From Nocardioides bizhenqiangii (lineage in GTDB: Bacteria > Actinomycetota > Actinomycetes > Propionibacteriales > Nocardioidaceae), in contig NZ_CP141059.1 in the NCBI RefSeq assembly GCF_034661235.1, forward strand, positions 2,603,501-2,667,500: DNA of 64,000 bases, written 5' to 3'. The notes beneath the pieces were generated by a model, which ran no database searches, was not told where the DNA came from, and saw only the letters and a list, made by a program, of their open reading frames with translations. The translations under genes and the position numbers were made by a program. This document shows positions 1-64,000 of this stretch, piece by piece (within the stretch, counting starts at the first letter, position 1; every line of letters starts with the position of its first letter).

Positions 1-231
1 CCGGCTGAAGAACCGCAGCTCTTCGATGCCGAGCTCGCGGGCGAGGGCGATCTCCGAGGAGGTGTCCATCGTGAAGGTGGTCAGCCCGTCGACGTCGGCG
101 ACGGTCAGGCCGCAGTCGGCGAGGGCGTGCTGCACGGCCTCGACCGAGAGCTGCAGCTCGGAGCGGCCGGACTCCTTGGAGAACTCGGTCGCCCCGACAC
201 CGGCGATGGCGGCCTTGCCGGAGAGGCTCAC
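1..231 (-). CDS. ltp2: Ltp2-like thiolase / lipid-transfer protein, 5' part only
   Basis: Seventy-seven N-terminal codons are visible before the left edge cuts the gene. The protein starts VSLSGKAAIAGVGATEFSK, the usual opening of the SCP-x/lipid-transfer thiolase-like family. In the mycobacterial cholesterol pathway Ltp2 is the retro-aldolase that releases propionyl-CoA from the 17-hydroxy-C22 side-chain intermediate, working in complex with the DUF35 domain of ChsH2. The GTG start overlaps the preceding stop by 4 bp (GTGA), so it is the fifth gene of a translationally coupled operon chsE-chsH2N-chsH2C-chsH1-ltp2. Family and operon position agree. The catalytic region lies outside the window, so the Ltp2 name rests on context. 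Confidence 0.75.
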   Translation of the reverse strand, partial: MSLSGKAAIAGVGATEFSKESGRSELQLSVEAVQHALADCGLTVADVDGLTTFTMDTSSEIALARELGIEELRFFSR

Positions 232-626
232 CGGGTCACCCCTTGGGCCACCCGGACGGTGCCGGTCACGTGGTCGCCGAGGGAGACCCGCCCCACGACG
301 TCGAGGACCGCGACGCCGTCCTCCACCGCCACGACCTCCCCGCTGAAGGTCAGGGTGTCGTAGGGATGGGCGGGCGCGCCGAGCCGGATGGCGATGCCCT
401 TGAGCTCGCAGTCATGGCCGACCCAGTCGACGACGAACTTCTCGACCAACCCGTTGGTGGTCAGGATGTTCATGAAGATGTCCTTCGACCCGGCAGCCTG
501 GGCGACGTCACGGTCGTGGTGGACGTCCTGCCAGTCACGGGTGGCGATCGCGGTGCTGACGATCGTGGTCGGGGTCATCGGCAGGCTCCACTCGGGGATG
601 ACCTGGCCGGGCTCGAGCTTCCTCAT
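228..626 (-). CDS. chsH1: MaoC-like enoyl-CoA hydratase, ChsH1-like
   Basis: A 132-aa hot-dog-fold protein. Residues ~31-42 (DWQDVHHD) carry the Asp/His pair of the R-specific hydratase motif D-x4-H, followed by a small-residue-rich helix typical of MaoC. In M. tuberculosis ChsH1 pairs with the MaoC half of ChsH2 to hydrate the C22 side-chain enoyl-CoA made by ChsE1-ChsE2. It sits directly between the DUF35 gene and ltp2, the same order as in mycobacteria, with ATGA and GTGA overlaps at both ends. The start is ATG at 626. The role is inferred from family and synteny; the substrate is not shown by sequence. Confidence 0.82.
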   Translation of the reverse strand: MRKLEPGQVIPEWSLPMTPTTIVSTAIATRDWQDVHHDRDVAQAAGSKDIFMNILTTNGLVEKFVVDWVGHDCELKGIAIRLGAPAHPYDTLTFSGEVVAVEDGVAVLDVVGRVSLGDHVTGTVRVAQGVTR

Positions 627-1024
627 CGGGTCTCCTCGACGGCGCGGTTCCAGACAGGCAGCGTCAGGTCGTCGTCGACCCGGTTGAAGTCGACCCGCAG
701 CCGGATCCCGATCTCGATCTCGTCGTCCGCCACGTCGGCGACCTCGCCGACCATCCGCACGCCCTCGTCGAGGTCGATCAGCGCGATCACGATCGGCAGC
801 TCCTTGCCGGGTATCGGCGGGTGCCGGTGCACGACATAGGAGAAGACGGTGCCGAGCCCGGACGCGACGACGTAGCCTCGGTCGAGGGCACCGCACCGGG
901 GGCAGGCGGGACCCGGTGGGTGCCGGAGCACGCCGCACGCGTTGCAGCTCTGGATCCGCAGCTCGCCCTTCTGCGTGCCCTCCCAGAAGTACGCGCTGTC
1001 GCGGTTGACCATCGGCCGGATCAC
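623..1024 (-). CDS. DUF35 OB-fold/zinc-ribbon protein, free-standing C-terminal half of ChsH2
   Basis: A 133-aa protein with a rubredoxin-like zinc ribbon at residues ~27-44 (C-x2-C ... C-x2-C, CNAC and CPRC) followed by an OB-fold beta domain (about 50-125). This is the DUF35 module that in mycobacterial ChsH2 forms the C-terminal half of one polypeptide and binds Ltp2. Here it is a separate gene whose ATG overlaps the stop of the MaoC gene 1021-1527 by 4 bp, so the two halves should be made in equal amounts. DUF35 proteins generally accompany thiolases. No enzymatic residues are expected. It is likely the scaffold joining hydratase and aldolase. Confidence 0.82.
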   Translation of the reverse strand: MIRPMVNRDSAYFWEGTQKGELRIQSCNACGVLRHPPGPACPRCGALDRGYVVASGLGTVFSYVVHRHPPIPGKELPIVIALIDLDEGVRMVGEVADVADDEIEIGIRLRVDFNRVDDDLTLPVWNRAVEETR

Positions 1025-1527
1025 GACGAGTCCTTGGGGACGAACTTCAGCACCCGGAACAGCATGCTCGCCACCTTCTCCTCGCCGGAGTACCAGGTGT
1101 TGCGGGAGGTCACGAAGTAGCCGAGACCCATGGCGGTGTTCTTGGGGCCCACCACCGAGTCGAGCGCGGTCGTCACCCGCAGCTCCTCACCCACCTTGAG
1201 ATAGCGCTCGTAGGTCTGCTCGCAGTTGGTGCCGAGCACGGCGGTGAAGCCCTCGCCGGTGAGGACCTCCATCATCCGGCTCAGCGGATCGTCGTCGGGC
1301 CGGCGCCGACCGAGGCCGGGCATGGTCCACACCTGTGCCATCGACGGCGGGGCCTCGCCCGACCGGAACCGCTCGTTGTCGTAGCCCATCGCGTCCAGCC
1401 AGGCGCCGATCGTCGGCTGGTTGACGGGGTACGGCGCGATGGACTCCGACGCCTCGCCGAGCGCCTTGATCCGATCGGCCTCCGTCATGATCCGCTCATG
1501 GCGCTCGTCTCCCGCAGGTTGGCTCAT
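1021..1527 (-). CDS. MaoC-domain protein, free-standing N-terminal half of ChsH2
   Basis: A 168-aa hot-dog-fold protein of the FAS1-DH/MaoC N-terminal type (residues ~28-165), with no DUF35 tail. In mycobacteria this domain begins the two-domain ChsH2 and forms the heteromeric hydratase with ChsH1. I see no clear D-x4-H catalytic motif, which fits a non-catalytic partner subunit. ATG at 1527 overlaps the acyl-CoA dehydrogenase stop (ATGA), and its own stop overlaps the DUF35 gene. The subunit role is inferred from order and family. Confidence 0.8.
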   Translation of the reverse strand: MSQPAGDERHERIMTEADRIKALGEASESIAPYPVNQPTIGAWLDAMGYDNERFRSGEAPPSMAQVWTMPGLGRRRPDDDPLSRMMEVLTGEGFTAVLGTNCEQTYERYLKVGEELRVTTALDSVVGPKNTAMGLGYFVTSRNTWYSGEEKVASMLFRVLKFVPKDSS

Positions 1528-3689
1528 CTCGGCACCCTCGGCAGGCCGAGCCCGAACATCGCGATCAGCTCGCGCTGCACCTCCTGCACGCCACCGCCGA
1601 AGGTCAGCACCAGGTTGCGCTTGGCCTGCGAGTCCAGGTAGTCGAGGAGCTCCTTGGTCTCCGGTTCCGCGGCGTCGCCGTGCCGGTGGACGGCGGCGAT
1701 CAGGTCGGCGATCAGGTGCTGCACGTGGTCGGAGGCGAACACCTTGGAGGCGGATGCGTCGGCGACGCCGACCTCTCCGGACGCCGCGGCGCGCGCGACC
1801 GCCCAGTTGAGCAGCTCGTTGACCCGGAAGACCGCCGTGGCCTCGCCGAGCAGCGCGACCAGGTCCGGCTCGTCCCGGACCCCTGCTGCGTCGGCCCAGC
1901 GGATCACCCGGTCGCGCAGGCCTTCGATCCGGCCGGCCGGGCCGAGCATCACCCGCTCGTGGTTGAGCTGGGTCGTGATCAGCTTCCAGCCCTGGTTCTC
2001 CTCGCCGACCAGCATGTCCACCGGGACGCGCACGTCGTTGAAGTACGTCGCGTTGACGTGGTGCGACCCGTCGGCGGTGACGATCGGGGTCCAGCTGTAG
2101 CCGGGGTCCTTGGTGTCGACGATGAGGATCGAGATGCCCTTGTGCTTGGGCGCGTCCGGGTCGGTGCGCACCGCCAGCCACAGGTAGTCGGCCTGGTGGC
2201 CGCCGGTGGTCCACATCTTCTGGCCGTTGACGACGTAGCAGTCCGTGGTGGGGTCGAGCCGGGCCGTCGTGCGCAACGACGCCAGGTCGGTGCCCGCGTC
2301 CGGCTCGCTGTAGCCGATCGCGAAGTGGACGTCGCCGGCGAGGATCCGCGGCAGGAACATCTGCTTCTGCTTCTCGGTGCCGTAGCGGATCAGCGTCGGA
2401 CCGACGGTCTGCAGGGTGACGGCCGGCAGGTGCACGTCGTGGTACTGCGCCTCGTTGGCGAAGATCGTCTGCTCGATCTCGCCGAGGCCGTGCCCGCCGT
2501 ACTCCTTGGGCCAGCCGACACCCATCCAGCCGTCTGCGCCCATCCGCTTGATCAGCCGCTCGTACGACGGTCCGTGACGGTCCCAGGCGCCCTCGACCGC
2601 GCCGGGGTCGGACGGGTGGCCGAACTCCTCCGACAGGCCGGCGAACCACTCGCGCAGCTCTGCCTTGAGGGCGCGCTGGTCGTCGGTCAGCTCGAGGTTC
2701 TTGGCCGTCGGGTCCTCGACCGGCACCTGGCCGGGCAGGGTGTCGAGCACGTGGGCCAGGTCGGTGCCCCAGCTCGAGTAGCCGATCAGCGGGTAGGTGA
2801 CGTCGACGCCCATGCCGCCGTGCAGGTGGTGACAGGTGCGGAACGCGGCGGGTGCGACCCGGCTCACCCAGTAGGCCGCGACGGCGAGGTCGTCGGCGGC
2901 CGGCAGGCCGTTGGCGACGCGCCACACGGCGTTGTCCGCGGCCAGGTCGAGGGTGCGGCTCGCGATGTAGACGTCGGCCATCTGCAGTGAGACCGCCTGG
3001 AACTCGGCCAGGGCGCGACCGAACTGCTCCCTGCCCTTCACGTAGTCGGCGGTCAGGTCGCGGGCGCCGGCAAGCACCCCGGCGGCGGTCACCGTCAGAC
3101 CCGCCGCCGCCACCGCGCGGAGGTACGCCGCGGCGTCCCCGTCGAGCGCCTCGGCCGGTGCGTCGTCAAGCACCACGCTGAAGGTGGGCGTGCCGGCCGA
3201 CGAGCTGGCGGGCAGCAGGGTGACACCAGGACCCTGCGGGCCAACGAGGGTGACCATGTCGGAGTCGCCGTCGCGGGCGACGACCAGCAGCGTCGCGGCC
3301 GTGTCGGCATAGGTGACCGTTGCCTTGCGTCCGGTCACGCGCCCGTTCGCGTACGTCGTGGCCGCCCCCGGCGCGTCCCTCAGCGCGGGCGTCAGCACGG
3401 TCCCCTCGGCGATCGCCGCGAGGTGCTCCTTGCGCTGGGCCTCCGTGCCGTGGGCGGCGAGGGTGAGGGCGGAGCAGCAGATCGTCTCCCACGCCGGCAC
3501 CCGCTGGGCGCGCCGGCCGGACTCGCGCAGCAGCACCGCGACGGCCTCGAGACCGAGCCCGTCGCCGCCGTACTCCTCCGGAAGCGGGAGCGCGGTCAGT
3601 CCGGCCGCCTGCCAGGCAGCCCAGTCGCCGGAGCGGTCCAACACCTCGGTGACGACCGCGCGTACCGCACTGATCTCCTCAGCTTCCAC
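1524..3689 (-). CDS. Two-domain acyl-CoA dehydrogenase, natural ChsE1-ChsE2 (FadE28-FadE29) fusion
   Basis: A 721-aa flavoprotein made of two acyl-CoA dehydrogenase modules, residues ~1-330 and ~335-721. The second half closely resembles mycobacterial FadE29/ChsE2 as I know it (LQTVGPTLIRYG, IGYSEPDAGTDLASLRT, the HKGISILIVDTKDPGYSW stretch, C-terminal LPRVPR). The first is a shorter FadE28/ChsE1-type half ending in LHGGMGVD. In mycobacteria the two are separate subunits of an alpha2beta2 dehydrogenase that oxidises the 3-carbon sterol side chain; here they are joined. An upstream in-frame ATG at 3725 lies inside the operator, so I chose GTG 3689, which is 7 nt after the -10 hexamer TACAGT (3697-3702). 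This predicts a leaderless mRNA repressed by KstR. It is the first gene of the ltp2 operon. Confidence 0.87.
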   Translation of the reverse strand: MEAEEISAVRAVVTEVLDRSGDWAAWQAAGLTALPLPEEYGGDGLGLEAVAVLLRESGRRAQRVPAWETICCSALTLAAHGTEAQRKEHLAAIAEGTVLTPALRDAPGAATTYANGRVTGRKATVTYADTAATLLVVARDGDSDMVTLVGPQGPGVTLLPASSSAGTPTFSVVLDDAPAEALDGDAAAYLRAVAAAGLTVTAAGVLAGARDLTADYVKGREQFGRALAEFQAVSLQMADVYIASRTLDLAADNAVWRVANGLPAADDLAVAAYWVSRVAPAAFRTCHHLHGGMGVDVTYPLIGYSSWGTDLAHVLDTLPGQVPVEDPTAKNLELTDDQRALKAELREWFAGLSEEFGHPSDPGAVEGAWDRHGPSYERLIKRMGADGWMGVGWPKEYGGHGLGEIEQTIFANEAQYHDVHLPAVTLQTVGPTLIRYGTEKQKQMFLPRILAGDVHFAIGYSEPDAGTDLASLRTTARLDPTTDCYVVNGQKMWTTGGHQADYLWLAVRTDPDAPKHKGISILIVDTKDPGYSWTPIVTADGSHHVNATYFNDVRVPVDMLVGEENQGWKLITTQLNHERVMLGPAGRIEGLRDRVIRWADAAGVRDEPDLVALLGEATAVFRVNELLNWAVARAAASGEVGVADASASKVFASDHVQHLIADLIAAVHRHGDAAEPETKELLDYLDSQAKRNLVLTFGGGVQEVQRELIAMFGLGLPRVPR

Positions 3690-3698
3690 AGGCAGAAC

Positions 3699-3712
3699 TG
3701 TAACGTGTTCTA
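3699..3712. promoter_or_regulatory. KstR operator (box 1)
   Basis: TGTAACGTGTTCTA fits the KstR consensus TnnAACnnGTTnnA exactly. On the minus strand it overlaps the -10 TACAGT (3697-3702) of the chsE1-E2 operon. The divergent gene starts 37 bp to the right, so one operator could control both directions. Confidence 0.85.
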
Positions 3713-3748
3713 CTTCGCGATGCATGTGCGGCTGGTAACAATGACGGC

Positions 3749-4609
3749 GTGCCGTCCGCCCTCGAGCGTCGCCTCACCGCTCATGTCGACCGCCTCGCCG
3801 ACGAGCACCCGCCACTGCGCATCGAGGACGTCGACTTCACCGTCCACGACCCGGTCGCCTTCGACGGCCGCTACGGGCACGTCCTCGACTACATGGCGCG
3901 GGTCGAGCTCGAGGTGGACCGCAACGTCCTGGAGCTGACCACGATGCTCCCGCACCCGCCGGAGATCGACCGCTACTTCTACGCCGACGTGTGGCAGCCG
4001 CAGGAGATCCAGCACGGACGGATCCTCGACCGGCTCCAGGTCGAGCTCGGACGGGCGCCGGCGGTGGCCGACACCGACTCGGTGAGCGCCAAGCTCCGGC
4101 TGCTCGGCGCCCTCGCCCACCTCCCGGCGTTCCAGGACGTCTGCCGGATGCTCTACTACCTGACCGGCATGTCGACCGAGCGGTCCGCGGTCCTCGCCTA
4201 CAACCTCCTGCACAACGGGACCGCCGCGATGGGCGAGCGGGCGGTCGCGGAGACGATCATCGGGCCGATCAAGCGCCAGGAGCCCGGCCACTTCGTGTTC
4301 TACCAGCTCTCGGCGCGTGGCCTGTGGGACCAGCTGGCCCGCTGGCAGCGGTGGTTGGTGCGTCGGATGCGCTCGGTCTCCTTCGGGCCGGTGGGCGCCA
4401 ACACGGACGAGCAGCGCGCGGACCTCGGTGAGGTGATGCTGACGCTCGGCATCAGCGAGGACGCCGCGTTCGCGGCGCAGGCCGTGCGGGTCGAGCGCGA
4501 GCTGCTCTGGGCGCAGGACCAGGGCATGGACGTCCCGCCGTACGTCCTGCGGGCGTTCCGGCACGCCGTCGAGCTCGCCCGGGCCCGGGCCGCCGAGCGG
4601 GACGCCTGA
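3749..4609 (+). CDS. Ferritin-like diiron-fold protein of unknown function
   Basis: A 286-aa, mostly helical, soluble protein. Two E-x2-H motifs stand in separate helices (EIQH near residue 88, EPGH near residue 176) with additional acidic residues in preceding helices. This is the ligand pattern of ferritin-like diiron oxygenases and acyl desaturases. No signal peptide or membrane segment is seen. The start is GTG 3749 because TAACAA (3736-3741) lies 7 nt upstream, giving a leaderless transcript, and no Shine-Dalgarno is present. It is divergent from the ChsE operon across KstR box 1 and is followed 36 bp later by an alpha/beta hydrolase with its own KstR box. A steroid or acyl-CoA oxidation role is inferred from context only. 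I do not recognise a characterised homologue. Confidence 0.65.
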   Translation: MPSALERRLTAHVDRLADEHPPLRIEDVDFTVHDPVAFDGRYGHVLDYMARVELEVDRNVLELTTMLPHPPEIDRYFYADVWQPQEIQHGRILDRLQVELGRAPAVADTDSVSAKLRLLGALAHLPAFQDVCRMLYYLTGMSTERSAVLAYNLLHNGTAAMGERAVAETIIGPIKRQEPGHFVFYQLSARGLWDQLARWQRWLVRRMRSVSFGPVGANTDEQRADLGEVMLTLGISEDAAFAAQAVRVERELLWAQDQGMDVPPYVLRAFRHAVELARARAAERDA

Positions 4610-4620
4610 CCCACTCCGGG

Positions 4621-4634
4621 TGGAACCTGTTCTA
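4621..4634. promoter_or_regulatory. KstR operator (box 2)
   Basis: TGGAACCTGTTCTA is an exact TnnAACnnGTTnnA match. It ends inside the -10 TAGGGT (4633-4638), which is followed by 7 nt and the ATG of the alpha/beta hydrolase. Confidence 0.82.
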
Positions 4635-4645
4635 GGGTGACGCGC

Positions 4646-5566
4646 ATGGGGGTCACACCGCTTGCTGTCGTCCGCACCCGCATGTACCTGCCGTGGGCCC
4701 CGATCCCCGCCGGACGGATGGTCGAGCTGCCCGGCCGCGGCGGATCGACGTACGTCACTGACTCGCCGGGACCCGACGCCCGGTCGCCGACGGTCGTGCT
4801 GCTGCACGCCCTGGGGTGCACCGGCCTGCTGAGCTGGTTCCCCGTCATCCGGCCGCTGTCGGAGCGGTTCCGGGTCGTGACGATGGACCAGCGTGGGCAC
4901 GGCCGCGGCATCGTCACCGACGACTTCTCACTGGCCGAGTGCGCCGACGACGTCGCCGCGCTGATCGACCTCCTCGGCCTCGAGGACGTCATCGTGGCGG
5001 GCTACTCGATGGGGTCGATCGTCGCCCAGCGCGTCTGGCGGCAGCATCCCGACAAGGTCGACGGGCTGGTGCTGTGCGCGACGACCGACCGGTTCCAGCT
5101 CACTCCTGCCGAACGGGCGTTCTTCGCCGGGATGGGCGCCGGCATGCTGGCGACGCGGAGCATCTCCCGCAGCCGTACGGCGATCGCCGCCGCCCGCGCC
5201 GCGTCCGACCGGCTCGACCTCGATCCCACCGACATGCACAAGTGGGCGCTGCGTGAGTTCCGGTCCACCAGCCCGTGGGCGGTCGGTCAGGCGTTGGCGG
5301 CCCTCGGACGGCACCACTCGCGACCCTGGATCGGCCGGATCGACGTACCGACCGCCGTCGTCGTCACCACCAGGGACAAGGTGGTCCGTGCCGAGCGTCA
5401 GGTCCGCCTGGCCCGCTCGATCCCGGGCGCGACGATGCACGAGGTGCAGGCGGGCCACGCCGCCTGCGTGCTGAGCGCCGAGCGGTTCGTGCCCGCCCTG
5501 ATCGAAGCCACGCTCACCGTCAACGCCCGCCGCCGGGACTTCCAGCGGCGCAGCCGGAGCGCCTGA
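4646..5566 (+). CDS. Alpha/beta-hydrolase
   Basis: A 306-aa alpha/beta-hydrolase. The nucleophile elbow is GYSMGS (Ser ~121), the oxyanion-loop region is LLHALGCTG (~52-60), the late acid is TTRDKVV, and the terminal His lies in QAGHAA. A GTG at 4637 is also in frame but falls inside the -10 region. ATG 4646, 7 nt after TAGGGT, is the better start and implies a leaderless mRNA. The 3' end is 1 bp from the converging WS/DGAT gene. It could act as an esterase, thioesterase or C-C bond hydrolase; the KstR box points to steroid or sterol-ester metabolism. The substrate cannot be read from the sequence. Confidence 0.82.
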   Translation: MGVTPLAVVRTRMYLPWAPIPAGRMVELPGRGGSTYVTDSPGPDARSPTVVLLHALGCTGLLSWFPVIRPLSERFRVVTMDQRGHGRGIVTDDFSLAECADDVAALIDLLGLEDVIVAGYSMGSIVAQRVWRQHPDKVDGLVLCATTDRFQLTPAERAFFAGMGAGMLATRSISRSRTAIAAARAASDRLDLDPTDMHKWALREFRSTSPWAVGQALAALGRHHSRPWIGRIDVPTAVVVTTRDKVVRAERQVRLARSIPGATMHEVQAGHAACVLSAERFVPALIEATLTVNARRRDFQRRSRSA

Positions 5567-5567
5567 C

Positions 5568-6989
5568 TCAGCGCTTGGCCACGGCCGTGCGGAGCCGCTC
5601 GAGCTCGCCGGGGAAGTGCTGCACGAGGGCGTCGCCGTCGGGCACGGACTCCCGGCAGGCGATGGCGCCGACGTGCACCATCCCGGCGTTCGACATCACC
5701 GTGATGTTGAGGCCGGCGCCGTGGAAGACCGGCCCCAGCGGGTAGAGCGCCTCGATCCGCGCACCCATGAAGTACAGCGGCACCGGTGGCCCCGGCACGT
5801 TGGAGATCACCAGGTTGTGGACCACCGGGTGCTTCTCGGCGAGACGCAGGTTGGCGTAGGTGCGCACCGCCAGCCCGAACGTCCGCGGGGCGGCGAACTC
5901 CGCCCAGTCCTGGAGCGCGTCCGCGCTGATCGCGTTGTGGTGGTCCTTCGCGTTGCGGTTGCGCTCGGCGAGCATCTCGAGCCGCTCCAACGGGTCGTCG
6001 ATGTCGGTGCCGAGCTTGGTGAACAGCGCGGACACCTTGTTGGCGCCCTGGGTCCGCTTCGAGGACTCCCGCACGCTCACCGGCACCGTCGCCATCAGCG
6101 ACGACTCGGGGAGCTCGCCGCGCTCGGCGAGGTAGGAGCGGAGGGCGCCGCCGCACAGGGTGAGGACCACGTCGTTGACGGTGCTGCCGGTCGCCTTCTT
6201 GATCTCGCGGATGTCGTCGAGGTCGACGTCGGCGAGGGCGATCGTGCGGTGGGCGGTGATGGTGCCGTTGAACGACGTCCGCGGCGCTGAGAACGGCGCC
6301 GCCATGGCGGTGCCCTCGCGGGCGCGACCGATGCTCTTGGTGATCAGCTCGGCCGAGGGGCCGATGACCTTGAACAGGGTGACCGGCCTGGTGGCGACGC
6401 CGATCACGCCGCGGGCGAGGAGCTCGGGGCGTTTGGGGTCGCGCGTCGGGCTCGGCTTCTCCTCCGGCGCGAGCGGCGGGGCGTCCGGCTCCAGCGAGCA
6501 CAGGTGCGAGATCAGGTTCGAGCCGGAGACGCCGTCGACGGTGGCGTGGTGCATCTTCGAGAACACCACGACCTTCTCGTCGCCGGCAGCACCGTCGGGG
6601 CCGTCGGGCCGGTATCCCTCGATCACCCACATCTCCCAGAGCGGCCGCGACCGGTCGAGCGGAAGGGCCGCGAGGTGGGCGCACAGGTCCATCAGCTCGC
6701 GGTAGCCGCCCGGGCTCGGCACGGCCAGCCGGTGCACGTGGCGCTCGATGTCGAACTGCTGGTCGCGCACCCAGACCGGGTGGTCCAGGCCCATCGGCAC
6801 GCCGCGGATCTTGCGCGTGAACGCCGGCACGTCGTGGACGCTGTCGTCGATGTGCGCCATCAGGTCGGCGAAGGTGTACGGCGTCGGCATGGTGCTCTGG
6901 TCGAGCACCATCACCGCGCAGACGTGCATCAGCTGGGCGGGGGTCTCGAGGTACAGGAAGCTCGCGTCGAGTCCTGACAATCGGTCCAT
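5568..6989 (-). CDS. Wax-ester synthase/diacylglycerol acyltransferase (WS/DGAT)
   Basis: A 473-aa member of the bifunctional WS/DGAT family. It opens MDRLSGLDASFLYLET and has the catalytic HHxxxDG motif as HHATVDG (~147-153). The C-terminal acyltransferase domain contains the conserved NVPGP stretch. The enzyme transfers acyl groups from acyl-CoA to diacylglycerol or fatty alcohols, storing carbon as TAG or wax ester. The start at 6989 has GGGAG 6-10 nt upstream, so unlike its neighbours it has a normal ribosome site. It is divergent from a LipC-like esterase across KstR box 3; a lipC/DGAT pair also occurs in mycobacteria. KstR control suggests storage of acyl units released from sterols. 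Confidence 0.92.
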   Translation of the reverse strand: MDRLSGLDASFLYLETPAQLMHVCAVMVLDQSTMPTPYTFADLMAHIDDSVHDVPAFTRKIRGVPMGLDHPVWVRDQQFDIERHVHRLAVPSPGGYRELMDLCAHLAALPLDRSRPLWEMWVIEGYRPDGPDGAAGDEKVVVFSKMHHATVDGVSGSNLISHLCSLEPDAPPLAPEEKPSPTRDPKRPELLARGVIGVATRPVTLFKVIGPSAELITKSIGRAREGTAMAAPFSAPRTSFNGTITAHRTIALADVDLDDIREIKKATGSTVNDVVLTLCGGALRSYLAERGELPESSLMATVPVSVRESSKRTQGANKVSALFTKLGTDIDDPLERLEMLAERNRNAKDHHNAISADALQDWAEFAAPRTFGLAVRTYANLRLAEKHPVVHNLVISNVPGPPVPLYFMGARIEALYPLGPVFHGAGLNITVMSNAGMVHVGAIACRESVPDGDALVQHFPGELERLRTAVAKR

Positions 6990-7014
6990 CCGTCGCTCCC
7001 ATCAGCGCGGGAAG

Positions 7015-7028
7015 TAGAACGGGTTCTA
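7015..7028. promoter_or_regulatory. KstR operator (box 3)
   Basis: TAGAACGGGTTCTA is an exact match with 6-bp palindromic arms. It lies between the divergent WS/DGAT gene (start 6989) and the LipC-like gene (start 7061). The latter has a -10 TAATCT at 7048-7053, putting the box at its -35 region. Confidence 0.85.
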
Positions 7029-7060
7029 TTCTGCAACAGAAGCCCGATAATCTCCTCATC

Positions 7061-8311
7061 ATGGTCAACGGATACGTCGCGCGCCAGGCGGTCACCGCCG
7101 CACTCACCGCCAACGCGATCCGCCCGTTCCCCGGCTTCCGGGCCGGCGTCCCGGCGTTCTTCGCCGGCTGGCTGACCGGCGAGCTCGCCCCGCACGTCCT
7201 CGCCCTGACCGCGACCGACACCGCGGCCCAGCTCGCGCGCGGTCGTCGCGACCCGCTCGGCCTCGCCCTTGCGGGCGCGAGCGCGGTCGGGCTGGGCTAC
7301 CTCATCGGTCAGAGCCGCCGGGCGGTCCACATCGCGGAGGACGCGCTGGTCGAGGCCCTCGGTGTCGACTACGTCGAGCAGCTCGACGAGGCGCCGAGCC
7401 CGGCCGACCTCGCGACGCCGTGGGGTCGCGTGGTCAACCCGTTCGCGTTCGGGCGCGCCCGCCGCAAGGCCGGTGTGCAGGTCAAGCGCGACGTGCCGTT
7501 CGCGCCGTACGGCAAGCGCGGCATGCTCGACATCTACACGTCGACCAACACCCCGTCGTCAGGTGCGCCGGTCCTGCTCCAGGTCCACGGCGGCGCCTGG
7601 GTCATCGGCACCAAGGAGCAGCAGGGCCTCGCCCTGATGGAGCACCTCGCCGCCAAGGGCTGGGTGTGCGTGGCGGTCAACTACCGGCTCGCACCGCGCG
7701 ACCGGTGGCCGGCGCACATCGTCGACGTCAAGCAGGCGATCGCCTGGATCAAGGACAACATCGCCGGCTACGGCGGCGATCCCGACTACATCGCGATCAC
7801 GGGTGGCTCCGCGGGCGGGCACCTCACCTCGCTCGCCGCCCTCACCCCGAACGACCCGGAGTTCCAGCCCGGGTTCGAGGACAAGGACACCACCGTGCAG
7901 GTCGCGGTGCCCCACTACGGCGTCTACGACATGTCCGGGGTGACCGGCAACCGCAACGTCGAGCTGATGCGGGACCACTTCCTCTCCAAGCGGGTCTTCC
8001 CGGAGCCGTACTCAGCCGCACCGGAGGTCTACGAGGCCGCCACCCCGTTGCTGCGGGTCACCCCGGAGGCCCCTGACTTCTTCCTCCTGCACGGCCGCAA
8101 CGACACCCTCGTCGGCGTCGAGCAGGCGCGTGAGCTCGTGGAGCGGCTGCGGGAGACGTCGAAACGGTCCGTGGTGTACGCCGAGCTCCCCCATGCCCAG
8201 CACGCGTTCGACGTCTTCCCCTCGATCCGGTCGCAGCACATCGTGCGCGCCATCGACCGTTACCTGCACTGGCACTGGAACATGTGGCGCGTGGAGCAGG
8301 GTCGCAATTAG
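7061..8311 (+). CDS. LipC-like esterase/lipase (alpha/beta-hydrolase fold 3, HSL family)
   Basis: A 416-aa protein. A ~100-residue N-terminal region has two hydrophobic helices. It is followed by a hormone-sensitive-lipase type hydrolase with HGGAW (~176-180), the nucleophile elbow GGSAGG (~248-253, Ser ~250), the acid in HGRNDTLVG and the base in HAQHAFD. Cell-envelope LipC-type esterases cleave short acyl esters. ATG 7061 follows TAATCT by 7 nt, so a leaderless transcript is predicted. The stop codon TAG overlaps the first bases of an inverted-repeat element (8309-8472). Pairing with WS/DGAT suggests turnover of stored or host-derived esters. Confidence 0.87.
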   Translation: MVNGYVARQAVTAALTANAIRPFPGFRAGVPAFFAGWLTGELAPHVLALTATDTAAQLARGRRDPLGLALAGASAVGLGYLIGQSRRAVHIAEDALVEALGVDYVEQLDEAPSPADLATPWGRVVNPFAFGRARRKAGVQVKRDVPFAPYGKRGMLDIYTSTNTPSSGAPVLLQVHGGAWVIGTKEQQGLALMEHLAAKGWVCVAVNYRLAPRDRWPAHIVDVKQAIAWIKDNIAGYGGDPDYIAITGGSAGGHLTSLAALTPNDPEFQPGFEDKDTTVQVAVPHYGVYDMSGVTGNRNVELMRDHFLSKRVFPEPYSAAPEVYEAATPLLRVTPEAPDFFLLHGRNDTLVGVEQARELVERLRETSKRSVVYAELPHAQHAFDVFPSIRSQHIVRAIDRYLHWHWNMWRVEQGRN

Positions 8312-8472
8312 GGCACGTCTCCTTATCCCGCGCCTGCTACGCGACGTTTCCGGCTCAATCTGGCTGCGTTGGCGTCGTTCGATGGGCGGACAAGCACGAC
8401 TTCACTCCGCCGCCTTGCCAGATCGGCCGGAACCGCCGCTCGCGACGCCGCCGGATAAGGAGACGCGCCCTA
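8309..8472. repeat. 164-bp MITE-like element with long imperfect inverted repeats
   Basis: The terminal arms 8309-8328 and 8453-8472 are complementary at 19 of 20 positions (TAGGGC...CTCCTTATCC). Similarity continues inward, including TTCCGGC and ATCTGGC blocks in both halves, so nearly the whole unit can fold into one hairpin. It carries no ORF and lies exactly between two convergent genes, where it may also act as a bidirectional terminator. No transposase is nearby. Confidence 0.7.
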
Positions 8473-8487
8473 GCGCGCCCGTTCAGC

Positions 8488-10473
8488 TCAGCGCGGCAGG
8501 CCGAGGATCCGCTCGCCCACGACGTTGCGCAGGATCTGCGTCGTACCGCCCGCGATCGACAGGCAGCGGGTGTTGAGCATCTCCCAGACGTCGGCGGCGA
8601 GGCCGTCGGCGTCGCGCTCGATCGCACCGGTCGCCGCCACCGCGTCGCCCTGGAGCTCGACGACGAGCTCCGACGACGACTGGCGGCTGCGTACGCCGAG
8701 CAGCTTGGCGACGCTCGACTCCGCACCCGGTCCGTGTCCGCCGATCGCGCGCAGCGTGGTCCGGACAGCGAGCAGGCCGCACACGGTCGCCAGCGCGACG
8801 GCGTGCCCGACCCGGGCGGCCTCGACGGGTCCCAGACCAGCGCCGGCCAGGTCGACCGCCCGCTCGACGCTCTTGCCCAGCCGGGCGCTCGCCATCGCGA
8901 CCCGCTCGTTGGCGAGCGTGGTGCGCGCGAGCCGCCAGCCGTCACCGGGCTCGGCGACGACGCAGTCGTCCGGCACGAACACGTCGTCGAGGAACACCTC
9001 GTTGAACAGCGCCTCTCCGGTGATCTCGCGGAGCGGCCGCACCTCGATCCCGGGCGACCTCATGTCGACGAGGAAGTAGGTGATGCCCTGGTGCTGGGGA
9101 ACGTCGGGATCGGTCCGGGCCAGGCAGATGCCCCAGTCGGCCCGCTCGGCGACGGAGTTCCAGACCTTCTGCCCGGTCAGTCGCCAGCCGCCGTCGACCC
9201 GCTCGGCGCGCATCCGCAGCGAGGCCAGGTCGGAGCCGGCGCCCGGCTCGGAGAACAGCTGGCACCAGGTGAGCTCGCCGAGGAGCGACGGGCGCACGAA
9301 CCTCTCGCGCTGCGCATCCGTGCCGTGCTGCAGGATCGTGGGGACCGCCCAGCCGGCGATCACCAGGTCCGGGCGGGCCACGCCGGCGCGGGCGAGCTCC
9401 TGGTCGATGACGACCTGGGTCACCGGATCGGCGGCCAGGCCGTACGGCGCGGGCCAGTGCGGAGTGAGGTAGCCGGTCTCGACCAGCGCCGCCCGTTGCT
9501 CGGCCGCGGGAAGGCCGGTGATCCGCTCAGCGGTGGCCCGGGCCTCGGCCCGGAGCGGCTCGTCGAGCCCACCGAGGTCGACGTCCACGCGGCGTCGTAC
9601 TCCCCCGACGGCGGCCTCGGTCAGCCGGGTTGCCGCTGAGTCGGCCGACCCGACCAGCGCCCGCAGAGACACCGCCCGCCGCAGGTAGAGGTGGGCGTCG
9701 TGCTCGTAGGTGAAGCCGATCCCGCCGAGCACCTGGATGCAGGCCTTGGCGACCTCGACCGCGCCGCTGAAGCAGACCGCCTGAGCGACGTCGACCGCGA
9801 ACGCCCACTGCTCGTCGTCCGCTGCATCCGCGGTGCAGGCCGCGTCCCACGCCGCCGCGGTCACGGCCTCGGCCGTCTCGAGCATCTCGGCGCAGAGGTG
9901 CTTGATCGCCTGGAAGGACCCGATCGGCTTGCCGAACTGCTCGCGCACCTTGGCGTACTCCACCGCGGTGTCGAGGCACCAGCGGGCCACGCCGGAGGCC
10001 TCGGCGGCCGCCAGCGTCACCGCCGTACGGCGGACCCGCTCGTCGATCTCGCCACCTTCGACCGGCGCACCGTGCCGTGCGCTCAGGTCCAGCCCGTCCA
10101 ACGCGTCGGCGGCCCCTGCGGTCCCGCCGTCCCAGACCAGGCCACCGGGGTGGACCTGCACACCGTGCCGCCCGGGCGTACCGGTGACGATCGCGCCGAT
10201 GGCCGCACCGAGCAGACCGCCCGGCACCAGCTCGTAGGCGCACGCCTCGAGCGCGACGGCCTCGTCGAGGACCGTGCCGCCGCCCCCGCCAGCCGCCTCG
10301 GGCAGGGCGATCGCGGCGACGCCCATCTCCTCGGCGGCGGCCCAGATGTCGTCGAAGCGCTCGTCGACCCGTCCCTCGGCGGCGCGCACCGCCTCGACGG
10401 CGCCGAGGCTGGTCGCCCACTTGCGCAGGCTCGCGGCCAGCTCCTGGTGCTCGTCGGTGATCCCGATCGACAT
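8488..10473 (-). CDS. Two-domain acyl-CoA dehydrogenase (FadE34/ChsE3-type architecture)
   Basis: A 661-aa tandem acyl-CoA dehydrogenase. The first module (~1-310) ends in the helix LGGIGFTYEHDAHLYLRRA. The second (~320-661) contains SEPGAGSDLASL, a GQKVWNS flavin-contact segment and the C-terminal AGGTTQILRNVVGERILGLPR-like signature. Single-chain two-module dehydrogenases of this kind include mycobacterial FadE34 (ChsE3), which acts on the 5-carbon sterol side chain; that assignment is tentative. AAGGAG stands 5 nt before ATG 10473. KstR box 4 lies 21 bp upstream, shared with a divergent methyltransferase. Confidence 0.82.
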   Translation of the reverse strand: MSIGITDEHQELAASLRKWATSLGAVEAVRAAEGRVDERFDDIWAAAEEMGVAAIALPEAAGGGGGTVLDEAVALEACAYELVPGGLLGAAIGAIVTGTPGRHGVQVHPGGLVWDGGTAGAADALDGLDLSARHGAPVEGGEIDERVRRTAVTLAAAEASGVARWCLDTAVEYAKVREQFGKPIGSFQAIKHLCAEMLETAEAVTAAAWDAACTADAADDEQWAFAVDVAQAVCFSGAVEVAKACIQVLGGIGFTYEHDAHLYLRRAVSLRALVGSADSAATRLTEAAVGGVRRRVDVDLGGLDEPLRAEARATAERITGLPAAEQRAALVETGYLTPHWPAPYGLAADPVTQVVIDQELARAGVARPDLVIAGWAVPTILQHGTDAQRERFVRPSLLGELTWCQLFSEPGAGSDLASLRMRAERVDGGWRLTGQKVWNSVAERADWGICLARTDPDVPQHQGITYFLVDMRSPGIEVRPLREITGEALFNEVFLDDVFVPDDCVVAEPGDGWRLARTTLANERVAMASARLGKSVERAVDLAGAGLGPVEAARVGHAVALATVCGLLAVRTTLRAIGGHGPGAESSVAKLLGVRSRQSSSELVVELQGDAVAATGAIERDADGLAADVWEMLNTRCLSIAGGTTQILRNVVGERILGLPR

Positions 10474-10493
10474 TGCACTCCTTGGTCGAAAAC

Positions 10494-10507
10494 TAGAACC
10501 TGTTCTA
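10494..10507. promoter_or_regulatory. KstR operator (box 4)
   Basis: TAGAACCTGTTCTA is an exact consensus match with 6-bp palindromic arms. It lies between the divergent acyl-CoA dehydrogenase (ATG 10473) and the methyltransferase (GTG 10527, with -10 TAGAGT at 10515-10520). Confidence 0.87.
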
Positions 10508-10517
10508 AGACTACTAG

Positions 10518-12306
<1,789 letters not shown>

Positions 12307-12314
<8 letters not shown>

Positions 12315-13065
12315 CCTGCGCCGCCTCGGGCTTGCGGAAGTACAGCACCATGCTCTTGCCGATCACCGGGTCCAGCACCTTGCCGGCGAGCATGAGTGCG
12401 GTGGGCTGCTTCATGATCTCCCAGACCAGCAGCTTGTGGTACGCCTTGGCGAGCGGGTGGTCGTCGTTGTCGACACCGACCGCGCACTTGATCCACCAGT
12501 ACGGAGAGTGCAGCCCGTGTGCGTAGTCCTTGCCCTCGAAGATCATCGCGTCGCCCGGGGTGCCGTCGTTGGGGCGGCCGGCCTTGGTGACCTTGTCGAT
12601 CAGCTCGAGGTCGGTGTAGATCCGGATGTGCCCACCCGTGGCGTCGTGGTAGGCGCGAGAGAGCCTCCAGTTGATGACCTCAGGCAGCCAGCGCGGCACG
12701 GAGACGGCGAGCGTGCCGCCCGGTCGCAGCACCCGGACCAGCTCCTTGATCGCGGCGACGTCCTCCCAGATGTGCTCGAGGACCTCGGCGGCGACGATCC
12801 GGTCGAACTCGCCGTCGGCGAACGGCAGCGCGAGCGCGTCACCCTGCTTGACGTCGGCCTCGGCGCCCAGCGGCACCTCGCCGGCCTCCCTCATGGCAGC
12901 GAACAGGTCGCGCACGTTCTCGAGCTCGTCGGCGTCCATGTCGAAGGCGATCACGTCGGCGCCGCGGCGGTACATCTCGAAGCTGTGACGGCCGGCGCCG
13001 GCGCCCATGTCGAGCACCCGGTCGCCCGGCTGCAGGCCGAGGCGGTCGAAGTCAACGGTCAGCAT
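12307..13065 (-). CDS. Class I SAM-dependent methyltransferase (Methyltransf_11)
   Basis: A 252-aa methyltransferase. Motif I is VLDMGAGAGRHSFEM (~17-31), followed by the acidic FDMDADEL loop, the post-motif DALALPFADGEFD and VLRPGGTLAVSVPRW. A longer upstream extension is open, but ATG 13065 begins just before the domain (MLTVDFDRLGL) and overlaps the glycosyltransferase end by 14 bp, so it is preferred. Together with the GT4 gene this resembles the mycobacterial Rv0224c-Rv0225 pair (from memory). The substrate may be a glycolipid or glycosylated intermediate; that is inference. Confidence 0.8.
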
Positions 13066-14338
13066 GTTCCTGCTCCTGGTTGTACTGGGTGATGACATCG
13101 GCGAGCACGTCGGCGGTCCTGACCGCGACGGCACTCCAGCTGAAGAGGTCCTTGACCCGCTGGCGACCCGCGGCGCCCAAGCACGCACGCCGCTCTGGGT
13201 CGTCGAGCAGGGCGCCGATGGCGTGGGCGAGCGCGCCGACGTCGCCGGGCTCGACCACCTCCGCACAGAGGCCGTCGGGACCGACGACCTCCGGGATGGC
13301 GCCGGCCCGCGACACGACCAAGGGGGTCTCGCACGCCATGAGCTCTGCCGTCGGCAGCGAGAACCCCTCGTAGAGGGAGGGGACGCACGCCAGCTCGGCC
13401 GATCCCATCAGCGCGACCAGCTCGTCGTCGGTGAGGCCGCTGGCGAAGCTCACCTGCCCGGCGATGCCGAGCTTGTCGATGAGCTTCTCGGTGACACCGC
13501 CCTCCTTCGGCTTGGTCACCAGGACCAGCTCGAGGTCGCGCTCGGTCAGCAGCTTGGCGAAGGCCTCCAGCAGGATGTGGATGCCCTTCAAGGGTGCATC
13601 CGCACTTGCCATGGCGAGGATCCGCCCGGGCACCCGCGGCGCCGTCGGAGGGCTGAACCTCTCGTCGACTCCCAGCAGGATCGTCTCGATCCGCGCCGTG
13701 TCGACACCGAACTCCCGTGCGACGTCACGCTTCGACGACTCCGACGGCACGATGACCTGGCGCAGCCGGGGCGCGGTGCGCTTCTGCTGGGCGAGGAACG
13801 AGTACCAGCGCCAGACGCCGACCTTGGGGAACTCCAGACGCCACCGCGAGTTCGCTTTCCTCCGCACCCAGGGCGCCACCTCGAGCTCGATGGCCCGGTC
13901 CATCGTGATCGGGTGATGAATGGTCGACGCGAGCGGCAGGCCGAAGCTCTCGACCTCGAGCACCGGCGTCGCCAGGGTCTGGTTGTCGAGGACGATGTCG
14001 AACTCGTCGCGGCGGGCCCGGAGCAGCTTGACGACGCGCTTGGCGAACGTGAGCGGCTCGGGGAACGCGCCACTGCGCATCCGCAGCCACTCCTCGACGT
14101 CGACGAGGTCCCGGAACTCCCGCGGACGCGGGTTGCGGAACTCGTCGCCCGGCCGGTAGAGGTCGAGGCTCGGCACCTTGGTGAGGACGACGCCCTCGTC
14201 GAGGTCGGGGTAGGGCTGTCCCGAGAACACCTCGACCGTGTGACCGAGGGCGACGAGCTCACGGCTCAGGCGTCGGATGTAGATGCCCTGCCCGCCCACG
14301 TGGGGCTTGCTGCGGTACGACAGCATCGCGATCCGCAT
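13052..14338 (-). CDS. GT-B glycosyltransferase, family 4-like
   Basis: A 428-aa GT-B enzyme. The N-terminal Rossmann half opens MRIAMLSYRSKPHVGGQG. The C-terminal half has SSKRDVAREFGV, a phosphate-binding segment and the E-x7-E nucleotide-sugar motif in EGFSLPTAE (~330). A Met at 14359 is in frame, but ATG 14338 has GAGGAG 6 nt upstream and begins at the canonical MRIAML. It heads a GT-methyltransferase-toroid operon, divergent from kstR across a near-consensus KstR box. It likely builds a glycosylated lipid or steroid conjugate; donor and acceptor are unknown. Confidence 0.87.
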   Translation of the reverse strand: MRIAMLSYRSKPHVGGQGIYIRRLSRELVALGHTVEVFSGQPYPDLDEGVVLTKVPSLDLYRPGDEFRNPRPREFRDLVDVEEWLRMRSGAFPEPLTFAKRVVKLLRARRDEFDIVLDNQTLATPVLEVESFGLPLASTIHHPITMDRAIELEVAPWVRRKANSRWRLEFPKVGVWRWYSFLAQQKRTAPRLRQVIVPSESSKRDVAREFGVDTARIETILLGVDERFSPPTAPRVPGRILAMASADAPLKGIHILLEAFAKLLTERDLELVLVTKPKEGGVTEKLIDKLGIAGQVSFASGLTDDELVALMGSAELACVPSLYEGFSLPTAELMACETPLVVSRAGAIPEVVGPDGLCAEVVEPGDVGALAHAIGALLDDPERRACLGAAGRQRVKDLFSWSAVAVRTADVLADVITQYNQEQEHADR

Positions 14339-14425
14339 GGCCGACTCCTCTTCCCTCATCCCGGCGCTGGCTCGTTGCGCTGAGTCGCGGCGCCGAGCTC
14401 CGGGTGGAGCAGGGCCGTCAGAACA

Positions 14426-14439
14426 TAGAACGTGTTCCT
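14426..14439. promoter_or_regulatory. KstR operator, one mismatch (box 5, kstR autoregulation)
   Basis: TAGAACGTGTTCCT matches all fixed positions of the consensus except the last A. It overlaps the strong plus-strand -10 TATTAT (14439-14444) that should drive kstR, and it faces the glycosyltransferase operon on the other side. It fits the known autoregulation of KstR. Confidence 0.72.
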
Positions 14440-14521
14440 ATTATGGGTTACGTACGGGTAGCCTATCTACGAGCGTCCCAGCGTGAGGAATGCTGAAGAC
14501 GCCTCAGATTTCAACATTCCG

Positions 14522-14562
14522 GCTCGGGTGCGTCATTCAAGTGACGTGAGGCACACCCGAGC
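14522..14562 (+). promoter_or_regulatory. Nested hairpin in the kstR leader
   Basis: GCTCGGGTG (14522-14530) pairs perfectly with CACCCGAGC (14554-14562). Inside it, CGTCA and TGACG (14531-14546) form a second 5-bp stem with a 6-nt loop. The structure ends 26 nt before the GTG and 13 nt before the Shine-Dalgarno AGGGAGA, in a leader of roughly 135 nt. It could be an RNA element or a protein-binding dyad. Confidence 0.5.
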
Positions 14563-14587
14563 TCGCCGACGTCGCAGGGAGACCGTC

Positions 14588-15217
14588 GTGACCATCGCCA
14601 ACTCGATCTCGACCGACGACCGCCAGGCCGGCACCGACTCCGCCGGCAGCGCCGCTCAGCGCGACCGGCGGAAGCGGATCCTCGACGCCACCTACGACCT
14701 GGCCAAGGAGGGCGGTTTCGACGCCGTCCAGATGCGCGCCGTCGCCGAGCAGGCCGACGTCGCGCTCGGCACGCTGTACCGCTACTTCCCCTCCAAGATC
14801 CACCTGCTGGTGTCGGCGCTCGACCGGCAGTTCGAGGAGGCCCAGGCCAGGCTTCAGGTCCGCGAGATCCCCGGCGACACCCCCAGCGAGCGCGTGCTCT
14901 ACGTCCTGAAGCGGCTCACCCGCGGCATGCAGGGCGACCCCAAGCTCACCGAGGCCCTGACGCGGGCCTTCATGTTCGCTGACGCGAGCGTGGCCAACGA
15001 GATCCACGCGGTCGGCATGTCGATGACGACGATCGTCACCCACGCCATGCACGGCACCGTGCCCGACAGCGACGAGATCACCGAGGACGACATCGTGCTG
15101 GCCCGGGTGATCGGCGACGTGTGGCTCTCCGCGCTGATGGCCTGGGTCACCGGCCGCTCGACCGCCCCCGAGACCGCCGCCCACATGGAGACGGCCGTCC
15201 GGCTGATCCTGCGCTGA
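14588..15217 (+). CDS. kstR: KstR, TetR-family repressor of steroid catabolism
   Basis: A 209-aa TetR regulator. The DNA-binding part (~30-80) is almost superimposable on mycobacterial KstR as I know it: AQRDRRKRILDAT, then AVQMRAVAEQADVALGTLY, RYFPSKIHLLVSAL, and later LTEALTRAFMFADAS. KstR represses cholesterol uptake and catabolism genes and is released by steroid-CoA esters. GTG 14588 has GGGAGA at a good distance. A longer frame from 14483 is open but lacks a ribosome site and homology. The eight operators found in this window match its known consensus, which supports the identity. It lies divergent to the GT4 operon and reads towards the DUF222-HNH gene. Confidence 0.93.
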   Translation: MTIANSISTDDRQAGTDSAGSAAQRDRRKRILDATYDLAKEGGFDAVQMRAVAEQADVALGTLYRYFPSKIHLLVSALDRQFEEAQARLQVREIPGDTPSERVLYVLKRLTRGMQGDPKLTEALTRAFMFADASVANEIHAVGMSMTTIVTHAMHGTVPDSDEITEDDIVLARVIGDVWLSALMAWVTGRSTAPETAAHMETAVRLILR

Positions 15218-15514
15218 CGTTCGTCAGTCCTGCGGCACGATGTCGACTACGTCCAGTTCCGTGGCGATCTCACACTTGTAGTCGCGAGGGTGGCAGCCCA
15301 CCCAAGCGCGACTGCCTGACCGCTTGGTGGCGCCGCGGTGGTTGCGGTGCGGTTCCCCGGGCCCTGCGCGGGCGCCGGGGAGGTCTGGGGTGCTCGTTGT
15401 GGTTGCGGCCGCAAGGGGATGTCGGGTGGTGGCGGCAGGTCGGCGGCTTGCGGCTTCGGGACCGGTGTGGGCATGCCTTTGGCCCCGCCGGTGGCGGGGT
15501 GCGGGGCTGGGTAG
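15218..15514. other. Intergenic stretch with terminator-like hairpin
   Basis: About 300 bp between kstR and the convergent HNH gene, with no supported gene. A reading frame that stays open on the minus strand is proline-rich and out of frame with the HNH gene. The only structure seen is CCCCGCC-GGT-GGCGGGG at 15483-15499, 16 bp beyond the HNH stop, a likely terminator without a T-run. Confidence 0.5.
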
Positions 15515-16855
15515 CTAGTTCTCGGGTGGTGTGGCGGTGAGTTGGTGGGTGCCGGTGGGGTCGACCAGGTAGGTGCCGGTGGGGAGGGTCCAGTGGTAGG
15601 TGCCGGGGCTGAGCATCCGGTAGCTGGCTCGGCCCGAGGTTTTGTACCGGTGGTGGCCGCGGCAGGCCGGGGAGAGGTTGCAGGCACAGGTCGTCCCGCC
15701 CTCGGCGTGTGGGGTGATGTGGTCGAGGTCGCAGGCTTCGGCGGGTTGGGTGCAGTAGGGGAAGCCGCAGTGGTGGTCACGGTCGGTGACCTGGCGGCGG
15801 ATCCGGTCGGGGATCTCATAGGAGTCGACCGGCTGGTGGCCGGCGAGGTCGACCACCGGCCGCACGACCACAGTGGTGTTGGGGGTGTTGAGCCATTCCT
15901 TGACCTGCTCCACGCTGATCGGGGTGCGGGTGTTGCCGAACCGGCCCACGGTCTGGTCGGTGGCGGACAGGTGGACGGTGAGCTCGGTCTTCCGCCCGGG
16001 AATGGTCCTAGTGATCTCTCCGGTGTCGGGGTCGGCGACCTCCAGGTCGAGGACCAGGTCCTCCCGGGCGATCTCACCCAGCGCTTTGGCCCGACGGACC
16101 TCCAGGGTGTCGGTGTCGCCGAGCTGGCCGGCGAGCTTGGCGCGGCGGGCGATCGCGTGTTCGAGGTCGAGGGCATCCGCGGCGTCCAGGGTGGCGTCGA
16201 CCTGGGCGGTGCCGTTGTAGCCGACCCGGTCCAGGCCGGTGTGGACGTGTCGGTGGTCCCGGGACTCCCGGCGCCGTTCCTCCGCGGCATCCGGGTCGTA
16301 GCGGACCAGGGCTTCCTCGACCAGCCGGTCGACCTGCGCCCAGGTGACCCCGTGCGCGAACGGTGCCAGGTGGCTGTCGACAAACCCGACAGCATTCTGC
16401 GGTAGGAGGCGGGTGGCGTCGGCGACCCGCAGGGCTTTCCACACCGGCACCTGCCCGTCGAGGAGGCGGGTCCAGGTCTTGGGGAGGCGGTGGGCGAGCT
16501 CGAGGACCTGGCCGACGTAGTTGCGCCCCGAGTCCAGCGACCGCCCCAACAACGCGGAGAGCTCCATCACCGCGAAGTCACTGATCAGCGGTGCACCGGG
16601 TCCGGCCAGCGGGAGCCCGGTGTCCAGACCCCGCTCGGTCAACGTCGCCACATCCGCCGCGTCCTCGGCCACGACGTGCTCGCCGGCCCAATCGGCGATC
16701 TCGCGGACGGTGGCGATCTCCTGATCGGCAATGACCGTGCGGCGCTGCTTGATGCTGGCCAGCAGCGCCTGGGACCGGGTCACCGCAACCGGCGCGGCGA
16801 CCTGGTCCGCCACCGGGGCGGTGAGGTCGAAGAGCGGTGCGGTCCCGAGATCCAT
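15515..16855 (-). CDS. DUF222-HNH endonuclease domain protein (13E12 repeat family)
   Basis: A 446-aa protein with an N-terminal helical DUF222 region (~20-300) and a C-terminal HNH nuclease motif. The nuclease part has CGFPYCTQ, DLDHITPHAEGG and ACRGHHRYK (~355-400), giving the Cys pair, the DH and the final H. The family is multicopy in actinobacteria (REP13E12 in M. tuberculosis) and is thought to be linked to mobile DNA, though its function is unproven. ATG 16855 opens the frame. Downstream is a GC hairpin, upstream a repeat-rich spacer. It interrupts the otherwise steroid-related gene order between kstR and the CYP51 operon, consistent with insertion. Confidence 0.87.
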   Translation of the reverse strand: MDLGTAPLFDLTAPVADQVAAPVAVTRSQALLASIKQRRTVIADQEIATVREIADWAGEHVVAEDAADVATLTERGLDTGLPLAGPGAPLISDFAVMELSALLGRSLDSGRNYVGQVLELAHRLPKTWTRLLDGQVPVWKALRVADATRLLPQNAVGFVDSHLAPFAHGVTWAQVDRLVEEALVRYDPDAAEERRRESRDHRHVHTGLDRVGYNGTAQVDATLDAADALDLEHAIARRAKLAGQLGDTDTLEVRRAKALGEIAREDLVLDLEVADPDTGEITRTIPGRKTELTVHLSATDQTVGRFGNTRTPISVEQVKEWLNTPNTTVVVRPVVDLAGHQPVDSYEIPDRIRRQVTDRDHHCGFPYCTQPAEACDLDHITPHAEGGTTCACNLSPACRGHHRYKTSGRASYRMLSPGTYHWTLPTGTYLVDPTGTHQLTATPPEN

Positions 16856-17023
16856 GAGGCCTATTCAACCCCGACCCTCCGACACAACGAAACGCTCAGA
16901 ACCCCCCTGTGGACAGGCGATTCGCCGTTCCATGCCTGTGGACGGAAGGTGGTCCGACGGCTTGGTTTCGAGGCTCCTCGCTGCGCTCGTCGCACCTCAA
17001 CCAGCGGCCACGGTGAGCCGGCC

Positions 17024-17079
17024 GCGGCGCGCAACCAGCGGCGCTCCGCGTCCTCGTCCAAAGCCTGTCGGTCGCAACC
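17024..17079. repeat. 56-bp direct repeat, copy 1
   Basis: Begins GCGGCGCGCAACCAGCGGCG and ends GTCGGTCGCAACC. It is identical to 17177-17232. The copies are 97 bp apart, and a partial third start (GCGGCGCGCAACCGGCGG) lies at about 17083. Confidence 0.75.
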
Positions 17080-17176
17080 ATCCGCGGCGCGCAACCGGCG
17101 GACAGAGGGGTCGCGAGAGGGTCGCGAATGCGACCTCCTCGACCAGCGGCGCTTCCGAACCCACCGCAAGCCGGCA

Positions 17177-17232
17177 GCGGCGCGCAACCAGCGGCGCTCC
17201 GCGTCCTCGTCCAAAGCCTGTCGGTCGCAACC
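17177..17232. repeat. 56-bp direct repeat, copy 2
   Basis: Identical to 17024-17079. Together with copy 1 it flanks about 97 bp of GC-rich spacer next to the DUF222-HNH gene. Confidence 0.75.
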
Positions 17233-17357
17233 CCTGCGGACCGCAACGAGGGCTCATAGGTCCAAGGGATCTCGAGACGGTCGCGGGAGCGCCCTCATCG
17301 ACCAACGTTGCGGGCGCGGTTTCCTCGTGACGGTCGATGCAACCTTCACCCACGGTC

Positions 17358-17750
17358 CTACCGCCGCTTAGCCTTCGCGATCGTCTCCTCGACGATCGAG
17401 TTGAGCCGCGCACCCTGGGGCCAGCCGGCGTAGTGGCTGAGGAAGACGACGATCTCGCGCAGCGCGTCGTCGTCGAGCTCACCGTTGGCGTGTGCTGCGG
17501 GCACCTGGATGCCGAGCACGTCGGCGGCACCCTGGCCGGCGAGCAGGCCGATCAGCAGCAGCCGGCGGTCCCGGTCGGAGAGGCCGGGCCGCTGCCAGAT
17601 GTCGCCGAAGAGGTGGTCGGCGGTGTAGCGAAAGAAGTCGCCCCCGGCCTCGCCGGGGTCGGTCATGTCGAAGCCGTAGACCTCCTCCATCTTCTCCAGG
17701 CCGCGCCGCCGTGCCTCCGGCAGCCCTTCGAACTTGTCGGCCTTGCTCAT
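17358..17750 (-). CDS. Carboxymuconolactone decarboxylase (CMD) family protein
   Basis: A 130-aa AhpD-like all-helical protein. The FRYTADHLFGDIWQRPGLSDRDRRLLLIGLL segment (~41-71) and the HANGELDDDALREIVVFLSHYAGWP segment (~88-112) are typical of gamma-carboxymuconolactone decarboxylases. The usual C-x-x-C of peroxidase-type members is absent. It is the last gene of the ten-gene CYP51 operon, and its ATG overlaps the preceding stop. In M. tuberculosis Rv0771 occupies the matching position. Its role in sterol metabolism is unknown. Confidence 0.85.
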   Translation of the reverse strand: MSKADKFEGLPEARRRGLEKMEEVYGFDMTDPGEAGGDFFRYTADHLFGDIWQRPGLSDRDRRLLLIGLLAGQGAADVLGIQVPAAHANGELDDDALREIVVFLSHYAGWPQGARLNSIVEETIAKAKRR

Positions 17751-18568
17751 GAGAGACCCAGTCCCTTCCCCAGTCGTGGCAGCGCCTCTCGGGCGAGAGG
17801 TACGTCGACGCCGAGCTCGTCGGCGAGCGCGATCGCGAAAGAGAGATCCTTCTCCCCCAGCGCCGCGACGTGCTGGAAGACGCCGGTCCAGAAGTCGTCC
17901 GGCGCCAGCGGCGCCGTTGTCTCGCGGTGAGCGATCGCGCCGGGACCGCCGGTGATCGCGTCGGTGTGCCGCACGATCTCGCCGAGCTCGCGCAGGTCGA
18001 GGCCGGCCGCCTCCGCGAGCCGCTGCGCCTCGGTGACGGCGGTGAACGCGACGAAGTGGATCAGGTTCCGTGCCAGCTTCATGCGGGTCCCGGCTCCGAG
18101 CGGCCCGGCGTGCACGACCTTCGTGCCCATCAGGTCCAGCGCGGGCCTGGCCGCCACGAAGGCGTCGACGGACCCGCCGACCATGATCGCCAGCGTGCCG
18201 TCCGCCGCACCCATGGGTCCACCGCTCACGGGAGCGTCGAGGACCGTCAGTCCACGCGCCGCGAGCTCGGCCGGGGTGCCCGGGGCGACCGTCGAGTGGA
18301 TGACCAGCACCGGTACGGGGCCTATCTCCTCCGCAACCGTCCGCACCTGGTCGTCGTCGCGCACCATCACGCAGACCACGTCGGCGACCGCGGCGAGCTC
18401 GCCGACGCTGCCGACGGCCTTCGCGCCCGCGGCCGTCAGCGCGGCGACCGGTTCGGGCGCGACGTCGTGGACCGACAGGTCGACGTCACCCGATGACGCA
18501 GCCGCAGCCAGTCGCAGCGCCATCGGCTTGCCGATGTTGCCGAGCCCGACGAATCCGACGCGCACCAT
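17747..18568 (-). CDS. 3-hydroxyisobutyrate dehydrogenase-like NAD(P) oxidoreductase
   Basis: A 273-aa beta-hydroxyacid dehydrogenase. The N-terminal nucleotide fold is VGFVGLGNIGKPMALRL (~4-20). The substrate-binding DAPVSGGPMGAADGTL stretch lies at ~111-126, and the catalytic-lysine helix is GAGTRMKLARNLIHF (~158-172). The family oxidises beta-hydroxy acids or reduces semialdehydes. It is encoded 2 bp after the SDR gene and overlaps the CMD gene. The corresponding mycobacterial neighbour is Rv0770. It may oxidise a hydroxylated sterol fragment, which is inference. Confidence 0.83.
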   Translation of the reverse strand: MVRVGFVGLGNIGKPMALRLAAAASSGDVDLSVHDVAPEPVAALTAAGAKAVGSVGELAAVADVVCVMVRDDDQVRTVAEEIGPVPVLVIHSTVAPGTPAELAARGLTVLDAPVSGGPMGAADGTLAIMVGGSVDAFVAARPALDLMGTKVVHAGPLGAGTRMKLARNLIHFVAFTAVTEAQRLAEAAGLDLRELGEIVRHTDAITGGPGAIAHRETTAPLAPDDFWTGVFQHVAALGEKDLSFAIALADELGVDVPLAREALPRLGKGLGLS

Positions 18569-18570
18569 GA

Positions 18571-19320
18571 CTAGAGCCGGAACGTCTGGCCGCCGTCGAC
18601 CGCCAGGATCTGGCCGGTGACCCACGACGCCTCGTCGGAGAGCAGGAAGAGGCAGGCGCCGACCATGTCGGAGGTCTGGCCCATCCGCTTGATCGCGAGC
18701 GAGTTGCGGACGATGTCCTTGGCCGCGTCCCCCGCCTGGATCTTCGTCGCCTCGGTCTCCACCGGCCCGGGCGCGATCGCGTTGACCCGGATGTTCATGC
18801 CGCCCAGCTCGTGCGCGAGCTGCTGGGTCAGGCCGTTCACGCCCACCTTGGCCAGGCCGTAGAACCCCGAGTAGAGGTACGCCGCGGTGCTGGATTGGTT
18901 GACGATCGCTCCCCCGCCCCGCCGCTGCATCGAGCCGTACACCGCGCGCGTCATGACCAGCGCTCCGTCCATGTTGACGCTCATGAACTTCCGGTAGTAG
19001 TCCCAGTCGACGGTGAGGAGGAGGTCGAACTGCATCGCTCCGTAGATCGCGGCGTTGTTGACCAGCCCGTCGATGCCGCCGCACTCCGCATCCGCCCGCT
19101 CGACCAGTCCCGTCGCCGACTCGGCGCTCGAGACGTCGCAGGACACGAACATCGCGCGTCCGCCGTCGGCCTCGATCTCCTTGACGACCCGCTCACCGCC
19201 GTCGGCATTGAGGTCGGCCACCACCACTGACGCTCCCTCGGCGGCAAGTGCCTTCGCGTAGGCCTCGCCGATGCCCTGGGCCGCGCCGGTGACGACGACC
19301 ACCTTGTCCTCGAATCGCAT
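18571..19320 (-). CDS. Short-chain dehydrogenase/reductase
   Basis: A 249-aa classical SDR with the cofactor motif TGAAQGIGE (~11-19), D-L at the end of beta-2 (NAD preference), NNAA, and the active site Ser with Y-x3-K as YGLAK (~154-158). ATG 19320 has GAGGAG 4-5 nt upstream. A longer upstream frame is open but not supported. It lies between the aldehyde dehydrogenase and 3-HIBDH-like genes, as Rv0769 does in mycobacteria. It likely oxidises a hydroxyl of a sterol or side-chain product. Confidence 0.87.
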   Translation of the reverse strand: MRFEDKVVVVTGAAQGIGEAYAKALAAEGASVVVADLNADGGERVVKEIEADGGRAMFVSCDVSSAESATGLVERADAECGGIDGLVNNAAIYGAMQFDLLLTVDWDYYRKFMSVNMDGALVMTRAVYGSMQRRGGGAIVNQSSTAAYLYSGFYGLAKVGVNGLTQQLAHELGGMNIRVNAIAPGPVETEATKIQAGDAAKDIVRNSLAIKRMGQTSDMVGACLFLLSDEASWVTGQILAVDGGQTFRL

Positions 19321-19346
19321 GCTGCTCCTCACGTCTTCCGTGGTGT

Positions 19347-20843
19347 TCACGCGGGCTCCGCGATGGTCTTGGTCTCCAGGTACTCCTCGAACCCGGCCAC
19401 GCCCATCTCGCGGCCGAGCCCGGACTGCTTGTAGCCGCCGAAGGGCGCGTCGGGACTGAACCACACCCCGCCGTTGACCGCGAGGGTCCCGGTGCGGATC
19501 CGCCGGGCGACGCTTTTGGCGCGCTCGAGGTCGGCGGAGTCGACCGAGCCGGACAGGCCGTACTCACTGTCGTTGGCGATGCGTACGGCGTCGTCGTCAC
19601 CGTCGTGCGGGATCACGACGAGCACCGGCCCGAAGATCTCCTCCTGGGCGAGCCGCGAGGAGTTGTCGAGTCCGGCGACGACCGTCGGCTCCACCCAGAA
19701 GCCGGGCTGGTCGACGATCCGGCCGCCGGTGACGATCCGGCCGCCCTCCTCCTCGGCGAGCCGGAGATAGCTCTCGACCCGGTCGCGCTGCACCTGGCTG
19801 ATGACAGGTCCGCAGATCGCGTCGGGATCGGCTGGGTCGCTGATCCCGATCGACGCCATGGTGGCGGCCGCGACCTCGACCGCCTCGTCGTACTTCTCCC
19901 TGGGTACGACGAGCCGCGTGGTCAGCGCACAGCCCTGGCCGGCGTGGATGCACGCGGCGAACGCCGTGGCTCCCGCCGCGGCCGAGACGTCGGCGTCGTC
20001 GAGCACGATCGCCGCAGACTTGCCGCCGAGCTCGAGGAACACCTTCTTCAGCGTGGGCGCGGCGGCGGCCATGATCGCCCGCCCGGTCGCGGTCGACCCG
20101 GTGAAGGACACCATGTCGATCCGGGGGTCGGAGGACAGCACCGCGGCGACCTCGTTGGAGCGGGGCGTCACCACGTTGAAGACACCTGCCGGGATGTCGG
20201 TGTGCTCGGCGACGAACCGTCCCAGCTCGCACGCCACCCACGGGGTGTCCGGCGCCGGCTTGAGCACGACCGTGCAACCGGCGGCGAGCGCGGGGCCGAC
20301 CTTGGCCAGGTTGATCTGGTTGGGAACGTTCCACGGCGTGATCGCGGCGACGACACCGACCGGCTCGCGGACGACGGTCCGTTGCGTCGGGATGCCCATC
20401 GGCTCGGCGATGCCGAGGTCCGTCACCCAGGGGTAGGTCTCCAGCAGGTCGGTGACCCACTTCAGGCCCTCGACGGGGACGTCGAAGCCGGCTGCGCCCA
20501 TCATGAAGCCGGGCATGCCGACCTCGGCGGTGGTGAGCGCCCGGAACTCGTCGGCGTGGTCGAGCAGCGCCTGGTGGAGCTGCCGGAGGCACCGAACCCT
20601 GAGCGCGACGTCCGTCGACCAGTCGGTCTCGTCGAACGCCCGCCGCGCGGCCGCGATCGCGGCATCGACGTCGGCGGCACTGCTGTCGGGCGCCACTCCG
20701 ATCTGCTCGCCCGTCGCCGGGTTGAGGATCGGGTACGACGTGCCGTCGCTGGCGCCGATCAGCTTGCCGTCGACGAGCTGCTGGGCCGGTGCCCACTCGG
20801 TCGCTCCGGTCCCTGAGCCTGTCGAAGGGGTCGAGACCGTCAT
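19347..20843 (-). CDS. NAD(P)-dependent aldehyde dehydrogenase
   Basis: A 498-aa aldehyde dehydrogenase with ITPWNVPNQ (cofactor pocket), FTGSTATGR, the FLELGGKSA glutamate motif and the catalytic cysteine in GQGC at about residue 300. ATG 20843 overlaps the preceding stop by 4 bp. Its first ~14 codons (VSTPSTGSGTGAT) are read from a 31-bp intergenic-type repeat (20808-20838), so the enzyme carries a repeat-derived Ser/Thr-rich N-terminal tail before the domain proper. In a CYP51 operon it could oxidise the aldehyde formed during C14-demethylation or side-chain cleavage. AldA (Rv0768) is the mycobacterial counterpart. Confidence 0.9.
   Translation of the reverse strand: MTVSTPSTGSGTGATEWAPAQQLVDGKLIGASDGTSYPILNPATGEQIGVAPDSSAADVDAAIAAARRAFDETDWSTDVALRVRCLRQLHQALLDHADEFRALTTAEVGMPGFMMGAAGFDVPVEGLKWVTDLLETYPWVTDLGIAEPMGIPTQRTVVREPVGVVAAITPWNVPNQINLAKVGPALAAGCTVVLKPAPDTPWVACELGRFVAEHTDIPAGVFNVVTPRSNEVAAVLSSDPRIDMVSFTGSTATGRAIMAAAAPTLKKVFLELGGKSAAIVLDDADVSAAAGATAFAACIHAGQGCALTTRLVVPREKYDEAVEVAAATMASIGISDPADPDAICGPVISQVQRDRVESYLRLAEEEGGRIVTGGRIVDQPGFWVEPTVVAGLDNSSRLAQEEIFGPVLVVIPHDGDDDAVRIANDSEYGLSGSVDSADLERAKSVARRIRTGTLAVNGGVWFSPDAPFGGYKQSGLGREMGVAGFEEYLETKTIAEPA
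20808..20838. repeat. Dispersed GGTC...GACC repeat inside the ALDH 5' end
   Basis: GGTCCCTGAGCCTGTCGAAG followed by GGGTCGAGACC. The ends are short inverted repeats. Related copies lie at 23059-23078 and 29566-29584, each also within the first codons of a gene. Confidence 0.6.
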
Positions 20844-21481
20844 GCGTCCGTCTCCACGGGCTGCTGGGTGAGGAAGTCGCCGCGTTCGACCGGCGGCGGC
20901 CACACCGGCGCGGGGATGTCCTCGAGGTGGTAGTGACCGGGCACGTCGTGACCGGTGACCTTCATCCGCTCGAGGAGCCGGTCACTCGCCTTCCCGGCCT
21001 TGAGGATCTCCATGAACGTGTGCGCGGTCGACGGCATGTCGAACCAGTCGCGCTGCCAGGCGAACTTGATCGTCCCCGCGTCGGCGCCGGCCGTCTGCCG
21101 CTCGACGCCGAACCACGACCCGCCGATGCCGAGGATCTCGTACTCCTGCCCGGTCTCGTCGTTGATGATCCCCGACCGCTGCTTCCAGAACCCGACGATC
21201 ATCGCGTTCTTGTCGTCGATCAGTGTCGCTTGGTAGTCGTAGTGCCAGCCGTCGAAGCCGTCCATCTCGATGCCGATCGCCCAGTCGCGGATCTGGTCGC
21301 GGCCGACCGCCATGAAGTGCTCGTCGACGGAGTACATCCAGCCGTACGACGCGTCCTCGGCGTACCAGTCGGCCATCACCCGCCAGTCGCCGGTGCGCTC
21401 GGCCTCACGGTTGATCGCCAGCCAGGTGTCCCAGAACTCCTCGATCTCGGCCCTGCTCAACGGGGTGGTCAGGTCACTCAT
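20840..21481 (-). CDS. NTF2/SnoaL-like fold protein
   Basis: A 213-aa protein with an N-terminal helical cap and alpha+beta cone features: WLAINREAERTGDWRVMADWYAEDASYGW at ~20-48 and a beta-rich WKQRSGII...GGSWFGVE region. This is the nuclear-transport-factor-2/SnoaL-like superfamily, which includes ketosteroid isomerases and hydratases. It starts 1 bp after the ferredoxin stop and overlaps the ALDH start. A binding or isomerisation role toward a steroid is possible, but no catalytic pair can be assigned with confidence. The position matches an uncharacterised gene beside the mycobacterial cyp51-ferredoxin pair. Confidence 0.7.
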   Translation of the reverse strand: MSDLTTPLSRAEIEEFWDTWLAINREAERTGDWRVMADWYAEDASYGWMYSVDEHFMAVGRDQIRDWAIGIEMDGFDGWHYDYQATLIDDKNAMIVGFWKQRSGIINDETGQEYEILGIGGSWFGVERQTAGADAGTIKFAWQRDWFDMPSTAHTFMEILKAGKASDRLLERMKVTGHDVPGHYHLEDIPAPVWPPPVERGDFLTQQPVETDA

Positions 21482-21482
21482 C

Positions 21483-21680
21483 TCAGTCCTCTTCGATCGA
21501 AAGGGCGAAAGCAGGGCAGTACTTCACGGCGGTGGTCACGTCCTGGCGACGCGACTCGTCGGGGTGCTCCTCGAGCAGGCGTACGACGTCCGCGTCCTCG
21601 TCGAACCCGAAGACGTCGGGTGCCTCGCCCTGGCAGAGCTGGTGCCCCTGGCAGAGGCCGGTGTCGGCGATCACCTTCAC
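21483..21680 (-). CDS. Ferredoxin ([3Fe-4S]-type, P450 partner)
   Basis: A 65-aa ferredoxin. Cluster ligands are in LCQGHQLCQGE (C-x2-H-x2-C pattern, ~9-16) and the C-terminal YCPAFAL. A residue other than Cys at the second position is typical of 3Fe-4S ferredoxins serving P450s. The upstream ATG is not used: GTG 21680 begins MKVIADTGLC and has GGAGG 5 nt before it. It overlaps the CYP51 stop by 4 bp. It should donate electrons to CYP51 and perhaps to the second P450. Confidence 0.9.
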   Translation of the reverse strand: MKVIADTGLCQGHQLCQGEAPDVFGFDEDADVVRLLEEHPDESRRQDVTTAVKYCPAFALSIEED

Positions 21681-23086
21681 TGCGTCCTCCGCCGGTAGCG
21701 GACGCGGCACGGCTGCTCCAGCTGGATCACCATCTTGGAGCAGTCGTCGCGGTAGGAGTCGAGCGGCTGAGCGGCTTCGAACTCGAAGTCACGCAGGATC
21801 ACGGAGAAGATCGCCTTCATCTGCATCATCGCGAACGCGTTGCCGACGCAGCGGTGCTTGCCGGCACCGAACGGGATCCACGTCCAGCGGTTCTGCAGGT
21901 CCTCCTGACGCGGGTCGATGTAGCGGCCGGGGTCGAACTCGTCCGCCTTCGGGAAGTCCTCCTCGATCCGATTGGACACCCGCGGCGACGCGGCGACGAC
22001 GGTGCCGCCCGGGATCGTCGTACCGGCCAGCTCGAACTCCTCCTGCACCAGCCGCATCAGGATGATCAGCGGCGGGTGCAGCCGCAGCGTCTCCTTGAGC
22101 GCCGACTCGAGCACGGGGATCGAGCGAAGCGCCTGGAAGGACACCTCGACAGGCCCGGTGCCGTCGGCGTCCGTGTAGAGCTGGTCCAGCTCGGCGACGA
22201 CGTCGGCCATGACGTCGGGGTGGCGGAGGAGCTCGATCATCGCCCACGACGCCGTACCGCTGCTGGTGTGGTGGCCGGCGAACATCATCGAGATGAAGAT
22301 GCCGGTGATCACGTCGGCGGTCATGTCGATCGAGATCAGCACGTCGAGCAGGTCGCGGTCCTCGCGGGCGACGGTCCCCCGCTCGTTCCGCTTGTCGATG
22401 ATCCCCTGCACCAGCGCGACCAGTCGCTCACGAGCCTCGTCGCGCAGCCGGAAGCTGTCGATCTCGGCGTAGGGGTCGACGTAGGCGATCGCGTCCGTGC
22501 CCCGCTCCAGCTCGTGGTAGTGGTGCGCGAACGAGGAGTCGAGCTCCTCGCGGAACGGCTTGCCGATCAGGCAGGACGACGTCGTGTAGATCGTGAGCTC
22601 GGCGAAGAAGTCGAGCAGGTCGATCTCGCCCTCGTCGCCCCAGCCCGCGACCATCCGCTTGATCTCGGCCTCGATCGTCTGCGCGTGCCCGCGCATCATG
22701 TCGCCTCGCAGCGCCTGGTTCTTCAGCATCTGCTGGCGCTCCTCGGGCGAGGCGTCGAAGACGACGCCCTTGCCGAAGATCGGCGTCATGAACGGGTAGG
22801 CCGCAGCCTGGTCGAGCACGGAGTCGGGCGCCCGGAAGAACGCCTCGTTGGCCTCGGCGCCGGTGACGAGCACGACGTCCTTGTCGGCCAGCCGGAACCG
22901 GCCGATGTCGCCGCACTCGTCGCGGACCCGGGTGAACAGGCCGATCGGGTCGACCCGCATCTCGGGGAGGTGTCCGGTGCCGCGGATGATCTCCGGCACC
23001 TCGTCGCTCTGGTCGTCGAGCACGGTCGAGACCTCGGGGATCGCGCTCAATGCATCGCTGGTCGAGCTTGTCGAGACCTTGTTCAC
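21677..23086 (-). CDS. cyp51: CYP51, sterol 14alpha-demethylase cytochrome P450
   Basis: A 469-aa P450 with clear CYP51 signatures. These are the B-C region AYPFMTPIFGKGVVFDAS (~96-113), the I-helix FAGHHTSSGT (~269-278, with the CYP51 HHT in place of the usual acid-Thr), ExxR as ETLR (~332-335), and the heme loop PFGAGKHRCVG with Cys ~413. It closely resembles M. tuberculosis CYP51 and has the same following ferredoxin. The reaction is oxidative removal of the 14alpha-methyl group of sterols. GTG 23086 overlaps the SDR stop. Residues 2-9 (NKVSTSST) derive from a dispersed repeat, giving a longer N-terminus than the mycobacterial enzyme. Bacterial CYP51s are uncommon, and the natural substrate here is unknown. 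Confidence 0.94.
   Translation of the reverse strand: MNKVSTSSTSDALSAIPEVSTVLDDQSDEVPEIIRGTGHLPEMRVDPIGLFTRVRDECGDIGRFRLADKDVVLVTGAEANEAFFRAPDSVLDQAAAYPFMTPIFGKGVVFDASPEERQQMLKNQALRGDMMRGHAQTIEAEIKRMVAGWGDEGEIDLLDFFAELTIYTTSSCLIGKPFREELDSSFAHHYHELERGTDAIAYVDPYAEIDSFRLRDEARERLVALVQGIIDKRNERGTVAREDRDLLDVLISIDMTADVITGIFISMMFAGHHTSSGTASWAMIELLRHPDVMADVVAELDQLYTDADGTGPVEVSFQALRSIPVLESALKETLRLHPPLIILMRLVQEEFELAGTTIPGGTVVAASPRVSNRIEEDFPKADEFDPGRYIDPRQEDLQNRWTWIPFGAGKHRCVGNAFAMMQMKAIFSVILRDFEFEAAQPLDSYRDDCSKMVIQLEQPCRVRYRRRTQ
23059..23078. repeat. Dispersed repeat at the CYP51 5' end
   Basis: TGGTCGAGCTTGTCGAGACC, a typical intergenic repeat of this genome type, here read as codons of the CYP51 N-terminus. 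Confidence 0.55.
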
Positions 23087-23859
23087 GGGTTCTCCACCGG
23101 GGCTTCGGGGTTGACGTCGACAGGGCTGATGTGGACGCCGCGCGGCGCGCTGACGACGGTGCTGATCGCATCGGCGATGGCGCGGGCCTTGAGGAAGTGG
23201 GAGTGGCGGGCGTGGCCCCACTTGACCCACTGGTTGAGGACGAACGCCGCCTCGTCCGGGTCCCAGTCCATGCCCATCTCGCTCCACGTCGGACCGGGGC
23301 GCACGACCGACGCCCGGACGCCGGTGCCCTCGAGCTCCATCTGCAGGGAGGTCGCCAGTCCTTCGAGACCGGACTTCGTCGCGCTGTAGCCGCCCATGAA
23401 CGGCCGCGCGCGCACAGCGACGTCGGAGGAGACGAAAACGATGTCACCGCGGCGGCGCTCGACCATCGCGGGCACGAAAGCGCGGATCAGCCGGTGGGGT
23501 CCGAGGAGGTTCACCTCGACCTCGTCGCGCAGCCGCTCCGGTCCGGTCTCCAGCAGCGAGCCCGGCCCGATCAGCGCCGCGTTGCTCACCACCACCTCGA
23601 CGTCCCCGAGGTCCGCCGCCACCTTCGCCGCGAAGTCGGCGACGGACTGCTCGTCGGTGACGTCCAGCCGGTGCGCCACGGCTTCTCGGCCGTCACCGCG
23701 GATGTCGGCGGCGAGCTGCTCGCACTGATCGACCCGGCGGGCTCCCAGCGCGACCGGGAAGCCGGCGGCGGCGAGCGCCTTAGCGGTCTCGGCGCCGATG
23801 CCGGACGAGGCTCCCGCGACGACGGCGGGGCGTCGGGCGGGCTGGTCGTACTTGCCCAT
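23083..23859 (-). CDS. Short-chain dehydrogenase/reductase
   Basis: A 258-aa SDR with AGASSGIGAE (~15-24), GARR at the end of beta-2 (NADP preference), SNAA, SSDV and the catalytic YSATK (~158-162). It sits between two P450 genes: it starts at the stop codon of the upstream P450 (TGATG) and overlaps CYP51 by 4 bp. The matching mycobacterial neighbour of cyp51 is Rv0765c. It likely oxidises or reduces a sterol hydroxyl or ketone. Confidence 0.87.
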   Translation of the reverse strand: MGKYDQPARRPAVVAGASSGIGAETAKALAAAGFPVALGARRVDQCEQLAADIRGDGREAVAHRLDVTDEQSVADFAAKVAADLGDVEVVVSNAALIGPGSLLETGPERLRDEVEVNLLGPHRLIRAFVPAMVERRRGDIVFVSSDVAVRARPFMGGYSATKSGLEGLATSLQMELEGTGVRASVVRPGPTWSEMGMDWDPDEAAFVLNQWVKWGHARHSHFLKARAIADAISTVVSAPRGVHISPVDVNPEAPVENP

Positions 23860-25109
23860 CAAGCGCTCCGCTCGACGAAGGTCACCGGCAGCGACGCGAA
23901 TCCGCGCACGCTGGTGGAGTGCACCCGGACCGCCCGGTCGGCGTGCACCTCGAAGTGCTGCACCCGGCGGACCAGCTCGTTGAGCACGACCTTCGTCTCC
24001 AGCCGGGCGAGGTTCGCGCCCAGGCAGAAGTGTCGTCCGGTGCCGAAGCTGAGGATCTGGGCGAGCTCGCCCTTGTCGCGGTGGATGTCGAACCGGGTGG
24101 GGTCGGTGAAGACGCGCTCGTCGCGGTTGGCCGAGCCCAGCAGCACCAGCGCCTTCGAACCCGCCGGAATGGTGACTCCCGAGAGCTCGGCGTCCGAGAC
24201 GACGTAGCGCGCGAGCATCTGGCTGGACGTGTCGTGGCGCAGGGTCTCCTCGATCCACGGCACGACGAGTGCCTCGGGGTCGTCCGGCCGGGCGAGCACC
24301 TCCGCCCGCTGGTCGGCGGCGGCCGACAGGTGGAAGAGCGCGTTGCCGAGCAGCTTGGTCGTGGTCTCGTTGCCCGCGACGACCATGAGGAACAAGAACG
24401 CCATGATCTCGCCGTCGCGGAGCCGCTCCCCGTCGAGCTCTGCCTCGACCAGGGCCGACGTCAGGTCGTCGGTGGTGTCCCGTCGCCGCTGCTTGACCAT
24501 GCCGGAGTAGTAGGTCATCAGCTCGATCGAGGCTTCCATGCCCGCCTTCGGCACGTCGCGGACGCCGTCCTCGCGGTGGACGACCAGGTCCGCGAGTCGC
24601 CGCACCTCGTCGCGGTCGGACACCGGCACCCCCATCATCTCGGAGATGACGTCCATGGGGAGCTTGCTCGCGAAGTCCCGGATCCAGTCGGCCTCGCCCG
24701 CCTCGGCGTTGGTCGCGAGCGCGGAGTCGAGGTAGCGCTCGGTCAGGCTCTGCACGCCCGGGGTGAGCTCCCGGACCCGGCGCGGGGTGAAGGCTGCCGA
24801 CACCAGCTTGCGCACCCGGCTCTGGTCGGCGCCGTCGAGGGCGAGGAAGGACATCACCTTGTGGGCGTCGGGGCTCCACGCGGTGGCATCCAGCGAGACG
24901 CCCATCCGGTTGGAGAAGACCTCGTCGTCACGCAGCGCGGCGAACACGTCGGCATGCCGTGAGATCACCCAGAGGTCGTCGCCGACCGCGTGGTGGACCG
25001 GATCCTCGTCACGCAGCCGCCGGTAGAGCGGGTACGGGTCCTCGTGGAAGTCGTAGTCGTAGGGGTCGAAGACCAGTGGGGCGACGACGTCGCTGGCCGG
25101 TCGGGTCAT
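23859..25109 (-). CDS. Cytochrome P450 (CYP123-like position)
   Basis: A 416-aa soluble bacterial P450. The I-helix is VVAGNETTTK (~243-252), ExxR is EETLRHDT (~287-294), and the heme loop is SFGTGRHFCLGANLA with Cys ~362. ATG 25109 overlaps the TetR stop by 4 bp. The gene order TetR-P450-SDR-CYP51-ferredoxin is that of M. tuberculosis Rv0767c to Rv0763c, where this P450 is CYP123. Its substrate is not known. The shared ferredoxin suggests a sterol-type hydroxylation step. Confidence 0.9.
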   Translation of the reverse strand: MTRPASDVVAPLVFDPYDYDFHEDPYPLYRRLRDEDPVHHAVGDDLWVISRHADVFAALRDDEVFSNRMGVSLDATAWSPDAHKVMSFLALDGADQSRVRKLVSAAFTPRRVRELTPGVQSLTERYLDSALATNAEAGEADWIRDFASKLPMDVISEMMGVPVSDRDEVRRLADLVVHREDGVRDVPKAGMEASIELMTYYSGMVKQRRRDTTDDLTSALVEAELDGERLRDGEIMAFLFLMVVAGNETTTKLLGNALFHLSAAADQRAEVLARPDDPEALVVPWIEETLRHDTSSQMLARYVVSDAELSGVTIPAGSKALVLLGSANRDERVFTDPTRFDIHRDKGELAQILSFGTGRHFCLGANLARLETKVVLNELVRRVQHFEVHADRAVRVHSTSVRGFASLPVTFVERSA

Positions 25110-25684
25110 CGGTTGCCGCCCAGGATCGTGGCGACGACCGTGTCGAGACGGTCGCCGAGCTCGGCGTACGAGATCAGGCCCATCCCGGCCTGGAGGAGTG
25201 CGCCGGAGAACACCAGGACGAGCGCGTCGACGAGCTCGGGCGTGCTGCTCTCTCCGAGAGCGGCGTCGAAGCGAGTCACGAACTCCCCACCGATCCGCAG
25301 CCGCAGCCGCTCGACGTCCGGGTCCGAGCCCAGCAGGGCGACGTTGGCCCCGGCTGCTACGTGCGGGTTGCGCTCGCACAGGTCGCTGAGCGCCCGAGTG
25401 ACGGCCTGCACGCGTTCGGTGGCGCTCCCGCCGCCCGGCACGGGAGGCGTCTGGTCGACGATCGCCCGGTGGAAGAGCTCCGCCAGCAGATGGCTCTTGG
25501 ACGAGAAGTAGGTGTACGCCGTCGCCGGCGAAACCCCCGCCCGCACGGCCACCTGACGGATGGTGAGCGCCTCGGGACCGACCTCGGCCAGCTGCGCGAG
25601 GCCGGCGTCGAGAAGTCGCTGCACGGTCACGGCCTGGCGCTCGTTGAGCTGCTGCCGGGGCATGCTGGTCACCTGACTGGACAC
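25106..25684 (-). CDS. TetR-family regulator of the CYP51 operon
   Basis: A 192-aa TetR protein with the helix-turn-helix LTIRQVAVRAGVSPATAYTYFSSKSHLLAELF in its N-terminal third. ATG 25663 (MPRQQLNERQ) is possible. I prefer GTG 25684, which lies 6 nt after TATGTT (25691-25696) and would give a leaderless mRNA, whereas ATG 25663 lacks a good ribosome site. It is the first gene of the operon and probably controls it through the dyad 25678-25691. A KstR box lies farther upstream. The equivalent mycobacterial gene is Rv0767c. Confidence 0.85.
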   Translation of the reverse strand: MSSQVTSMPRQQLNERQAVTVQRLLDAGLAQLAEVGPEALTIRQVAVRAGVSPATAYTYFSSKSHLLAELFHRAIVDQTPPVPGGGSATERVQAVTRALSDLCERNPHVAAGANVALLGSDPDVERLRLRIGGEFVTRFDAALGESSTPELVDALVLVFSGALLQAGMGLISYAELGDRLDTVVATILGGNR

Positions 25685-25691
25685 ATGTCCA
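25678..25691. promoter_or_regulatory. Candidate autoregulatory operator TGGACA-CA-TGTCCA
   Basis: A perfect 6-bp inverted repeat with a 2-bp centre covering the end of the -10 hexamer and the predicted start of the TetR gene. Position and symmetry suit a TetR operator. It is unlike the KstR motif. Confidence 0.55.
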
Positions 25692-25728
25692 ACATAGGAG
25701 ACGTTCACGGCAGGCGCAAGCACATTTC

Positions 25729-25742
25729 TGAAACACGTTCTA
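25729..25742. promoter_or_regulatory. KstR operator (box 6)
   Basis: TGAAACACGTTCTA is an exact consensus match. It overlaps the -10 TATGTT (25741-25746) of the LLM oxidoreductase gene and sits about 33 bp upstream of the divergent TetR-CYP51 operon's -10. Confidence 0.82.
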
Positions 25743-25753
25743 TGTTTCATGTC

Positions 25754-26602
25754 ATGCGCAACGGGATCGTCCTCTTCACCTCCGACCGCGGCATCACTCC
25801 GGCCGAGCTGGCGAAGGCCGCGGAGGACCGCGGCTTCGACACCATCTACGTGCCGGAGCACACCCACATCCCGGTGCGCCGCGACGCGCTGCACCCGACC
25901 GGGGGCGAGGAGCTCCCCGACGACCGCTACCTGCGGACGCTCGACCCCTGGGTGTCGCTGGCCACCTGCGCCGCCGTCACCGAGCGGATCGGTCTCTCCA
26001 CCGCGGTCTGCCTCCCGGTCGAGTCCGACCCGATCACCCTCGCCAAGACGATCGCGACCCTCGACCACCTCTCCGGCGGCCGGGTCACCATCGGCGCCGG
26101 CTTCGGGTGGAACACCGACGAGCTCACCGACCACCACGTCCCGGCCGCCAAACGACGCACCGTGCTCAAGGAGTACCTCGAGGCGATGCGCGCGCTCTGG
26201 ACCGAGGAGGAGGCGTCGTACGACGGCGAGTTCGTGACGTTCGGCCCGTCGTGGGCCTTCCCCAAGCCGCCCCAGGGCCGGGTCCCGGTCATCATCGGCG
26301 CCGGCGCCGGCCCCAAGACGTTCCAGTGGATCGCGCGCAACGCCGACGGCTGGATGACCACACCCACGTCGACCGACGTCTCGGCCAGCGCCGACGCGCT
26401 GCGCAAGGCGTGGGCCGACGCCGGACGCGAGGGTCAGCCGGACGTCCGGGTCCTCGTCGCCAAGCGGCCGACCCCCGAGGACCTCGCCGACTGGACCGCG
26501 TCCGGCGCCTCCGAGCTGATCTGGGGAGTCCCCGACGCCGACAGGGACACCGTCCTCGGCCACCTCGACAAGATGGCCGGCCGACTGGGGCTGACTGCGT
26601 GA
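25754..26602 (+). CDS. LLM-class F420-dependent oxidoreductase
   Basis: A 282-aa luciferase-like TIM-barrel enzyme. Typical segments are DTIYVPEHTHIP (~30-41), GAGFGWNTDEL (~112-122) and VPVIIGAGAGPKT (~173-185). LLM enzymes use coenzyme F420 or FMN. KstR-controlled members exist in the mycobacterial cholesterol cluster (Rv3520c), but the reaction is unknown. ATG 25754 is 7 nt after TATGTT, so it is leaderless. The next gene overlaps by 4 bp. Confidence 0.87.
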   Translation: MRNGIVLFTSDRGITPAELAKAAEDRGFDTIYVPEHTHIPVRRDALHPTGGEELPDDRYLRTLDPWVSLATCAAVTERIGLSTAVCLPVESDPITLAKTIATLDHLSGGRVTIGAGFGWNTDELTDHHVPAAKRRTVLKEYLEAMRALWTEEEASYDGEFVTFGPSWAFPKPPQGRVPVIIGAGAGPKTFQWIARNADGWMTTPTSTDVSASADALRKAWADAGREGQPDVRVLVAKRPTPEDLADWTASGASELIWGVPDADRDTVLGHLDKMAGRLGLTA

Positions 26603-27870
26603 CGAGCAGTGAGGGCAGCCGCTACGCCGACCTCACCCGCGAGGACCTCGCGGTCCTGGTCCCGGAGCTGCTGCTCACGGGCCAGCTGATCGACCGTTCC
26701 GGCATGGCGTGGTGCATCTCGGAATTCGGCCGGGAAGAGATGCTGCAGATCGCCATCGAGGAGTGGGCCGCGGCGAGCCCGATCTACACCCGCCGGATGC
26801 AGCACGCGCTCGGCTACGCCCCGGCCGCGCCCGGGCAGGGCGACGTGGTCACCATCTTCAAGGGGCTGCAGCTCGACATCGGCGCTCCCCCGCAGTTCAT
26901 GGACTTCCGCTACACGGTCCACGACTCCCGCCACGGCGAGTTCCACCTCGACCACTGCGGCGCCCTGATGGACGTCGAGCCGATGGGACCCGACTACGTG
27001 AAGGGCATGTGCCACGACATCGAGGACCCGACCTTCGACGCGACGGCGATCGCGTCGCACCCGAGGGCCCAGGTCCGTCCGATCCACCGGCCGCCCCGCA
27101 GCGCCGACCAGATAGCAGCCGACCGGCGCCCGCACTGCGCGTGGACGGTGATCATCGACGACTCCTACCCCGAGGCGCAGGGCATCCCGGCGCTCGCGGT
27201 CAACGAGCAGTCCCGGGCGGCGACGCTCCACCTGGAGCCGATCGACCCCGGCGACGAGGGCTCGTCCGACTACTCCGGCCCGCTGGTCAGCGACGTCGAC
27301 TTCACCGCCTTCTCTCGCTCGGCGCTGGTGCGGATCGCCGACGAGGTGTGCCTGCAGATGCACCTGCTCGACCGGGCGTTCGCACTGGCGCTCGAGAAGC
27401 GGTGCGCCGACGAGGCGCAGCTGGTCCGGATCCGCCGGCAGCAGCTCACCGGCGCCGCCGGTGTCGGTGCGCTCCGCATCGCCCGGGCGCTCGGCATCAG
27501 CCCCGACGAGGCCGGGGCGCGTCGGCTCCTGGCGCTCCACCCGTTGCTCAACCCGGCGGCGTACGTCGCCGCCGACCTCGGCCCCGGAGATGCGCCGGTC
27601 GTCGTACGACGCTCGCCGGCGCACGAGGACGGCGCCTGGGTCTCGCTCTGCGGCCCTTCGTGGACCGGTGCGCTCGCCGCGATCGTCCAGGCGCTCGACC
27701 CGCACCTCGACGTCGCGGTGGAGGCCGTCGGCGACGACGCCTGGTCGCTCGACGTGGTCCGTCGTGACCAGCCCGCGCCCGAGGCGCAGGAGGTCACCGT
27801 GACCAAGTTCAGCAGCGGCGTCGAGTTCGCCTTCCGACCGCGGACCTCGTTGCCGATCACGCCCGTCTGA
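26599..27870 (+). CDS. Conserved protein of unknown function, steroid-regulon partner of the LLM enzyme
   Basis: A 423-aa soluble protein that I cannot assign to a characterised family. It has His/Cys-rich stretches that could bind metal (HGEFHLDHCG at ~114-123, MCHDIEDPTFD at ~137-147), an aromatic motif GAPPQFMDFRY, and a C-terminal third resembling a helical regulator of ~130 residues. GTG 26599 overlaps the LLM stop (GTGA), so the two are co-translated under KstR box 6. A related orphan occurs in mycobacterial cholesterol clusters as far as I recall (Rv3531c-like, unsure). A role beside the F420 enzyme is inferred only from coupling. Confidence 0.6.
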   Translation: MTSSEGSRYADLTREDLAVLVPELLLTGQLIDRSGMAWCISEFGREEMLQIAIEEWAAASPIYTRRMQHALGYAPAAPGQGDVVTIFKGLQLDIGAPPQFMDFRYTVHDSRHGEFHLDHCGALMDVEPMGPDYVKGMCHDIEDPTFDATAIASHPRAQVRPIHRPPRSADQIAADRRPHCAWTVIIDDSYPEAQGIPALAVNEQSRAATLHLEPIDPGDEGSSDYSGPLVSDVDFTAFSRSALVRIADEVCLQMHLLDRAFALALEKRCADEAQLVRIRRQQLTGAAGVGALRIARALGISPDEAGARRLLALHPLLNPAAYVAADLGPGDAPVVVRRSPAHEDGAWVSLCGPSWTGALAAIVQALDPHLDVAVEAVGDDAWSLDVVRRDQPAPEAQEVTVTKFSSGVEFAFRPRTSLPITPV

Positions 27871-27871
27871 G

Positions 27872-27894
27872 GCCGACGCCGTGGCAGCGGCGGC
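27872..27894. terminator. Possible bidirectional terminator hairpin
   Basis: GCCGACGC (27872-27879) and GCGGCGGC (27887-27894) pair with one mismatch around a 7-nt loop, directly between two convergent genes (ends 27870 and 27904). No T-run is present, so the call is weak. Confidence 0.4.
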
Positions 27895-27903
27895 CGCTCA
27901 ACC

Positions 27904-28659
27904 TCAGGCGCCGAACGCGTGCGTCGAGGTCACCCCGCCGTCGACGGTGATCTCGGCGCCGTTGATGTAGCCCGACTCGTCGCTGGCCAGGAAGACGTAG
28001 ACCGGTGCGACGTCGTCCGGGTGACCCACCCGGCGCAGCGGTACCTTGCTGGCGCCGTACTCCATCGCCGCGTCACCACCGTGCACCCGGGTCATCGGGG
28101 TGTCGATCATGCCGGGGTGGACGGAGTTGACCCGGATCCCCTTCGGGCCCAGCTCCATCGCCGCGCACTTGGTCATGCCGCGGATCGCCCACTTGGTCGC
28201 CGCGTACGCGGTGCAGGACGGCATGCCGGCGATGCCCTCGATCGACGACGCGTTGATGATCGAGCCGCCGCCGTTCTTGCGCATGGTGCGGGCGACGGCC
28301 TGCATGCCGAGGAAGACACCGACCTGGTTGACGTTGACCAGCAGCTGGAACTCCTCCAGCGGCATGTGCTCGATCTGCCCGAAGCGGAGGATGCCGGCGT
28401 TGTTGGCGAGCACGTTGACCGGCCCGAACCGCGTGTTCGTGTCGTCGACCAGCGTCGTCCACGAGGCCGGGTCGCTCACGTCGTGGTGCGCGAAGTGCGC
28501 CGACTCCCCCAGCTCGTCGGCAAGGGCCTGGCCCGCTTCCTTCGCGACGTCGGCGATGACCACCGTGGCGCCCTCGGCGACATAGGCCCGCGCGATCGCG
28601 GCGCCCTGTCCCATCGCGGCCCCGGTGACGATGGCGACCTTGTTGTCGAGACGGCCCAC
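27904..28659 (-). CDS. 3alpha/20beta-hydroxysteroid dehydrogenase-type SDR
   Basis: A 251-aa SDR with TGAAMGQGA (~12-20), ADVAKE at the NAD site, NNAG (~87-90), a catalytic Ser in NASSIEG and Y-x3-K as YAATK (~153-157). The [12 protein letters not shown] opening and the C-terminal [10 protein letters not shown] fit the hydroxysteroid dehydrogenase group that includes Streptomyces 20beta-HSD and mycobacterial FabG3. It is the last gene of the KstR-box-7 operon, 1 bp after the ChsB1-like gene. The substrate position (3, 17 or 20) cannot be told from sequence. Confidence 0.83.
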
Positions 28660-28660
28660 T

Positions 28661-29599
28661 TCAGACTCCTAGCTGCATGATCGAGTCGGCCGCGAAGCCG
28701 ACCGAGGGGTCGCGATCGGCGAAGAACCCGCCGAGCTGCTTGTCGAGGTCGTCACTCGTCCAGACGTCGCCCGCGGCGTCGAAGCGCTGCGCGACGACCG
28801 GAGCGGCCACGACGGCCACCATGCCGCCGTACACGACGAAGACCTGCCCGGTGATCCGCTCCGCCGCCGGCGACGCGAGGTAGGCGACGATCGGGGCGAC
28901 GTGGTCGGGCGAGTAGGGATCGACGGACCGACCTGACGTGTCCTCGCCGAAGACGTCGGCGGTCATCGCGGTGCGGGCGCGCGGGCAGATCGCGTTGGCG
29001 CGGACGCCGATCCGCGACAGTCCGCGAGCCGTCGACAACGTCAGCGCGGCGATGCCGGCCTTCGCCGCCGCGTAGTTGGGCTGTCCTGGCGAGCCGCCGA
29101 GGAACGCCTCGGAGGCGGTGTTGACGACGCTGCCGTAGACCGGCGCTCCGACCTCCTTCGACCGGCCCCGCCAGTACGACGCCGCGTTGCGGCTCAGCAG
29201 GAAGTGGCCGCGCAGGTGGACGGCGATCACGGCGTCCCACTCCTCGTCGGCCATGTTGAAGAGCATCCGGTCACGCGTCATGCCGGCGTTGTTGACGACG
29301 ACGTCGAGCCCGCCGTACCCGTCGACGGCAGCGGCGACCATCGCGTCGGCGGTCGCCCGCTCACTCACGTCACCGGCCACGGCGGTGGCCTCGCCGCCCC
29401 TGCTCCGGATCTCTTCCACGGCCTCGTCTCCGGCGCCGGGCAGGTCGTTGACCACGACCCGGGCGCCCGCGTCGGCCAGGGCCAGCGCCTCGGCGCGACC
29501 GAGCCCGGCTCCGGCGCCGGTGACGATCGCGACCTTGCCGTCGAGGCTGGTGGACCCTCCTTGGCTGGTCGAAGGGCTCGTCTCGTCGGGTGCGCTCAC
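28661..29599 (-). CDS. ChsB1/Hsd4A-like 3-hydroxyacyl-CoA (17beta-hydroxysteroid) dehydrogenase
   Basis: A 312-aa SDR of the type forming the dehydrogenase half of peroxisomal MFE-2. It has [15 protein letters not shown] (~27-41), VNDLPG, the block [20 protein letters not shown] (~103-122), HLRGHFLL and YAAAK (~176-180), plus a C-terminal extension. This strongly resembles mycobacterial Hsd4A (Rv3502c), which oxidises the 22-hydroxy side-chain CoA ester. It is next to a ferredoxin, as Rv3502c is beside fdxD. GTG 29599 overlaps the ferredoxin stop. Residues ~6-18 ([13 protein letters not shown]) are read from a dispersed repeat. Confidence 0.85.
29566..29584. repeat. Dispersed repeat at the ChsB1-like gene 5' end
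   Basis: TGGTCGAAGGGCTCGTCTC, a variant of the repeats at 20808 and 23059, read as N-terminal codons of the SDR. Confidence 0.45.
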
Positions 29600-29796
29600 T
29601 CGCCGTCCTCCGCCAGGCTGATCGCGGCCCGCGGGCACGCGGCCACGGCCTGCCGCACCCGCTGCTCGTTCTCCGGCGTGACCTCGTCGGTGTTGAGCTG
29701 GAGGAAGTCGTCGTCGTCCAGCTCGAACACGTCGGGCGCGAGCGCCTCGCACATGGCGTTGGACTCGCAGAGGTCGAAGTCCACCTTGATCTTCAT
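29596..29796 (-). CDS. Ferredoxin ([3Fe-4S]-type, FdxD-like)
   Basis: A 66-aa ferredoxin with CESNAMCEALAP (~10-21) and a distal ACPRAA motif, giving the three-Cys pattern with a non-Cys second ligand. A longer frame starts 36 bp upstream, but ATG 29796 has AGGAGA at proper spacing and the normal MKIKVDFDLC opening. It lies beside the ChsB1-like gene (4-bp overlap) and in the same operon as a ferredoxin reductase. Together these probably form an electron chain to a steroid P450 or oxygenase encoded elsewhere. Confidence 0.9.
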   Translation of the reverse strand: MKIKVDFDLCESNAMCEALAPDVFELDDDDFLQLNTDEVTPENEQRVRQAVAACPRAAISLAEDGE

Positions 29797-29807
29797 CCGT
29801 TGTCTCC

Positions 29808-30275
29808 TCACACCATCTTGCGGTGGTCCCACGTGGCGACGTGCTCCGGATGGATGATCACGCCCACCCGCTTCTGTGCCTGCTTCTCCACGGTCTCGCG
29901 CCCGAAGTCGCCCAGCGCCTCGAACGACTCGGCGTCGACCATCCGGGTGGCGACCTCCGACCCGATCGAGAAGATCCCGTCGTAGTCGCGCACGATCTCG
30001 GCCTTGCCCTTGATCGAGACGCCGCGCAGCTCGAAGTAGTCGGTGCCGTCCTCGACCAGCGCGGAGACCCGCGGGTCACGCTCGAGGTTGCGGATCTTCT
30101 GGCTCCGGGCGTAGGTCCAGAACGCGATCTTCCCGGCCCGGACGATGTAGAATAGGGTCGACAGGTGCGGGACCCCGTCCGGTCCGTTGCTCGCCACCTG
30201 CACCTTCAGGTTCTCCGCCAGCAGCGCAAGGACCTCGTCCTCGCCCATCTTCACGGCCTCGCGTCCGCCGCCCAT
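29808..30275 (-). CDS. Pyridoxamine-5'-phosphate-oxidase-like flavin/F420-binding protein
   Basis: A 155-aa split beta-barrel protein of the PPOX family. It contains VPHLSTLFYIVRAGKIAFWTYARSQKIRNLERDPRVSALVEDG (about residues 35-77, the flavin/F420 phosphate-binding region) and a C-terminal WDHRKM. Such proteins reduce substrates with F420H2 or bind FMN. ATG 30275 has AAGGA ~10 nt upstream; a Met nine codons on is also possible. It is the second gene of the operon begun by the ferredoxin reductase. The LLM gene in the same regulon is also of an F420-type family. The substrate is unknown. Confidence 0.78.
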   Translation of the reverse strand: MGGGREAVKMGEDEVLALLAENLKVQVASNGPDGVPHLSTLFYIVRAGKIAFWTYARSQKIRNLERDPRVSALVEDGTDYFELRGVSIKGKAEIVRDYDGIFSIGSEVATRMVDAESFEALGDFGRETVEKQAQKRVGVIIHPEHVATWDHRKMV

Positions 30276-30278
30276 GGC

Positions 30279-31256
30279 TCAGGTTCCTTCCGAGGAGTGT
30301 CCGGGGAAGACGTGCGCGCTGGGGTCGATCACGACCGCGGCGTTGTTGACGGCCGTGGCCGCCTCGCCGAACCCCACTGCGATCAGCCGCACCTTGCCCG
30401 GGTAGTCCGTGATGTCGCCCGCGGCGAAGACCCGTTCCAGGTTGGTGCGCATCGACGAGTCGACAACCAGGTGCCGCTTGTGGGTCTCGATCCCCCACTG
30501 CTGGAGCGGTCCGAGGTCGGCGATGAAGCCGAGCGCGGCGACGACGGCCTGCGCCTTCCGCGTGGTCGCCTCGCCGTCGACGGTGATCTCGACCTCCGCG
30601 AGCGCGCCTTCGCTGCCGCCGGCCGCGTCGCGCAGGGCGGTGACCTCGGCCTTGGTGATGATCTCGACCGAGGAGGCGCGCACCTGCTCGACGGTGCGGG
30701 CGTGTGCGCGGAACGCGTCGCGGCGGTGCACGAGCGCGACCGAGTTGGCCATCGGCTCGAGGTGCAGCGCCCAGTCGAACGCGCTGTCGCCGCCGCCGAC
30801 GATCACCACGTCCTTGCCGACGTACGGCTCGAAGCTGGGCACGAAGAACTCCATGCCGCGACCCAGCCAGCCCTCGCCCGCGGGCAGGGCCCGCGGGCTG
30901 AACTTGCCGATGCCGGCGGTGATGATCATGACCTTGGCCCGTACGGACGAGCCGTCGTCGAGGCCGAGGGTGACGCCGTCGGCGTCCTGCTCCAGGGTGG
31001 TGGCGGTCCGGTCGAGGAGGTACGTCGGCGTGGCGGTGGCGGCCTGCTCGACGAGGCCGGCGACCAGCTCGCGGCCCTTGACGGTCGGGAACCCCGCGAC
31101 GTCGAGGATCGCCTTCTCGGGGTACATCGCGGTGATCTGCCCACCGAGCTCGGGGAGCGAGTCGACGACGGCGACGCGAAGGCCGCGGAACCCGGCGTAG
31201 TAGGCAGCGAACAGCCCGGTCGGGCCCGCGCCCACGATCACGAGGTCATGCTCCAC
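30279..31256 (-). CDS. Ferredoxin-NADP+ reductase (thioredoxin-reductase-like type)
   Basis: A 325-aa FAD/NADP oxidoreductase. The FAD motif is VGAGPTGLFAAYYA (~8-21), followed by ELGGQI, and the NADP motif is VVIVGGGDSAFDWAL (~154-168) with HRRDAFRAH for NADP phosphate. The C-terminal FAD contact is FAAGDITDYPGKVRLIAVGFGEAA. There is no CxxC disulfide, so it is the ferredoxin-reductase rather than the thioredoxin-reductase type. ATG 31295 lies beyond the operator. GTG 31256, 7 nt after TACAGT (31264-31269), is the likely leaderless start. It heads a five-gene operon with a ferredoxin. Confidence 0.89.
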   Translation of the reverse strand: MEHDLVIVGAGPTGLFAAYYAGFRGLRVAVVDSLPELGGQITAMYPEKAILDVAGFPTVKGRELVAGLVEQAATATPTYLLDRTATTLEQDADGVTLGLDDGSSVRAKVMIITAGIGKFSPRALPAGEGWLGRGMEFFVPSFEPYVGKDVVIVGGGDSAFDWALHLEPMANSVALVHRRDAFRAHARTVEQVRASSVEIITKAEVTALRDAAGGSEGALAEVEITVDGEATTRKAQAVVAALGFIADLGPLQQWGIETHKRHLVVDSSMRTNLERVFAAGDITDYPGKVRLIAVGFGEAATAVNNAAVVIDPSAHVFPGHSSEGT

Positions 31257-31265
31257 GGAAGAAAC

Positions 31266-31279
31266 TGTAACGTGTTCTA
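31266..31279. promoter_or_regulatory. KstR operator (box 7)
   Basis: TGTAACGTGTTCTA is identical to box 1 and is likewise followed on the minus strand by TACAGT, 7 nt and GTG. Confidence 0.87.
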
Positions 31280-31303
31280 CTTCTTCGCGGGGCATGCGCC
31301 CTC

Positions 31304-32131
31304 CTATTTCGTGTCGACCGCGTCGACCAGCCAGCCATCGTCGGTGTGCACCATGGTCAGCACCGCACGGTAGGGCGTGTAGGTGGTCTTCGGGTCCTCG
31401 TCCGCACCCGTGATCGTGTACTGGTTGAGGAAGAGCAGCGCCTCGAGCTCGGCGTCGTTGGCGCGGACGACGCTCTGCGCGACCACCCTGACCTGGACCT
31501 GGGTCTTCTCGGCGAGGAACTCCCGACGGACGTCGTCGGTGGTCCCGCGGTACTCCTCGGCGAACTCCTCGGTCATCAGGGCCACCGCGTCGTCGACGCC
31601 CTGGTCGTAAGACTCCCAGTTGCGCGCGAACATCGTCTGCGCGGCGAGCGCTGCGGCCTCGACACCCTCCTGGACGGCGAGCTGGTTGAGGACGACCGGC
31701 CGCCCCTCCGGCACCGAGATCGGGTCGTCCTCGCCGGATTCCTCCGAGACGGAGGACTCCGCCGCTTCAGCGCGGTCGTCGTTCTCACGCCCGTGGAGGA
31801 AGAACCACAAGCCCTGGAGGATCACCAGGACGACGAGCACAGCGACCAGGACCAGCAGCGTCCGCGTCGCCCTGGGGCTGGCGAGCACGGTCTCCGTCGG
31901 CTCGTCCTCGCCCGTCGACGGCGGCCGCTTCGAGACGGCCGGCGGGGGCTGCTTCGCCACAGGCAGCCGAAGAGGCTTGGCCGGCTCGTTCGGCTCGTTC
32001 TGATCCATCGGATCGATCGGCGGAGCAGCTGCCGTGGTGTCGGGCTGGCCCGGGCCGACGTCCCTACCGGCGATCTTGCGCGGCTTGGGGGTGTTGGTAC
32101 GCGAGGGACGACGCGGTGCGCTTCTGGACAA
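31304..32131 (-). CDS. Mce-associated membrane protein (Mas)
   Basis: A 275-aa protein. A proline-rich cytoplasmic region (~1-85) is followed by one transmembrane helix (~90-112, LLVLVAVLVVLVILQGLWFF) and an extracytoplasmic NTF2-like domain ending VHTDDGWLVDAVDTK, the hallmark of Mce-associated proteins. These stabilise or accompany Mce complexes. The start appears to be TTG 32131, with GGAG 9-12 nt upstream and the previous stop 6 bp away. It is the last gene of the first mce operon. Confidence 0.83.
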   Translation of the reverse strand: MSRSAPRRPSRTNTPKPRKIAGRDVGPGQPDTTAAAPPIDPMDQNEPNEPAKPLRLPVAKQPPPAVSKRPPSTGEDEPTETVLASPRATRTLLVLVAVLVVLVILQGLWFFLHGRENDDRAEAAESSVSEESGEDDPISVPEGRPVVLNQLAVQEGVEAAALAAQTMFARNWESYDQGVDDAVALMTEEFAEEYRGTTDDVRREFLAEKTQVQVRVVAQSVVRANDAELEALLFLNQYTITGADEDPKTTYTPYRAVLTMVHTDDGWLVDAVDTK

Positions 32132-32137
32132 CGACGA

Positions 32138-32827
32138 TCACTCCACGTACTGCAGGTCGCTGGTGAGCCACTCGCCGTCGACGAGATCGAGGTCGAGCTG
32201 GAGCCGATAGGTGCGCGCCTGGGGCTCGAAGTCGGTCAGCTCGTTGGTCACGGTGCCGCTGGTCGCGGCGATCACCGTCGCGTCGTCATCGTCGCCGGCG
32301 ACGAGTCCGACCCACACGGCCTCCCCGGTCTGGGTCGCCTGAGCCCGCCGGGTCAGCTTGGCCAGGTCCTGCGAGGCTCGGGTGTACTGCCGGAGGAACT
32401 GACCGGTGGCGAGGGCCTTCACCGCCTCGATGTTGGCCTCGACGTCCTCGTGGCTGATGTTCAGGAAGGCGTTGACCATCTTGGTCGCCCCCTCGAGCTG
32501 CTCCGCCGTGCGGACCTGCTCCTCCTCGGGGGCGGGGTCCATCGCCACGACCGTCCCGCGGCCGACGTCCTCGCCCGCGCGGGTGTCGGGCGCCACGGCG
32601 ACGCGCTCGTCCGTGATCACCGCGATCGCGTCCTCGAGCCAGCTGCCGGACCGGTCGCCACCGTCATCCCGGTGCGCGTTCGACATCAGCACGGACAGGA
32701 TCACGACGACGCCGAGGCACACGACCATCGCGACGTACAGGACGGAGTTGAGGCGGACTCTGCTTCGACTTCCCTGCTCGCCCGATCCCCCTGGCGTCAA
32801 CGGGCCACCGGACCCACGAGCAGCCAC
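32138..32827 (-). CDS. Mce-associated membrane protein (Mas)
   Basis: A 229-aa protein with a short basic N-terminus, one transmembrane helix (~29-48, VLYVAMVVCLGVVVILSVLM) and an extracytoplasmic NTF2-like domain ending in VDGEWLTSDLQYVE. GTG 32827 overlaps the mceF end by 31 bp with GGGA upstream; TTG 32800 is an alternative. It is the first of two Mas genes closing the Mce4-like operon, as two such genes follow mycobacterial mce4F. Confidence 0.78.
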   Translation of the reverse strand: MAARGSGGPLTPGGSGEQGSRSRVRLNSVLYVAMVVCLGVVVILSVLMSNAHRDDGGDRSGSWLEDAIAVITDERVAVAPDTRAGEDVGRGTVVAMDPAPEEEQVRTAEQLEGATKMVNAFLNISHEDVEANIEAVKALATGQFLRQYTRASQDLAKLTRRAQATQTGEAVWVGLVAGDDDDATVIAATSGTVTNELTDFEPQARTYRLQLDLDLVDGEWLTSDLQYVE

Positions 32828-34062
32828 TTCCACGCATCCCCTCCCAGGACGGACATGTTGCCCGGCTGACGGAACTGCACCTGGCGGCCCTCGTCGTCGA
32901 GGACGCCTGGGACGATCCCCGTCACCGGGTCGTAGACGCCACTGTAGACGCGCGGGGTGGAAGCGTTGCCCCGGCGGGCCGGGACGTACTTCGGGCCACG
33001 CATGACGTACGGCGGACCCGACTTGCACTGGGCGTGGAAGTACGGCGCGTCGGTGAGGTCGTGCGGCGACCGCCACCGCTCCGGCGGCAGGTATCCGTCG
33101 GTGCACGGCGGCACGCTGTAGTCGAACTGGACGTTGATGTGGCCCCACCCGTCGCGGGTGCTGCCCGTCGGGCCGCCGGCCATCAGGGTCGGATAGGTCA
33201 CGAGGAGCTGCTCCAGGCCGTCGAGGTTGGCGAGCACGACCTGGTCGACCGTGATCAGGTTGCTGAGCAGGACCGGCAGCGTCGGCTCGAGCTCCTCCAG
33301 CAGCTTCTGCAGCTCACGGGCCGCGCCGGGCGTGCTCGTGAGCACCTTGCGCAGGTCGCTGTCGCTGCCGCGGAGTGCACCCGTCAGTGTCGCGAGGTCC
33401 CGGGCGAAGGAGCGGATGTTCTCCTTCTGACCCTGCTGGGTGCGCAGGACCGTCAGGCCGTTGCGCAGCAAGGTGATCGTCTCGTCGGTGTGCGCCGTGG
33501 CCTCGTCGATGAAGACCGAGCCGTTGTCGAGCATCGTCTGCAGGTCGCGCCCGGTGTCGCCGAACAGGATGCCGAGCTCCTTCACCACCACCTGCAGGCT
33601 CCGCTTGTCGACCGACCCGACGAAGTCGTCGAGGTCGACCAGCAGGTCCGCCTCGTCGACCGGGAGCGACGACTCGTCGCCGTGGAAGACGGTGCCGTCC
33701 TCGGCGTAGGGGCCGTCCTCGTCCTCGGGTTGGAAGTCGAGGTACTGCTCGCCGACCGCCGACAGGTTGTGGACGTAGATCGCCGAGTCGGTCGGCAGCT
33801 CCACGTCCTCCTCGATCGCCATCTCGATCTCGACGCCCTCGATCGTCGGGGTCATCTTGGTGACCTTGCCGATCTTGACGCCGCGGTAGGTCACCTCGCT
33901 GCCCTCGAACAGTCCGCCGGACCCGGGCAGGGTCGCGGTCACCGTGTGTCCGCTCCCGGTGATCCTGTCGATGAGGCCCAGGTAGGTCGCCGTGATGTAG
34001 GTGATGCCGACCGCGCTCAGGACGACGAACGCGGCCAGTCGGATCCGCACGCCGCGACTCAT
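32797..34062 (-). CDS. mceF: MceF-type substrate-binding protein (Mce4-like operon)
   Basis: A 421-aa protein. An N-terminal transmembrane/signal helix (~8-30) precedes an MlaD/Mce domain (~38-115; GSGGLFEGSEVTYRGVKIGKV, AVGEQYLDF) and a long helical MCE-ring extension (~150-300). The Cys-containing C-terminal tail is rich in Pro and Gly. MceF-type subunits form one of six chains of the periplasmic lipid tunnel. It overlaps mceE by 4 bp. The KstR box at the operon front argues for sterol import. Confidence 0.9.
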   Translation of the reverse strand: MSRGVRIRLAAFVVLSAVGITYITATYLGLIDRITGSGHTVTATLPGSGGLFEGSEVTYRGVKIGKVTKMTPTIEGVEIEMAIEEDVELPTDSAIYVHNLSAVGEQYLDFQPEDEDGPYAEDGTVFHGDESSLPVDEADLLVDLDDFVGSVDKRSLQVVVKELGILFGDTGRDLQTMLDNGSVFIDEATAHTDETITLLRNGLTVLRTQQGQKENIRSFARDLATLTGALRGSDSDLRKVLTSTPGAARELQKLLEELEPTLPVLLSNLITVDQVVLANLDGLEQLLVTYPTLMAGGPTGSTRDGWGHINVQFDYSVPPCTDGYLPPERWRSPHDLTDAPYFHAQCKSGPPYVMRGPKYVPARRGNASTPRVYSGVYDPVTGIVPGVLDDEGRQVQFRQPGNMSVLGGDAWKWLLVGPVAR

Positions 34063-35402
34063 GTGGTCACCCCCAGCAGTCCGGGCGGATCCTCAGCCCG
34101 GTACGGGTCCGCGCTGCCGACGAGCTCCCGCGACAGGCCGTTGACGCCGTCCCGGTAGCCGTTGAGGGTGTCGCCCAGTGCGCCACGGTTGAGGAGGCCA
34201 CCGAGGTCGATGTTCGGCAGGCTGTTGAGGACGCGGCAGACCGGGGAGTTCTCCAGGGCTGGGTCGCGGCACTCCCTCTTCAAGTCCTTGAGGAGGTCGA
34301 GGTCGGACAGCACCTTCGCGCACGCCGCACTGGCGAGACTCCCGCTGCGCAGGCAGCGCTGGACCTGGCTGAGGACCTGGCCAGGGTTCGGAAGCTCGAT
34401 GTTGGGGATCCCGACGTTCTTGAGCAGGTTGTCCAGGTCGAGGTCGACCCGCGCGATCGTGTCCGCGTAGTCACCCTGGACGATGTCGTTGGCCGCCTTG
34501 GGGAACGGGAAGCTGACCATCAGGTTGATGCCGGGGCCGAGGGCGTGGCCGGCCTCCCGCAGCTTGGAGAGCACCGGGTAGAGGTGCTCGAGCATCTTGA
34601 GGATGTCTTCCTTGCTCGCGTTGATCACCCGGGTGCCGACGCGCCCGAGCCGCTCCAGCGCCCCCAACATCCCGATCAGCTCGTCGTGCTGGTCGGCCAG
34701 CACGTCGATCGCCGGTCCCATCGCGTCGAGCGCGTCGCCGATGGTGTCCTTCTCGGCGTTGAGCGTCGCAGCCAGGTTGTTCATCGACTCGAGGGCGTTG
34801 ATGATGTCGCCCTTCTGCTGGTCGAGCGTGCCGATGACACCCTCGAGCGAGCCGAGCAGCGCCTTGAGCCGGTCCTCCCGTCCGGTCATCACCAGGTTGG
34901 CCTCCCGGGTGATGGTGCCCAGCTGGGCGACCCCTCCTCCGCTCAGCAGGAAGGAGAGCGCGCCTAGCACCTCCTCGACCTCCGGGTTGCGCCCCGTGAC
35001 CGACAGCGGGATCTTGTCGTCCTGCTCGAGCCGGCCCGTCGGCTCCTGCTCGGTCGGCGGCTCCAGCGAGACGTACTTCTCGCCGAGGAGCGAGACCTGC
35101 TGGATGTCGGCGATGGCGTTGTCCGGCAGCACCGTGCCGTCCTTGATCCGGAGGACCACCTCGGCGTGCCAGCCGTCGCGCTCGACCTCGGTCACCTCGC
35201 CGACGACGACGTCGTCCACCATCACCGGCGAGCGCGGCACGACGTTCAGCACGTCTCGGAACTCCGCGGTGACCTCGAACGACTCGTCCTCGTCGACCGG
35301 CGAACCCGGCAGCGGCAGGTCGTAGGCCCCGTCGAAGTCGCAGGCGGACAGCAGGGAGGCGACCAGCGTGGTGGCCAGCAACCAACGAACCGTGCGCATC
35401 AC
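34059..35402 (-). CDS. mceE: MceE-type lipoprotein (Mce4-like operon)
   Basis: A 447-aa protein with a lipoprotein signal peptide and lipobox LLSAC (Cys 21), an MlaD/Mce domain (~42-120) and a long helical region (~150-330). The Cys-rich C-terminal part (CLRSGSLASAACAKV, CRDPALENSPVC) probably forms disulfides outside the membrane. MceE (LprN-type) lipoproteins are the fifth subunit of Mce complexes. ATG 35402 overlaps mceD by 4 bp. Confidence 0.9.
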   Translation of the reverse strand: MMRTVRWLLATTLVASLLSACDFDGAYDLPLPGSPVDEDESFEVTAEFRDVLNVVPRSPVMVDDVVVGEVTEVERDGWHAEVVLRIKDGTVLPDNAIADIQQVSLLGEKYVSLEPPTEQEPTGRLEQDDKIPLSVTGRNPEVEEVLGALSFLLSGGGVAQLGTITREANLVMTGREDRLKALLGSLEGVIGTLDQQKGDIINALESMNNLAATLNAEKDTIGDALDAMGPAIDVLADQHDELIGMLGALERLGRVGTRVINASKEDILKMLEHLYPVLSKLREAGHALGPGINLMVSFPFPKAANDIVQGDYADTIARVDLDLDNLLKNVGIPNIELPNPGQVLSQVQRCLRSGSLASAACAKVLSDLDLLKDLKRECRDPALENSPVCRVLNSLPNIDLGGLLNRGALGDTLNGYRDGVNGLSRELVGSADPYRAEDPPGLLGVTT

Positions 35403-36634
35403 GATCCACCTCCCACGAGCCCGGCGAGCGACGGGTCGGAGGTCGGCGCGAACTCGACGTCCGGCATGTCCGGCACGTTCAGCCGCGTCTTGCTCTCCGA
35501 GACCGCTTCCTTCGGCGTGAACTCCTCGTAGCCGGGGGGCAGGAACGGCAGGTTGTCGATGATGGGGCTCAGCAGCTGGGCGATCAGGTCGCAGGCGGTG
35601 TCCTTGAGCGCTCGCGGCATGCCCGGGTTCTGCTGGATCAGCCCGCAGATGAACCCGTCCGCGGTCCAGATGTTGGCGCCGATGCCGACTCGCGAGTTCT
35701 GCGAGCCGCTCGAGTGGTCGAAGCCCAGGTGGAGAGAGTCCATCGCAGCGGGCGCGACCTCGAGTGCGGTGTTGAGGTTGTCCTTCTCTGAGGCGATCGT
35801 CGCCATGACGGTGGACAGCTGCCGGATGTCCCTCGACAGCGCCTCCCGGTTGTCGCGGACGAACGACTCGACGCTGCCGACGGCCCTGGCCACGGCGGCC
35901 ACGGCCTGCTGGAGCTCGTCGCTCTCGGCCGCCAACGTCTGCGAGACGCCGGCGAGATCCGTCATGAACGCCCGGACCAGAGCGTCGTTGTCGGCGAGCG
36001 TGGTGGTGAACTCCGCCAGGCTGGTCACGGTCGCGAACAGCGGACCGGCGCTGTCGCCGAAGGTCTCGGCGGCGAGGGCGAGCTCGCGGATCATCTCGTT
36101 GCCTGCGGCGCCCTGGCCGTCGAGCGCCTTCCTGCCGGCCTGCAGCAGGTGGTCGAGCGAACCGTCCTTGTTGACCCCGTTGGGACCGAGCGCCCGGGTC
36201 AGCGCCTGGAGGCTGCTGTAGATGCGGTCCAGCTCGACCGGGACCCCGGTGTCTGGCAGCTCGATGGTCGCGTCGTCCGCCATCACCGGACCCTTCTCGT
36301 AGACCGGCGTCAGCTGGATGAACCGGTCGGCGACCAGGGTCGGGGTCACGATGACCGCCTGTGCGTCGGCAGGCACGTCGTACTCGGCGTCGTACTCCAT
36401 GTCGACGCGCACCGCGTTGCCGGCGGGGGTGACAGCAGTGACCTTTCCGACGTTGACGCCGAGGATCCGCACGTCGGTGCCCTTGTAGACGCTCACGGCG
36501 CGCGGGAACATCGCCGTCACCGTCTTCGTCTCGCGCTCGGTCACGGCGAAGTTGAGCACTGCTCCGACCGCGATCAGGAGCACGACCAGGAGGATGACCC
36601 TCCGGTCGACGCGCTGCCAGATCTTCGTCACCAT
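35399..36634 (-). CDS. mceD: MceD-type substrate-binding protein (Mce4-like operon)
   Basis: A 411-aa protein with an N-terminal transmembrane helix (~12-30, RRVILLVVLLIAVGAVLNFAV), an MlaD/Mce domain (~35-115; VSVYKGTDVRILGVNVGKV) and a coiled-coil-rich region (~130-290). Two in-frame ATGs lie 6 bp apart; 36634 is preferred because GGAG is 8 nt upstream, whereas 36640 overlaps the mceC stop. It is one of the six tunnel subunits. Confidence 0.88.
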   Translation of the reverse strand: MVTKIWQRVDRRVILLVVLLIAVGAVLNFAVTERETKTVTAMFPRAVSVYKGTDVRILGVNVGKVTAVTPAGNAVRVDMEYDAEYDVPADAQAVIVTPTLVADRFIQLTPVYEKGPVMADDATIELPDTGVPVELDRIYSSLQALTRALGPNGVNKDGSLDHLLQAGRKALDGQGAAGNEMIRELALAAETFGDSAGPLFATVTSLAEFTTTLADNDALVRAFMTDLAGVSQTLAAESDELQQAVAAVARAVGSVESFVRDNREALSRDIRQLSTVMATIASEKDNLNTALEVAPAAMDSLHLGFDHSSGSQNSRVGIGANIWTADGFICGLIQQNPGMPRALKDTACDLIAQLLSPIIDNLPFLPPGYEEFTPKEAVSESKTRLNVPDMPDVEFAPTSDPSLAGLVGGGS

Positions 36635-36639
36635 CGTCA

Positions 36640-37623
36640 TCACTCCGCGAATCCGGGCTGGAACTCGCCGGTCGGGATGGAGAGCAGGTTGATGGCCACT
36701 GCGTCGAACCACGGTCCGGTGCCGATGATGTTGCTGAGGATGTCGACGTACGGGCCGAGCTCGTGCAGCGTTGCCTTCAGCTGGTCCCGCTTGTCGACCA
36801 GCAGGGTGAGCAGCTCGTCGACCTCCGCCAGCGCCGGCCCGATCTGCTCCTCGTTGTCCTCGGCCAGGCCTCTCAGCTCGTCGGCGAGCACGCGTGCGTT
36901 GACGAGCAGCCGGTGCACCGCCGCCTTCCGGCTGCGGAGCTCCTTGAAGACCAGGTCGCTGTGCCGCATCAGGTCGACGATGTCCTGGCCGCGCCGCTCG
37001 AGGACCTTGGTCACCTGCTGCGAGCTCTCGAAGAGGGTCTGGATCTGCTCGTCGCGCTGCGAGACGCTGCGCGACAGCCGGGCGATGCCGTCGAACGCCG
37101 CGCCGATCTCGGGTGCCGAGCCGTCCAGCGTGCCGGAGACGACGTTCAACGCCTCGGCCAGCTGCTGGGTGTCGATCTCCTCGGTGGTCGTGGCCAGGTC
37201 GCCGAAGACACCGACGATGTCGTAGGCCGCTTCGGTCCGCTCGAGCGGGATCGTGTCCCCCGCCTCGAGCTCGCCCTCGCCCAGCGGCTGGAGGTCGAGG
37301 AACTTCTCACCCAGCAGGTTCAAGACCTCGACCGACGCCGTGGTCTCCGGACCGAAGTCCACGTCGCCGTTGATCTCGAACTTGACCACCACCCGGTCCT
37401 CGGCGAGCGAGACCTCCGTGACCCGGCCCACCCGCAGGCCGCCGACCTGGACCATGTTGCCCTTGTGGATGCCACTCGCGTCGCTGAACTCGGCGTAGTA
37501 GGTGGTGCCGCGGAAGCCGGGGAACTTCGACAGGTTGAAGGTGGCAGCCGAGATCAGCGCCATCACCACCAGGGTGATGATGCCGAGCCGCATGATCCGG
37601 GCATCGCTGACGTCTCTAGCCAC
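36640..37623 (-). CDS. mceC: MceC-type substrate-binding protein (Mce4-like operon)
   Basis: A 327-aa protein. GTG 37623 starts ahead of a transmembrane helix (~11-29, MRLGIITLVVMALISAATF). An MlaD/Mce domain (~38-115; ASGIHKGNMVQVGGLRVGRV, LLGEKFLDL) and helical ring-extension segments follow, ending GTGPWFDA. It overlaps mceB by 8 bp. Confidence 0.88.
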   Translation of the reverse strand: MARDVSDARIMRLGIITLVVMALISAATFNLSKFPGFRGTTYYAEFSDASGIHKGNMVQVGGLRVGRVTEVSLAEDRVVVKFEINGDVDFGPETTASVEVLNLLGEKFLDLQPLGEGELEAGDTIPLERTEAAYDIVGVFGDLATTTEEIDTQQLAEALNVVSGTLDGSAPEIGAAFDGIARLSRSVSQRDEQIQTLFESSQQVTKVLERRGQDIVDLMRHSDLVFKELRSRKAAVHRLLVNARVLADELRGLAEDNEEQIGPALAEVDELLTLLVDKRDQLKATLHELGPYVDILSNIIGTGPWFDAVAINLLSIPTGEFQPGFAE

Positions 37624-38707
37624 GGTCCAGACACCTCGGCACTTCCGAGTGGAACTCGAACTTGGTGATCATTTCCTCGATCTGGTTGATGATCGGGATG
37701 TTCCCGAGCGCCGGAAGGTCGATCCTCACCGAGGCGCCGCAGATGTAGTACTGGTACCACGACCCGTAGGTGCCGGTGCGGATCTGGTCCGACATCACCT
37801 CCGGCATCCGGTCGAGCAGGTCGACGATCTCCCTGCGCTGCGAGGGAGAGTTGAGGAGAGCGGCGAGGTCGCGGAGCGCGGCGATGTCCTTCTTCAGGAG
37901 TGGCCGGCCGCGGCGCAGCAGGTCGGCGACGGTGACCGTGAGGTCGGAGATGTTGTCGAGCGACCCGCCGATCGTCTTGCGGTCCCTGGCGAGGTCCTTC
38001 ATCCAGTCCTTGAGCTCGATGACCAGGGTGCTGAGCTGCTCGTGCCGACGGTTGACGGTGTCGAGCGTCTCGCTGAGGTTGGTGACCACCTCACCGATCA
38101 GCTGGTCGCGGTCGGCCAGCGCCGTGGTGAGCGAGGCGGTGTGCTCGAGAAGGCCGCGGACGGTGCCGCCCTCCCCCTGCAGCACCTGCACCAGGTTCAT
38201 GCTCAGCTCGTTGACCTGGTCGGGCGTCAGCGCCTGGAAGAGGGGCTTGAACCCGTCGAACAGCACGGTGAGGTCGAGCGAGGGACGGGTGTTCTCGACC
38301 GGGATGGTGTCTCCGTCGTCGAGCGTCTCTGCGTCGGTCGCGCCGTCGCCCTCCTCGAGCGCCATGTAGCGGTCGCCGACCAGGTTGAGGAACCGGATCT
38401 CGGCGGTCGACGCCGTGGTCAGCTCGATGTCGTCGTCGATCCGGAAGGTGATCAGCGCCATCGCCCGTTCGTGGTGCTCGACCTCCTTGACCTCGCCCAC
38501 GCTCACACCGGCGATCCGGACGTCGTCGCCCTTCTCGAGGGTGCTCGCGTTGGTGAAGACGGCTTGGTAGGTCTTGCCGCCGCCGAGCCCGATGTTGCCC
38601 ATGATCACCGCGAGCAGTCCGGTCATGAAGATCGAGACCACGGTGAAGATCGAGAGCTTGATGCCGGCGGAGATGAAGGCGGCGTTGCGGCTGTGACGGG
38701 ACGTCAT
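37616..38707 (-). CDS. mceB: MceB-type substrate-binding protein (Mce4-like operon)
   Basis: A 363-aa protein with a transmembrane helix (~15-38), an MlaD/Mce domain (~45-120; ASTLEKGDDVRIAGVSVGEV, LVGDRYMAL) and helical segments to ~310. A C-terminal part contains YYICGASVRIDLPAL and a final Cys (PRCLDRG). It overlaps mceA by 4 bp. It is a periplasmic tunnel subunit. Confidence 0.89.
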   Translation of the reverse strand: MTSRHSRNAAFISAGIKLSIFTVVSIFMTGLLAVIMGNIGLGGGKTYQAVFTNASTLEKGDDVRIAGVSVGEVKEVEHHERAMALITFRIDDDIELTTASTAEIRFLNLVGDRYMALEEGDGATDAETLDDGDTIPVENTRPSLDLTVLFDGFKPLFQALTPDQVNELSMNLVQVLQGEGGTVRGLLEHTASLTTALADRDQLIGEVVTNLSETLDTVNRRHEQLSTLVIELKDWMKDLARDRKTIGGSLDNISDLTVTVADLLRRGRPLLKKDIAALRDLAALLNSPSQRREIVDLLDRMPEVMSDQIRTGTYGSWYQYYICGASVRIDLPALGNIPIINQIEEMITKFEFHSEVPRCLDRG

Positions 38708-40017
38708 CCGGCCGACCTCCCCTCGCGGACCACCGGGCCGTAGAGCAGAGGGCCGAGCGCGCCGTACTGGTCCGGCTCCTCGCCGGTCCGACTGGCCAGC
38801 AGGGCGTTGACCACCTGCTGGTCACCCTCGCTCCCGGCGAAGCCGCTCGTGAGGTCGATCTCCGGCAGCGCGCCGAAGTTGGGGAGGGGGCTGGTCGGCG
38901 GGTTCTCGTCGATGTCGCTGCCGTTGTCGAGCGGCACCCGGTCGCCGGGGACCTTGAACTTCGGCAGCCCGAGGCACCACGGGCCGTGCCCGACCTCGCC
39001 GAACTCCATGAAGTCCGACTCGTCGAAGTGGCGGAACTGCCTGTTGCCGAACTCGAAGTACTGCTTCACGACGTTGCCCTCGAAGGTCCGCGACAGGATC
39101 GGCGCGTACGCCGCCGCGCCCTTGATCAGGCACGGGAACTGCGGCGAGTAGGAGCGGAGGAGAGCGAGGATCGGCTCGGTGACCCGCCCGACCTCGATCA
39201 TGTTCTGCTCGTTGGACTTCAGGATCCGGGTGGAGACGTTCGCCAGTCCGGCCAGGTCGGAGAAGAAGACGTCGAGGTCCTCTGCCTTCTCGGTGATCGT
39301 CTTGCTGGTGACGGTGACGTTGTCGAGCACGTTGAGGAGGTCGGGCGCCGCCAGGTCGTAGGCGTCCGCGACGTCCGCGAGCGCGATCAGGTCCTGCCGC
39401 AGCGTCGGCAGGTGGTCGTCGATGGCGCCGAGGTAGACACCCAGGTCGTCCATGGTCTCGCCGATCTGCTCGCCGCGTCCCTCGAGCGCGGTGGCAAGGG
39501 CGCTGAGGGTGGCGTTGAGGTCGGCCGGCTGCACGGCGCGCAGCAGCGGGAACAGCTCGGCGAGGATCTGGCTCAGCTCGACGTTGGTGTCCACCCGGTC
39601 GGCAGGGATCACGTCACCGTCGCTGAGCGACTCCGCGGACGGGTCGGGCGGACGGTTGAACGCGATGTACTTCTGCCCGAAGAGGGTGGTCGGAAGGATC
39701 TCGACGGTGATGTTGGCGGGGATCTTCTCCGCGGCGTCGGGATCGAGCGCGATGTGGATCTCGGCCTCGTTGCCGTCCTGGGTGACCTTGCGGACCTGGC
39801 CGACGAGGGCGCCGTGGATCCGGACGTCGCCGAACTTGGCGAGCTGGAGACCGGCGCGGTCGGCCTTGACCGTCACCATCGTCACCCGGTCGAACTCCTT
39901 GTTGTAGATGGCGATCGAGAGCCAGATCAACAGGGCGATCGACAGGAGGAAGCCGATGCCGGCGAGGAGCAGCCGGTTGTGCTCCTTGGCCGAGTCGTGG
40001 TGGACGTTGACGAGCAT
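38704..40017 (-). CDS. mceA: MceA-type substrate-binding protein (Mce4-like operon)
   Basis: A 437-aa protein with an N-terminal transmembrane helix (~17-40), an MlaD/Mce domain (~45-122; AGLQLAKFGDVRIHGALVGQV, LFGQKYIAF), a long helical stretch and an aromatic/acidic C-terminal tail (HFDESDFMEFGEVGHGPWCLGLP). It is the first of the six mce genes, 8 bp after yrbEB. It forms part of the membrane-spanning lipid channel that delivers substrate to the YrbE permease. Confidence 0.9.
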   Translation of the reverse strand: MLVNVHHDSAKEHNRLLLAGIGFLLSIALLIWLSIAIYNKEFDRVTMVTVKADRAGLQLAKFGDVRIHGALVGQVRKVTQDGNEAEIHIALDPDAAEKIPANITVEILPTTLFGQKYIAFNRPPDPSAESLSDGDVIPADRVDTNVELSQILAELFPLLRAVQPADLNATLSALATALEGRGEQIGETMDDLGVYLGAIDDHLPTLRQDLIALADVADAYDLAAPDLLNVLDNVTVTSKTITEKAEDLDVFFSDLAGLANVSTRILKSNEQNMIEVGRVTEPILALLRSYSPQFPCLIKGAAAYAPILSRTFEGNVVKQYFEFGNRQFRHFDESDFMEFGEVGHGPWCLGLPKFKVPGDRVPLDNGSDIDENPPTSPLPNFGALPEIDLTSGFAGSEGDQQVVNALLASRTGEEPDQYGALGPLLYGPVVREGRSAG

Positions 40018-40025
40018 CTAGCCGT

Positions 40026-40865
40026 TCACCCCGTGATCCTGACCGTCGTGGTCGAGCCCCAGATCGCGAAGCTGAGGAAGAAGTCGGCCACCACGATCGT
40101 GACGATGCTGGTCCGGATCGCGCGGCCGACCGCGCGACCGACACCCGCGGGCCCGCCGGACGCGGTGTATCCGTAGTAGCAGTGGATGAGGATCACCGCG
40201 ACCGCGAGGAAGAGCAGCTTGAAGAACGACCAGAGCATGTCGATCGGTGGCAGGAACTGCAGGAAGTAGTGGTCGTAGGTGCCCGGGGACTGCCCGTAGA
40301 TGTAGACGACGATCAGGCGCGGGGAGAGGTACGACGCGCAGAGGGCGACGATGTAGAGCGGGATCACCGCGATGAACGCCGCGATGATCCGGGTCGTCAC
40401 CAGGAACGGCAGCGACGGGACCGCCATCACCTCGAGCGCGTCGATCTCCTCCGAGATCCGCATCGCGCCGAGTCGGGCGGTGTAGCCGCACCCGACCGTT
40501 GCCGCGAGCGCGATCGCCGACACGAGCGGTGCGACCTCGCGGGTGTTGAAGTAGGCCGAGATGAAGGCGCTGAACTTCGCGACGCCGATCTGGCTCAGCG
40601 ATGCGTAGCCCTGGAGGCCGACCTCGGTCCCGGCGAAGAACGACATGAACGCGATCACGCCGACCGACCCGGCGATCACGCTCAGGCCGCCGGCGCCGAA
40701 GGCGACCTCGGCCAGCGTGTTCCAGATCTCCCGCGGGTAGCGCTTGATCGCAGCCGGCACCCAGACGATGGCCTTGACGTAGAAGAGCAGCTGGTCGCCG
40801 TACTGCTCCAGCGTGCGGCGACGCCCTTCCACTGCGCCGCTGACGAACTCGGTGACCGCTGCCAT
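40026..40865 (-). CDS. yrbEB: YrbEB/MlaE-family ABC permease (Mce4-like operon)
   Basis: A 279-aa integral membrane protein with about five transmembrane segments and the MlaE coupling motif EEIDALEVMAVPSLPFLVTTR (central third), which contacts the ATPase. It pairs with YrbEA as the permease core of the Mce importer. The ATPase MceG/MkL is normally encoded elsewhere, and none is seen in this window. One base separates its start from the yrbEA stop. Confidence 0.92.
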   Translation of the reverse strand: MAAVTEFVSGAVEGRRRTLEQYGDQLLFYVKAIVWVPAAIKRYPREIWNTLAEVAFGAGGLSVIAGSVGVIAFMSFFAGTEVGLQGYASLSQIGVAKFSAFISAYFNTREVAPLVSAIALAATVGCGYTARLGAMRISEEIDALEVMAVPSLPFLVTTRIIAAFIAVIPLYIVALCASYLSPRLIVVYIYGQSPGTYDHYFLQFLPPIDMLWSFFKLLFLAVAVILIHCYYGYTASGGPAGVGRAVGRAIRTSIVTIVVADFFLSFAIWGSTTTVRITG

Positions 40866-40866
40866 G

Positions 40867-41649
40867 TCAGAGCCCCACCGGCGGCACGACCTGGAAGTAG
40901 ATCGCGGAGATGACGGCGTTCAGGAAGAACAGCAGCATGAAGGCGACGATCACCGCCTCGTTCACAGCACGACCGACGCCGAGCGGGCCGCCTCCCGCGT
41001 TGAGGCCCTTGTAGGCGCCCACGATCGCGGCCAGCCAGCCGAAGACGATGGCCTTGACCATCGCGATGTAGAGGTCGGGCAGGGACGCGAGGGCAGTGAA
41101 GGAGGAGAGGAACGCGCCCGCCGAGCCGCCCTGCACGATGACGGTGAAGAAGTACCCGCCGCCGATACCAGCGCAGATGACGATCCCGTTGATCATGAAG
41201 GCGACGAACATCGTGGCCACCACCCGGGGCGCGACCAGCCGCTCGAGCGGGTCGATGCCGAGGACCTCCATCGCATCGATCTCCTCGCGGATCTTCCGCG
41301 CGCCGAGATCGGAGCAGATGGCGGAGCCGGCGGCACCGGCGATGATCATGGCCGCGGCGATCGGCGCGGCTTCGCGGACCGTGGCGAGCACGGCCGTGGC
41401 GCCGGCGAAGGACTGAGCACCCAGCTGCCCGGTCAGGTTGCCGACCTGGAGCGAGATCACCGCCCCGAACGGGATCGAGACCAGGATCGTGGGCATCAGG
41501 GTCACGCTGGTCACGAACCAGGCCTGCTCGACGAACTCACGGAACTGGAACGGCCGGGTGAAGATCCGCTTGGTCACCTCGACCGTCATCAGTGCCAGTT
41601 CGCCGGGACCACGAATGACCGAAGCAGCGCTGAACGCCAACCCGGTCAC
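40867..41649 (-). CDS. yrbEA: YrbEA/MlaE-family ABC permease (Mce4-like operon)
   Basis: A 260-aa permease with FQFREFVEQAWFVTSVTLMPTILVSIPFGAV near the N-terminus, the coupling motif REEIDAMEVLGIDPLERLV at mid-protein and several membrane helices. It is the first gene of the operon, preceded by KstR box 8 and a -10 TACTAT/TATTGT. The start is uncertain. GTG 41649 abuts GGGGGAG; TTG 41640 would be better spaced from it (9 nt). Operon order and KstR control match mycobacterial mce4, the cholesterol importer. Confidence 0.9.
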   Translation of the reverse strand: MTGLAFSAASVIRGPGELALMTVEVTKRIFTRPFQFREFVEQAWFVTSVTLMPTILVSIPFGAVISLQVGNLTGQLGAQSFAGATAVLATVREAAPIAAAMIIAGAAGSAICSDLGARKIREEIDAMEVLGIDPLERLVAPRVVATMFVAFMINGIVICAGIGGGYFFTVIVQGGSAGAFLSSFTALASLPDLYIAMVKAIVFGWLAAIVGAYKGLNAGGGPLGVGRAVNEAVIVAFMLLFFLNAVISAIYFQVVPPVGL

Positions 41650-41677
41650 CTCCCCCGTCGCCCGACGGGCACAATAG

Positions 41678-41691
41678 TAGAACGTGTTCTC
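41678..41691. promoter_or_regulatory. KstR operator, one mismatch (box 8, mce operon)
   Basis: TAGAACGTGTTCTC matches all fixed consensus positions except the final A. On the minus strand a -10 TACTAT follows at once, leading to yrbEA. Its presence supports the Mce4 assignment of the operon. Confidence 0.75.
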
Positions 41692-41833
41692 GTTACGTGG
41701 TCAACGAACCATACTGTGACCCGTTACACAACCGCTAACGACCCCGGCTCGGCGTCCGTCACGCTAGCGGGACGAATGACCTGGATCCCCTGTTCCCGGG
41801 AACCGGATGTGATCACCGTTAGCATCTCCGAGC

Positions 41834-42517
41834 GTGAGCACTCCGACGACTGAGGGGCTACGGACGCTCGGGCGGCATCCCTCCGCGATCCTGCTCGCCG
41901 CGCAGCTCCTCGTCGTGCTGATCTACCCGTTCCTCGAGGACTCGACCGCGGGTCGCGCCGTCGTCGGCGTGGTGCAGATGTGCGTCGTGTTCGTTGCCGC
42001 CTGGGCGGTGCGCGCCACCCCCGTGCTGAGTTGGGTCGCCGTCGTCCTCGGGCTCCCTGCCATGGTGTTCTCGGTCCTCGAGGCGGTCAGCCGGGACTCC
42101 GACTGGATCGTGCTGACCTCAGCCGTGTTCCACGTGCCGTTCTACCTCTTCGTCTCCTACGCGATGATCCGCTACCTGTTCCACGACGACGTCGTCACCC
42201 GCGACGAGCTGTACGCCGTCGGCGCCGCCTTCACCGTCGTCGCCTGGGCCTTCGCCTACCTGTACGCCGCCGCCCAGGTCCTCTGGCCGGGGTCGTTCGT
42301 CGCGTACGGCGTCGAGGCCGGGACGGACGTCGACTGGTTCGAGCTGCTCTTCCTGTCCTTCACCACGCTCACCAGCGTGGGGCTGTCGGACGTCTACCCG
42401 GTCCTCGACAACGCCCGGTCGCTGGTCATGATCGAGCAGGTCGCGGGTGTGCTCTACGTGGCGCTGGTGATCGCTCGCCTGGTCGGGCTCAGCCAGCTGC
42501 GCAAGCTCAAGCGCTGA
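41834..42517 (+). CDS. Ion-channel-like membrane protein (potassium-channel superfamily pore)
   Basis: A 227-aa polytopic protein with about six hydrophobic segments. The last two frame a pore-loop-like sequence TTLTSVGLSDVYP (~180-192), the position of the K+-channel filter TVGYGD but with GLSD instead of GYGD. No regulatory RCK domain follows; the protein ends soon after the last helix. GTG 41834 opens the frame. It is transcribed away from the mce operon and convergent with uvrB. Ion selectivity cannot be predicted from the altered filter. Confidence 0.72.
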   Translation: MSTPTTEGLRTLGRHPSAILLAAQLLVVLIYPFLEDSTAGRAVVGVVQMCVVFVAAWAVRATPVLSWVAVVLGLPAMVFSVLEAVSRDSDWIVLTSAVFHVPFYLFVSYAMIRYLFHDDVVTRDELYAVGAAFTVVAWAFAYLYAAAQVLWPGSFVAYGVEAGTDVDWFELLFLSFTTLTSVGLSDVYPVLDNARSLVMIEQVAGVLYVALVIARLVGLSQLRKLKR

Positions 42518-42622
42518 TGGGCGCTCGCGCCGTCACTTCGTCGCCAAGAGCTCGCTGCGCTCGCTCTGGCTCCCGCGCTCGCGTTCAGCGCTTCGAGCTC
42601 GTTCCTCGCTCGGCGCCGACGC

Positions 42623-44752
42623 TCACTTGGTCGCCTCGACCATCTGGCGGAGCTCCTTGCGGAGGTCGGAGATCTCGTCGCGGAGCCGGGCGGCCAGCTC
42701 GAACTGGAGCTCCGCCGCCGCACCCTTCATCTGGTCGGTGAGGTCCTGGATCAGCTCGGCGAGGTCGGAGCTGGGAAGCCCGGCCAGCTGGGTGGCGTGC
42801 TCGCCTGCGGCCCGCTCGCCGAGCGTGGGCACCGGCGCCCTCCGTCCCTTCACCCCGCCGGCGCGGCCACTGACGCCGGCGTCGGCCCACGTCTGGAGCA
42901 GTGCCTGGGTCGTCTCGTCCTCGCGGGCCAGCATCTCGGTGATGTCGGCGATCTTCTTCCGCAGCGGCTGCGGGTCGACGCCGTGGGCCTTGTTGTAGGC
43001 GATCTGCTTGTCGCGCCGCCGGTTGGTCTCGTCGACCGCGGCCGCCATCGACGGCGTGATCCGGTCGGCGTACATGTGCACCTGCCCGGAGACGTTGCGG
43101 GCGGCGCGGCCGATGGTCTGGATGAGGGACTTGTCGGAGCGCAGGAAGCCCTCCTTGTCGGCATCGAGGATCGCGACCAGCGAGACCTCCGGAAGGTCGA
43201 GGCCCTCGCGGAGCAGGTTGATGCCGACCAGCACGTCGTAGGCCCCGAGCCGCAGGTCGCGCAGCAGCTCGATCCGCTTGAGCGTGTCGACCTCGGAGTG
43301 CAGGTAGCGGGTGCGGACGCCGGCGTCGAGCAGGTAGTCGGTGAGGTCCTCCGACATCTTCTTGGTCAGCGTGGTGACCAGCACCCGCTCGTTGCGATCG
43401 GTGCGCAGCCGGATCTCGTGGATGAGGTCGTCGATCTGGCCCTTGGTCGGCTTGATGACGACCTCCGGGTCGACCAGTCCGGTCGGCCGGATGATCTGCT
43501 CGACGACGTCGCCCTGGACCTTGTCGAGCTCGTAATCGCCGGGGGTCGCCGAGAGGTAGATGGTCTGGCCGACCCGGTCGAGGAACTCCTCCCACCGCAG
43601 CGGTCGGTTGTCCATGGCGCTCGGCAGCCGGAAGCCGTGCTCGACCAGGTTGCGCTTGCGGGACATGTCGCCCTCGTACATCCCGCCGATCTGCGGCACC
43701 GCCACGTGCGACTCGTCGATCACCAGGAGGAAGTCCTCGGGGAAGTAGTCGAGCAGGCAGTTGGGAGCCGAACCGCGGGACCGGCCGTCGATGTGCATCG
43801 AGTAGTTCTCGATGCCCGAGCAGGTGCCGATCTGGCGCATCATCTCGATGTCGTAGGTCGTCCGCATCCGCAGCCGCTGCGCCTCGAGCATCTTGCCCTG
43901 CCGCTCGAACGTCGCCAGCTGCTCCGTCAGCTCGGCCTCGATGCCGTTGATCGCGCGCTCCATCCGCTGCGGACCGGCGACGTAGTGGCTCGCAGGGAAG
44001 ATGTAGAGCTCGTGGTCCTCGGTGAGCACCTCCCCGGTGACGGGGTGCAGCGTCATCAGCCGCTCGATCTCGTCGCCGAAGAACTCGACCCGGACCGCCA
44101 GCTCCTCGTAGACCGGGAAGATCTCGAGCGTGTCGCCCCGCACGCGAAACGTGCCGCGGGTGAACGACAGGTCGTTGCGGGTGTACTGGATCTCGACCAG
44201 GCGCCGGAGCACGGAGTCGCGGTCGTGCTCGTCGCCGACCTTCAGCCGCACCATCCGGTCGACGTACTCCTGCGGGGTGCCGAGGCCGTAGATGCACGAC
44301 ACCGTCGACACCACGATCACATCGCGTCGCGTGAGCAGGCTGTTGGTGGCCGAGTGCCGCAGCCGCTCGACCTCCTCGTTGATCGAGCTGTCCTTCTCGA
44401 TGTAGGTGTCGGTCTGCGGGACGTAGGCCTCGGGTTGGTAGTAGTCGTAGTAGGAGACGAAGTACTCGATCGCGTTGTTCGGGAACAGCTGGCGCAGCTC
44501 GTTGGCGAACTGCGCCGCGAGGGTCTTGTTGGGCTGCATCACCAGCACCGGCCGCTGCACCTGCTCGGCGACCCACGCGACGGTCGCCGTCTTGCCCGTG
44601 CCGGTCGCACCGAGGAGCACGACGTCCTGGGTGCTGGCCTGCAGGCGACGGGTGATCTCGGCGATCGCTGCCGGCTGGTCGCCGGACGGCTGGTAGTCGG
44701 ACTCCACCTTGAACGGAGCAACCCGACGCTCGAGGTCGGTGATCGGACGCAT
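42623..44752 (-). CDS. uvrB: UvrABC excinuclease subunit B
   Basis: A 709-aa UvrB with Walker A GATGTGKT (~49-56), the beta-hairpin region [21 protein letters not shown] (~100-120), Walker B with DESH ([10 protein letters not shown]), the helicase motif QTIGRAARN, and a C-terminal UVR motif (~640-705) that binds UvrC. It has normal full length. It verifies damage and loads UvrC in nucleotide-excision repair. It stands alone between the channel gene and a CMD gene, with a short repeat-bearing spacer upstream. Confidence 0.98.
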
Positions 44753-44825
44753 GCGACGAGCGTACGGGCGCCCGCCGACATCCGAGTCCAGCGGGCGCGA
44801 GCTTGCTCGCGGCCGCGTCGGACGA

Positions 44826-44883
44826 GGAGGTCGAGTGGCCGCTCGGCTGAGCTTGTGAAGCCGAGACCGGCTGTATCGAGACC
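44826..44883. repeat. Dispersed intergenic repeat
   Basis: GAGGTCGAGTGGCC to GTATCGAGACC. It contains the internal inverted repeat CTCGGCT...AGCCGAG around a 10-nt loop and the family's GGTCTCGA-type end, lying between uvrB and the CMD gene. A related unit occurs at 62988-63030. Confidence 0.5.
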
Positions 44884-44904
44884 CGGTGAGCCGAAAAACT
44901 GCCG

Positions 44905-45450
44905 TCAGCGCCGCGGTCGGTCCGGCCGGACCCGCAGGGTGTGCAGGACGGTCGCGAGCATGCGGTAGTGACCGACGAGCATCAGGACCTCGATGGCGAT
45001 CCGCTCGTCGTGCTCCTGGCGCAGCGCGGCCCAGGTGGCGTCGGTGACGTCCTCGGTCGACAGCAGCTCGTCGGCGGCGGCCAGCAGGACCCGGTCGGCA
45101 CCGGTCCAGCCGTCCAGGCCGCCGGCCTCGACCCGGGCGATCTCATCCGCGCTCAGCCCGGACCGGCGTCCGATCCGGCGGTGCTGGGTGAGCTCGTAGT
45201 CCGACCCGCAGGTCGCGGCGACCCGCAGGATCAGCAGCTCGGTCTGGCGGCGCGGCAGCCGACCGCCCGGCATCAGCCGGCCGGCGAAGTGCAGCCACCC
45301 CCAGAACAGCCGCCGGTTGCGCCCGAGGGTCAGGAACACGGCCGGCGGCTCGGTGCCGGACACCCGGCCGAAGACCCGCGAGAGGAGCGCGATGTCCGGG
45401 CCGACGTCTCGCCAGCCACCAGGAGTGATTCGCGGCTCGCCGCCGCTCAT
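44905..45450 (-). CDS. Carboxymuconolactone decarboxylase-family protein
   Basis: A 181-aa AhpD/CMD-fold protein. The central helix pair has [43 protein letters not shown] (about 65-107), with the ELxxH-type signature, and a later [22 protein letters not shown] 45450 lies 64 bp after the SDR gene in the same direction. A CMD gene also ends the CYP51 operon; the two are only distantly similar. The function, perhaps peroxidase- or decarboxylase-like, is unknown. Confidence 0.83.
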
Positions 45451-45514
45451 TTCGGGGTCCCTGCGAAGTTGTTCGGGGGAGCGAAGCGGAGGAGAAGAAC
45501 TTCGTGGGGTGAGT

Positions 45515-46393
45515 TCATGCCAGGTCCGACCGGCGGGCCTGGTCGACCGCGGGCAGCACCCGGTGCGCACCCCAGCTGAAGATCCGCATGGCCAGCGCGT
45601 AGCCGGGCGGGTAGTAGCGCTGCAGCCAGTGCACGAGGCGGATGTCGGCCGAGGTGTAGACCCAGTAGCGGTTGCGGCGGACGCCCTTCCAGATCGCATC
45701 GGCCGCCCGCTCGGGCGAGACCGCATGGTGCTGGAACCTGCGCCGCGCCCGCACGAACCGCCGGTCCTGGGCGTCGACACCGGCGATCCGGATCGTCTGG
45801 ACCAGGCCCGTGTCCACGCCACCGGGACACACCAGGGTCACGCCGATCCGGTGCCGCCGGAGGTCGTAGCGCAGCACCTCCGAGATGCCCCGCAGGCCGA
45901 ACTTGGTCGCGCTGTAGGCGGCGTGCCACGGCATCGCGATGATGCCCGCGGCCGACGACACGTTGACCAGCTGGCCGCCGCGCCCGGCGTCGATCATCGG
46001 GGGCAGGAGCTCCTCGATGACGTGGATCGGTCCCATCAGGTTGACCTCGACCAGGGAGCGCCAGTGCTCGTGCTCGAGGCCGCGCACCGTGCCCCAGATC
46101 GCGATGCCGGCCACGTTGAGGACGACGTCCATCGGACCGGACGCCTCGGTCACCCGCGCGGCGAGGCGTCGTACGGCGTCGCGGTCGGTGATGTCGGCGG
46201 GCTCGGCGAGGGCCACCCGCCCGCCGGCGGCGGTCGCCTCCTCGGCGACCTCGGCGAGCAGGTCGGCCTGGATGTCGGTGAGGTGGAGCACCGCACCCTC
46301 GGCGGCCGCCTGGAGGGCGACCGCTCGGCCGATGCCGCTGGCAGCCCCGGTGACGAAGACGTTCTTGCCGGAGAGGTCCTTGACCGGCCTCAC
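45515..46393 (-). CDS. Short-chain dehydrogenase/reductase with C-terminal extension
   Basis: A 292-aa SDR with TGAASGIGRAVAL (~15-27), DI-Q at the NAD site, NVAG, SSAAG and catalytic YSATKFGLRG (~160-169). A ~60-residue C-terminal tail is rich in aromatic and basic residues (RRNRYWVYTSADIRLVHWLQRYYPPGYALAM) and may bind membrane lipid. GTG 46393 overlaps the upstream PLD stop, so the two are coupled. Relatives often act on lipid or retinol-like alcohols. Confidence 0.85.
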   Translation of the reverse strand: MRPVKDLSGKNVFVTGAASGIGRAVALQAAAEGAVLHLTDIQADLLAEVAEEATAAGGRVALAEPADITDRDAVRRLAARVTEASGPMDVVLNVAGIAIWGTVRGLEHEHWRSLVEVNLMGPIHVIEELLPPMIDAGRGGQLVNVSSAAGIIAMPWHAAYSATKFGLRGISEVLRYDLRRHRIGVTLVCPGGVDTGLVQTIRIAGVDAQDRRFVRARRRFQHHAVSPERAADAIWKGVRRNRYWVYTSADIRLVHWLQRYYPPGYALAMRIFSWGAHRVLPAVDQARRSDLA

Positions 46394-47655
46394 AACAGCG
46401 TCCTCAACGGCTTGAGGAAGGCCTCGGTGAACTTGCGGTGCAGGTCGCGCGCCTCCCACTCCTCGCTGGTGAGCTCGAGGCAGTTGGTCTCGTCGACGAG
46501 GAAGACCTCCTCGAGCTGCTTGGCCAGGTCCTTGTCGATCGCCTCCAGGTTGATCTCGTAGTTGCCCTGGAGGCTGAGGCGGTCGATGTTCGCCGTACCG
46601 ACGGTGCACCACGTGCCGTCGACGGTGGCCGTCTTCGCGTGCACCATGGCGTCGCGGTAGCGCAGCACCCGGACCCCGGCGTCGAGGAGCTGGCTGAAGT
46701 ATCCGCGGGAGATCCAGTCCGCGACGATGTGGTTGGACTTGAGCGGCATGAGGAGCCGCACGTCCACCCCGCGCCGGGCGGCATCCTTGAGAGCGTCGAC
46801 GAAGTCCTGGTCGGGCATGAAGTAGGCCTGGGTCAGCCACACGTTGGTGCTCGCCCGGTTGATCGCCTCGAGGTACATCCCCCGGATCGGGAAGACCCAC
46901 AGCCGCGGGATGTTGCGCTGGATGCGGATCAACGGCTCCCACGTCGATGCGGTCTCCAGGAGCAGCGGCCGCTCGGAGGCGCGGAGCCGGCGGCGCCGGT
47001 TGAGGTTCCAGAAGTCCGCGAACGCGCGCTTGAGGTCCCACACGGCGGGTCCGGTCACGCGGACGTGGGTGTCGCGCCACTCCGTCTCGTAGGCCGACCC
47101 GATGTTGTAGCCGCCGATGAAGCCGGTGCGGTCGTCGACGACCAGGATCTTGCGGTGGTCGCGGCCGTAGCGCCGGAGGTCGAAGAACCGCCAGCCGGCC
47201 GCGTAGACGGGGTAGCGCAGCACCTTCATCGAGGCCGGGAAGCGCTTGAACGTCGGTGCGACCACCAGGTTCGCGAACCCGTCGTAGATGCAGTAGACCT
47301 CGACGCCCCGGTCCGCCGCAGCCGCCAGGGCGCGCTTGAACCGCTCTCCGGTGGCGTCGCCCTTCCAGATGTAGGTCTCGAAGAGGATCTGCCGCTGGGC
47401 GCCGTCGATCGCCGCGATCATGTCTTCGTACAGGTCGCGACCGTAGGTGTACGTCGTCACCTCGCCGTCGCCCACCGTGACCGTCGCGGGCGCCCTCGTC
47501 GGGAACGGCTTGGGCCGTTTCCCGCGCCGACGGTAGGAGTCGACCAGCGACATCGTGACCGCGAGCCCGATCTGGATCCCGAGGACGGTCAGCAGCACTC
47601 GGCGGAGCAACCGAGGCAGCCTCAGGCCGTCGCGCTGTCCGTCCCGCCGTCCCAC
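46390..47655 (-). CDS. Phospholipase D / cardiolipin-synthase-like protein
   Basis: A 421-aa protein with an N-terminal membrane anchor (~18-36) and two HKD motifs, HRKILVVD (~165) and HAKTATVD (~337), the paired phosphatidyltransferase active site. YNIGSAYETEWRD and TANIDRLSLQGNYEINLEA are the usual G-G/S and N-D followers. The frame could begin at TTG 47664, but GTG 47655 is 7 nt after TAGATT and fits the leaderless pattern seen widely here. It is coupled to an SDR gene. It may synthesise cardiolipin or hydrolyse phospholipid. Confidence 0.88.
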   Translation of the reverse strand: MGRRDGQRDGLRLPRLLRRVLLTVLGIQIGLAVTMSLVDSYRRRGKRPKPFPTRAPATVTVGDGEVTTYTYGRDLYEDMIAAIDGAQRQILFETYIWKGDATGERFKRALAAAADRGVEVYCIYDGFANLVVAPTFKRFPASMKVLRYPVYAAGWRFFDLRRYGRDHRKILVVDDRTGFIGGYNIGSAYETEWRDTHVRVTGPAVWDLKRAFADFWNLNRRRRLRASERPLLLETASTWEPLIRIQRNIPRLWVFPIRGMYLEAINRASTNVWLTQAYFMPDQDFVDALKDAARRGVDVRLLMPLKSNHIVADWISRGYFSQLLDAGVRVLRYRDAMVHAKTATVDGTWCTVGTANIDRLSLQGNYEINLEAIDKDLAKQLEEVFLVDETNCLELTSEEWEARDLHRKFTEAFLKPLRTLL

Positions 47656-47714
47656 GGCAGTCAATCTAGTCGGAGACCGATTTGAGGTGGCGGTGCGACC
47701 CGCGGGTCACCGCA

Positions 47715-48293
47715 TCACGACGACGGTGGCGGGACGTTCAGTGGCGTGATCATCTCGATCAGCCAGGTGTCACCGTCGCGGACCATCGTGAGCGAGGTCC
47801 ACTGCTCGTCCAGGACGCCCTTGCGGTTGTCCTCGTTGGAGAGGCTCTGCCTCACGAACGCGATCACCTGGACCGTTCCGCTGTCGACGATGTCGTAGGC
47901 GGACTCCGCGACCTCACCCTCGGCGGTCATCCGAAACCGCCGGATCACCTTGCGGAACGTGGGGACGAGGTCGTCCTCGTACTGCGTGCGCAGCTCGCCC
48001 GCGAAGTGCTGGGTCCAGTCGAACTCGTCGTCGAGATCGCGGTAGTCGTACGAGATGATCTCGCCGAGAGCCTTCTCGGCGGCGGCGAGCGCATCGGGTC
48101 CCTCGGCGTACGACGCGACGTCGGCCTCGGCCTGGTCCAGGTCGTCCTGGAGGCTGTTGTTGCCCTGGACCAACCAGACCACGGCCGCCAGGGTCGCGAC
48201 GAGCGCGCCGACGAGCATGAGGATGACCAGCCGCAAGACCTTCTCGCGCTGCTGGTGATCCTCGGCGGTGGTCTCCACCCTCGTGACGCTCAT
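47715..48293 (-). CDS. Mce-associated membrane protein (second mce operon)
   Basis: A 192-aa protein with a short cytoplasmic N-terminus, one transmembrane helix (~20-42) and an extracytoplasmic NTF2-like domain ending DGDTWLIEMITPLNV. It overlaps the mceF-type gene by 4 bp and closes the second mce operon. Only one Mas gene is present here, against two in the first operon. Confidence 0.82.
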   Translation of the reverse strand: MSVTRVETTAEDHQQREKVLRLVILMLVGALVATLAAVVWLVQGNNSLQDDLDQAEADVASYAEGPDALAAAEKALGEIISYDYRDLDDEFDWTQHFAGELRTQYEDDLVPTFRKVIRRFRMTAEGEVAESAYDIVDSGTVQVIAFVRQSLSNEDNRKGVLDEQWTSLTMVRDGDTWLIEMITPLNVPPPSS

Positions 48294-49387
48294 CGGACCG
48301 GTCCAGGAGCGTGCGCGGCGCCGCGTTGGAGGCGGGCGAACGAGGCCGCGCACCGGCCGTCGGTCTGGAAGGCGTGACGCTCCGGGTCGAAGCCGTCGCG
48401 CCGAGTCGTGCCGTAGTCGCACCGGGCGGTGCGGACAGGGATCAGGTGGAGATTGATGCGCTCGTTCCTGATGGCGGAGGCCAACGCTCCGATACCGGGC
48501 GCGTACTCCCGCAGCAGGGTCCGCAGGTGCGGCTCGTAGGCCATCGCGATGTCGGTGAAGCTCACTCCCGTGTCGAGGAAACCGGGGAGCACGTCCTCGG
48601 CGTCGCGGATCAGCGCCTTCAGGTCCTCGATCTGGCCGGGGGTCCGGTCGAGGACCTGCTGCCACTCGGGCTCGTAGCTGCGCAGGAACGCCGCGAACTG
48701 CTTGGCCCGGTTGCCGAGGACGCGCAGGCTGCCCTCGTTGTCGCTGACGATCCGGAGGACGGTGCCGGCGTTGGTGATCACGCGGTCGGTCTCGGGCCAC
48801 ACCTCGTCGAGGGTAGCGAGCAGGTCCGTGCCCTGGTCGAGGATCCTCCCGATGTCGTCGCCGGTGCCGGCCAGCGCTGTGCTGAGCTCGCGGAGCACGA
48901 CCCGGAGCTTCTTGTCGTCGATCTGGCGGAGCACGTCGTTGACCGCGACCACCGTCTCGCTCAGGCTCTCCGGCAGGTCCGTCGACTCGGCCGCGACGGT
49001 GTCGCCACTCTCCAGGAAGGGGCCGTCGGGCGAGTCCGGCTGGAAGTCGAGGTACTGCTCGCCGACCGGCGACAGGCTGCGCACGCGGGCGAGCGAGTCC
49101 TTGGGGATGTCCGTACCCGCGTTGATGCGGATGCTGGCGAGGACGCCCTCGTCGGTGGGCACGATCGTGGTCACCTTGCCGACCTTGATGCCGCGGTAGG
49201 TGACCGCGGACCCTTCGAACAGGCCGCCGGTCTGCTCGAGCTCGACGTCGACGTTGACCGGTCGCGACGTCAGCGGCTGGTCGAGAACCGCGGCGAAAAG
49301 GTAGGCGACCGCGATCAGGAACACCACGACGATGCCGACCGCGCTGAGGTAGAGGCGGTCGCTGAGGATGCTGCGCACGCTCGTCAT
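48290..49387 (-). CDS. mceF: MceF-type protein (second mce operon)
   Basis: A 365-aa protein. A transmembrane helix (~12-35), an MlaD/Mce domain (~42-120; TGGLFEGSAVTYRGIKVGKV, PVGEQYLDF) and a helical region precede a short C-terminal tail that lacks the long Pro/Gly extension of the first operon's MceF. ATG 49387 lies one base after the mceE stop; upstream Met codons extend into the previous gene and are rejected. Confidence 0.89.
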   Translation of the reverse strand: MTSVRSILSDRLYLSAVGIVVVFLIAVAYLFAAVLDQPLTSRPVNVDVELEQTGGLFEGSAVTYRGIKVGKVTTIVPTDEGVLASIRINAGTDIPKDSLARVRSLSPVGEQYLDFQPDSPDGPFLESGDTVAAESTDLPESLSETVVAVNDVLRQIDDKKLRVVLRELSTALAGTGDDIGRILDQGTDLLATLDEVWPETDRVITNAGTVLRIVSDNEGSLRVLGNRAKQFAAFLRSYEPEWQQVLDRTPGQIEDLKALIRDAEDVLPGFLDTGVSFTDIAMAYEPHLRTLLREYAPGIGALASAIRNERINLHLIPVRTARCDYGTTRRDGFDPERHAFQTDGRCAASFARLQRGAAHAPGPVR

Positions 49388-49388
49388 G

Positions 49389-50603
49389 TCAGCCCCCTCC
49401 CCCGAGCACGCCACCGAGCATGCCGTCGAGCGACAGCAGGTGGGGTGGACGTTCCCGGCCGCCGCGGCCACCGGGTGGGGTGGTGTCGGACGACGAGCCG
49501 GGATCCGTGGTGGCCTGGCGCGGGAGGAGGCCGCCGCCGAGCAGGTCGCCGAGCCCGAGCTCGTCGATCACGTCAGCGATCGGGGCCGTGATGCCGATCA
49601 GGTCGAGCAGACCCTGGAGCGCCGGCAGGTTGCCGGCCTGGATCCGGTCGAGGTGGAGGTCGATGGAGATCGACGCGTAGTCACCGGGGACGACCTCGCG
49701 GAGGGCACCGGCCGCCTTAACGAGCCGCTGCATCATGTAGCCGAACCGCTTCCGGTTGGACGCGAGCTCCGCGAGCACCGGCTCGGTCTCCGCGAGCAGC
49801 GCGAACAGCTGCGACCGGGTGGCGGTGACGGTGTCGTTCGCCGCCGACGAGAACCGCTCGACCGCCTTCAGCAGCGCCGTCAGCTCCGGGGTCGCCCGGC
49901 GCAGCACCGCCGCTGCGGGCCGGATCTCCTTCATCGCCCGGTTGATGACCTGCTCCCGGTCGCTCAGCGTGCCCGACAGCGAGTTAAGCGAGGTGAGGAC
50001 GGCGTCGATGCTCGCCGTCGTGGCGTTCGCCTGGGTGAGGAACGTCGCCGCCTGGTCCAGCAGCAGCCGCAGGTCGTCCTCGTTGCCGCCGAGAGCGGTG
50101 TTGAGCTCCTCGGTGATGGTCTGCAGCTGGTCGAGCCCCCCGCCGTTGATGAGCAGCGACGCCTGCGCGAGTGCGTCCTCGACCGTCGGAGCCGTCTCGG
50201 TCTCCTTGAGGGTCAGGATCGTTCCTTCCTCGATCTCCTCACCTTCGGCCGGGTTGGTCACGTCGACGAAGAGCTCCCCCAGCGGTGTGGTGTAGCGAAG
50301 CCGGGCGGTGGCGCCCTCGTGCAGCTCGGCGTCGGTGCGGATGTCCATCGTGACGACCGCCGTGTAGTCGTCGATGGTGATCGAGGTGACCTTGCCGCTG
50401 TCGACACCGTTGACCTTGACGGGTGCGCCCTCGGCGAGGTTGAGCGCCTCGTCGAACTTCGCCTTGATCTCGATCGTGTCGCCCGACACCCCCGTGCCGG
50501 GGATCGGCAGGTCGCGCATGGTGGTCGAGCATCCGGTCGCGGCGCACAGCACGACAGTGGTCGCGGCGGCAGCCGCGGCGGCCCGGATGGCGCGGCGGCT
50601 CAT
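49389..50603 (-). CDS. mceE: MceE-type lipoprotein (second mce operon)
   Basis: A 404-aa protein with an Ala-rich lipoprotein signal and lipobox AATGC (Cys 25), an MlaD/Mce domain (~40-120; ALNLAEGAPVKVNGVDSGKV, PLGELFVDV) and coiled-coil segments (~130-280). The C-terminus is Gly/Pro-rich and disordered, ending in LGGVLGGGG. It overlaps the mceD-type gene (TGATG). Confidence 0.89.
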   Translation of the reverse strand: MSRRAIRAAAAAAATTVVLCAATGCSTTMRDLPIPGTGVSGDTIEIKAKFDEALNLAEGAPVKVNGVDSGKVTSITIDDYTAVVTMDIRTDAELHEGATARLRYTTPLGELFVDVTNPAEGEEIEEGTILTLKETETAPTVEDALAQASLLINGGGLDQLQTITEELNTALGGNEDDLRLLLDQAATFLTQANATTASIDAVLTSLNSLSGTLSDREQVINRAMKEIRPAAAVLRRATPELTALLKAVERFSSAANDTVTATRSQLFALLAETEPVLAELASNRKRFGYMMQRLVKAAGALREVVPGDYASISIDLHLDRIQAGNLPALQGLLDLIGITAPIADVIDELGLGDLLGGGLLPRQATTDPGSSSDTTPPGGRGGRERPPHLLSLDGMLGGVLGGGG

Positions 50604-51703
50604 CAGTTGCCTCCGAGCGGGTCGGTCCCGAACAGCTGACAGATAGCCGGAGGCAACCGGTCGCAGACCTGGTTGATCGTCTTGCCCAACGGGGTCAGGA
50701 CGACCGGGTCGAACGTCACGGGGATCCGGTCGCCGATGCGAGCCCGCTGGAGGTTCTGGAGGGTGAGCGGCATGACCCGGAGGATCTCGGTCAGGTTGCG
50801 CTGTTTCTGCAGGATGGTGCGCATCAGCCGCGTCGACCCGTTGACGGCCTCGACGATCTGGTCGCGGTTGTCGACGGCGAACTCCGCGACGACCGTCACG
50901 GCGTCGTCCAGCGAGCGCAGCGCGGTGGCGAAGTTCTCCCGCTCGTCGGCCAGCAGGTCGGCGGCCTCGGTCACCCGGCGGATGAACTCCCGCGCCGTCG
51001 ACTCGTTGGCCGAGACCGCGGCGAGCAGCACGTCCAGGGATCGCAGGGTGGATGTGATGCTGCCGCGCTGGGCATGGATGCCGCTGACGCCCTCCTGCAG
51101 GGCGTGGATCGTCTGGTTGATCAGCGGCCCGTTGCCCCTGAGCGCCTCGGTGCCCTGGTCGACGAACCGCTCGATCGCCTTCGTGGCCTTCTTCGAGCTT
51201 GCGATCCCCGTCGCGAAGTCGTTGAGCGAGGCCAGGACCTGGTCGAAGTCCACCGGGGCGCGGGTGCGGTCGATCGGGATCTCGTCGCCGTCCTCGAGGG
51301 TCGGGCCCTTGGAGTAGACCGGGGTCAGCTCGACGTAGCGGTCGGTCGCCACCGACCGGGCGACCACGACGGCACCGGCGTCGGCAGGGACCTGGTGGTC
51401 GTCGTCGATCTCCATCGTCACCTTGACCTGCTCACCGTCGGGGTCGATCGAGGTGATCTCACCGACCGGCACGCCGAGGATGCCGACGTCGTTGCCGACG
51501 AACAGGCCCGCGGAGTCCTCGAAGTAGGCGACGACCTCCATCCGGCCTCCGCTGGAACCGGGCAGGGCGCTGCACGCCGATGCCATCATCAGCACGACGG
51601 CCAGCAGCGCGAGACGCACAGGCCTCGCGAGACCGGGCGCGCCACCGCGCGTGGCGTCGTCGACGACCGTCACGGTCACCCGCTCGTTGCCCCGACCGGT
51701 CAT
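50603..51703 (-). CDS. mceD: MceD-type protein, possible lipoprotein (second mce operon)
   Basis: A 366-aa protein with a ~30-residue cytoplasmic-type N-terminus, a hydrophobic segment (~31-43) ending ASAC (Cys 44), an MlaD/Mce domain (~52-130; SAGLFVGNDVGILGVPVGEI) and helical segments to ~340. The cysteine directly after the hydrophobic stretch suggests lipidation, which is unusual for a D subunit. The position and domain order are otherwise normal. Confidence 0.84.
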   Translation of the reverse strand: MTGRGNERVTVTVVDDATRGGAPGLARPVRLALLAVVLMMASACSALPGSSGGRMEVVAYFEDSAGLFVGNDVGILGVPVGEITSIDPDGEQVKVTMEIDDDHQVPADAGAVVVARSVATDRYVELTPVYSKGPTLEDGDEIPIDRTRAPVDFDQVLASLNDFATGIASSKKATKAIERFVDQGTEALRGNGPLINQTIHALQEGVSGIHAQRGSITSTLRSLDVLLAAVSANESTAREFIRRVTEAADLLADERENFATALRSLDDAVTVVAEFAVDNRDQIVEAVNGSTRLMRTILQKQRNLTEILRVMPLTLQNLQRARIGDRIPVTFDPVVLTPLGKTINQVCDRLPPAICQLFGTDPLGGN

Positions 51704-52677
51704 CAGCAGTCACCCCGCAACCGGCACCTGGCGTCGTCCGCCGGCAGGGCGTACGGGGTGAACAGGTCGACCCACGGACCGTTCCCGCTGGCGTTGGCGA
51801 CGTAGCGGACCGCCGGAGCCATCACGTCCAGCACGTGCAGCAGCTGGTCGTCCTGCTCGTTGAGGAAGGCGATCACGTCGTTGAGGTCGCGGAGGCCCGG
51901 CGCCAGCTTGCCGCGGGTCGACTCGACGATCGCACGGAGTGCCCGGGCCAGCTCGGTCGTCTCGACCAGCAGCCGGTGGATCGCCTGCCGACGGGACGTG
52001 ACCTCGGTGAGCACCAGGTTGGTCTGCCTCATCATCGCGACGATGTCCTTGCTGCTCGTCGCAAGCTGGTCGGTGACACTACGGGCGGCGGTGAGGAGCT
52101 GACCCGTCTGGTCCGAGCGCGACGCGATCATCTCGGAGAGCCTGGCCACCCCTTCGAGGGCGGGTCGGACCTCGTCCTGGGTCGCGCCGAGGGTGCTGGC
52201 CGTCTGGGTCAGCGCCTCGGCCAGCAGCTCGGGGTCGAGCTCGTCGAGCGCCTCGGCGCCGCTCTCCAGGACGTCCTGGAGGTTGTAGGGGACGGACGTA
52301 CGGTCGATCGGGATCGTGGCATCGGTGAGCTCCCCCGACCCGGCCGGATCGACCTCGAGGTAGTGGCTGCCGAGGAGGGTGGCGACCTTGACGGTCGCCA
52401 CCGTGCGCGAGCCCAGCTCGATCTCGCTGTCGAGCACGAAGCGCACCAGGACGCGGTCGTCCTCGAGCTCGATGCTGGAGACCTCGCCCTTGCTGACGCC
52501 GTGCACCTGCACGTCCTCGCCGACGCGGAGGCCTCCGGTGTGCTCGAGGACGGCGGTGTAGCTGTTCGTGCCGAAGCTGGCGACGCTGAAGAAGATCACG
52601 GCGGCGCCGACCACCCCCATGAGAGCGATCGCGACCAGCCCGGTCTTGAACGGGTCACGGGCGTTCATCGGCTTCAT
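51703..52677 (-). CDS. mceC: MceC-type protein (second mce operon)
   Basis: A 324-aa protein with a transmembrane helix (~12-32), an MlaD/Mce domain (~38-115; HTGGLRVGEDVQVHGVSKGEV, LLGSHYLEV) and a helical extension with a short Cys-containing end (RCRLRGDC). ATG 52677 overlaps the mceB stop; a second ATG 9 bp on is possible. Confidence 0.88.
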   Translation of the reverse strand: MKPMNARDPFKTGLVAIALMGVVGAAVIFFSVASFGTNSYTAVLEHTGGLRVGEDVQVHGVSKGEVSSIELEDDRVLVRFVLDSEIELGSRTVATVKVATLLGSHYLEVDPAGSGELTDATIPIDRTSVPYNLQDVLESGAEALDELDPELLAEALTQTASTLGATQDEVRPALEGVARLSEMIASRSDQTGQLLTAARSVTDQLATSSKDIVAMMRQTNLVLTEVTSRRQAIHRLLVETTELARALRAIVESTRGKLAPGLRDLNDVIAFLNEQDDQLLHVLDVMAPAVRYVANASGNGPWVDLFTPYALPADDARCRLRGDC

Positions 52678-53714
52678 CGGCAGACCTCCGACCACGGGCC
52701 GTGCCCGCCCGCCGGGTTGATCAGCTCGTCGCCGAGGGCGAGCGCAAACGTGCACGCGTAGATGTTGAGCGCGTTCTCGTAGGACCCGGCGCGACCAAGG
52801 GACTCGAAGATGGTGCCGAACGCCTCCAGCGAGTCCTCGAGGTCTCCGCGTGACTCCTTGAACATCGCGGCGACGGTCGCGAGCCGGTCGCTGGTCCGCG
52901 TCATCGGCACCTTCGCGTCGCGGAGCAGGTCGCTGGTCGCCCCGACCAGCTGGCTGATGCCGTCGATGGACGCGCCGATCGCCTTCCGGTCCCGGGCCAG
53001 CCCGGTCATCAGGTCCCTGAGCTCGACGACGGTGGCTCGGAGCTCGCCGCCCTGCCCGGCGAGGTTCTCGAGCACCGGCGTGAGGTTCGTCATCACCTCG
53101 CCGATCACCTCGTCCCGGTCAGCGACGAAGCTCGTCAGCTCGGCGGTCTGCCGCAGCAGACCCTCGATCGTGCCGCCCTCGCCCTGGAGCACCTTGATGA
53201 TGGAGGTCGCCAGCTCGTTGACGTCGCTCGGCTGGAGGATCTCGAACAGTGGCCGGAATCCGTTGAGGAGCTCGGTCAGGTCGAAGCCCGGATCCGTCCG
53301 CCACCGGTCACCGGGCGGACCGGAGTCGACCGCCATCGGGATCTCGGCGCCGTCCTCGAGCTCGTCGCCGCGCGCACCCTCCTGGCGGAGCTGGAGGTAG
53401 CGCTGCCCCAGCAGGTTCTGGTAGCGCATGATGATCTTGGTCGTGTCGTAGAGCTTCTGCTCGTCGACGAGCACGAAGTCCACCGTCGCGCCCTCGTCGG
53501 TGGCCTCGATGCCGGTCACCTGGCCGACCCGGACTCCAGCGGCCTTGACGTCGTCGCCGACCCGGAGGCCGCTGACGTCCGCGAACTCCGCCGTGAACTC
53601 GTTGGTGTCGCCGGACACCCCGTTGGCCATCGTGTTGACGAGCAGGATCAGCAACAGGATGGCGGCGAGCGCGAACACCGCGACCTTGGCGGCGACGACC
53701 CTGATCCCGGTCAC
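52674..53714 (-). CDS. mceB: MceB-type protein (second mce operon)
   Basis: A 346-aa protein. A long N-terminal hydrophobic helix (~8-30) is followed by an MlaD/Mce domain (~38-112; VSGLRVGDDVKAAGVRVGQV, LLGQRYLQL) and helical segments. A C-terminus with IYACTFALALGDELINPAG and a final Cys probably forms a disulfide. GTG 53714 overlaps the mceA stop. Confidence 0.88.
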   Translation of the reverse strand: MTGIRVVAAKVAVFALAAILLLILLVNTMANGVSGDTNEFTAEFADVSGLRVGDDVKAAGVRVGQVTGIEATDEGATVDFVLVDEQKLYDTTKIIMRYQNLLGQRYLQLRQEGARGDELEDGAEIPMAVDSGPPGDRWRTDPGFDLTELLNGFRPLFEILQPSDVNELATSIIKVLQGEGGTIEGLLRQTAELTSFVADRDEVIGEVMTNLTPVLENLAGQGGELRATVVELRDLMTGLARDRKAIGASIDGISQLVGATSDLLRDAKVPMTRTSDRLATVAAMFKESRGDLEDSLEAFGTIFESLGRAGSYENALNIYACTFALALGDELINPAGGHGPWSEVCR

Positions 53715-54751
53715 GGGTGACCTCCGACCATCGAGCCGAAGCTGGCGTACGACGGCCGGTCTCTGCTCCCGTAGTACGGGGGGAGGTCGGTGTCCAGGAG
53801 GGAGTCGGCCTGCAGGAATCCCTCTTTGACGACCGTCGGGAGCTTGTTGCCCAGGATGATGTTGAGGGTCATCGCGTCGGTGATGCCCGCCCGCCGGTTG
53901 TCGTAGAGGATGTCGACGAAGCCGCCCATCCCGCGGATCCACCGCACCAGGCGCTGCTGGTTCCGGGACAGGAACTCGGTCGAGGTCCCGGCCAGCTCGG
54001 TGCCGCCGGTGATCAGCGAGGTGATCGCCGCCTCCTGGTTGATGAGGCTGTTGGTGAACACCAGGGCGTCCTCGGTGGCGTCGAGCAGGTCGGGCGCCAC
54101 CTCGTCGATCACGCCGACCGTCGTCGCCAGCGCCCGGAGGTCCTCGCGCACCGCGGGCATCCGCGGGTTGAGCCGACCCAGGTAGGAGCTCAGCGTGCTC
54201 ACGGTCGCCGCCAGCTGATCACCGCGGCCCTCCAGCGCCTGCGAGGCGGAGCCGATCGCCGAGGCGAGCTCGCCAGGGCCGAGCGCGTTGACCAGCCGGT
54301 CGATGTCGTCGAGCGCCTGCTGGAACTCCAGGGTGTCCTGCGTCCGGTCGGCCTTCACGTCGGCTCCCGGTTCGAGGCTTTCCTCCGACGGTCTTCCGTG
54401 AACGACCAGATCGACGAACGTCGTACCGAACACGGTTGCCGGCAGGACCCGCGCGACCACGTTGGCGGGCACGTGCTCGAGATCCTCCTCGGACATCTCC
54501 ATGTCGATGAGGACGCCGCCGGTGACGTCGCGCTCGACCGAGCTGACCTTCCCGACGAGGACGCCGCCCATCTTCACGTCGGAGCCCTTGCGCAGGGCTC
54601 CGCCGGCGTCGGCGACGACGGCCGACACGTGCGGCTCGGAGCCGAAGGTGCCGTTGCTCCTGAGCGAGATCAGGCTGCCGATGAACGCCAGCGCCACCAG
54701 CACGATCACCCCGCGCCGGGCGAGGGTGTGACGGGGAAGGTCCCTGGGCAT
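53711..54751 (-). CDS. mceA: MceA-type protein (second mce operon)
   Basis: A 346-aa protein with a transmembrane helix (~12-30), an MlaD/Mce domain (~38-115; AGGALRKGSDVKMGGVLVGKV, VFGTTFVDL) and helical ring-extension. It is about 90 residues shorter than the first operon's MceA because the C-terminal tail is short. ATG 54751, 9 bp after yrbEB. Confidence 0.87.
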   Translation of the reverse strand: MPRDLPRHTLARRGVIVLVALAFIGSLISLRSNGTFGSEPHVSAVVADAGGALRKGSDVKMGGVLVGKVSSVERDVTGGVLIDMEMSEEDLEHVPANVVARVLPATVFGTTFVDLVVHGRPSEESLEPGADVKADRTQDTLEFQQALDDIDRLVNALGPGELASAIGSASQALEGRGDQLAATVSTLSSYLGRLNPRMPAVREDLRALATTVGVIDEVAPDLLDATEDALVFTNSLINQEAAITSLITGGTELAGTSTEFLSRNQQRLVRWIRGMGGFVDILYDNRRAGITDAMTLNIILGNKLPTVVKEGFLQADSLLDTDLPPYYGSRDRPSYASFGSMVGGHP

Positions 54752-54760
54752 CCGGTCACC

Positions 54761-55633
54761 TCACCCCGAGATCCGGAAGCCGGGGTCGCCGCCCCAGAAG
54801 ACCAGGGTCAGGACCATGTCGAGGATGACGATGGACACGATGCTGGCGCGGATCGCCGCGCCGGTGGCCTCGCCCACGGACTGCGGGCCACCCCCCACCT
54901 TCATGCCGTACCAACAGTGGATGAGGGCGATCGTGAACGCGAAGATCAGGATCTTGACCACCGACAGGAACACGTCGCGGCCCTGGATGAAGGTCGAGAA
55001 GTAGTGGTCGTACTGGCCCGGGGACTGGTGGAAGAGGATCACGACCGACATCTGCGACGCGGCGTAGCTCCCGATCAGACCGATCAGGTACAGCGGCAGG
55101 ATGGCGAGCATGCAGGCGATCACGCGGGTGGTGACGACGTAGCGCATCGGGTTGACCGCCATCACCTCGAGCGCGTCGATCTCCTCGTAGATCTTCATCG
55201 ACCCGATCTGGGCCGTGAACCGGCAGCCGACCTGGGCGCCGAGCGCCAGTGCCGCGATGAGGGGCGCCAGCTCGCGGGTGTTGGCGCTTGCGGAGATGAA
55301 CCCGGTCAGAGGGGCCAGACCGACGATCTCGAGACCGTTGAAGCCCTCGATGCCGATCGACGTTCCGGCCGCGATCGACAGCAGGATCATGACGCCCACC
55401 GTCCCGCCACCGACGAGGATCGCGCCGCTGCCCCACGCGATGTCCTTGAGCTGGCGGAGCATCTCGCGCGGGTACAGCGCCAGCGTCGAGGGCACGCCCC
55501 TGACGACCTCCAGGGAGAACGACGCGAAGTGGCCGATGACGGCGAGCGCGTTCATCACCGAATCGGTGGCACCGACCAGGCTGTCGGAGAACCGCTCGCC
55601 GGCTCCCCGCCCCCGTGGTTGGACGTTAGCCAT
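54761..55633 (-). CDS. yrbEB: YrbEB/MlaE-family permease (second mce operon)
   Basis: A 290-aa integral membrane protein with about five helices and the coupling motif EEIDALEVMAVNPMRYVVTTR. The sequence around GQSPG-YDHYF in the first operon's protein is here HQSPGQYDHYFSTF, showing clear paralogy. It starts 3 bp after yrbEA and forms the permease with it. Confidence 0.91.
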   Translation of the reverse strand: MANVQPRGRGAGERFSDSLVGATDSVMNALAVIGHFASFSLEVVRGVPSTLALYPREMLRQLKDIAWGSGAILVGGGTVGVMILLSIAAGTSIGIEGFNGLEIVGLAPLTGFISASANTRELAPLIAALALGAQVGCRFTAQIGSMKIYEEIDALEVMAVNPMRYVVTTRVIACMLAILPLYLIGLIGSYAASQMSVVILFHQSPGQYDHYFSTFIQGRDVFLSVVKILIFAFTIALIHCWYGMKVGGGPQSVGEATGAAIRASIVSIVILDMVLTLVFWGGDPGFRISG

Positions 55634-55636
55634 GGC

Positions 55637-56491
55637 TCACACCATCCCCTGCGGGACGAGCATCACGTAGGCCTGCGTGATGCCGACGTTGACGACGGCG
55701 AGCAGGATCACGCTGAGGACCACCGCCTGGTTGACGGCGTCCGCGACCGCCTTCGGGCCCGCCCGGGCCTGCAGACCCTTGTGCGCGGCGACGATCACCG
55801 CGATGAACCCGAAGATCAGCGCCTTGAGCTCGGCGAGGTAGAGATCCGTGGGCTGGGCGAGCCCGACGAAGGAGTCGAGGTAGGTGCCCGAGGAGATCTG
55901 CCCCGTGCCGACGACGAGCGCGAAGGCGGTGATCATGGCCGACATCGCGACGATGACGGTGAGCAGCATCGAGATCAGGAGTGCTGCCAGGACCCGCGGT
56001 GCGACCAGGCGCTGGACCGGCGAGATGCCCATGACCATCAGCGCGTCGGTCTCCTCGCGCACGGTCCGGGCGCCGAGGTCGGAGCAGATCGCGGACCCGA
56101 CGGCGCCGGCGATCATCAGGGACGTCACCAGCGGCGCGCCCTGACGGAGGATGCCGATGCCGTTGACCGCACCGATGAACGACTGGGCGCCGATCTGGTT
56201 GGCCGCGGCGCCGATCTGGACCGAGGTGATGACGCCGAACGGGATGGACACCAGGATCGTGGGGAGCAGCGAGACCCGGGTCATGAACCAGCACTGGAGC
56301 AGGAACTCGGGCCAGGAGAAGCGGCGGGCGAGGATGTCGGTCGCGATGAACCGCACCGACTCCGCCGACAGGATCACCAGGTCCCCGGTCGTCTTGATCC
56401 CGGCCTTCGTCCGGCCGTAGAGGTTGTCGAGGACCGCCCGCCCGCCGAGCGTGATGGCCGTCACCGAAGCCTCGCCGGTCCCACGCGCCAC
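55637..56491 (-). CDS. yrbEA: YrbEA/MlaE-family permease (second mce operon)
   Basis: A 284-aa permease with FSWPEFLLQCWFMTRVSLLPTILVSIPFGVI and the coupling motif REETDALMVMGISPVQRLV (E-T in place of E-I). It is the first gene of the operon. The start is unclear: GTG 56491 abuts AGGGG, whereas GTG 56464 has GAGG 5 nt upstream. No KstR consensus is found upstream, so this Mce system should be controlled differently from the first. Confidence 0.88.
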   Translation of the reverse strand: MARGTGEASVTAITLGGRAVLDNLYGRTKAGIKTTGDLVILSAESVRFIATDILARRFSWPEFLLQCWFMTRVSLLPTILVSIPFGVITSVQIGAAANQIGAQSFIGAVNGIGILRQGAPLVTSLMIAGAVGSAICSDLGARTVREETDALMVMGISPVQRLVAPRVLAALLISMLLTVIVAMSAMITAFALVVGTGQISSGTYLDSFVGLAQPTDLYLAELKALIFGFIAVIVAAHKGLQARAGPKAVADAVNQAVVLSVILLAVVNVGITQAYVMLVPQGMV

Positions 56492-56561
56492 CCCTGTCGC
56501 TCGGCCTCGATGTTCAGGCGCAGTGCCTGTTGCTCGGTGTAACAGATATCACGGGAAAACG

Positions 56562-57497
56562 TCACACGGTGGGCAGGTGTCCACGGAGTGACGCGCGATG
56601 GCCCCGCCTCGGACGCCGCAGCCGGGCGGCACCGAGGAGCAGCGGGACCCGGCCCCGGTGCGGACGCCAGGGCTCGAGAACCGCGTGCATCTCGCGGTCA
56701 TCGATCTCTCTGCCGAACAACGCCCATCCGACGTCCTTGGCTACGTGGTAGTCGCCGAAGGAGACCGCGTCGGGGTCACCGAGGGCGCGCTGTCGCACCT
56801 CGGCGCTCGTCCACACCCCGAGACCGGGAAGGCTGCGGATCGCGCGGTCCAGGTCGACGGCGCCGCCCGTCCGCGCGGCGATCCGCTCGAGCGCATCGGC
56901 GTGCCGCGCCGCGGTGACCACGGCCCGGGACCGGGCGGGGTCGATGTGGAGCCCGAGCCATGCCCACGACGGGATGCGCGCCAGGGAGGCGGCCTCCGGC
57001 TGGAGGTGGAGGCCGACGGCCGGACCCGGCGCGGGCGCGCCGTACTTCAGCACCAGCGCACGGAAGCCTGCGAAGGCCTCGTTGCCGGTGACCTTCTGCT
57101 CGATGATCGTGGGCACCAACGCCTCCAACGGACGGGCCGTGCGGCCGAGGCGGACGTGCGGGTAGCGACGCCGCGCCTCTGCGACGACGGGGTGCCGGGC
57201 CTCGAACCCGGTCCAGTCGTCGGCAGCGCCCAGCAGGTCGGGCAGCTGGTCGAGTGCCCAGGCCGCTCCCGGGCCCCAGGCCTGGGCCCGCACCTCACCG
57301 GCCGAGTCGCGCGACTCGATCGCGAGGGTGACCGGCCCCTCCGGTGTCCGGCTCGCGCGCCAGTGCGGCCCGCGCTCCCCCGGCGGAGCCAGCCGCATCG
57401 TCGGGTCACCGGCTCCGCGCCGCTGCTGCGCCAGCACGTTGCGGACCGGACACGGCCAGCCAGGACGCCACTTCCTCGTCGCGTCCGGCCGATCCAC
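56562..57497 (-). CDS. AlkA-like DNA-3-methyladenine glycosylase (HhH-GPD family)
   Basis: A 311-aa protein with an N-terminal WRPGWPCPV...QRRGAGDPT region, then an HhH-GPD glycosylase domain (~110-290). The domain contains EQKVTGNEAF, the hairpin LPGLGVWTSAEV (~235-246) and the catalytic Asp in GDYHVAKDVGWA. It excises alkylated bases in base-excision repair. A very long upstream frame exists, but GTG 57497, 7 nt after TAGTGT (57505-57510), matches the protein's natural start and implies a leaderless mRNA. It is divergent from a TetR gene. Confidence 0.83.
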   Translation of the reverse strand: MDRPDATRKWRPGWPCPVRNVLAQQRRGAGDPTMRLAPPGERGPHWRASRTPEGPVTLAIESRDSAGEVRAQAWGPGAAWALDQLPDLLGAADDWTGFEARHPVVAEARRRYPHVRLGRTARPLEALVPTIIEQKVTGNEAFAGFRALVLKYGAPAPGPAVGLHLQPEAASLARIPSWAWLGLHIDPARSRAVVTAARHADALERIAARTGGAVDLDRAIRSLPGLGVWTSAEVRQRALGDPDAVSFGDYHVAKDVGWALFGREIDDREMHAVLEPWRPHRGRVPLLLGAARLRRPRRGHRASLRGHLPTV

Positions 57498-57572
57498 AGA
57501 ACAGACACTAGGCTCTACTCCCGACACGAAACCCATTCGCTGCATTACGAGAGACATCCGGGAGGAGACCGC

Positions 57573-58163
57573 GTGACTTCCGCTCCCGACACCCGCCGTC
57601 CCCGACTCGACCAGGAGGCGGTGCTGCAGGCGGCCGAGGTCCTCGTCGACCGCGAGGGGTACGACGCGCTCACGATGACCCTCCTCGCGGCCGAGCTCGA
57701 CACCCGGGTCTCGTCCCTCTACAACCACGTGGCCAACCTCGAGGACCTCCGCGCGTCGATCCAGGTGCGCGCGATGCGGTTGCTGGGCGAGCACGTGCGC
57801 CGGGCGGCGATGGGCCATGCGGGCGCCGACGGGCTGCGGGTGCTGAGCCACGAGCTGCGTGCGTTCGCGCGGTCCAACCCGCAGCGCTACGCGGCGATCA
57901 CCCGGCCGCCGATCGATCCCGAGGCGTTCTTCGCCGCGGCCGCGGACACGATCGAGGCGCTCGGCGTGATGGTGCGATCGGCGGGGCTGCCCGAGGAGCG
58001 GCTGTTGCCGACCGGGATGGCTGTCTTCGCCGCCCTCCACGGCTTCGTCTCGCTCGAGGTCGCCGGCTACTTCGGTGAGGTCGACGACGACCTCGACGAG
58101 GTCTACGAGATGGTCATCCGCGGCGCCGTCACGGCGGCCGTCCTCGAGGCCACTCAGATCTGA
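57573..58163 (+). CDS. TetR-family transcriptional regulator
   Basis: A 196-aa regulator with the HTH LTMTLLAAELDTRVSSLYNHVANLEDLRASI (~35-65) and a C-terminal WHG-type domain (FAALHGFVSLEVAGYFG). GTG 57573 has a strong GGAGGAG 5 nt upstream, so it is not leaderless. It is divergent from the glycosylase gene and followed by a repeat-bearing gap. The target and ligand are unknown; the glycosylase promoter is the nearest candidate. Confidence 0.86.
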   Translation: MTSAPDTRRPRLDQEAVLQAAEVLVDREGYDALTMTLLAAELDTRVSSLYNHVANLEDLRASIQVRAMRLLGEHVRRAAMGHAGADGLRVLSHELRAFARSNPQRYAAITRPPIDPEAFFAAAADTIEALGVMVRSAGLPEERLLPTGMAVFAALHGFVSLEVAGYFGEVDDDLDEVYEMVIRGAVTAAVLEATQI

Positions 58164-58197
58164 ATTGCCCGAGCGTGTCGTCGCTTCGCTCCGCCAC

Positions 58198-58259
58198 GCT
58201 GCCGGGCCGCGGTTGACGCGGTCAGCAGATGCGGTTGTCCGGCGTCTCACTGTCGGCAC
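58198..58259. repeat. 62-bp direct repeat, copy 1
   Basis: GCTGCCGGGCCGCGGTTGAC to GTCGGCAC. It matches 58394-58455 except for a block of about six bases (GCAGAT against TTAGTG) and one further change. Confidence 0.72.
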
Positions 58260-58393
58260 GCGGAAAGCCCGGCCACGCTGCGGCTCCGGTCGCTCGTTCC
58301 TCGCTCCCTGCGCCTCGCCGGCCGGGTTTTCCACGATGGCCTCCGCGACTGTCGCGGTTGATGTGCGCGAGCGCGTCGCAGTCGACGCGCCGC

Positions 58394-58455
58394 GCTGCCG
58401 GGCCGCGGTTGACGCGGTCATTAGTGGCGGTTGTCCGGCGTCTCACCGTCGGCAC
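58394..58455. repeat. 62-bp direct repeat, copy 2
   Basis: Second copy of the repeat at 58198-58259, about 134 bp away and 38 bp before the ligase start. Confidence 0.72.
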
Positions 58456-58493
58456 AGACCGGACTGGGGGTCTCCCCCGGTACCGTCGGCGAC

Positions 58494-60053
58494 GTGCTGC
58501 TCAACGAAGTCGTGGAGACCTCTGCGGCGGTCGCGGCCACCCGGTCGCGCAAGGAGAAGACGGGGCTGATCGCCGACCTGCTGGCCCGCACCGAACCGGG
58601 CCAACGGGAGCTCGTCGCCTACTACGTCAGCGGCCGGCTCCGGCAGCGCCGCACCGGGCTCGGCTGGCGCGGGCTGCAGACCCTGCCCGAGCCGGCCGAC
58701 GCGCCGTCGCTCGGCGTCGACGAGGTCGACGCGGCGTTCGAGCACCTCGGCTCGCTCGGCGGCACCGGATCGGTGGCCGCGCGAGCGGCCGCCGTCGCCG
58801 ACCTGTTCGGGCGGGCCACCGCGGACGAGCAGGATTGGCTGCGGGCGGTGGCGCTCGGCAACGTCCGCCAGGGCGCACTGGAAGCGGTGATGACCGAGGG
58901 GGTCGCGCAGGCGGCGAGCGCCCCGGTCGCCGACGTCCGGCGGGCGGCGATGCTCGCCGGCGGCGCGACGTACGTCGTCGACGCGGCGTTCGCCGGACCG
59001 GACGCGCTGGCCGCGATCGGCCTGACCGTGGGACGCCCGATCCAGCCGATGCTGGCGTCGTCCGCGCCCGACCTGGAGGCGGCCCTGGCGAAGATCGACG
59101 GCCCGCTGGCGGTCGACGCCAAGCTCGACGGCATCCGGATCCAGGTGCACCGTCGCGGCGACGAGGTGCTGGTCGCGACCCGCAGTCTCGACGACATCAC
59201 CCACCGACTGCCCGAGGTGGTCGAGGTGGTGCGGTCCCTCCCGGCCGAGGAGCTGGTGCTCGACGGCGAGGCGCTCGCGCTCGACGCCACCGGCCGGCCG
59301 CGGCCGTTCCAGGAGACTGCCTCCCGCACGGCGTCCGCCGCAGACGGCAGCACGGTGGTCACGCCGTACTTCTTCGACGTGCTGCACCTCGACGGGCGCG
59401 ACCTGCTCGACCTGCCGGCCACCGAGCGCTGGGCAGCGCTTGAGGCCCTGGTGCCCGAGGCACACCGGGTGCCGCGCTGGCGCGGCACGGACCCGGCGGC
59501 CGCCCGGTCGTTCACGGAGCAGGTGCTCGCCGACGGGCACGAGGGGGTCGTGGTCAAGGCAGCAGGAGCGCCGTACGCCGCCGGCCGGCGCGGCGCGTCG
59601 TGGATCAAGGTCAAGCCGGTGCACACCCTCGACCTGGTCGTCCTCGCGGTCGAGTGGGGCTCCGGCCGACGGCGCGGGACGTTGTCCAACATCCACCTCG
59701 GCGCGCGCGACGACGACTACCCGGAGCGGTTCGTGATGCTGGGCAAGACCTTCAAGGAAACTGGGTTACATACTACTGGCTGGGTGCACGTCGGGAAGAC
59801 TTTCAAGGGCATGACCGACGAGATGTTGGCTTGGCAGACGGAACGCTTCCTCAAGCTCGAAGTCAGCCGGGACGGTCAGGTGGTCCACGTGCGACCAGAG
59901 CAGGTGGTCGAGATCGCGTTCGATGGAGTTCAGCGGTCGACCCGGTATGCGGGTGGCGTCGCCCTGCGGTTCGCTCGCGTGGTCCGCTACCGCGACGACA
60001 AGACTGCCGGCGAGGCTGACACGATCGAGAGCCTCAGATCGCTTCTCCCCTGA
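58494..60053 (+). CDS. ligB: ATP-dependent DNA ligase (LigB-like) with foreign 3' end
   Basis: A 519-aa ligase. An N-terminal helical domain (~1-185) precedes the adenylation motif KLDGIR (Lys 210), ATRS, the GEAL motif, EGVVVK and WIKVKP, then the OB domain. GTG 58494 follows TACCGT by 7 nt. Oddity: after GKTFK (59742-59756) comes a 12-residue insert and a second GKTFK (59793-59807) before GMTDEML continues. From there the codon use changes and the end ([14 protein letters not shown]...) duplicates a second copy at 62004-62222. The 3' ~300 bp therefore appear to have arrived with the inserted segment. The enzyme probably remains functional, since all motifs persist; this needs testing. Confidence 0.88.
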   Translation: MLLNEVVETSAAVAATRSRKEKTGLIADLLARTEPGQRELVAYYVSGRLRQRRTGLGWRGLQTLPEPADAPSLGVDEVDAAFEHLGSLGGTGSVAARAAAVADLFGRATADEQDWLRAVALGNVRQGALEAVMTEGVAQAASAPVADVRRAAMLAGGATYVVDAAFAGPDALAAIGLTVGRPIQPMLASSAPDLEAALAKIDGPLAVDAKLDGIRIQVHRRGDEVLVATRSLDDITHRLPEVVEVVRSLPAEELVLDGEALALDATGRPRPFQETASRTASAADGSTVVTPYFFDVLHLDGRDLLDLPATERWAALEALVPEAHRVPRWRGTDPAAARSFTEQVLADGHEGVVVKAAGAPYAAGRRGASWIKVKPVHTLDLVVLAVEWGSGRRRGTLSNIHLGARDDDYPERFVMLGKTFKETGLHTTGWVHVGKTFKGMTDEMLAWQTERFLKLEVSRDGQVVHVRPEQVVEIAFDGVQRSTRYAGGVALRFARVVRYRDDKTAGEADTIESLRSLLP

Positions 60054-60060
60054 CGGCTAC

Positions 60061-60921
60061 TCAGCCGAAGGTGCCTGTGTCGCGCTTCTGAACCAAGCCA
60101 CCCGCGAACCAGCCGACAAGGGTCACCGCCATGAGGACGGCGGCCTCAGCCTCGTCGTGGGTCACGTCGGAGTACGCCTCACTACCGTGCCGGTCGCGCT
60201 GCCCCCGGTACAGAGACTTGAGCAGACCGAGCAGCACGTCCCGCGACGGGTATTCCGTGTGCTCTCGGACGAACGGCAGTCGCCAGGTAGCGCCCTTTGC
60301 TTCGATGGCACGCACCGCGTGGGAGATGTTGGCGTTCTCGTTGGAGATGCCGAGAGCAGGGAACGCCGCCGACTCCACAGCCTTGACGGCGTTCCAGTAC
60401 GCACCACCATCATCAGGCTCAAGATCGTGAACCTTCACCCACGCCCGCTTGAGAAGCGTGCCGGCAGTTGAGTCGCCGCTCATCACCTCCTCGGCCGCGA
60501 GGCGGACACCCTCAGGCACACGTGTGCCAAGCCGGTCGTAGTCCCCGTGATCGACGACAGTGAACCGGGAGCGGCCTGTCTTTAGGATCGTCTCAAGCGC
60601 GCTCGATCGCCCGCGGTACTTTCCCTGCTTGAAGACTGTGTAGTCGGCTACCCGTAGCAGATCCCGGTCGGACAATGGCTCCAAGAGGCTGCGGCAGTTC
60701 GCCTCGTCAATCAGCCCGGTGTACTCCGGCCTGATGTTGAAGTCCAAGTCCAGAGCGTTCTCCAGTCGCCGGAACGACTCGACGTTCGCGAATCCCCTGT
60801 CCAGGTACGTGCCCAGAATCCACGTCGTCAGCGCAGGTCGCATCGACTTGGGGACACCGCCACGCAGCACGGCCCACTGCTCCGCTTCTTCCTCAGTCGC
60901 ATCGAACGGCACGAAGTCCAT
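60061..60921 (-). CDS. HEPN-domain (abortive-infection-like) protein
   Basis: A 286-aa protein. The C-terminal half (~170-280) is a HEPN-like helical domain with AYWNAVKAVESAAFP, SRDVLLGLLKSLYRGQRDRHGS (an R-x(4-6)-H signature in RGQRDRH) and a final membrane-like helix AAVLMAVTLVGWFAGGLV. HEPN domains are RNases of abortive-infection and toxin systems. The N-terminal half is unassigned. ATG 60921 follows TAGTCT by 7 nt (leaderless). It is convergent with the ligase, 7 bp apart, on the inserted island. An anti-phage role is inferred. Confidence 0.6.
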   Translation of the reverse strand: MDFVPFDATEEEAEQWAVLRGGVPKSMRPALTTWILGTYLDRGFANVESFRRLENALDLDFNIRPEYTGLIDEANCRSLLEPLSDRDLLRVADYTVFKQGKYRGRSSALETILKTGRSRFTVVDHGDYDRLGTRVPEGVRLAAEEVMSGDSTAGTLLKRAWVKVHDLEPDDGGAYWNAVKAVESAAFPALGISNENANISHAVRAIEAKGATWRLPFVREHTEYPSRDVLLGLLKSLYRGQRDRHGSEAYSDVTHDEAEAAVLMAVTLVGWFAGGLVQKRDTGTFG

Positions 60922-61050
60922 GTGAACCAGACTAGGCGAACAGACGTTCGATCCTGCGCGACCTGACTGTCACATTCGACGCCGCTTCGCGCCTGCGCGA
61001 CGACGGTGCGTGGCGGACTGAGGACGCTGACCTCGCCGACGGCGCCCAAC

Positions 61051-61443
61051 TCAGTTTCTCAAGTCGTCGTCCGAATCGAACGGCGTCTCGCGACCGGTGC
61101 GAGGGTCGTAGGCGAACCACCTGCCGCCCGTCATATTGGGCAACTCGGGTTCCGAGGGCAGTACGCGGTCGGGGCTGGGTTCCAGGTCGTACAGGTGGTA
61201 CACGAGATACTCATACTCGGGAGGCATGGCTGCTAGGCATCTGATGACGTAGCCGGCGATGTCATCGAAGACCCCGAAGGCCACGTACATATCGTCCAGG
61301 TCGTCCGGCGTCATGACGACGACGACGGTTCGCCCATCAGCGAGAGTCACAAGGAAGCCACCGTCCCCTGGCACAGCCGACTGTGCCCAGGAGTCAACCT
61401 GGCTGACCAACCTGAGCCAGTCGCGACGAGCGGGAGACTCCAT
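61051..61443 (-). CDS. Hypothetical protein
   Basis: A 130-aa acidic, soluble protein that I do not recognise. It has a beta-rich first half (GGFLVTLADGRTVVVVMTPDDLDDMYV, ~28-54) and a Pro/Asp-rich C-terminus (PNMTGGRWFAYDPRTGRETPFDSDDD). The frame is free of stops, but no clear ribosome site or TANNNT-spaced promoter is visible before ATG 61443. Location inside the island, 129 bp upstream of the HEPN gene on the same strand, is the only contextual clue; it might be an immunity partner. Confidence 0.5.
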   Translation of the reverse strand: MESPARRDWLRLVSQVDSWAQSAVPGDGGFLVTLADGRTVVVVMTPDDLDDMYVAFGVFDDIAGYVIRCLAAMPPEYEYLVYHLYDLEPSPDRVLPSEPELPNMTGGRWFAYDPRTGRETPFDSDDDLRN

Positions 61444-61540
61444 AACGGAAGTCTGTCACGCACGCTCACCAGGCAGGAGCGCGCACGCAGGGCGGCAATA
61501 GCGTGCGGTTTCGCGCAGCGGCAGATCCCGGACATACGAA

Positions 61541-61563
61541 GCCCCCGCTCTCGAGCGGGGGGC
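61541..61563. terminator. Hairpin terminator after the small secreted-protein gene
   Basis: GCCCCCGCTC and GAGCGGGGGGC form a near-perfect stem with a 2-nt loop, about 20 bp past the stop at 61584 (minus-strand gene). A T-containing tract follows on the minus strand. Confidence 0.72.
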
Positions 61564-61583
61564 CTCGTACTCCCAGGAGATTT

Positions 61584-61877
61584 CTACTGCGTGATGACGA
61601 GCTCGTGGTTGCCGCTCTTCGAGGTGCACTCGAACGGGCTGCCCCCTGCGAGGACCTCCGCGATGATCGCTACGGTGACGTTGCCGACGCAGATGTTGGC
61701 CGCTGCGTTGATCGGGATCTGGACGGCGACCTCGTTGTTGTTCAGCAGGTTCGTGATCTGAACGTTGACGAGGTTGCCCACCGCAATCGGGGGCTGTGCC
61801 TGAGCCGACGCGGTCGATCCGAGCGTCGCTGCCGCTGCGAGCGCTGCACTAGCAGCACCCATGGCGATATACCTCAT
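61584..61877 (-). CDS. Small secreted protein, chaplin/rodlin-like character
   Basis: A 97-aa protein with a Sec signal peptide (~1-28, cleavage near ASAQAQ). A mature ~70-residue beta-prone domain is rich in Asn/Val/Ile (VNVQITNLLNNNEVAVQIP, ~38-56) and has two cysteines (~63 and ~84) that could pair. The composition recalls actinobacterial surface proteins of the chaplin/rodlin type, but I cannot confirm homology. ATG 61877 has AGGAGGAG 6 nt upstream; a 6-bp hairpin sits in the leader and a strong terminator follows. Being monocistronic with full signals, it is probably well expressed. Confidence 0.68.
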   Translation of the reverse strand: MRYIAMGAASAALAAAATLGSTASAQAQPPIAVGNLVNVQITNLLNNNEVAVQIPINAAANICVGNVTVAIIAEVLAGGSPFECTSKSGNHELVITQ

Positions 61878-61895
61878 TAGTTTCTCCTCCTCTGA

Positions 61896-61912
61896 GCCGA
61901 CGAAATGTCGGC
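61896..61912. promoter_or_regulatory. Leader hairpin GCCGAC-GAAAT-GTCGGC
   Basis: A perfect 6-bp stem with a 5-nt loop just upstream of the Shine-Dalgarno of the small secreted-protein gene. It may stabilise the mRNA or modulate translation. Confidence 0.45.
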
Positions 61913-62003
61913 TTTCCCAAGAACCTCGGTGCCCGTATCCCACGACCAGCAACCTGTTACTGACGGGTACCCTCCATCCGCGTCCGAATGGGGTCCGTGC
62001 GAA

Positions 62004-62222
62004 CGGTTCCAGGAGCTGAAGACGCACGAGGACGACTGGACCGTGCACGTCCGGCCGGAGCAGGTCGTCGAGATCGCGTTCGACGGGCTGCAGCGGTCGT
62101 CGCGCTATCCCGGTGGCGTCGCGCTGCGGTTCGCGCGGGTGGTGCGCTACCGCGACGACAAGACCGCCGACCAGGCCGACACGATCGAGACCGTGCGGCA
62201 GATCGCCACCCGAACCGGCTAG
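62004..62222 (+). pseudogene. Stranded original 3' end of the DNA ligase gene
   Basis: Seventy-two codons plus stop, homologous to the end of the ligase at 59844-60053: both contain [14 protein letters not shown] and [16 protein letters not shown]. Identity is high but clearly not complete, as between related species rather than a recent duplication. No start signal belongs to it; the short frame reading into it from 61905 begins in island sequence. It keeps the GC and codon style of the surrounding chromosome and is best read as the pre-insertion end of ligB. Confidence 0.8.
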
Positions 62223-62226
62223 ATGT

Positions 62227-62243
62227 TGCAACACCGAGTTGCA
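62227..62243. promoter_or_regulatory. Candidate TetR operator TGCAAC-ACCGA-GTTGCA
   Basis: A perfect 6-5-6 inverted repeat immediately upstream of the -10 TACAGT (62251-62256) of the downstream TetR gene, whose ATG is 6 nt after that hexamer. The position suits autoregulation. Confidence 0.55.
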
Positions 62244-62262
62244 CGTCCCGTACAGTTTCCCC

Positions 62263-62964
62263 ATGGCGACTCGCGCACCGCAGACCGACGGCCGACGCAG
62301 GGCGGCGGCCGCTCGACGCCGCGCGCGCAAGGAGCAGATCATCGCGGCCACCCGTGAGCTGTTCGACTCCCGCGGCGTGCGCGACGTCCAGATCGAGGAG
62401 ATCGCCGGCGCGGTCGGCATCAACCGGGCGATCGTCTACCGCCACTTCACCGGCAAGGAGGAGCTGTTCGCGCTCACCCTGGTCGGCTACCTCGACGAGC
62501 TCCACGACGCGATGCAGGACGCCGCGGCGTCGAGCACCGAGGCGCCCGACCGGCTGGCCGCCGTCGTCGGCGCCTTCATCGACTACGGCGTAGCGCATCC
62601 TGCGTTCGTCGACTGCGCTCAGTCGCTGATGGTGCGCCCCGGTGACGAACTGCTGGACGACATCTCCGACGGTGCGCTGTTCCGCCTCGGGCGCGGCATC
62701 ACCTCGTGCATGACGATCCTGTCGCAGGTGCTGGCCGAGGGCACCGAGTCCGGAGACTTCACGATGACCTCGGACCCGGTCGTGATGGCGAACACCATGT
62801 ACGCCAGCGGCCTGGGCGCCCTCCACCTGGCTCGTCTCGGGATCCTGGTCAGCGAGTCGGCGCCCGGTGTCCCGGTGGTCAGCCAGGTCTCCGCCGAGCA
62901 GGTCCGCGAGTACGTCGTGTCCTCCGCGCTGGCAGTGGTGATGCGGGGAGTCCGCGCCAGCTGA
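62263..62964 (+). CDS. TetR-family transcriptional regulator
   Basis: A 233-aa regulator with a basic N-terminus, the HTH VQIEEIAGAVGINRAIVYRHFTGKEELFALTL (~45-76) and a C-terminal ligand domain. ATG 62263 is 6 nt after TACAGT, so it is leaderless. It is convergent with a thiolase gene, separated by a dispersed repeat. By family (AcrR/FadR-like) and position it could regulate fatty-acid genes, but no target motif was found elsewhere in the window. Confidence 0.87.
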   Translation: MATRAPQTDGRRRAAAARRRARKEQIIAATRELFDSRGVRDVQIEEIAGAVGINRAIVYRHFTGKEELFALTLVGYLDELHDAMQDAAASSTEAPDRLAAVVGAFIDYGVAHPAFVDCAQSLMVRPGDELLDDISDGALFRLGRGITSCMTILSQVLAEGTESGDFTMTSDPVVMANTMYASGLGALHLARLGILVSESAPGVPVVSQVSAEQVREYVVSSALAVVMRGVRAS

Positions 62965-62987
62965 GACCGCGGGCGCCACCGGCGGGC

Positions 62988-63030
62988 GTCTCGATACGCC
63001 CTCGCCAAGCGGCTCGGGCTACTCGACGAG
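62988..63030. repeat. Dispersed intergenic repeat
   Basis: GTCTCGATACGCCCTCGCC to GGGCTACTCGACGAG, the common intergenic repeat type of this genome, between convergent genes. It is related to the unit at 44826-44883. Confidence 0.5.
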
Positions 63031-63039
63031 CGTGACCCG

Positions 63040-64000
63040 TCAGCGCTCCATGATCGCGACGACGCCCTGACCACCGGCGGCGCAGACCGAGACCAGCGCC
63101 CGGCCGGAGCCCTTCTCGGCGAGCAGCTTCGCGGTGTTGGCCACGATCCGGCCACCGGTCGCGGCGAACGGGTGTCCCGCGGCGAGCGAGGAGCCCTTGA
63201 CGTTGAGCTTGCGGCGGTCGATCGAACCGAGCGGCGCGTCGAGGCCGAGGCGCTCCTTGCAGAAGACCGGGCTCTCCCACGCGGCGAGGGTCGACAGCAC
63301 CTGCGACGCGAAGGCCTCGTGGATCTCGTAGAAGTCGAAGTCCTGGAGGGTCAGGCCGTGGCGGGCGAGCATCCGCGGCACGGCGTACGCCGGCGCCATC
63401 AGCAGGCCCTCGTGACCGTTGACGAAGTCGACCGCGGCCACCTCGGAGTCGACGAAGTAGGCCAGCGGGGTCAGTCCGTGCGCCTCGGCCCACTCGTCGG
63501 AGGTCAGCAGCACGGCGGACGCGCCGTCGGTCAGCGGCGTCGAGTTGCCGGCCGTCATGGTGGCAGCCTCGCCCTTGCCGAAGACCGGCTTGAGCGTCGC
63601 GAGCTTCTCCAGCGATGAGTCGGCGCGCAGGTTGTTGTCGCGCTCGAGCCCCCGGAACGGGGTGACCAGGTCGTCCTGCCAGCCCTCGTCGTAGGACCGG
63701 GCGAGGTTGTGGTGGGACGTGACGGCGAGCTCGTCCTGGGCCTCGCGGGCGATCTGCCACTCGAGCGCGGTCAGCGCCTGGTGGTCACCCATCGACAGCT
63801 TCGTGCGCGGCTCCCCGTTGGACGGGATCGCGAGGCCGATGTCGCCCGGGCGGATGGAGGCGAGAACGGCGAGCCGGTCCTTGGTCGACCGGGCGTTGTT
63901 GAGCTGGATGAGCTTCTTGCGGAGCTTCTCGGAGATCGCGATCGGCGCGTCGGACGTCGTGTCCACACCGCCGCCGATGCCCGAGTCGAGCTGGCCCAGC
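63040..64000 (-). CDS. Acetyl-CoA acetyltransferase/thiolase (FadA/FadI type), 5' end outside window
   Basis: The C-terminal ~319 codons of a thiolase. SMGDHQALTALEWQIAREAQDELAV, the loop AGNSTPLTDGASAVLL, HEAFASQVL and the C-terminal GHPFAATGGRI with CAAGGQG give the catalytic His and Cys of the second half. The nucleophilic Cys of the N-terminal half lies beyond the right edge. A GTG at 63966 is internal: the frame continues open to 64000 with family-like sequence. The enzyme cleaves 3-ketoacyl-CoA or condenses acetyl-CoA in beta-oxidation. Confidence 0.9.
   Translation of the reverse strand, partial: LGQLDSGIGGGVDTTSDAPIAISEKLRKKLIQLNNARSTKDRLAVLASIRPGDIGLAIPSNGEPRTKLSMGDHQALTALEWQIAREAQDELAVTSHHNLARSYDEGWQDDLVTPFRGLERDNNLRADSSLEKLATLKPVFGKGEAATMTAGNSTPLTDGASAVLLTSDEWAEAHGLTPLAYFVDSEVAAVDFVNGHEGLLMAPAYAVPRMLARHGLTLQDFDFYEIHEAFASQVLSTLAAWESPVFCKERLGLDAPLGSIDRRKLNVKGSSLAAGHPFAATGGRIVANTAKLLAEKGSGRALVSVCAAGGQGVVAIMER

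Follow-up and report, generated by a model that had tools for sequence, protein, structure and literature searches.

The ligB gene of Nocardioides bizhenqiangii is interrupted by a small island that is very probably the remnant of an element which inserted through a large serine integrase (LSR), restored the ligase gene with a 3′ end of its own, and later underwent a deletion. The window, the whole stretch of 64,000 nucleotides that we analyzed, displays the gene-restoring layout directly: a replacement 3′ end lies upstream and the native 3′ end is stranded downstream (Table 1).

Table 1. Features at the ligB locus, in window positions.
Feature	Position	Strand	Evidence
Chimeric ligB, complete reading frame	58431..60053	+	Pfam PF01068, PF04679, PF04675; NCBIfam PRK03180.1; GC3 shift
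attL core GGCAAG-AC-CTTCAAGG, with the putative crossover at AC (59748-59749)	59742..59757	+	junction alignment; crossover exact in G106
Element arm, putative P′ half-site of attP, in frame	59750..59792	+	9/9 arms in frame; model
Element-borne ligB 3′ end, restart at GKTFKG	59793..60053	+	GC3 80% vs 95%; homology
Cargo 1, 286 aa, predicted HEPN-like C-terminal domain	60061..60921	-	model pLDDT 86.9; structural matches
Cargo 2, 130 aa	61051..61443	-	9 proteins at E≤0.001, itself included
Small protein, about 97 aa, signal-peptide-like start, putative element member	61584..61877	-	30 proteins at E≤0.001, itself included
Stranded native ligB 3′ end, first codons and attR lost	62001..62222	+	nucleotide pair, protein homology, GC3 97%
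TetR-family regulator	62263..62967	+	PF00440

The ligase gene is chimeric

The ligB product matches the NCBIfam model of ATP-dependent DNA ligases with 756 bits (cut-off 641), and its end reads ...FVMLGKTFK-ETGLHTTGWVHV-GKTFKGMTDEM.... The initial annotation had described GKTFK, a 12-residue insert, GKTFK again and a divergent C-terminus with different codon use, and our analysis bears this out: 12 residues separate the two GKTFK copies, alignment to empty-site LigB gives a net gain of 17 residues, and GC3 is 95% in the upstream part of ligB and 80% in the functional 3′ end. The chromosome-style 3′ end said to resume about 2 kb later is likewise present from 62001, with a GC3 of 97%. GC content is 0.62-0.65 across the island and about 0.69-0.77 in both flanks. 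Among the 84 empty-site ligB genes compared, a set from which loci lacking one clean N- and C-terminal match had been dropped, the best identity to the window’s functional 3′ end is 79.2%. Judged by these features of its sequence, ligB is host-derived up to the crossover and element-derived beyond it. The chimeric protein would be expected to have ligase activity.

The two 3′ ends form an ungapped pair of 148 nt (59883-60030 and 62043-62190) with 85% identity. Protein homology of the second end spans 61998-62204, and by eye it can be followed from the GAA codon at 62001 to the stop codon ending at 62222. No attR core lies beside this stranded end, where homology begins past the core, and 59 bp lead from it to the TetR gene; of the 73 single-copy named loci, 22 have a TetR-family regulator directly after ligB, within 110 bp. 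Two alike 3′ ends so near each other might suggest an assembly artefact or a plain local duplication, yet this is extremely improbable: the genome is a single 4.55-Mb contig in which the locus is present once (elsewhere there is just a 27-nt match of chance size), the two ends diverge by 15-22% and use codons differently, and the same architecture recurs in 15 other genomes of the genus and at two loci outside it.

The sequence GAACG(C/G)TTCC, noted in the initial annotation on both sides of the island, does occur at 59841-59850 and 62001-62010. As an att repeat we rejected it; the pair is just the homologous Glu-Arg-Phe codons of both ligase ends.

The extra residues may be a translated attachment half-site

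The core listed in Table 1 is common to the window and its relatives, and at the window’s left junction both the core and an in-frame arm are present. In G106, attL and attR show the crossover to be exactly AC, and attP is an inverted repeat at 20 of 25 positions. The symmetry of attP is significant in G009 (16/25 positions, P 0.0002) and G199 (15/25, P 0.0014), and without significance in G130, G104, G161, G116 and Georgenia. Of 17 loci, 15 retain AAGACNTT at attL and 11 retain it at attR. All nine inserts measured are in frame and G496 gives a tenth; half of the 16 occupied sites in the genus have no insert, and four of those have ends that share 94-98% identity. A AAGACCTT core lies 30-40 nt ahead of the integrase in two viral contigs that encode LSR relatives.

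Because attP and attB half-sites of large serine integrases differ, the left junction must hold foreign half-site DNA. We infer that the extra LigB residues are the translated P′ half-site of attP. In the structure model of LigB, these residues (439-455) have pLDDT values below 50 and form a low-confidence loop.

In the mechanism that we propose, a phage or phage satellite with an LSR would enter ligB at the AC of GGCAAG-AC-CTT, so that the crossover falls within the Gly-Lys-Thr codons. The element’s half-site would stay open and in frame, and the ligase would restart from a point slightly upstream of the crossover (GWVxV-GKTFKG...), continuing into the element’s own 3′ end. The resulting ligase would be complete but carry an additional loop, and the host 3′ end would be left stranded beyond the element. 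A deletion of the integrase end would later have removed from this genome the core, the P arm, presumably the integrase, and also the codons with which the stranded copy began, with the cargo left fixed.

Some relatives at the same site carry a large serine integrase

Three genomes of the same genus (G009, with a contig of N. szechwanensis, G130 and G199) hold a phage-like element at ligB, whose LSR gene starts beside the stranded copy; the LSR of G130 was checked against Pfam and PHROGs. These integrase-bearing relatives encode phage tail genes (tape measure, minor tail). In three relatives, the integrase adjoins attR. As the initial annotation had stated, no integrase gene lies between the window’s two ligB ends, and at E≤1e-40 this genome contains no relative of the element’s LSR anywhere; we therefore file the window, lacking an integrase, as a remnant of an LSR element rather than as an intact member. 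Four of the eight LSR copies in the genus lie away from ligB (in G042, G059 and G061, and as a second copy in G106). Across 394 genomes of the class, the LSR family has one match at E≤1e-90, in G229, where the best LigB-type match is weak (E 5.9e-25, 37% identity). We found no free phage bearing a ligB 3′ end in the phage records, and no occurrence of the fixed insert pattern in viral_contigs.

Tyrosine-integrase elements, e14 among them, typically replace the 3′ end of a gene, and the window itself holds no integrase, so that a tyrosine integrase or another recombinase might have made the original insertion. We consider this very improbable. An LSR is present in each of the three intact insert-class elements, and no other integrase was noticed among their ORFs; the core, moreover, is short, and in G009, G199 and G106 the arms are arranged symmetrically around AC.

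The initial annotation had an element replacing the end of its target gene and left three options, a remnant, mobilization in trans, or homologous exchange. The full-length relatives at the site uphold the element; the exchange is a very improbable origin. An exchange with a related species’ ligB-linked island could have brought in the foreign 3′ end and the cargo together, the ends are homologous, and the four loci with nearly identical ends fit gene conversion. On its own, however, it fails to account for the position of the insert at the crossover, for a native end left stranded, or for the LSR that adjoins this end in relatives. Moreover, the additional residues coincide with the integrase crossover, the functional end is no closer than the identity given above to any empty-site gene, and an island-bearing donor would itself require explaining.

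A putative defence role of the cargo

The main cargo of the window is a predicted HEPN-like protein (cargo 1); its structural matches come from a VIA search and cover the families listed there. Neither cargo 1 nor cargo 2 matched Pfam, PHROGs, padloc or NCBIfam, and the small protein had no match in Pfam, PHROGs or NCBIfam. Cargo 1 belongs to a set of 46 homologous proteins at E≤0.001, itself included, two of which are labelled TIGR02391 by their sources; NCBIfam gave no match for P0020 either. At E≤1e-20, it is matched in 8 of the 342 genomes of the order, this genome included. Related insertions at this ligB spot in other actinobacteria often bear anti-phage defence genes, and the window’s cargo presumably serves defence as well.

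Several small islands without an integrase carry defence genes (HEC-01, HEC-04, PDC-S32, GmrSD with HEPN, NACHT), and in several of them the cargo is one defence system. The islands of G116, on a contig of N. pinisoli (2.1 kb), and of Georgenia ruanii (1.7 kb) have the core at both ends and no integrase, and G496, of another family, holds two cassettes in tandem. These islands favor a possible but rather doubtful alternative for the window, a natural cassette that lacks an integrase and consists of a ligB 3′ end, cargo and att sites, and that was moved in trans by an LSR phage and then lost its right att site only. Against it, a cassette was not shown to coexist with a matching LSR in any genome examined, G116 and Georgenia have no significant attP symmetry, and an internal deletion of a prophage would look alike. 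Of the three options, the remnant suits the window best, and mobilization in trans is possible for the cassette class.

Occupied and empty ligB sites

In the genus, 16 of 215 genomes have ligB with a second 3′ end and 196 have a LigB C-terminus. The 102 single-match genomes were searched once, and broken sites like that of G106 may escape this count, from which G184 was left out (its two ends lie on separate contigs); G180, examined apart from the main search, showed no second 3′ end. All 73 named loci examined, a set that excludes 7 occupied named loci, have one 3′ end. LigB was found in 199 of 394 sampled actinobacterial genomes, only 3 of which have at least two ends. We thus rejected a conserved ancestral arrangement; the genus-wide pattern without an empty site that the initial annotation had considered is not what the genomes display.

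At 11 of 17 loci, the stranded 3′ end resembles the host more than the functional end does. The frame is open in all 17 functional ends, and 6 of the 17 stranded ends are damaged. The median dN/dS is 0.105 over 34 of 36 pairs (two were dropped), with dS close to saturation. In a tree of 3′ ends (231 nt, 102 tips), 7 of 10 insert-class ends fall into one 11-tip clade with support 0.84, a grouping that shared base composition may have caused.

Comparison with known elements

Tentatively, the GKTFK codons of actinobacterial ligB may dock both serine-integrase phages and integrase-less cassettes moved in trans (often single defence systems), the family having evolved a translatable attP half-site together with a gene restart. 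If so, the host could keep its gene despite insertion by a serine integrase. The ligB family suggests a workaround, in which the foreign half-site stays open and in frame, the protein tolerates it as a loop, and the gene then restarts. The candidate attB is mapped inside a gene of 199 of the 394 sampled genomes and might be used for integration vectors. As a compact site holding defence systems singly, ligB makes the movement of defence genes without an integrase testable.

SCCmec, which occupies the 3′ end of rlmH, also uses serine recombinases (Ccr) and leaves its target gene functional, involving the last few rlmH codons only. To our knowledge, it has neither a long replacement end nor a translated half-site, and in both the ligB element differs from it.

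Gene-restoring insertion as such is already known. The prophage e14 enters the coding sequence of E. coli icd, supplies a 165-bp replacement 3′ end (54 C-terminal residues), and leaves the host icd end on its far side; the restored product gains no residues and differs by two conservative substitutions (PMC11148124). The ligB elements likewise insert in coding sequence, supply a 3′ end and strand the host end; unlike e14, they add about 15-19 residues from foreign arm DNA, and the relatives’ integrase is a large serine recombinase. A serine integrase restoring a gene at the price of an in-frame half-site looks new.

The mycobacterial systems cited here (Bxb1 at groEL1, Bxz2, MabI, MabJ) combine a large serine integrase with a short core, an asymmetric central dinucleotide and an attB within coding sequence, and at the M. 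abscessus sites the entered reading frames are stated to be disrupted, as groEL1 is by Bxb1 (PMC8092301, PMC9262239, PMC3642061). Unequal half-sites in attP and attB would lead one to expect such disruption; unlike these phages, the ligB element re-supplies the 3′ end of its target. For one M. abscessus site, in the sixth codon of a SpoU-like gene, the authors leave reconstitution open (PMC10654092).

CIMEs are att-flanked remnants of conjugative or mobilizable elements, 1.2-13 kb long, with cargo and without recombination genes, and occur in tandem arrays in which the most degraded copy lies at the greatest distance from the target gene (PMC7563491). The ligB element probably differs from CIMEs in descent, its integrase-bearing relatives being phage-like, and the identified cargo leans to defence. 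CIMEs keep both att sites; the window has no attR, and the G116 and Georgenia islands retain the core at both ends.

The window's ligase gene has two 3' ends

LigB runs from a host part ending in ...FVMLGKTFK through ETGLHTTGWVHV and GKTFKGMTDEM... to a complete C-terminus. Further downstream lies a second ligB 3' end, with a TetR gene 59 bp beyond it. GC3 is 95% in the upstream part of ligB, 80% in the end that completes the gene (the functional end) and 97% in the second, stranded end; on this measure the stranded end looks native and the functional one foreign. Among the matches listed, the nearest named ligB loci are mostly from Nocardioides, which suggests a genome of Nocardioides type. 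TetR starts at most 110 bp past ligB at 22 of 73 single-copy named loci and lies within 3 kb at 46 of them (it is absent there from 27, four of which end early). Because TetR closely trails ligB at many of these loci, the window's stranded copy plausibly keeps the original ligB-TetR junction.

Coordinates of the ligB features in the window and in comparison genomes
Feature	Position	Remark
Window	G000:C1:2603501-2667500	single-contig genome, 4.55 Mb
ligB	58431-60053	
Core GGCAAG-AC	59742..59757	putative crossover at AC
Insert	59750..59792	extra in-frame codons, putative P' half-site
Functional end	59793..60053	
Cargo-side reading frame	61584-61877	
Stranded end	62001-62222	
Broken ligB, G106	G106:C1:2214569-2256271	~42 kb inserted
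Second integrase copy, G106	2629478-2630857	unrelated place
Integrase copy, G042 (L156)	G042:C3:199001-210000	
Tandem array, G496 (L170)	G496:C4:576501-590500	

Recurrence and fate of the two ends

LigB C-terminal matches occur in 196 of the 215 genus genomes. We re-examined all 94 genomes with at least two matches (80 in one search, 13 with the full protein and G180 singly) and found ligB with a downstream second 3' end on the same strand and contig in 16/215: G000 (the window's genome), G009, G015 and G019 in the full-protein search, and G063, G067, G104, G108, G116, G130, G157, G161, G169, G191, G199 and G220 in the search of 80. Outside the genus, Georgenia ruanii (L069) and G496, from another family, are also occupied. 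Across a class-level sample of 394 genomes, 199 encode LigB at E<=1e-12, and at least two ends occur in G000, G116 and G496 alone; the arrangement is therefore uncommon at that sampling.

Functional ends are open at all 17 loci, and stranded ends are damaged at six (G000, G019, G063, G161, G191 and G220). Median dN/dS is 0.105 for ends preceded by the insert (34 of 36 pairs; a rough value, with dS near saturation) and, again roughly, 0.344 for stranded copies of at least 70 codons (n=14, 91 pairs). Host likeness was judged by comparison with the closest five among 84 empty sites (single 3' end). The stranded end resembles the host more than the functional end does at 11/17 loci, the two are nearly equal at four, and the functional end is the more host-like at two, G161 and G191, where the stranded ends are frameshifted or cut. 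At the near-equal loci (L115, L119, L121 and L126, in G015, G067, G108 and G169) the two ends are 94-98% identical, possibly through gene conversion or capture of a host end; unlike other islands, these have two host-like ends and no insert.

Crossover site and translated insert

Among 17 aligned loci, AAGACNTT is kept at the left junction, attL, in 15 and at the right junction, attR, in 11. In G106, attL reads GGGCAAG-AC-GAATC and attR GGATTC-AC-CTTCAAGG, and the crossover is AC, within the Thr codon of GKTFK. The reconstructed attP forms an inverted repeat around AC at 20 of 25 positions in G106, 16 in G009 (P 0.0002) and 15 in G199 (P 0.0014); G130 (11, P 0.16), G104, G161, G116 and Georgenia show no significant symmetry around AC.

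Between the crossover and the second GKTFK, nine occupied loci carry an insert of 36-48 nt, in frame in 9/9 and always ending GW-x-x-V-GKTFK. G496 supplies a tenth, near-identical to that of G116, the hosts belonging to different families. Seven other genus LigB genes align full-length through the insert over 126-131 codons (G199, G104, G009, G161, G130, G116 and G191), and all come from occupied genomes. Because Bxb1 needs a 48-bp attP (and a 38-bp attB; PMC3642061), a half-site takes about 24 bp, and each insert arm is long enough for one. Past this arm, the element would begin the ligase again from a point upstream of the crossover. AlphaFold models the window's LigB with a single long stretch of pLDDT <50 apart from the N-terminus, residues 439-455, which is consistent with a loop. 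The insert is absent from 8 of 16 genus sites. If the DNA between the GKTFK repeats were lost there, or if the stranded end overwrote the functional one by conversion, ligB could be repaired and the island locked in place; possibly, a different integrase made this class instead.

A large serine integrase beside attR in three relatives

Elements with a large serine integrase starting beside attR occupy ligB in G009 (L113/L114, ~21 kb), G130 (L123, about 12.8 kb) and G199 (L128, about 11.8 kb), and the G130 integrase matches Pfam PF00239 and phrog_95 integrase (2.7e-60). Proteins of these small elements, about 12-21 kb, give tape-measure (PHROGs-tested in G130), sigma-like, minor-tail or scaffold-like matches. 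Among the 13 proteins scanned besides the integrases, none showed as a terminase, portal or capsid. Each element could be a phage satellite or a prophage that has decayed.

At E<=1e-40, relatives of the integrase number eight copies in 7/215 genus genomes, four of them adjoining ligB sequence. The copies away from ligB (G042, the second in G106, G059 and G061) argue against strict ligB specificity; those of G059 and G061 are weak and sit on non-ligB contigs. The G042 copy adjoins a gene interpreted as an FKBP-type isomerase, so this integrase family may insert into several genes.

G106 holds two copies of a near-identical integrase plus arm, and its ligB is simply broken, with no replacement 3' end, a chromosomal example of same-site insertion without gene restoration. 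Two viral contigs encode integrase relatives (51% and 48% identity) with a AAGACCTT core 30-40 nt ahead, and neither carries a ligB end; phages that target this site and leave the gene unrestored thus seem to exist.

Relation to known systems

SCCmec inserts at rlmH through serine recombinases, with the target gene kept. Gene-restoring insertion is already described for e14 at icd (PMC11148124), M. abscessus serine-integrase sites are described as interrupting the reading frames in which they lie (PMC8092301), and GroEL1 is reported to be inactivated by Bxb1 (PMC9262239). Literature searches, mostly outside subscription papers, found nothing joining serine integrase, DNA ligase and attB, nothing on topic, by title and abstract, for an integrase at a ligB attachment site or genomic island, and, by title and start of abstract, no target-restoring serine-integrase system; these negatives are not proof that the ligB system is new.

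The G496 locus has three tandem ligB 3' ends with two cassettes (integrase-less islands of a ligB 3' end and cargo) in between, and its middle end is frameshifted. This array resembles the tandem accretion attributed to CIMEs, att-flanked remnants without recombination genes in which the most decayed lie farthest out (PMC7563491).

Probable remnant state of the window's element

The window's island retains attL, insert and cargo. On its right, ligB homology starts only at 62001, and the core, the P arm and the native end's first codons are missing from the very side where G009, G130 and G199 have their integrase. G000 has no relative of this integrase at E<=1e-40. Excision by this route should no longer be expected. 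The cargo-side reading frame, which may or may not be part of the element, encodes a small protein with a signal-peptide-like start, whose homologs lie mostly on short contigs.
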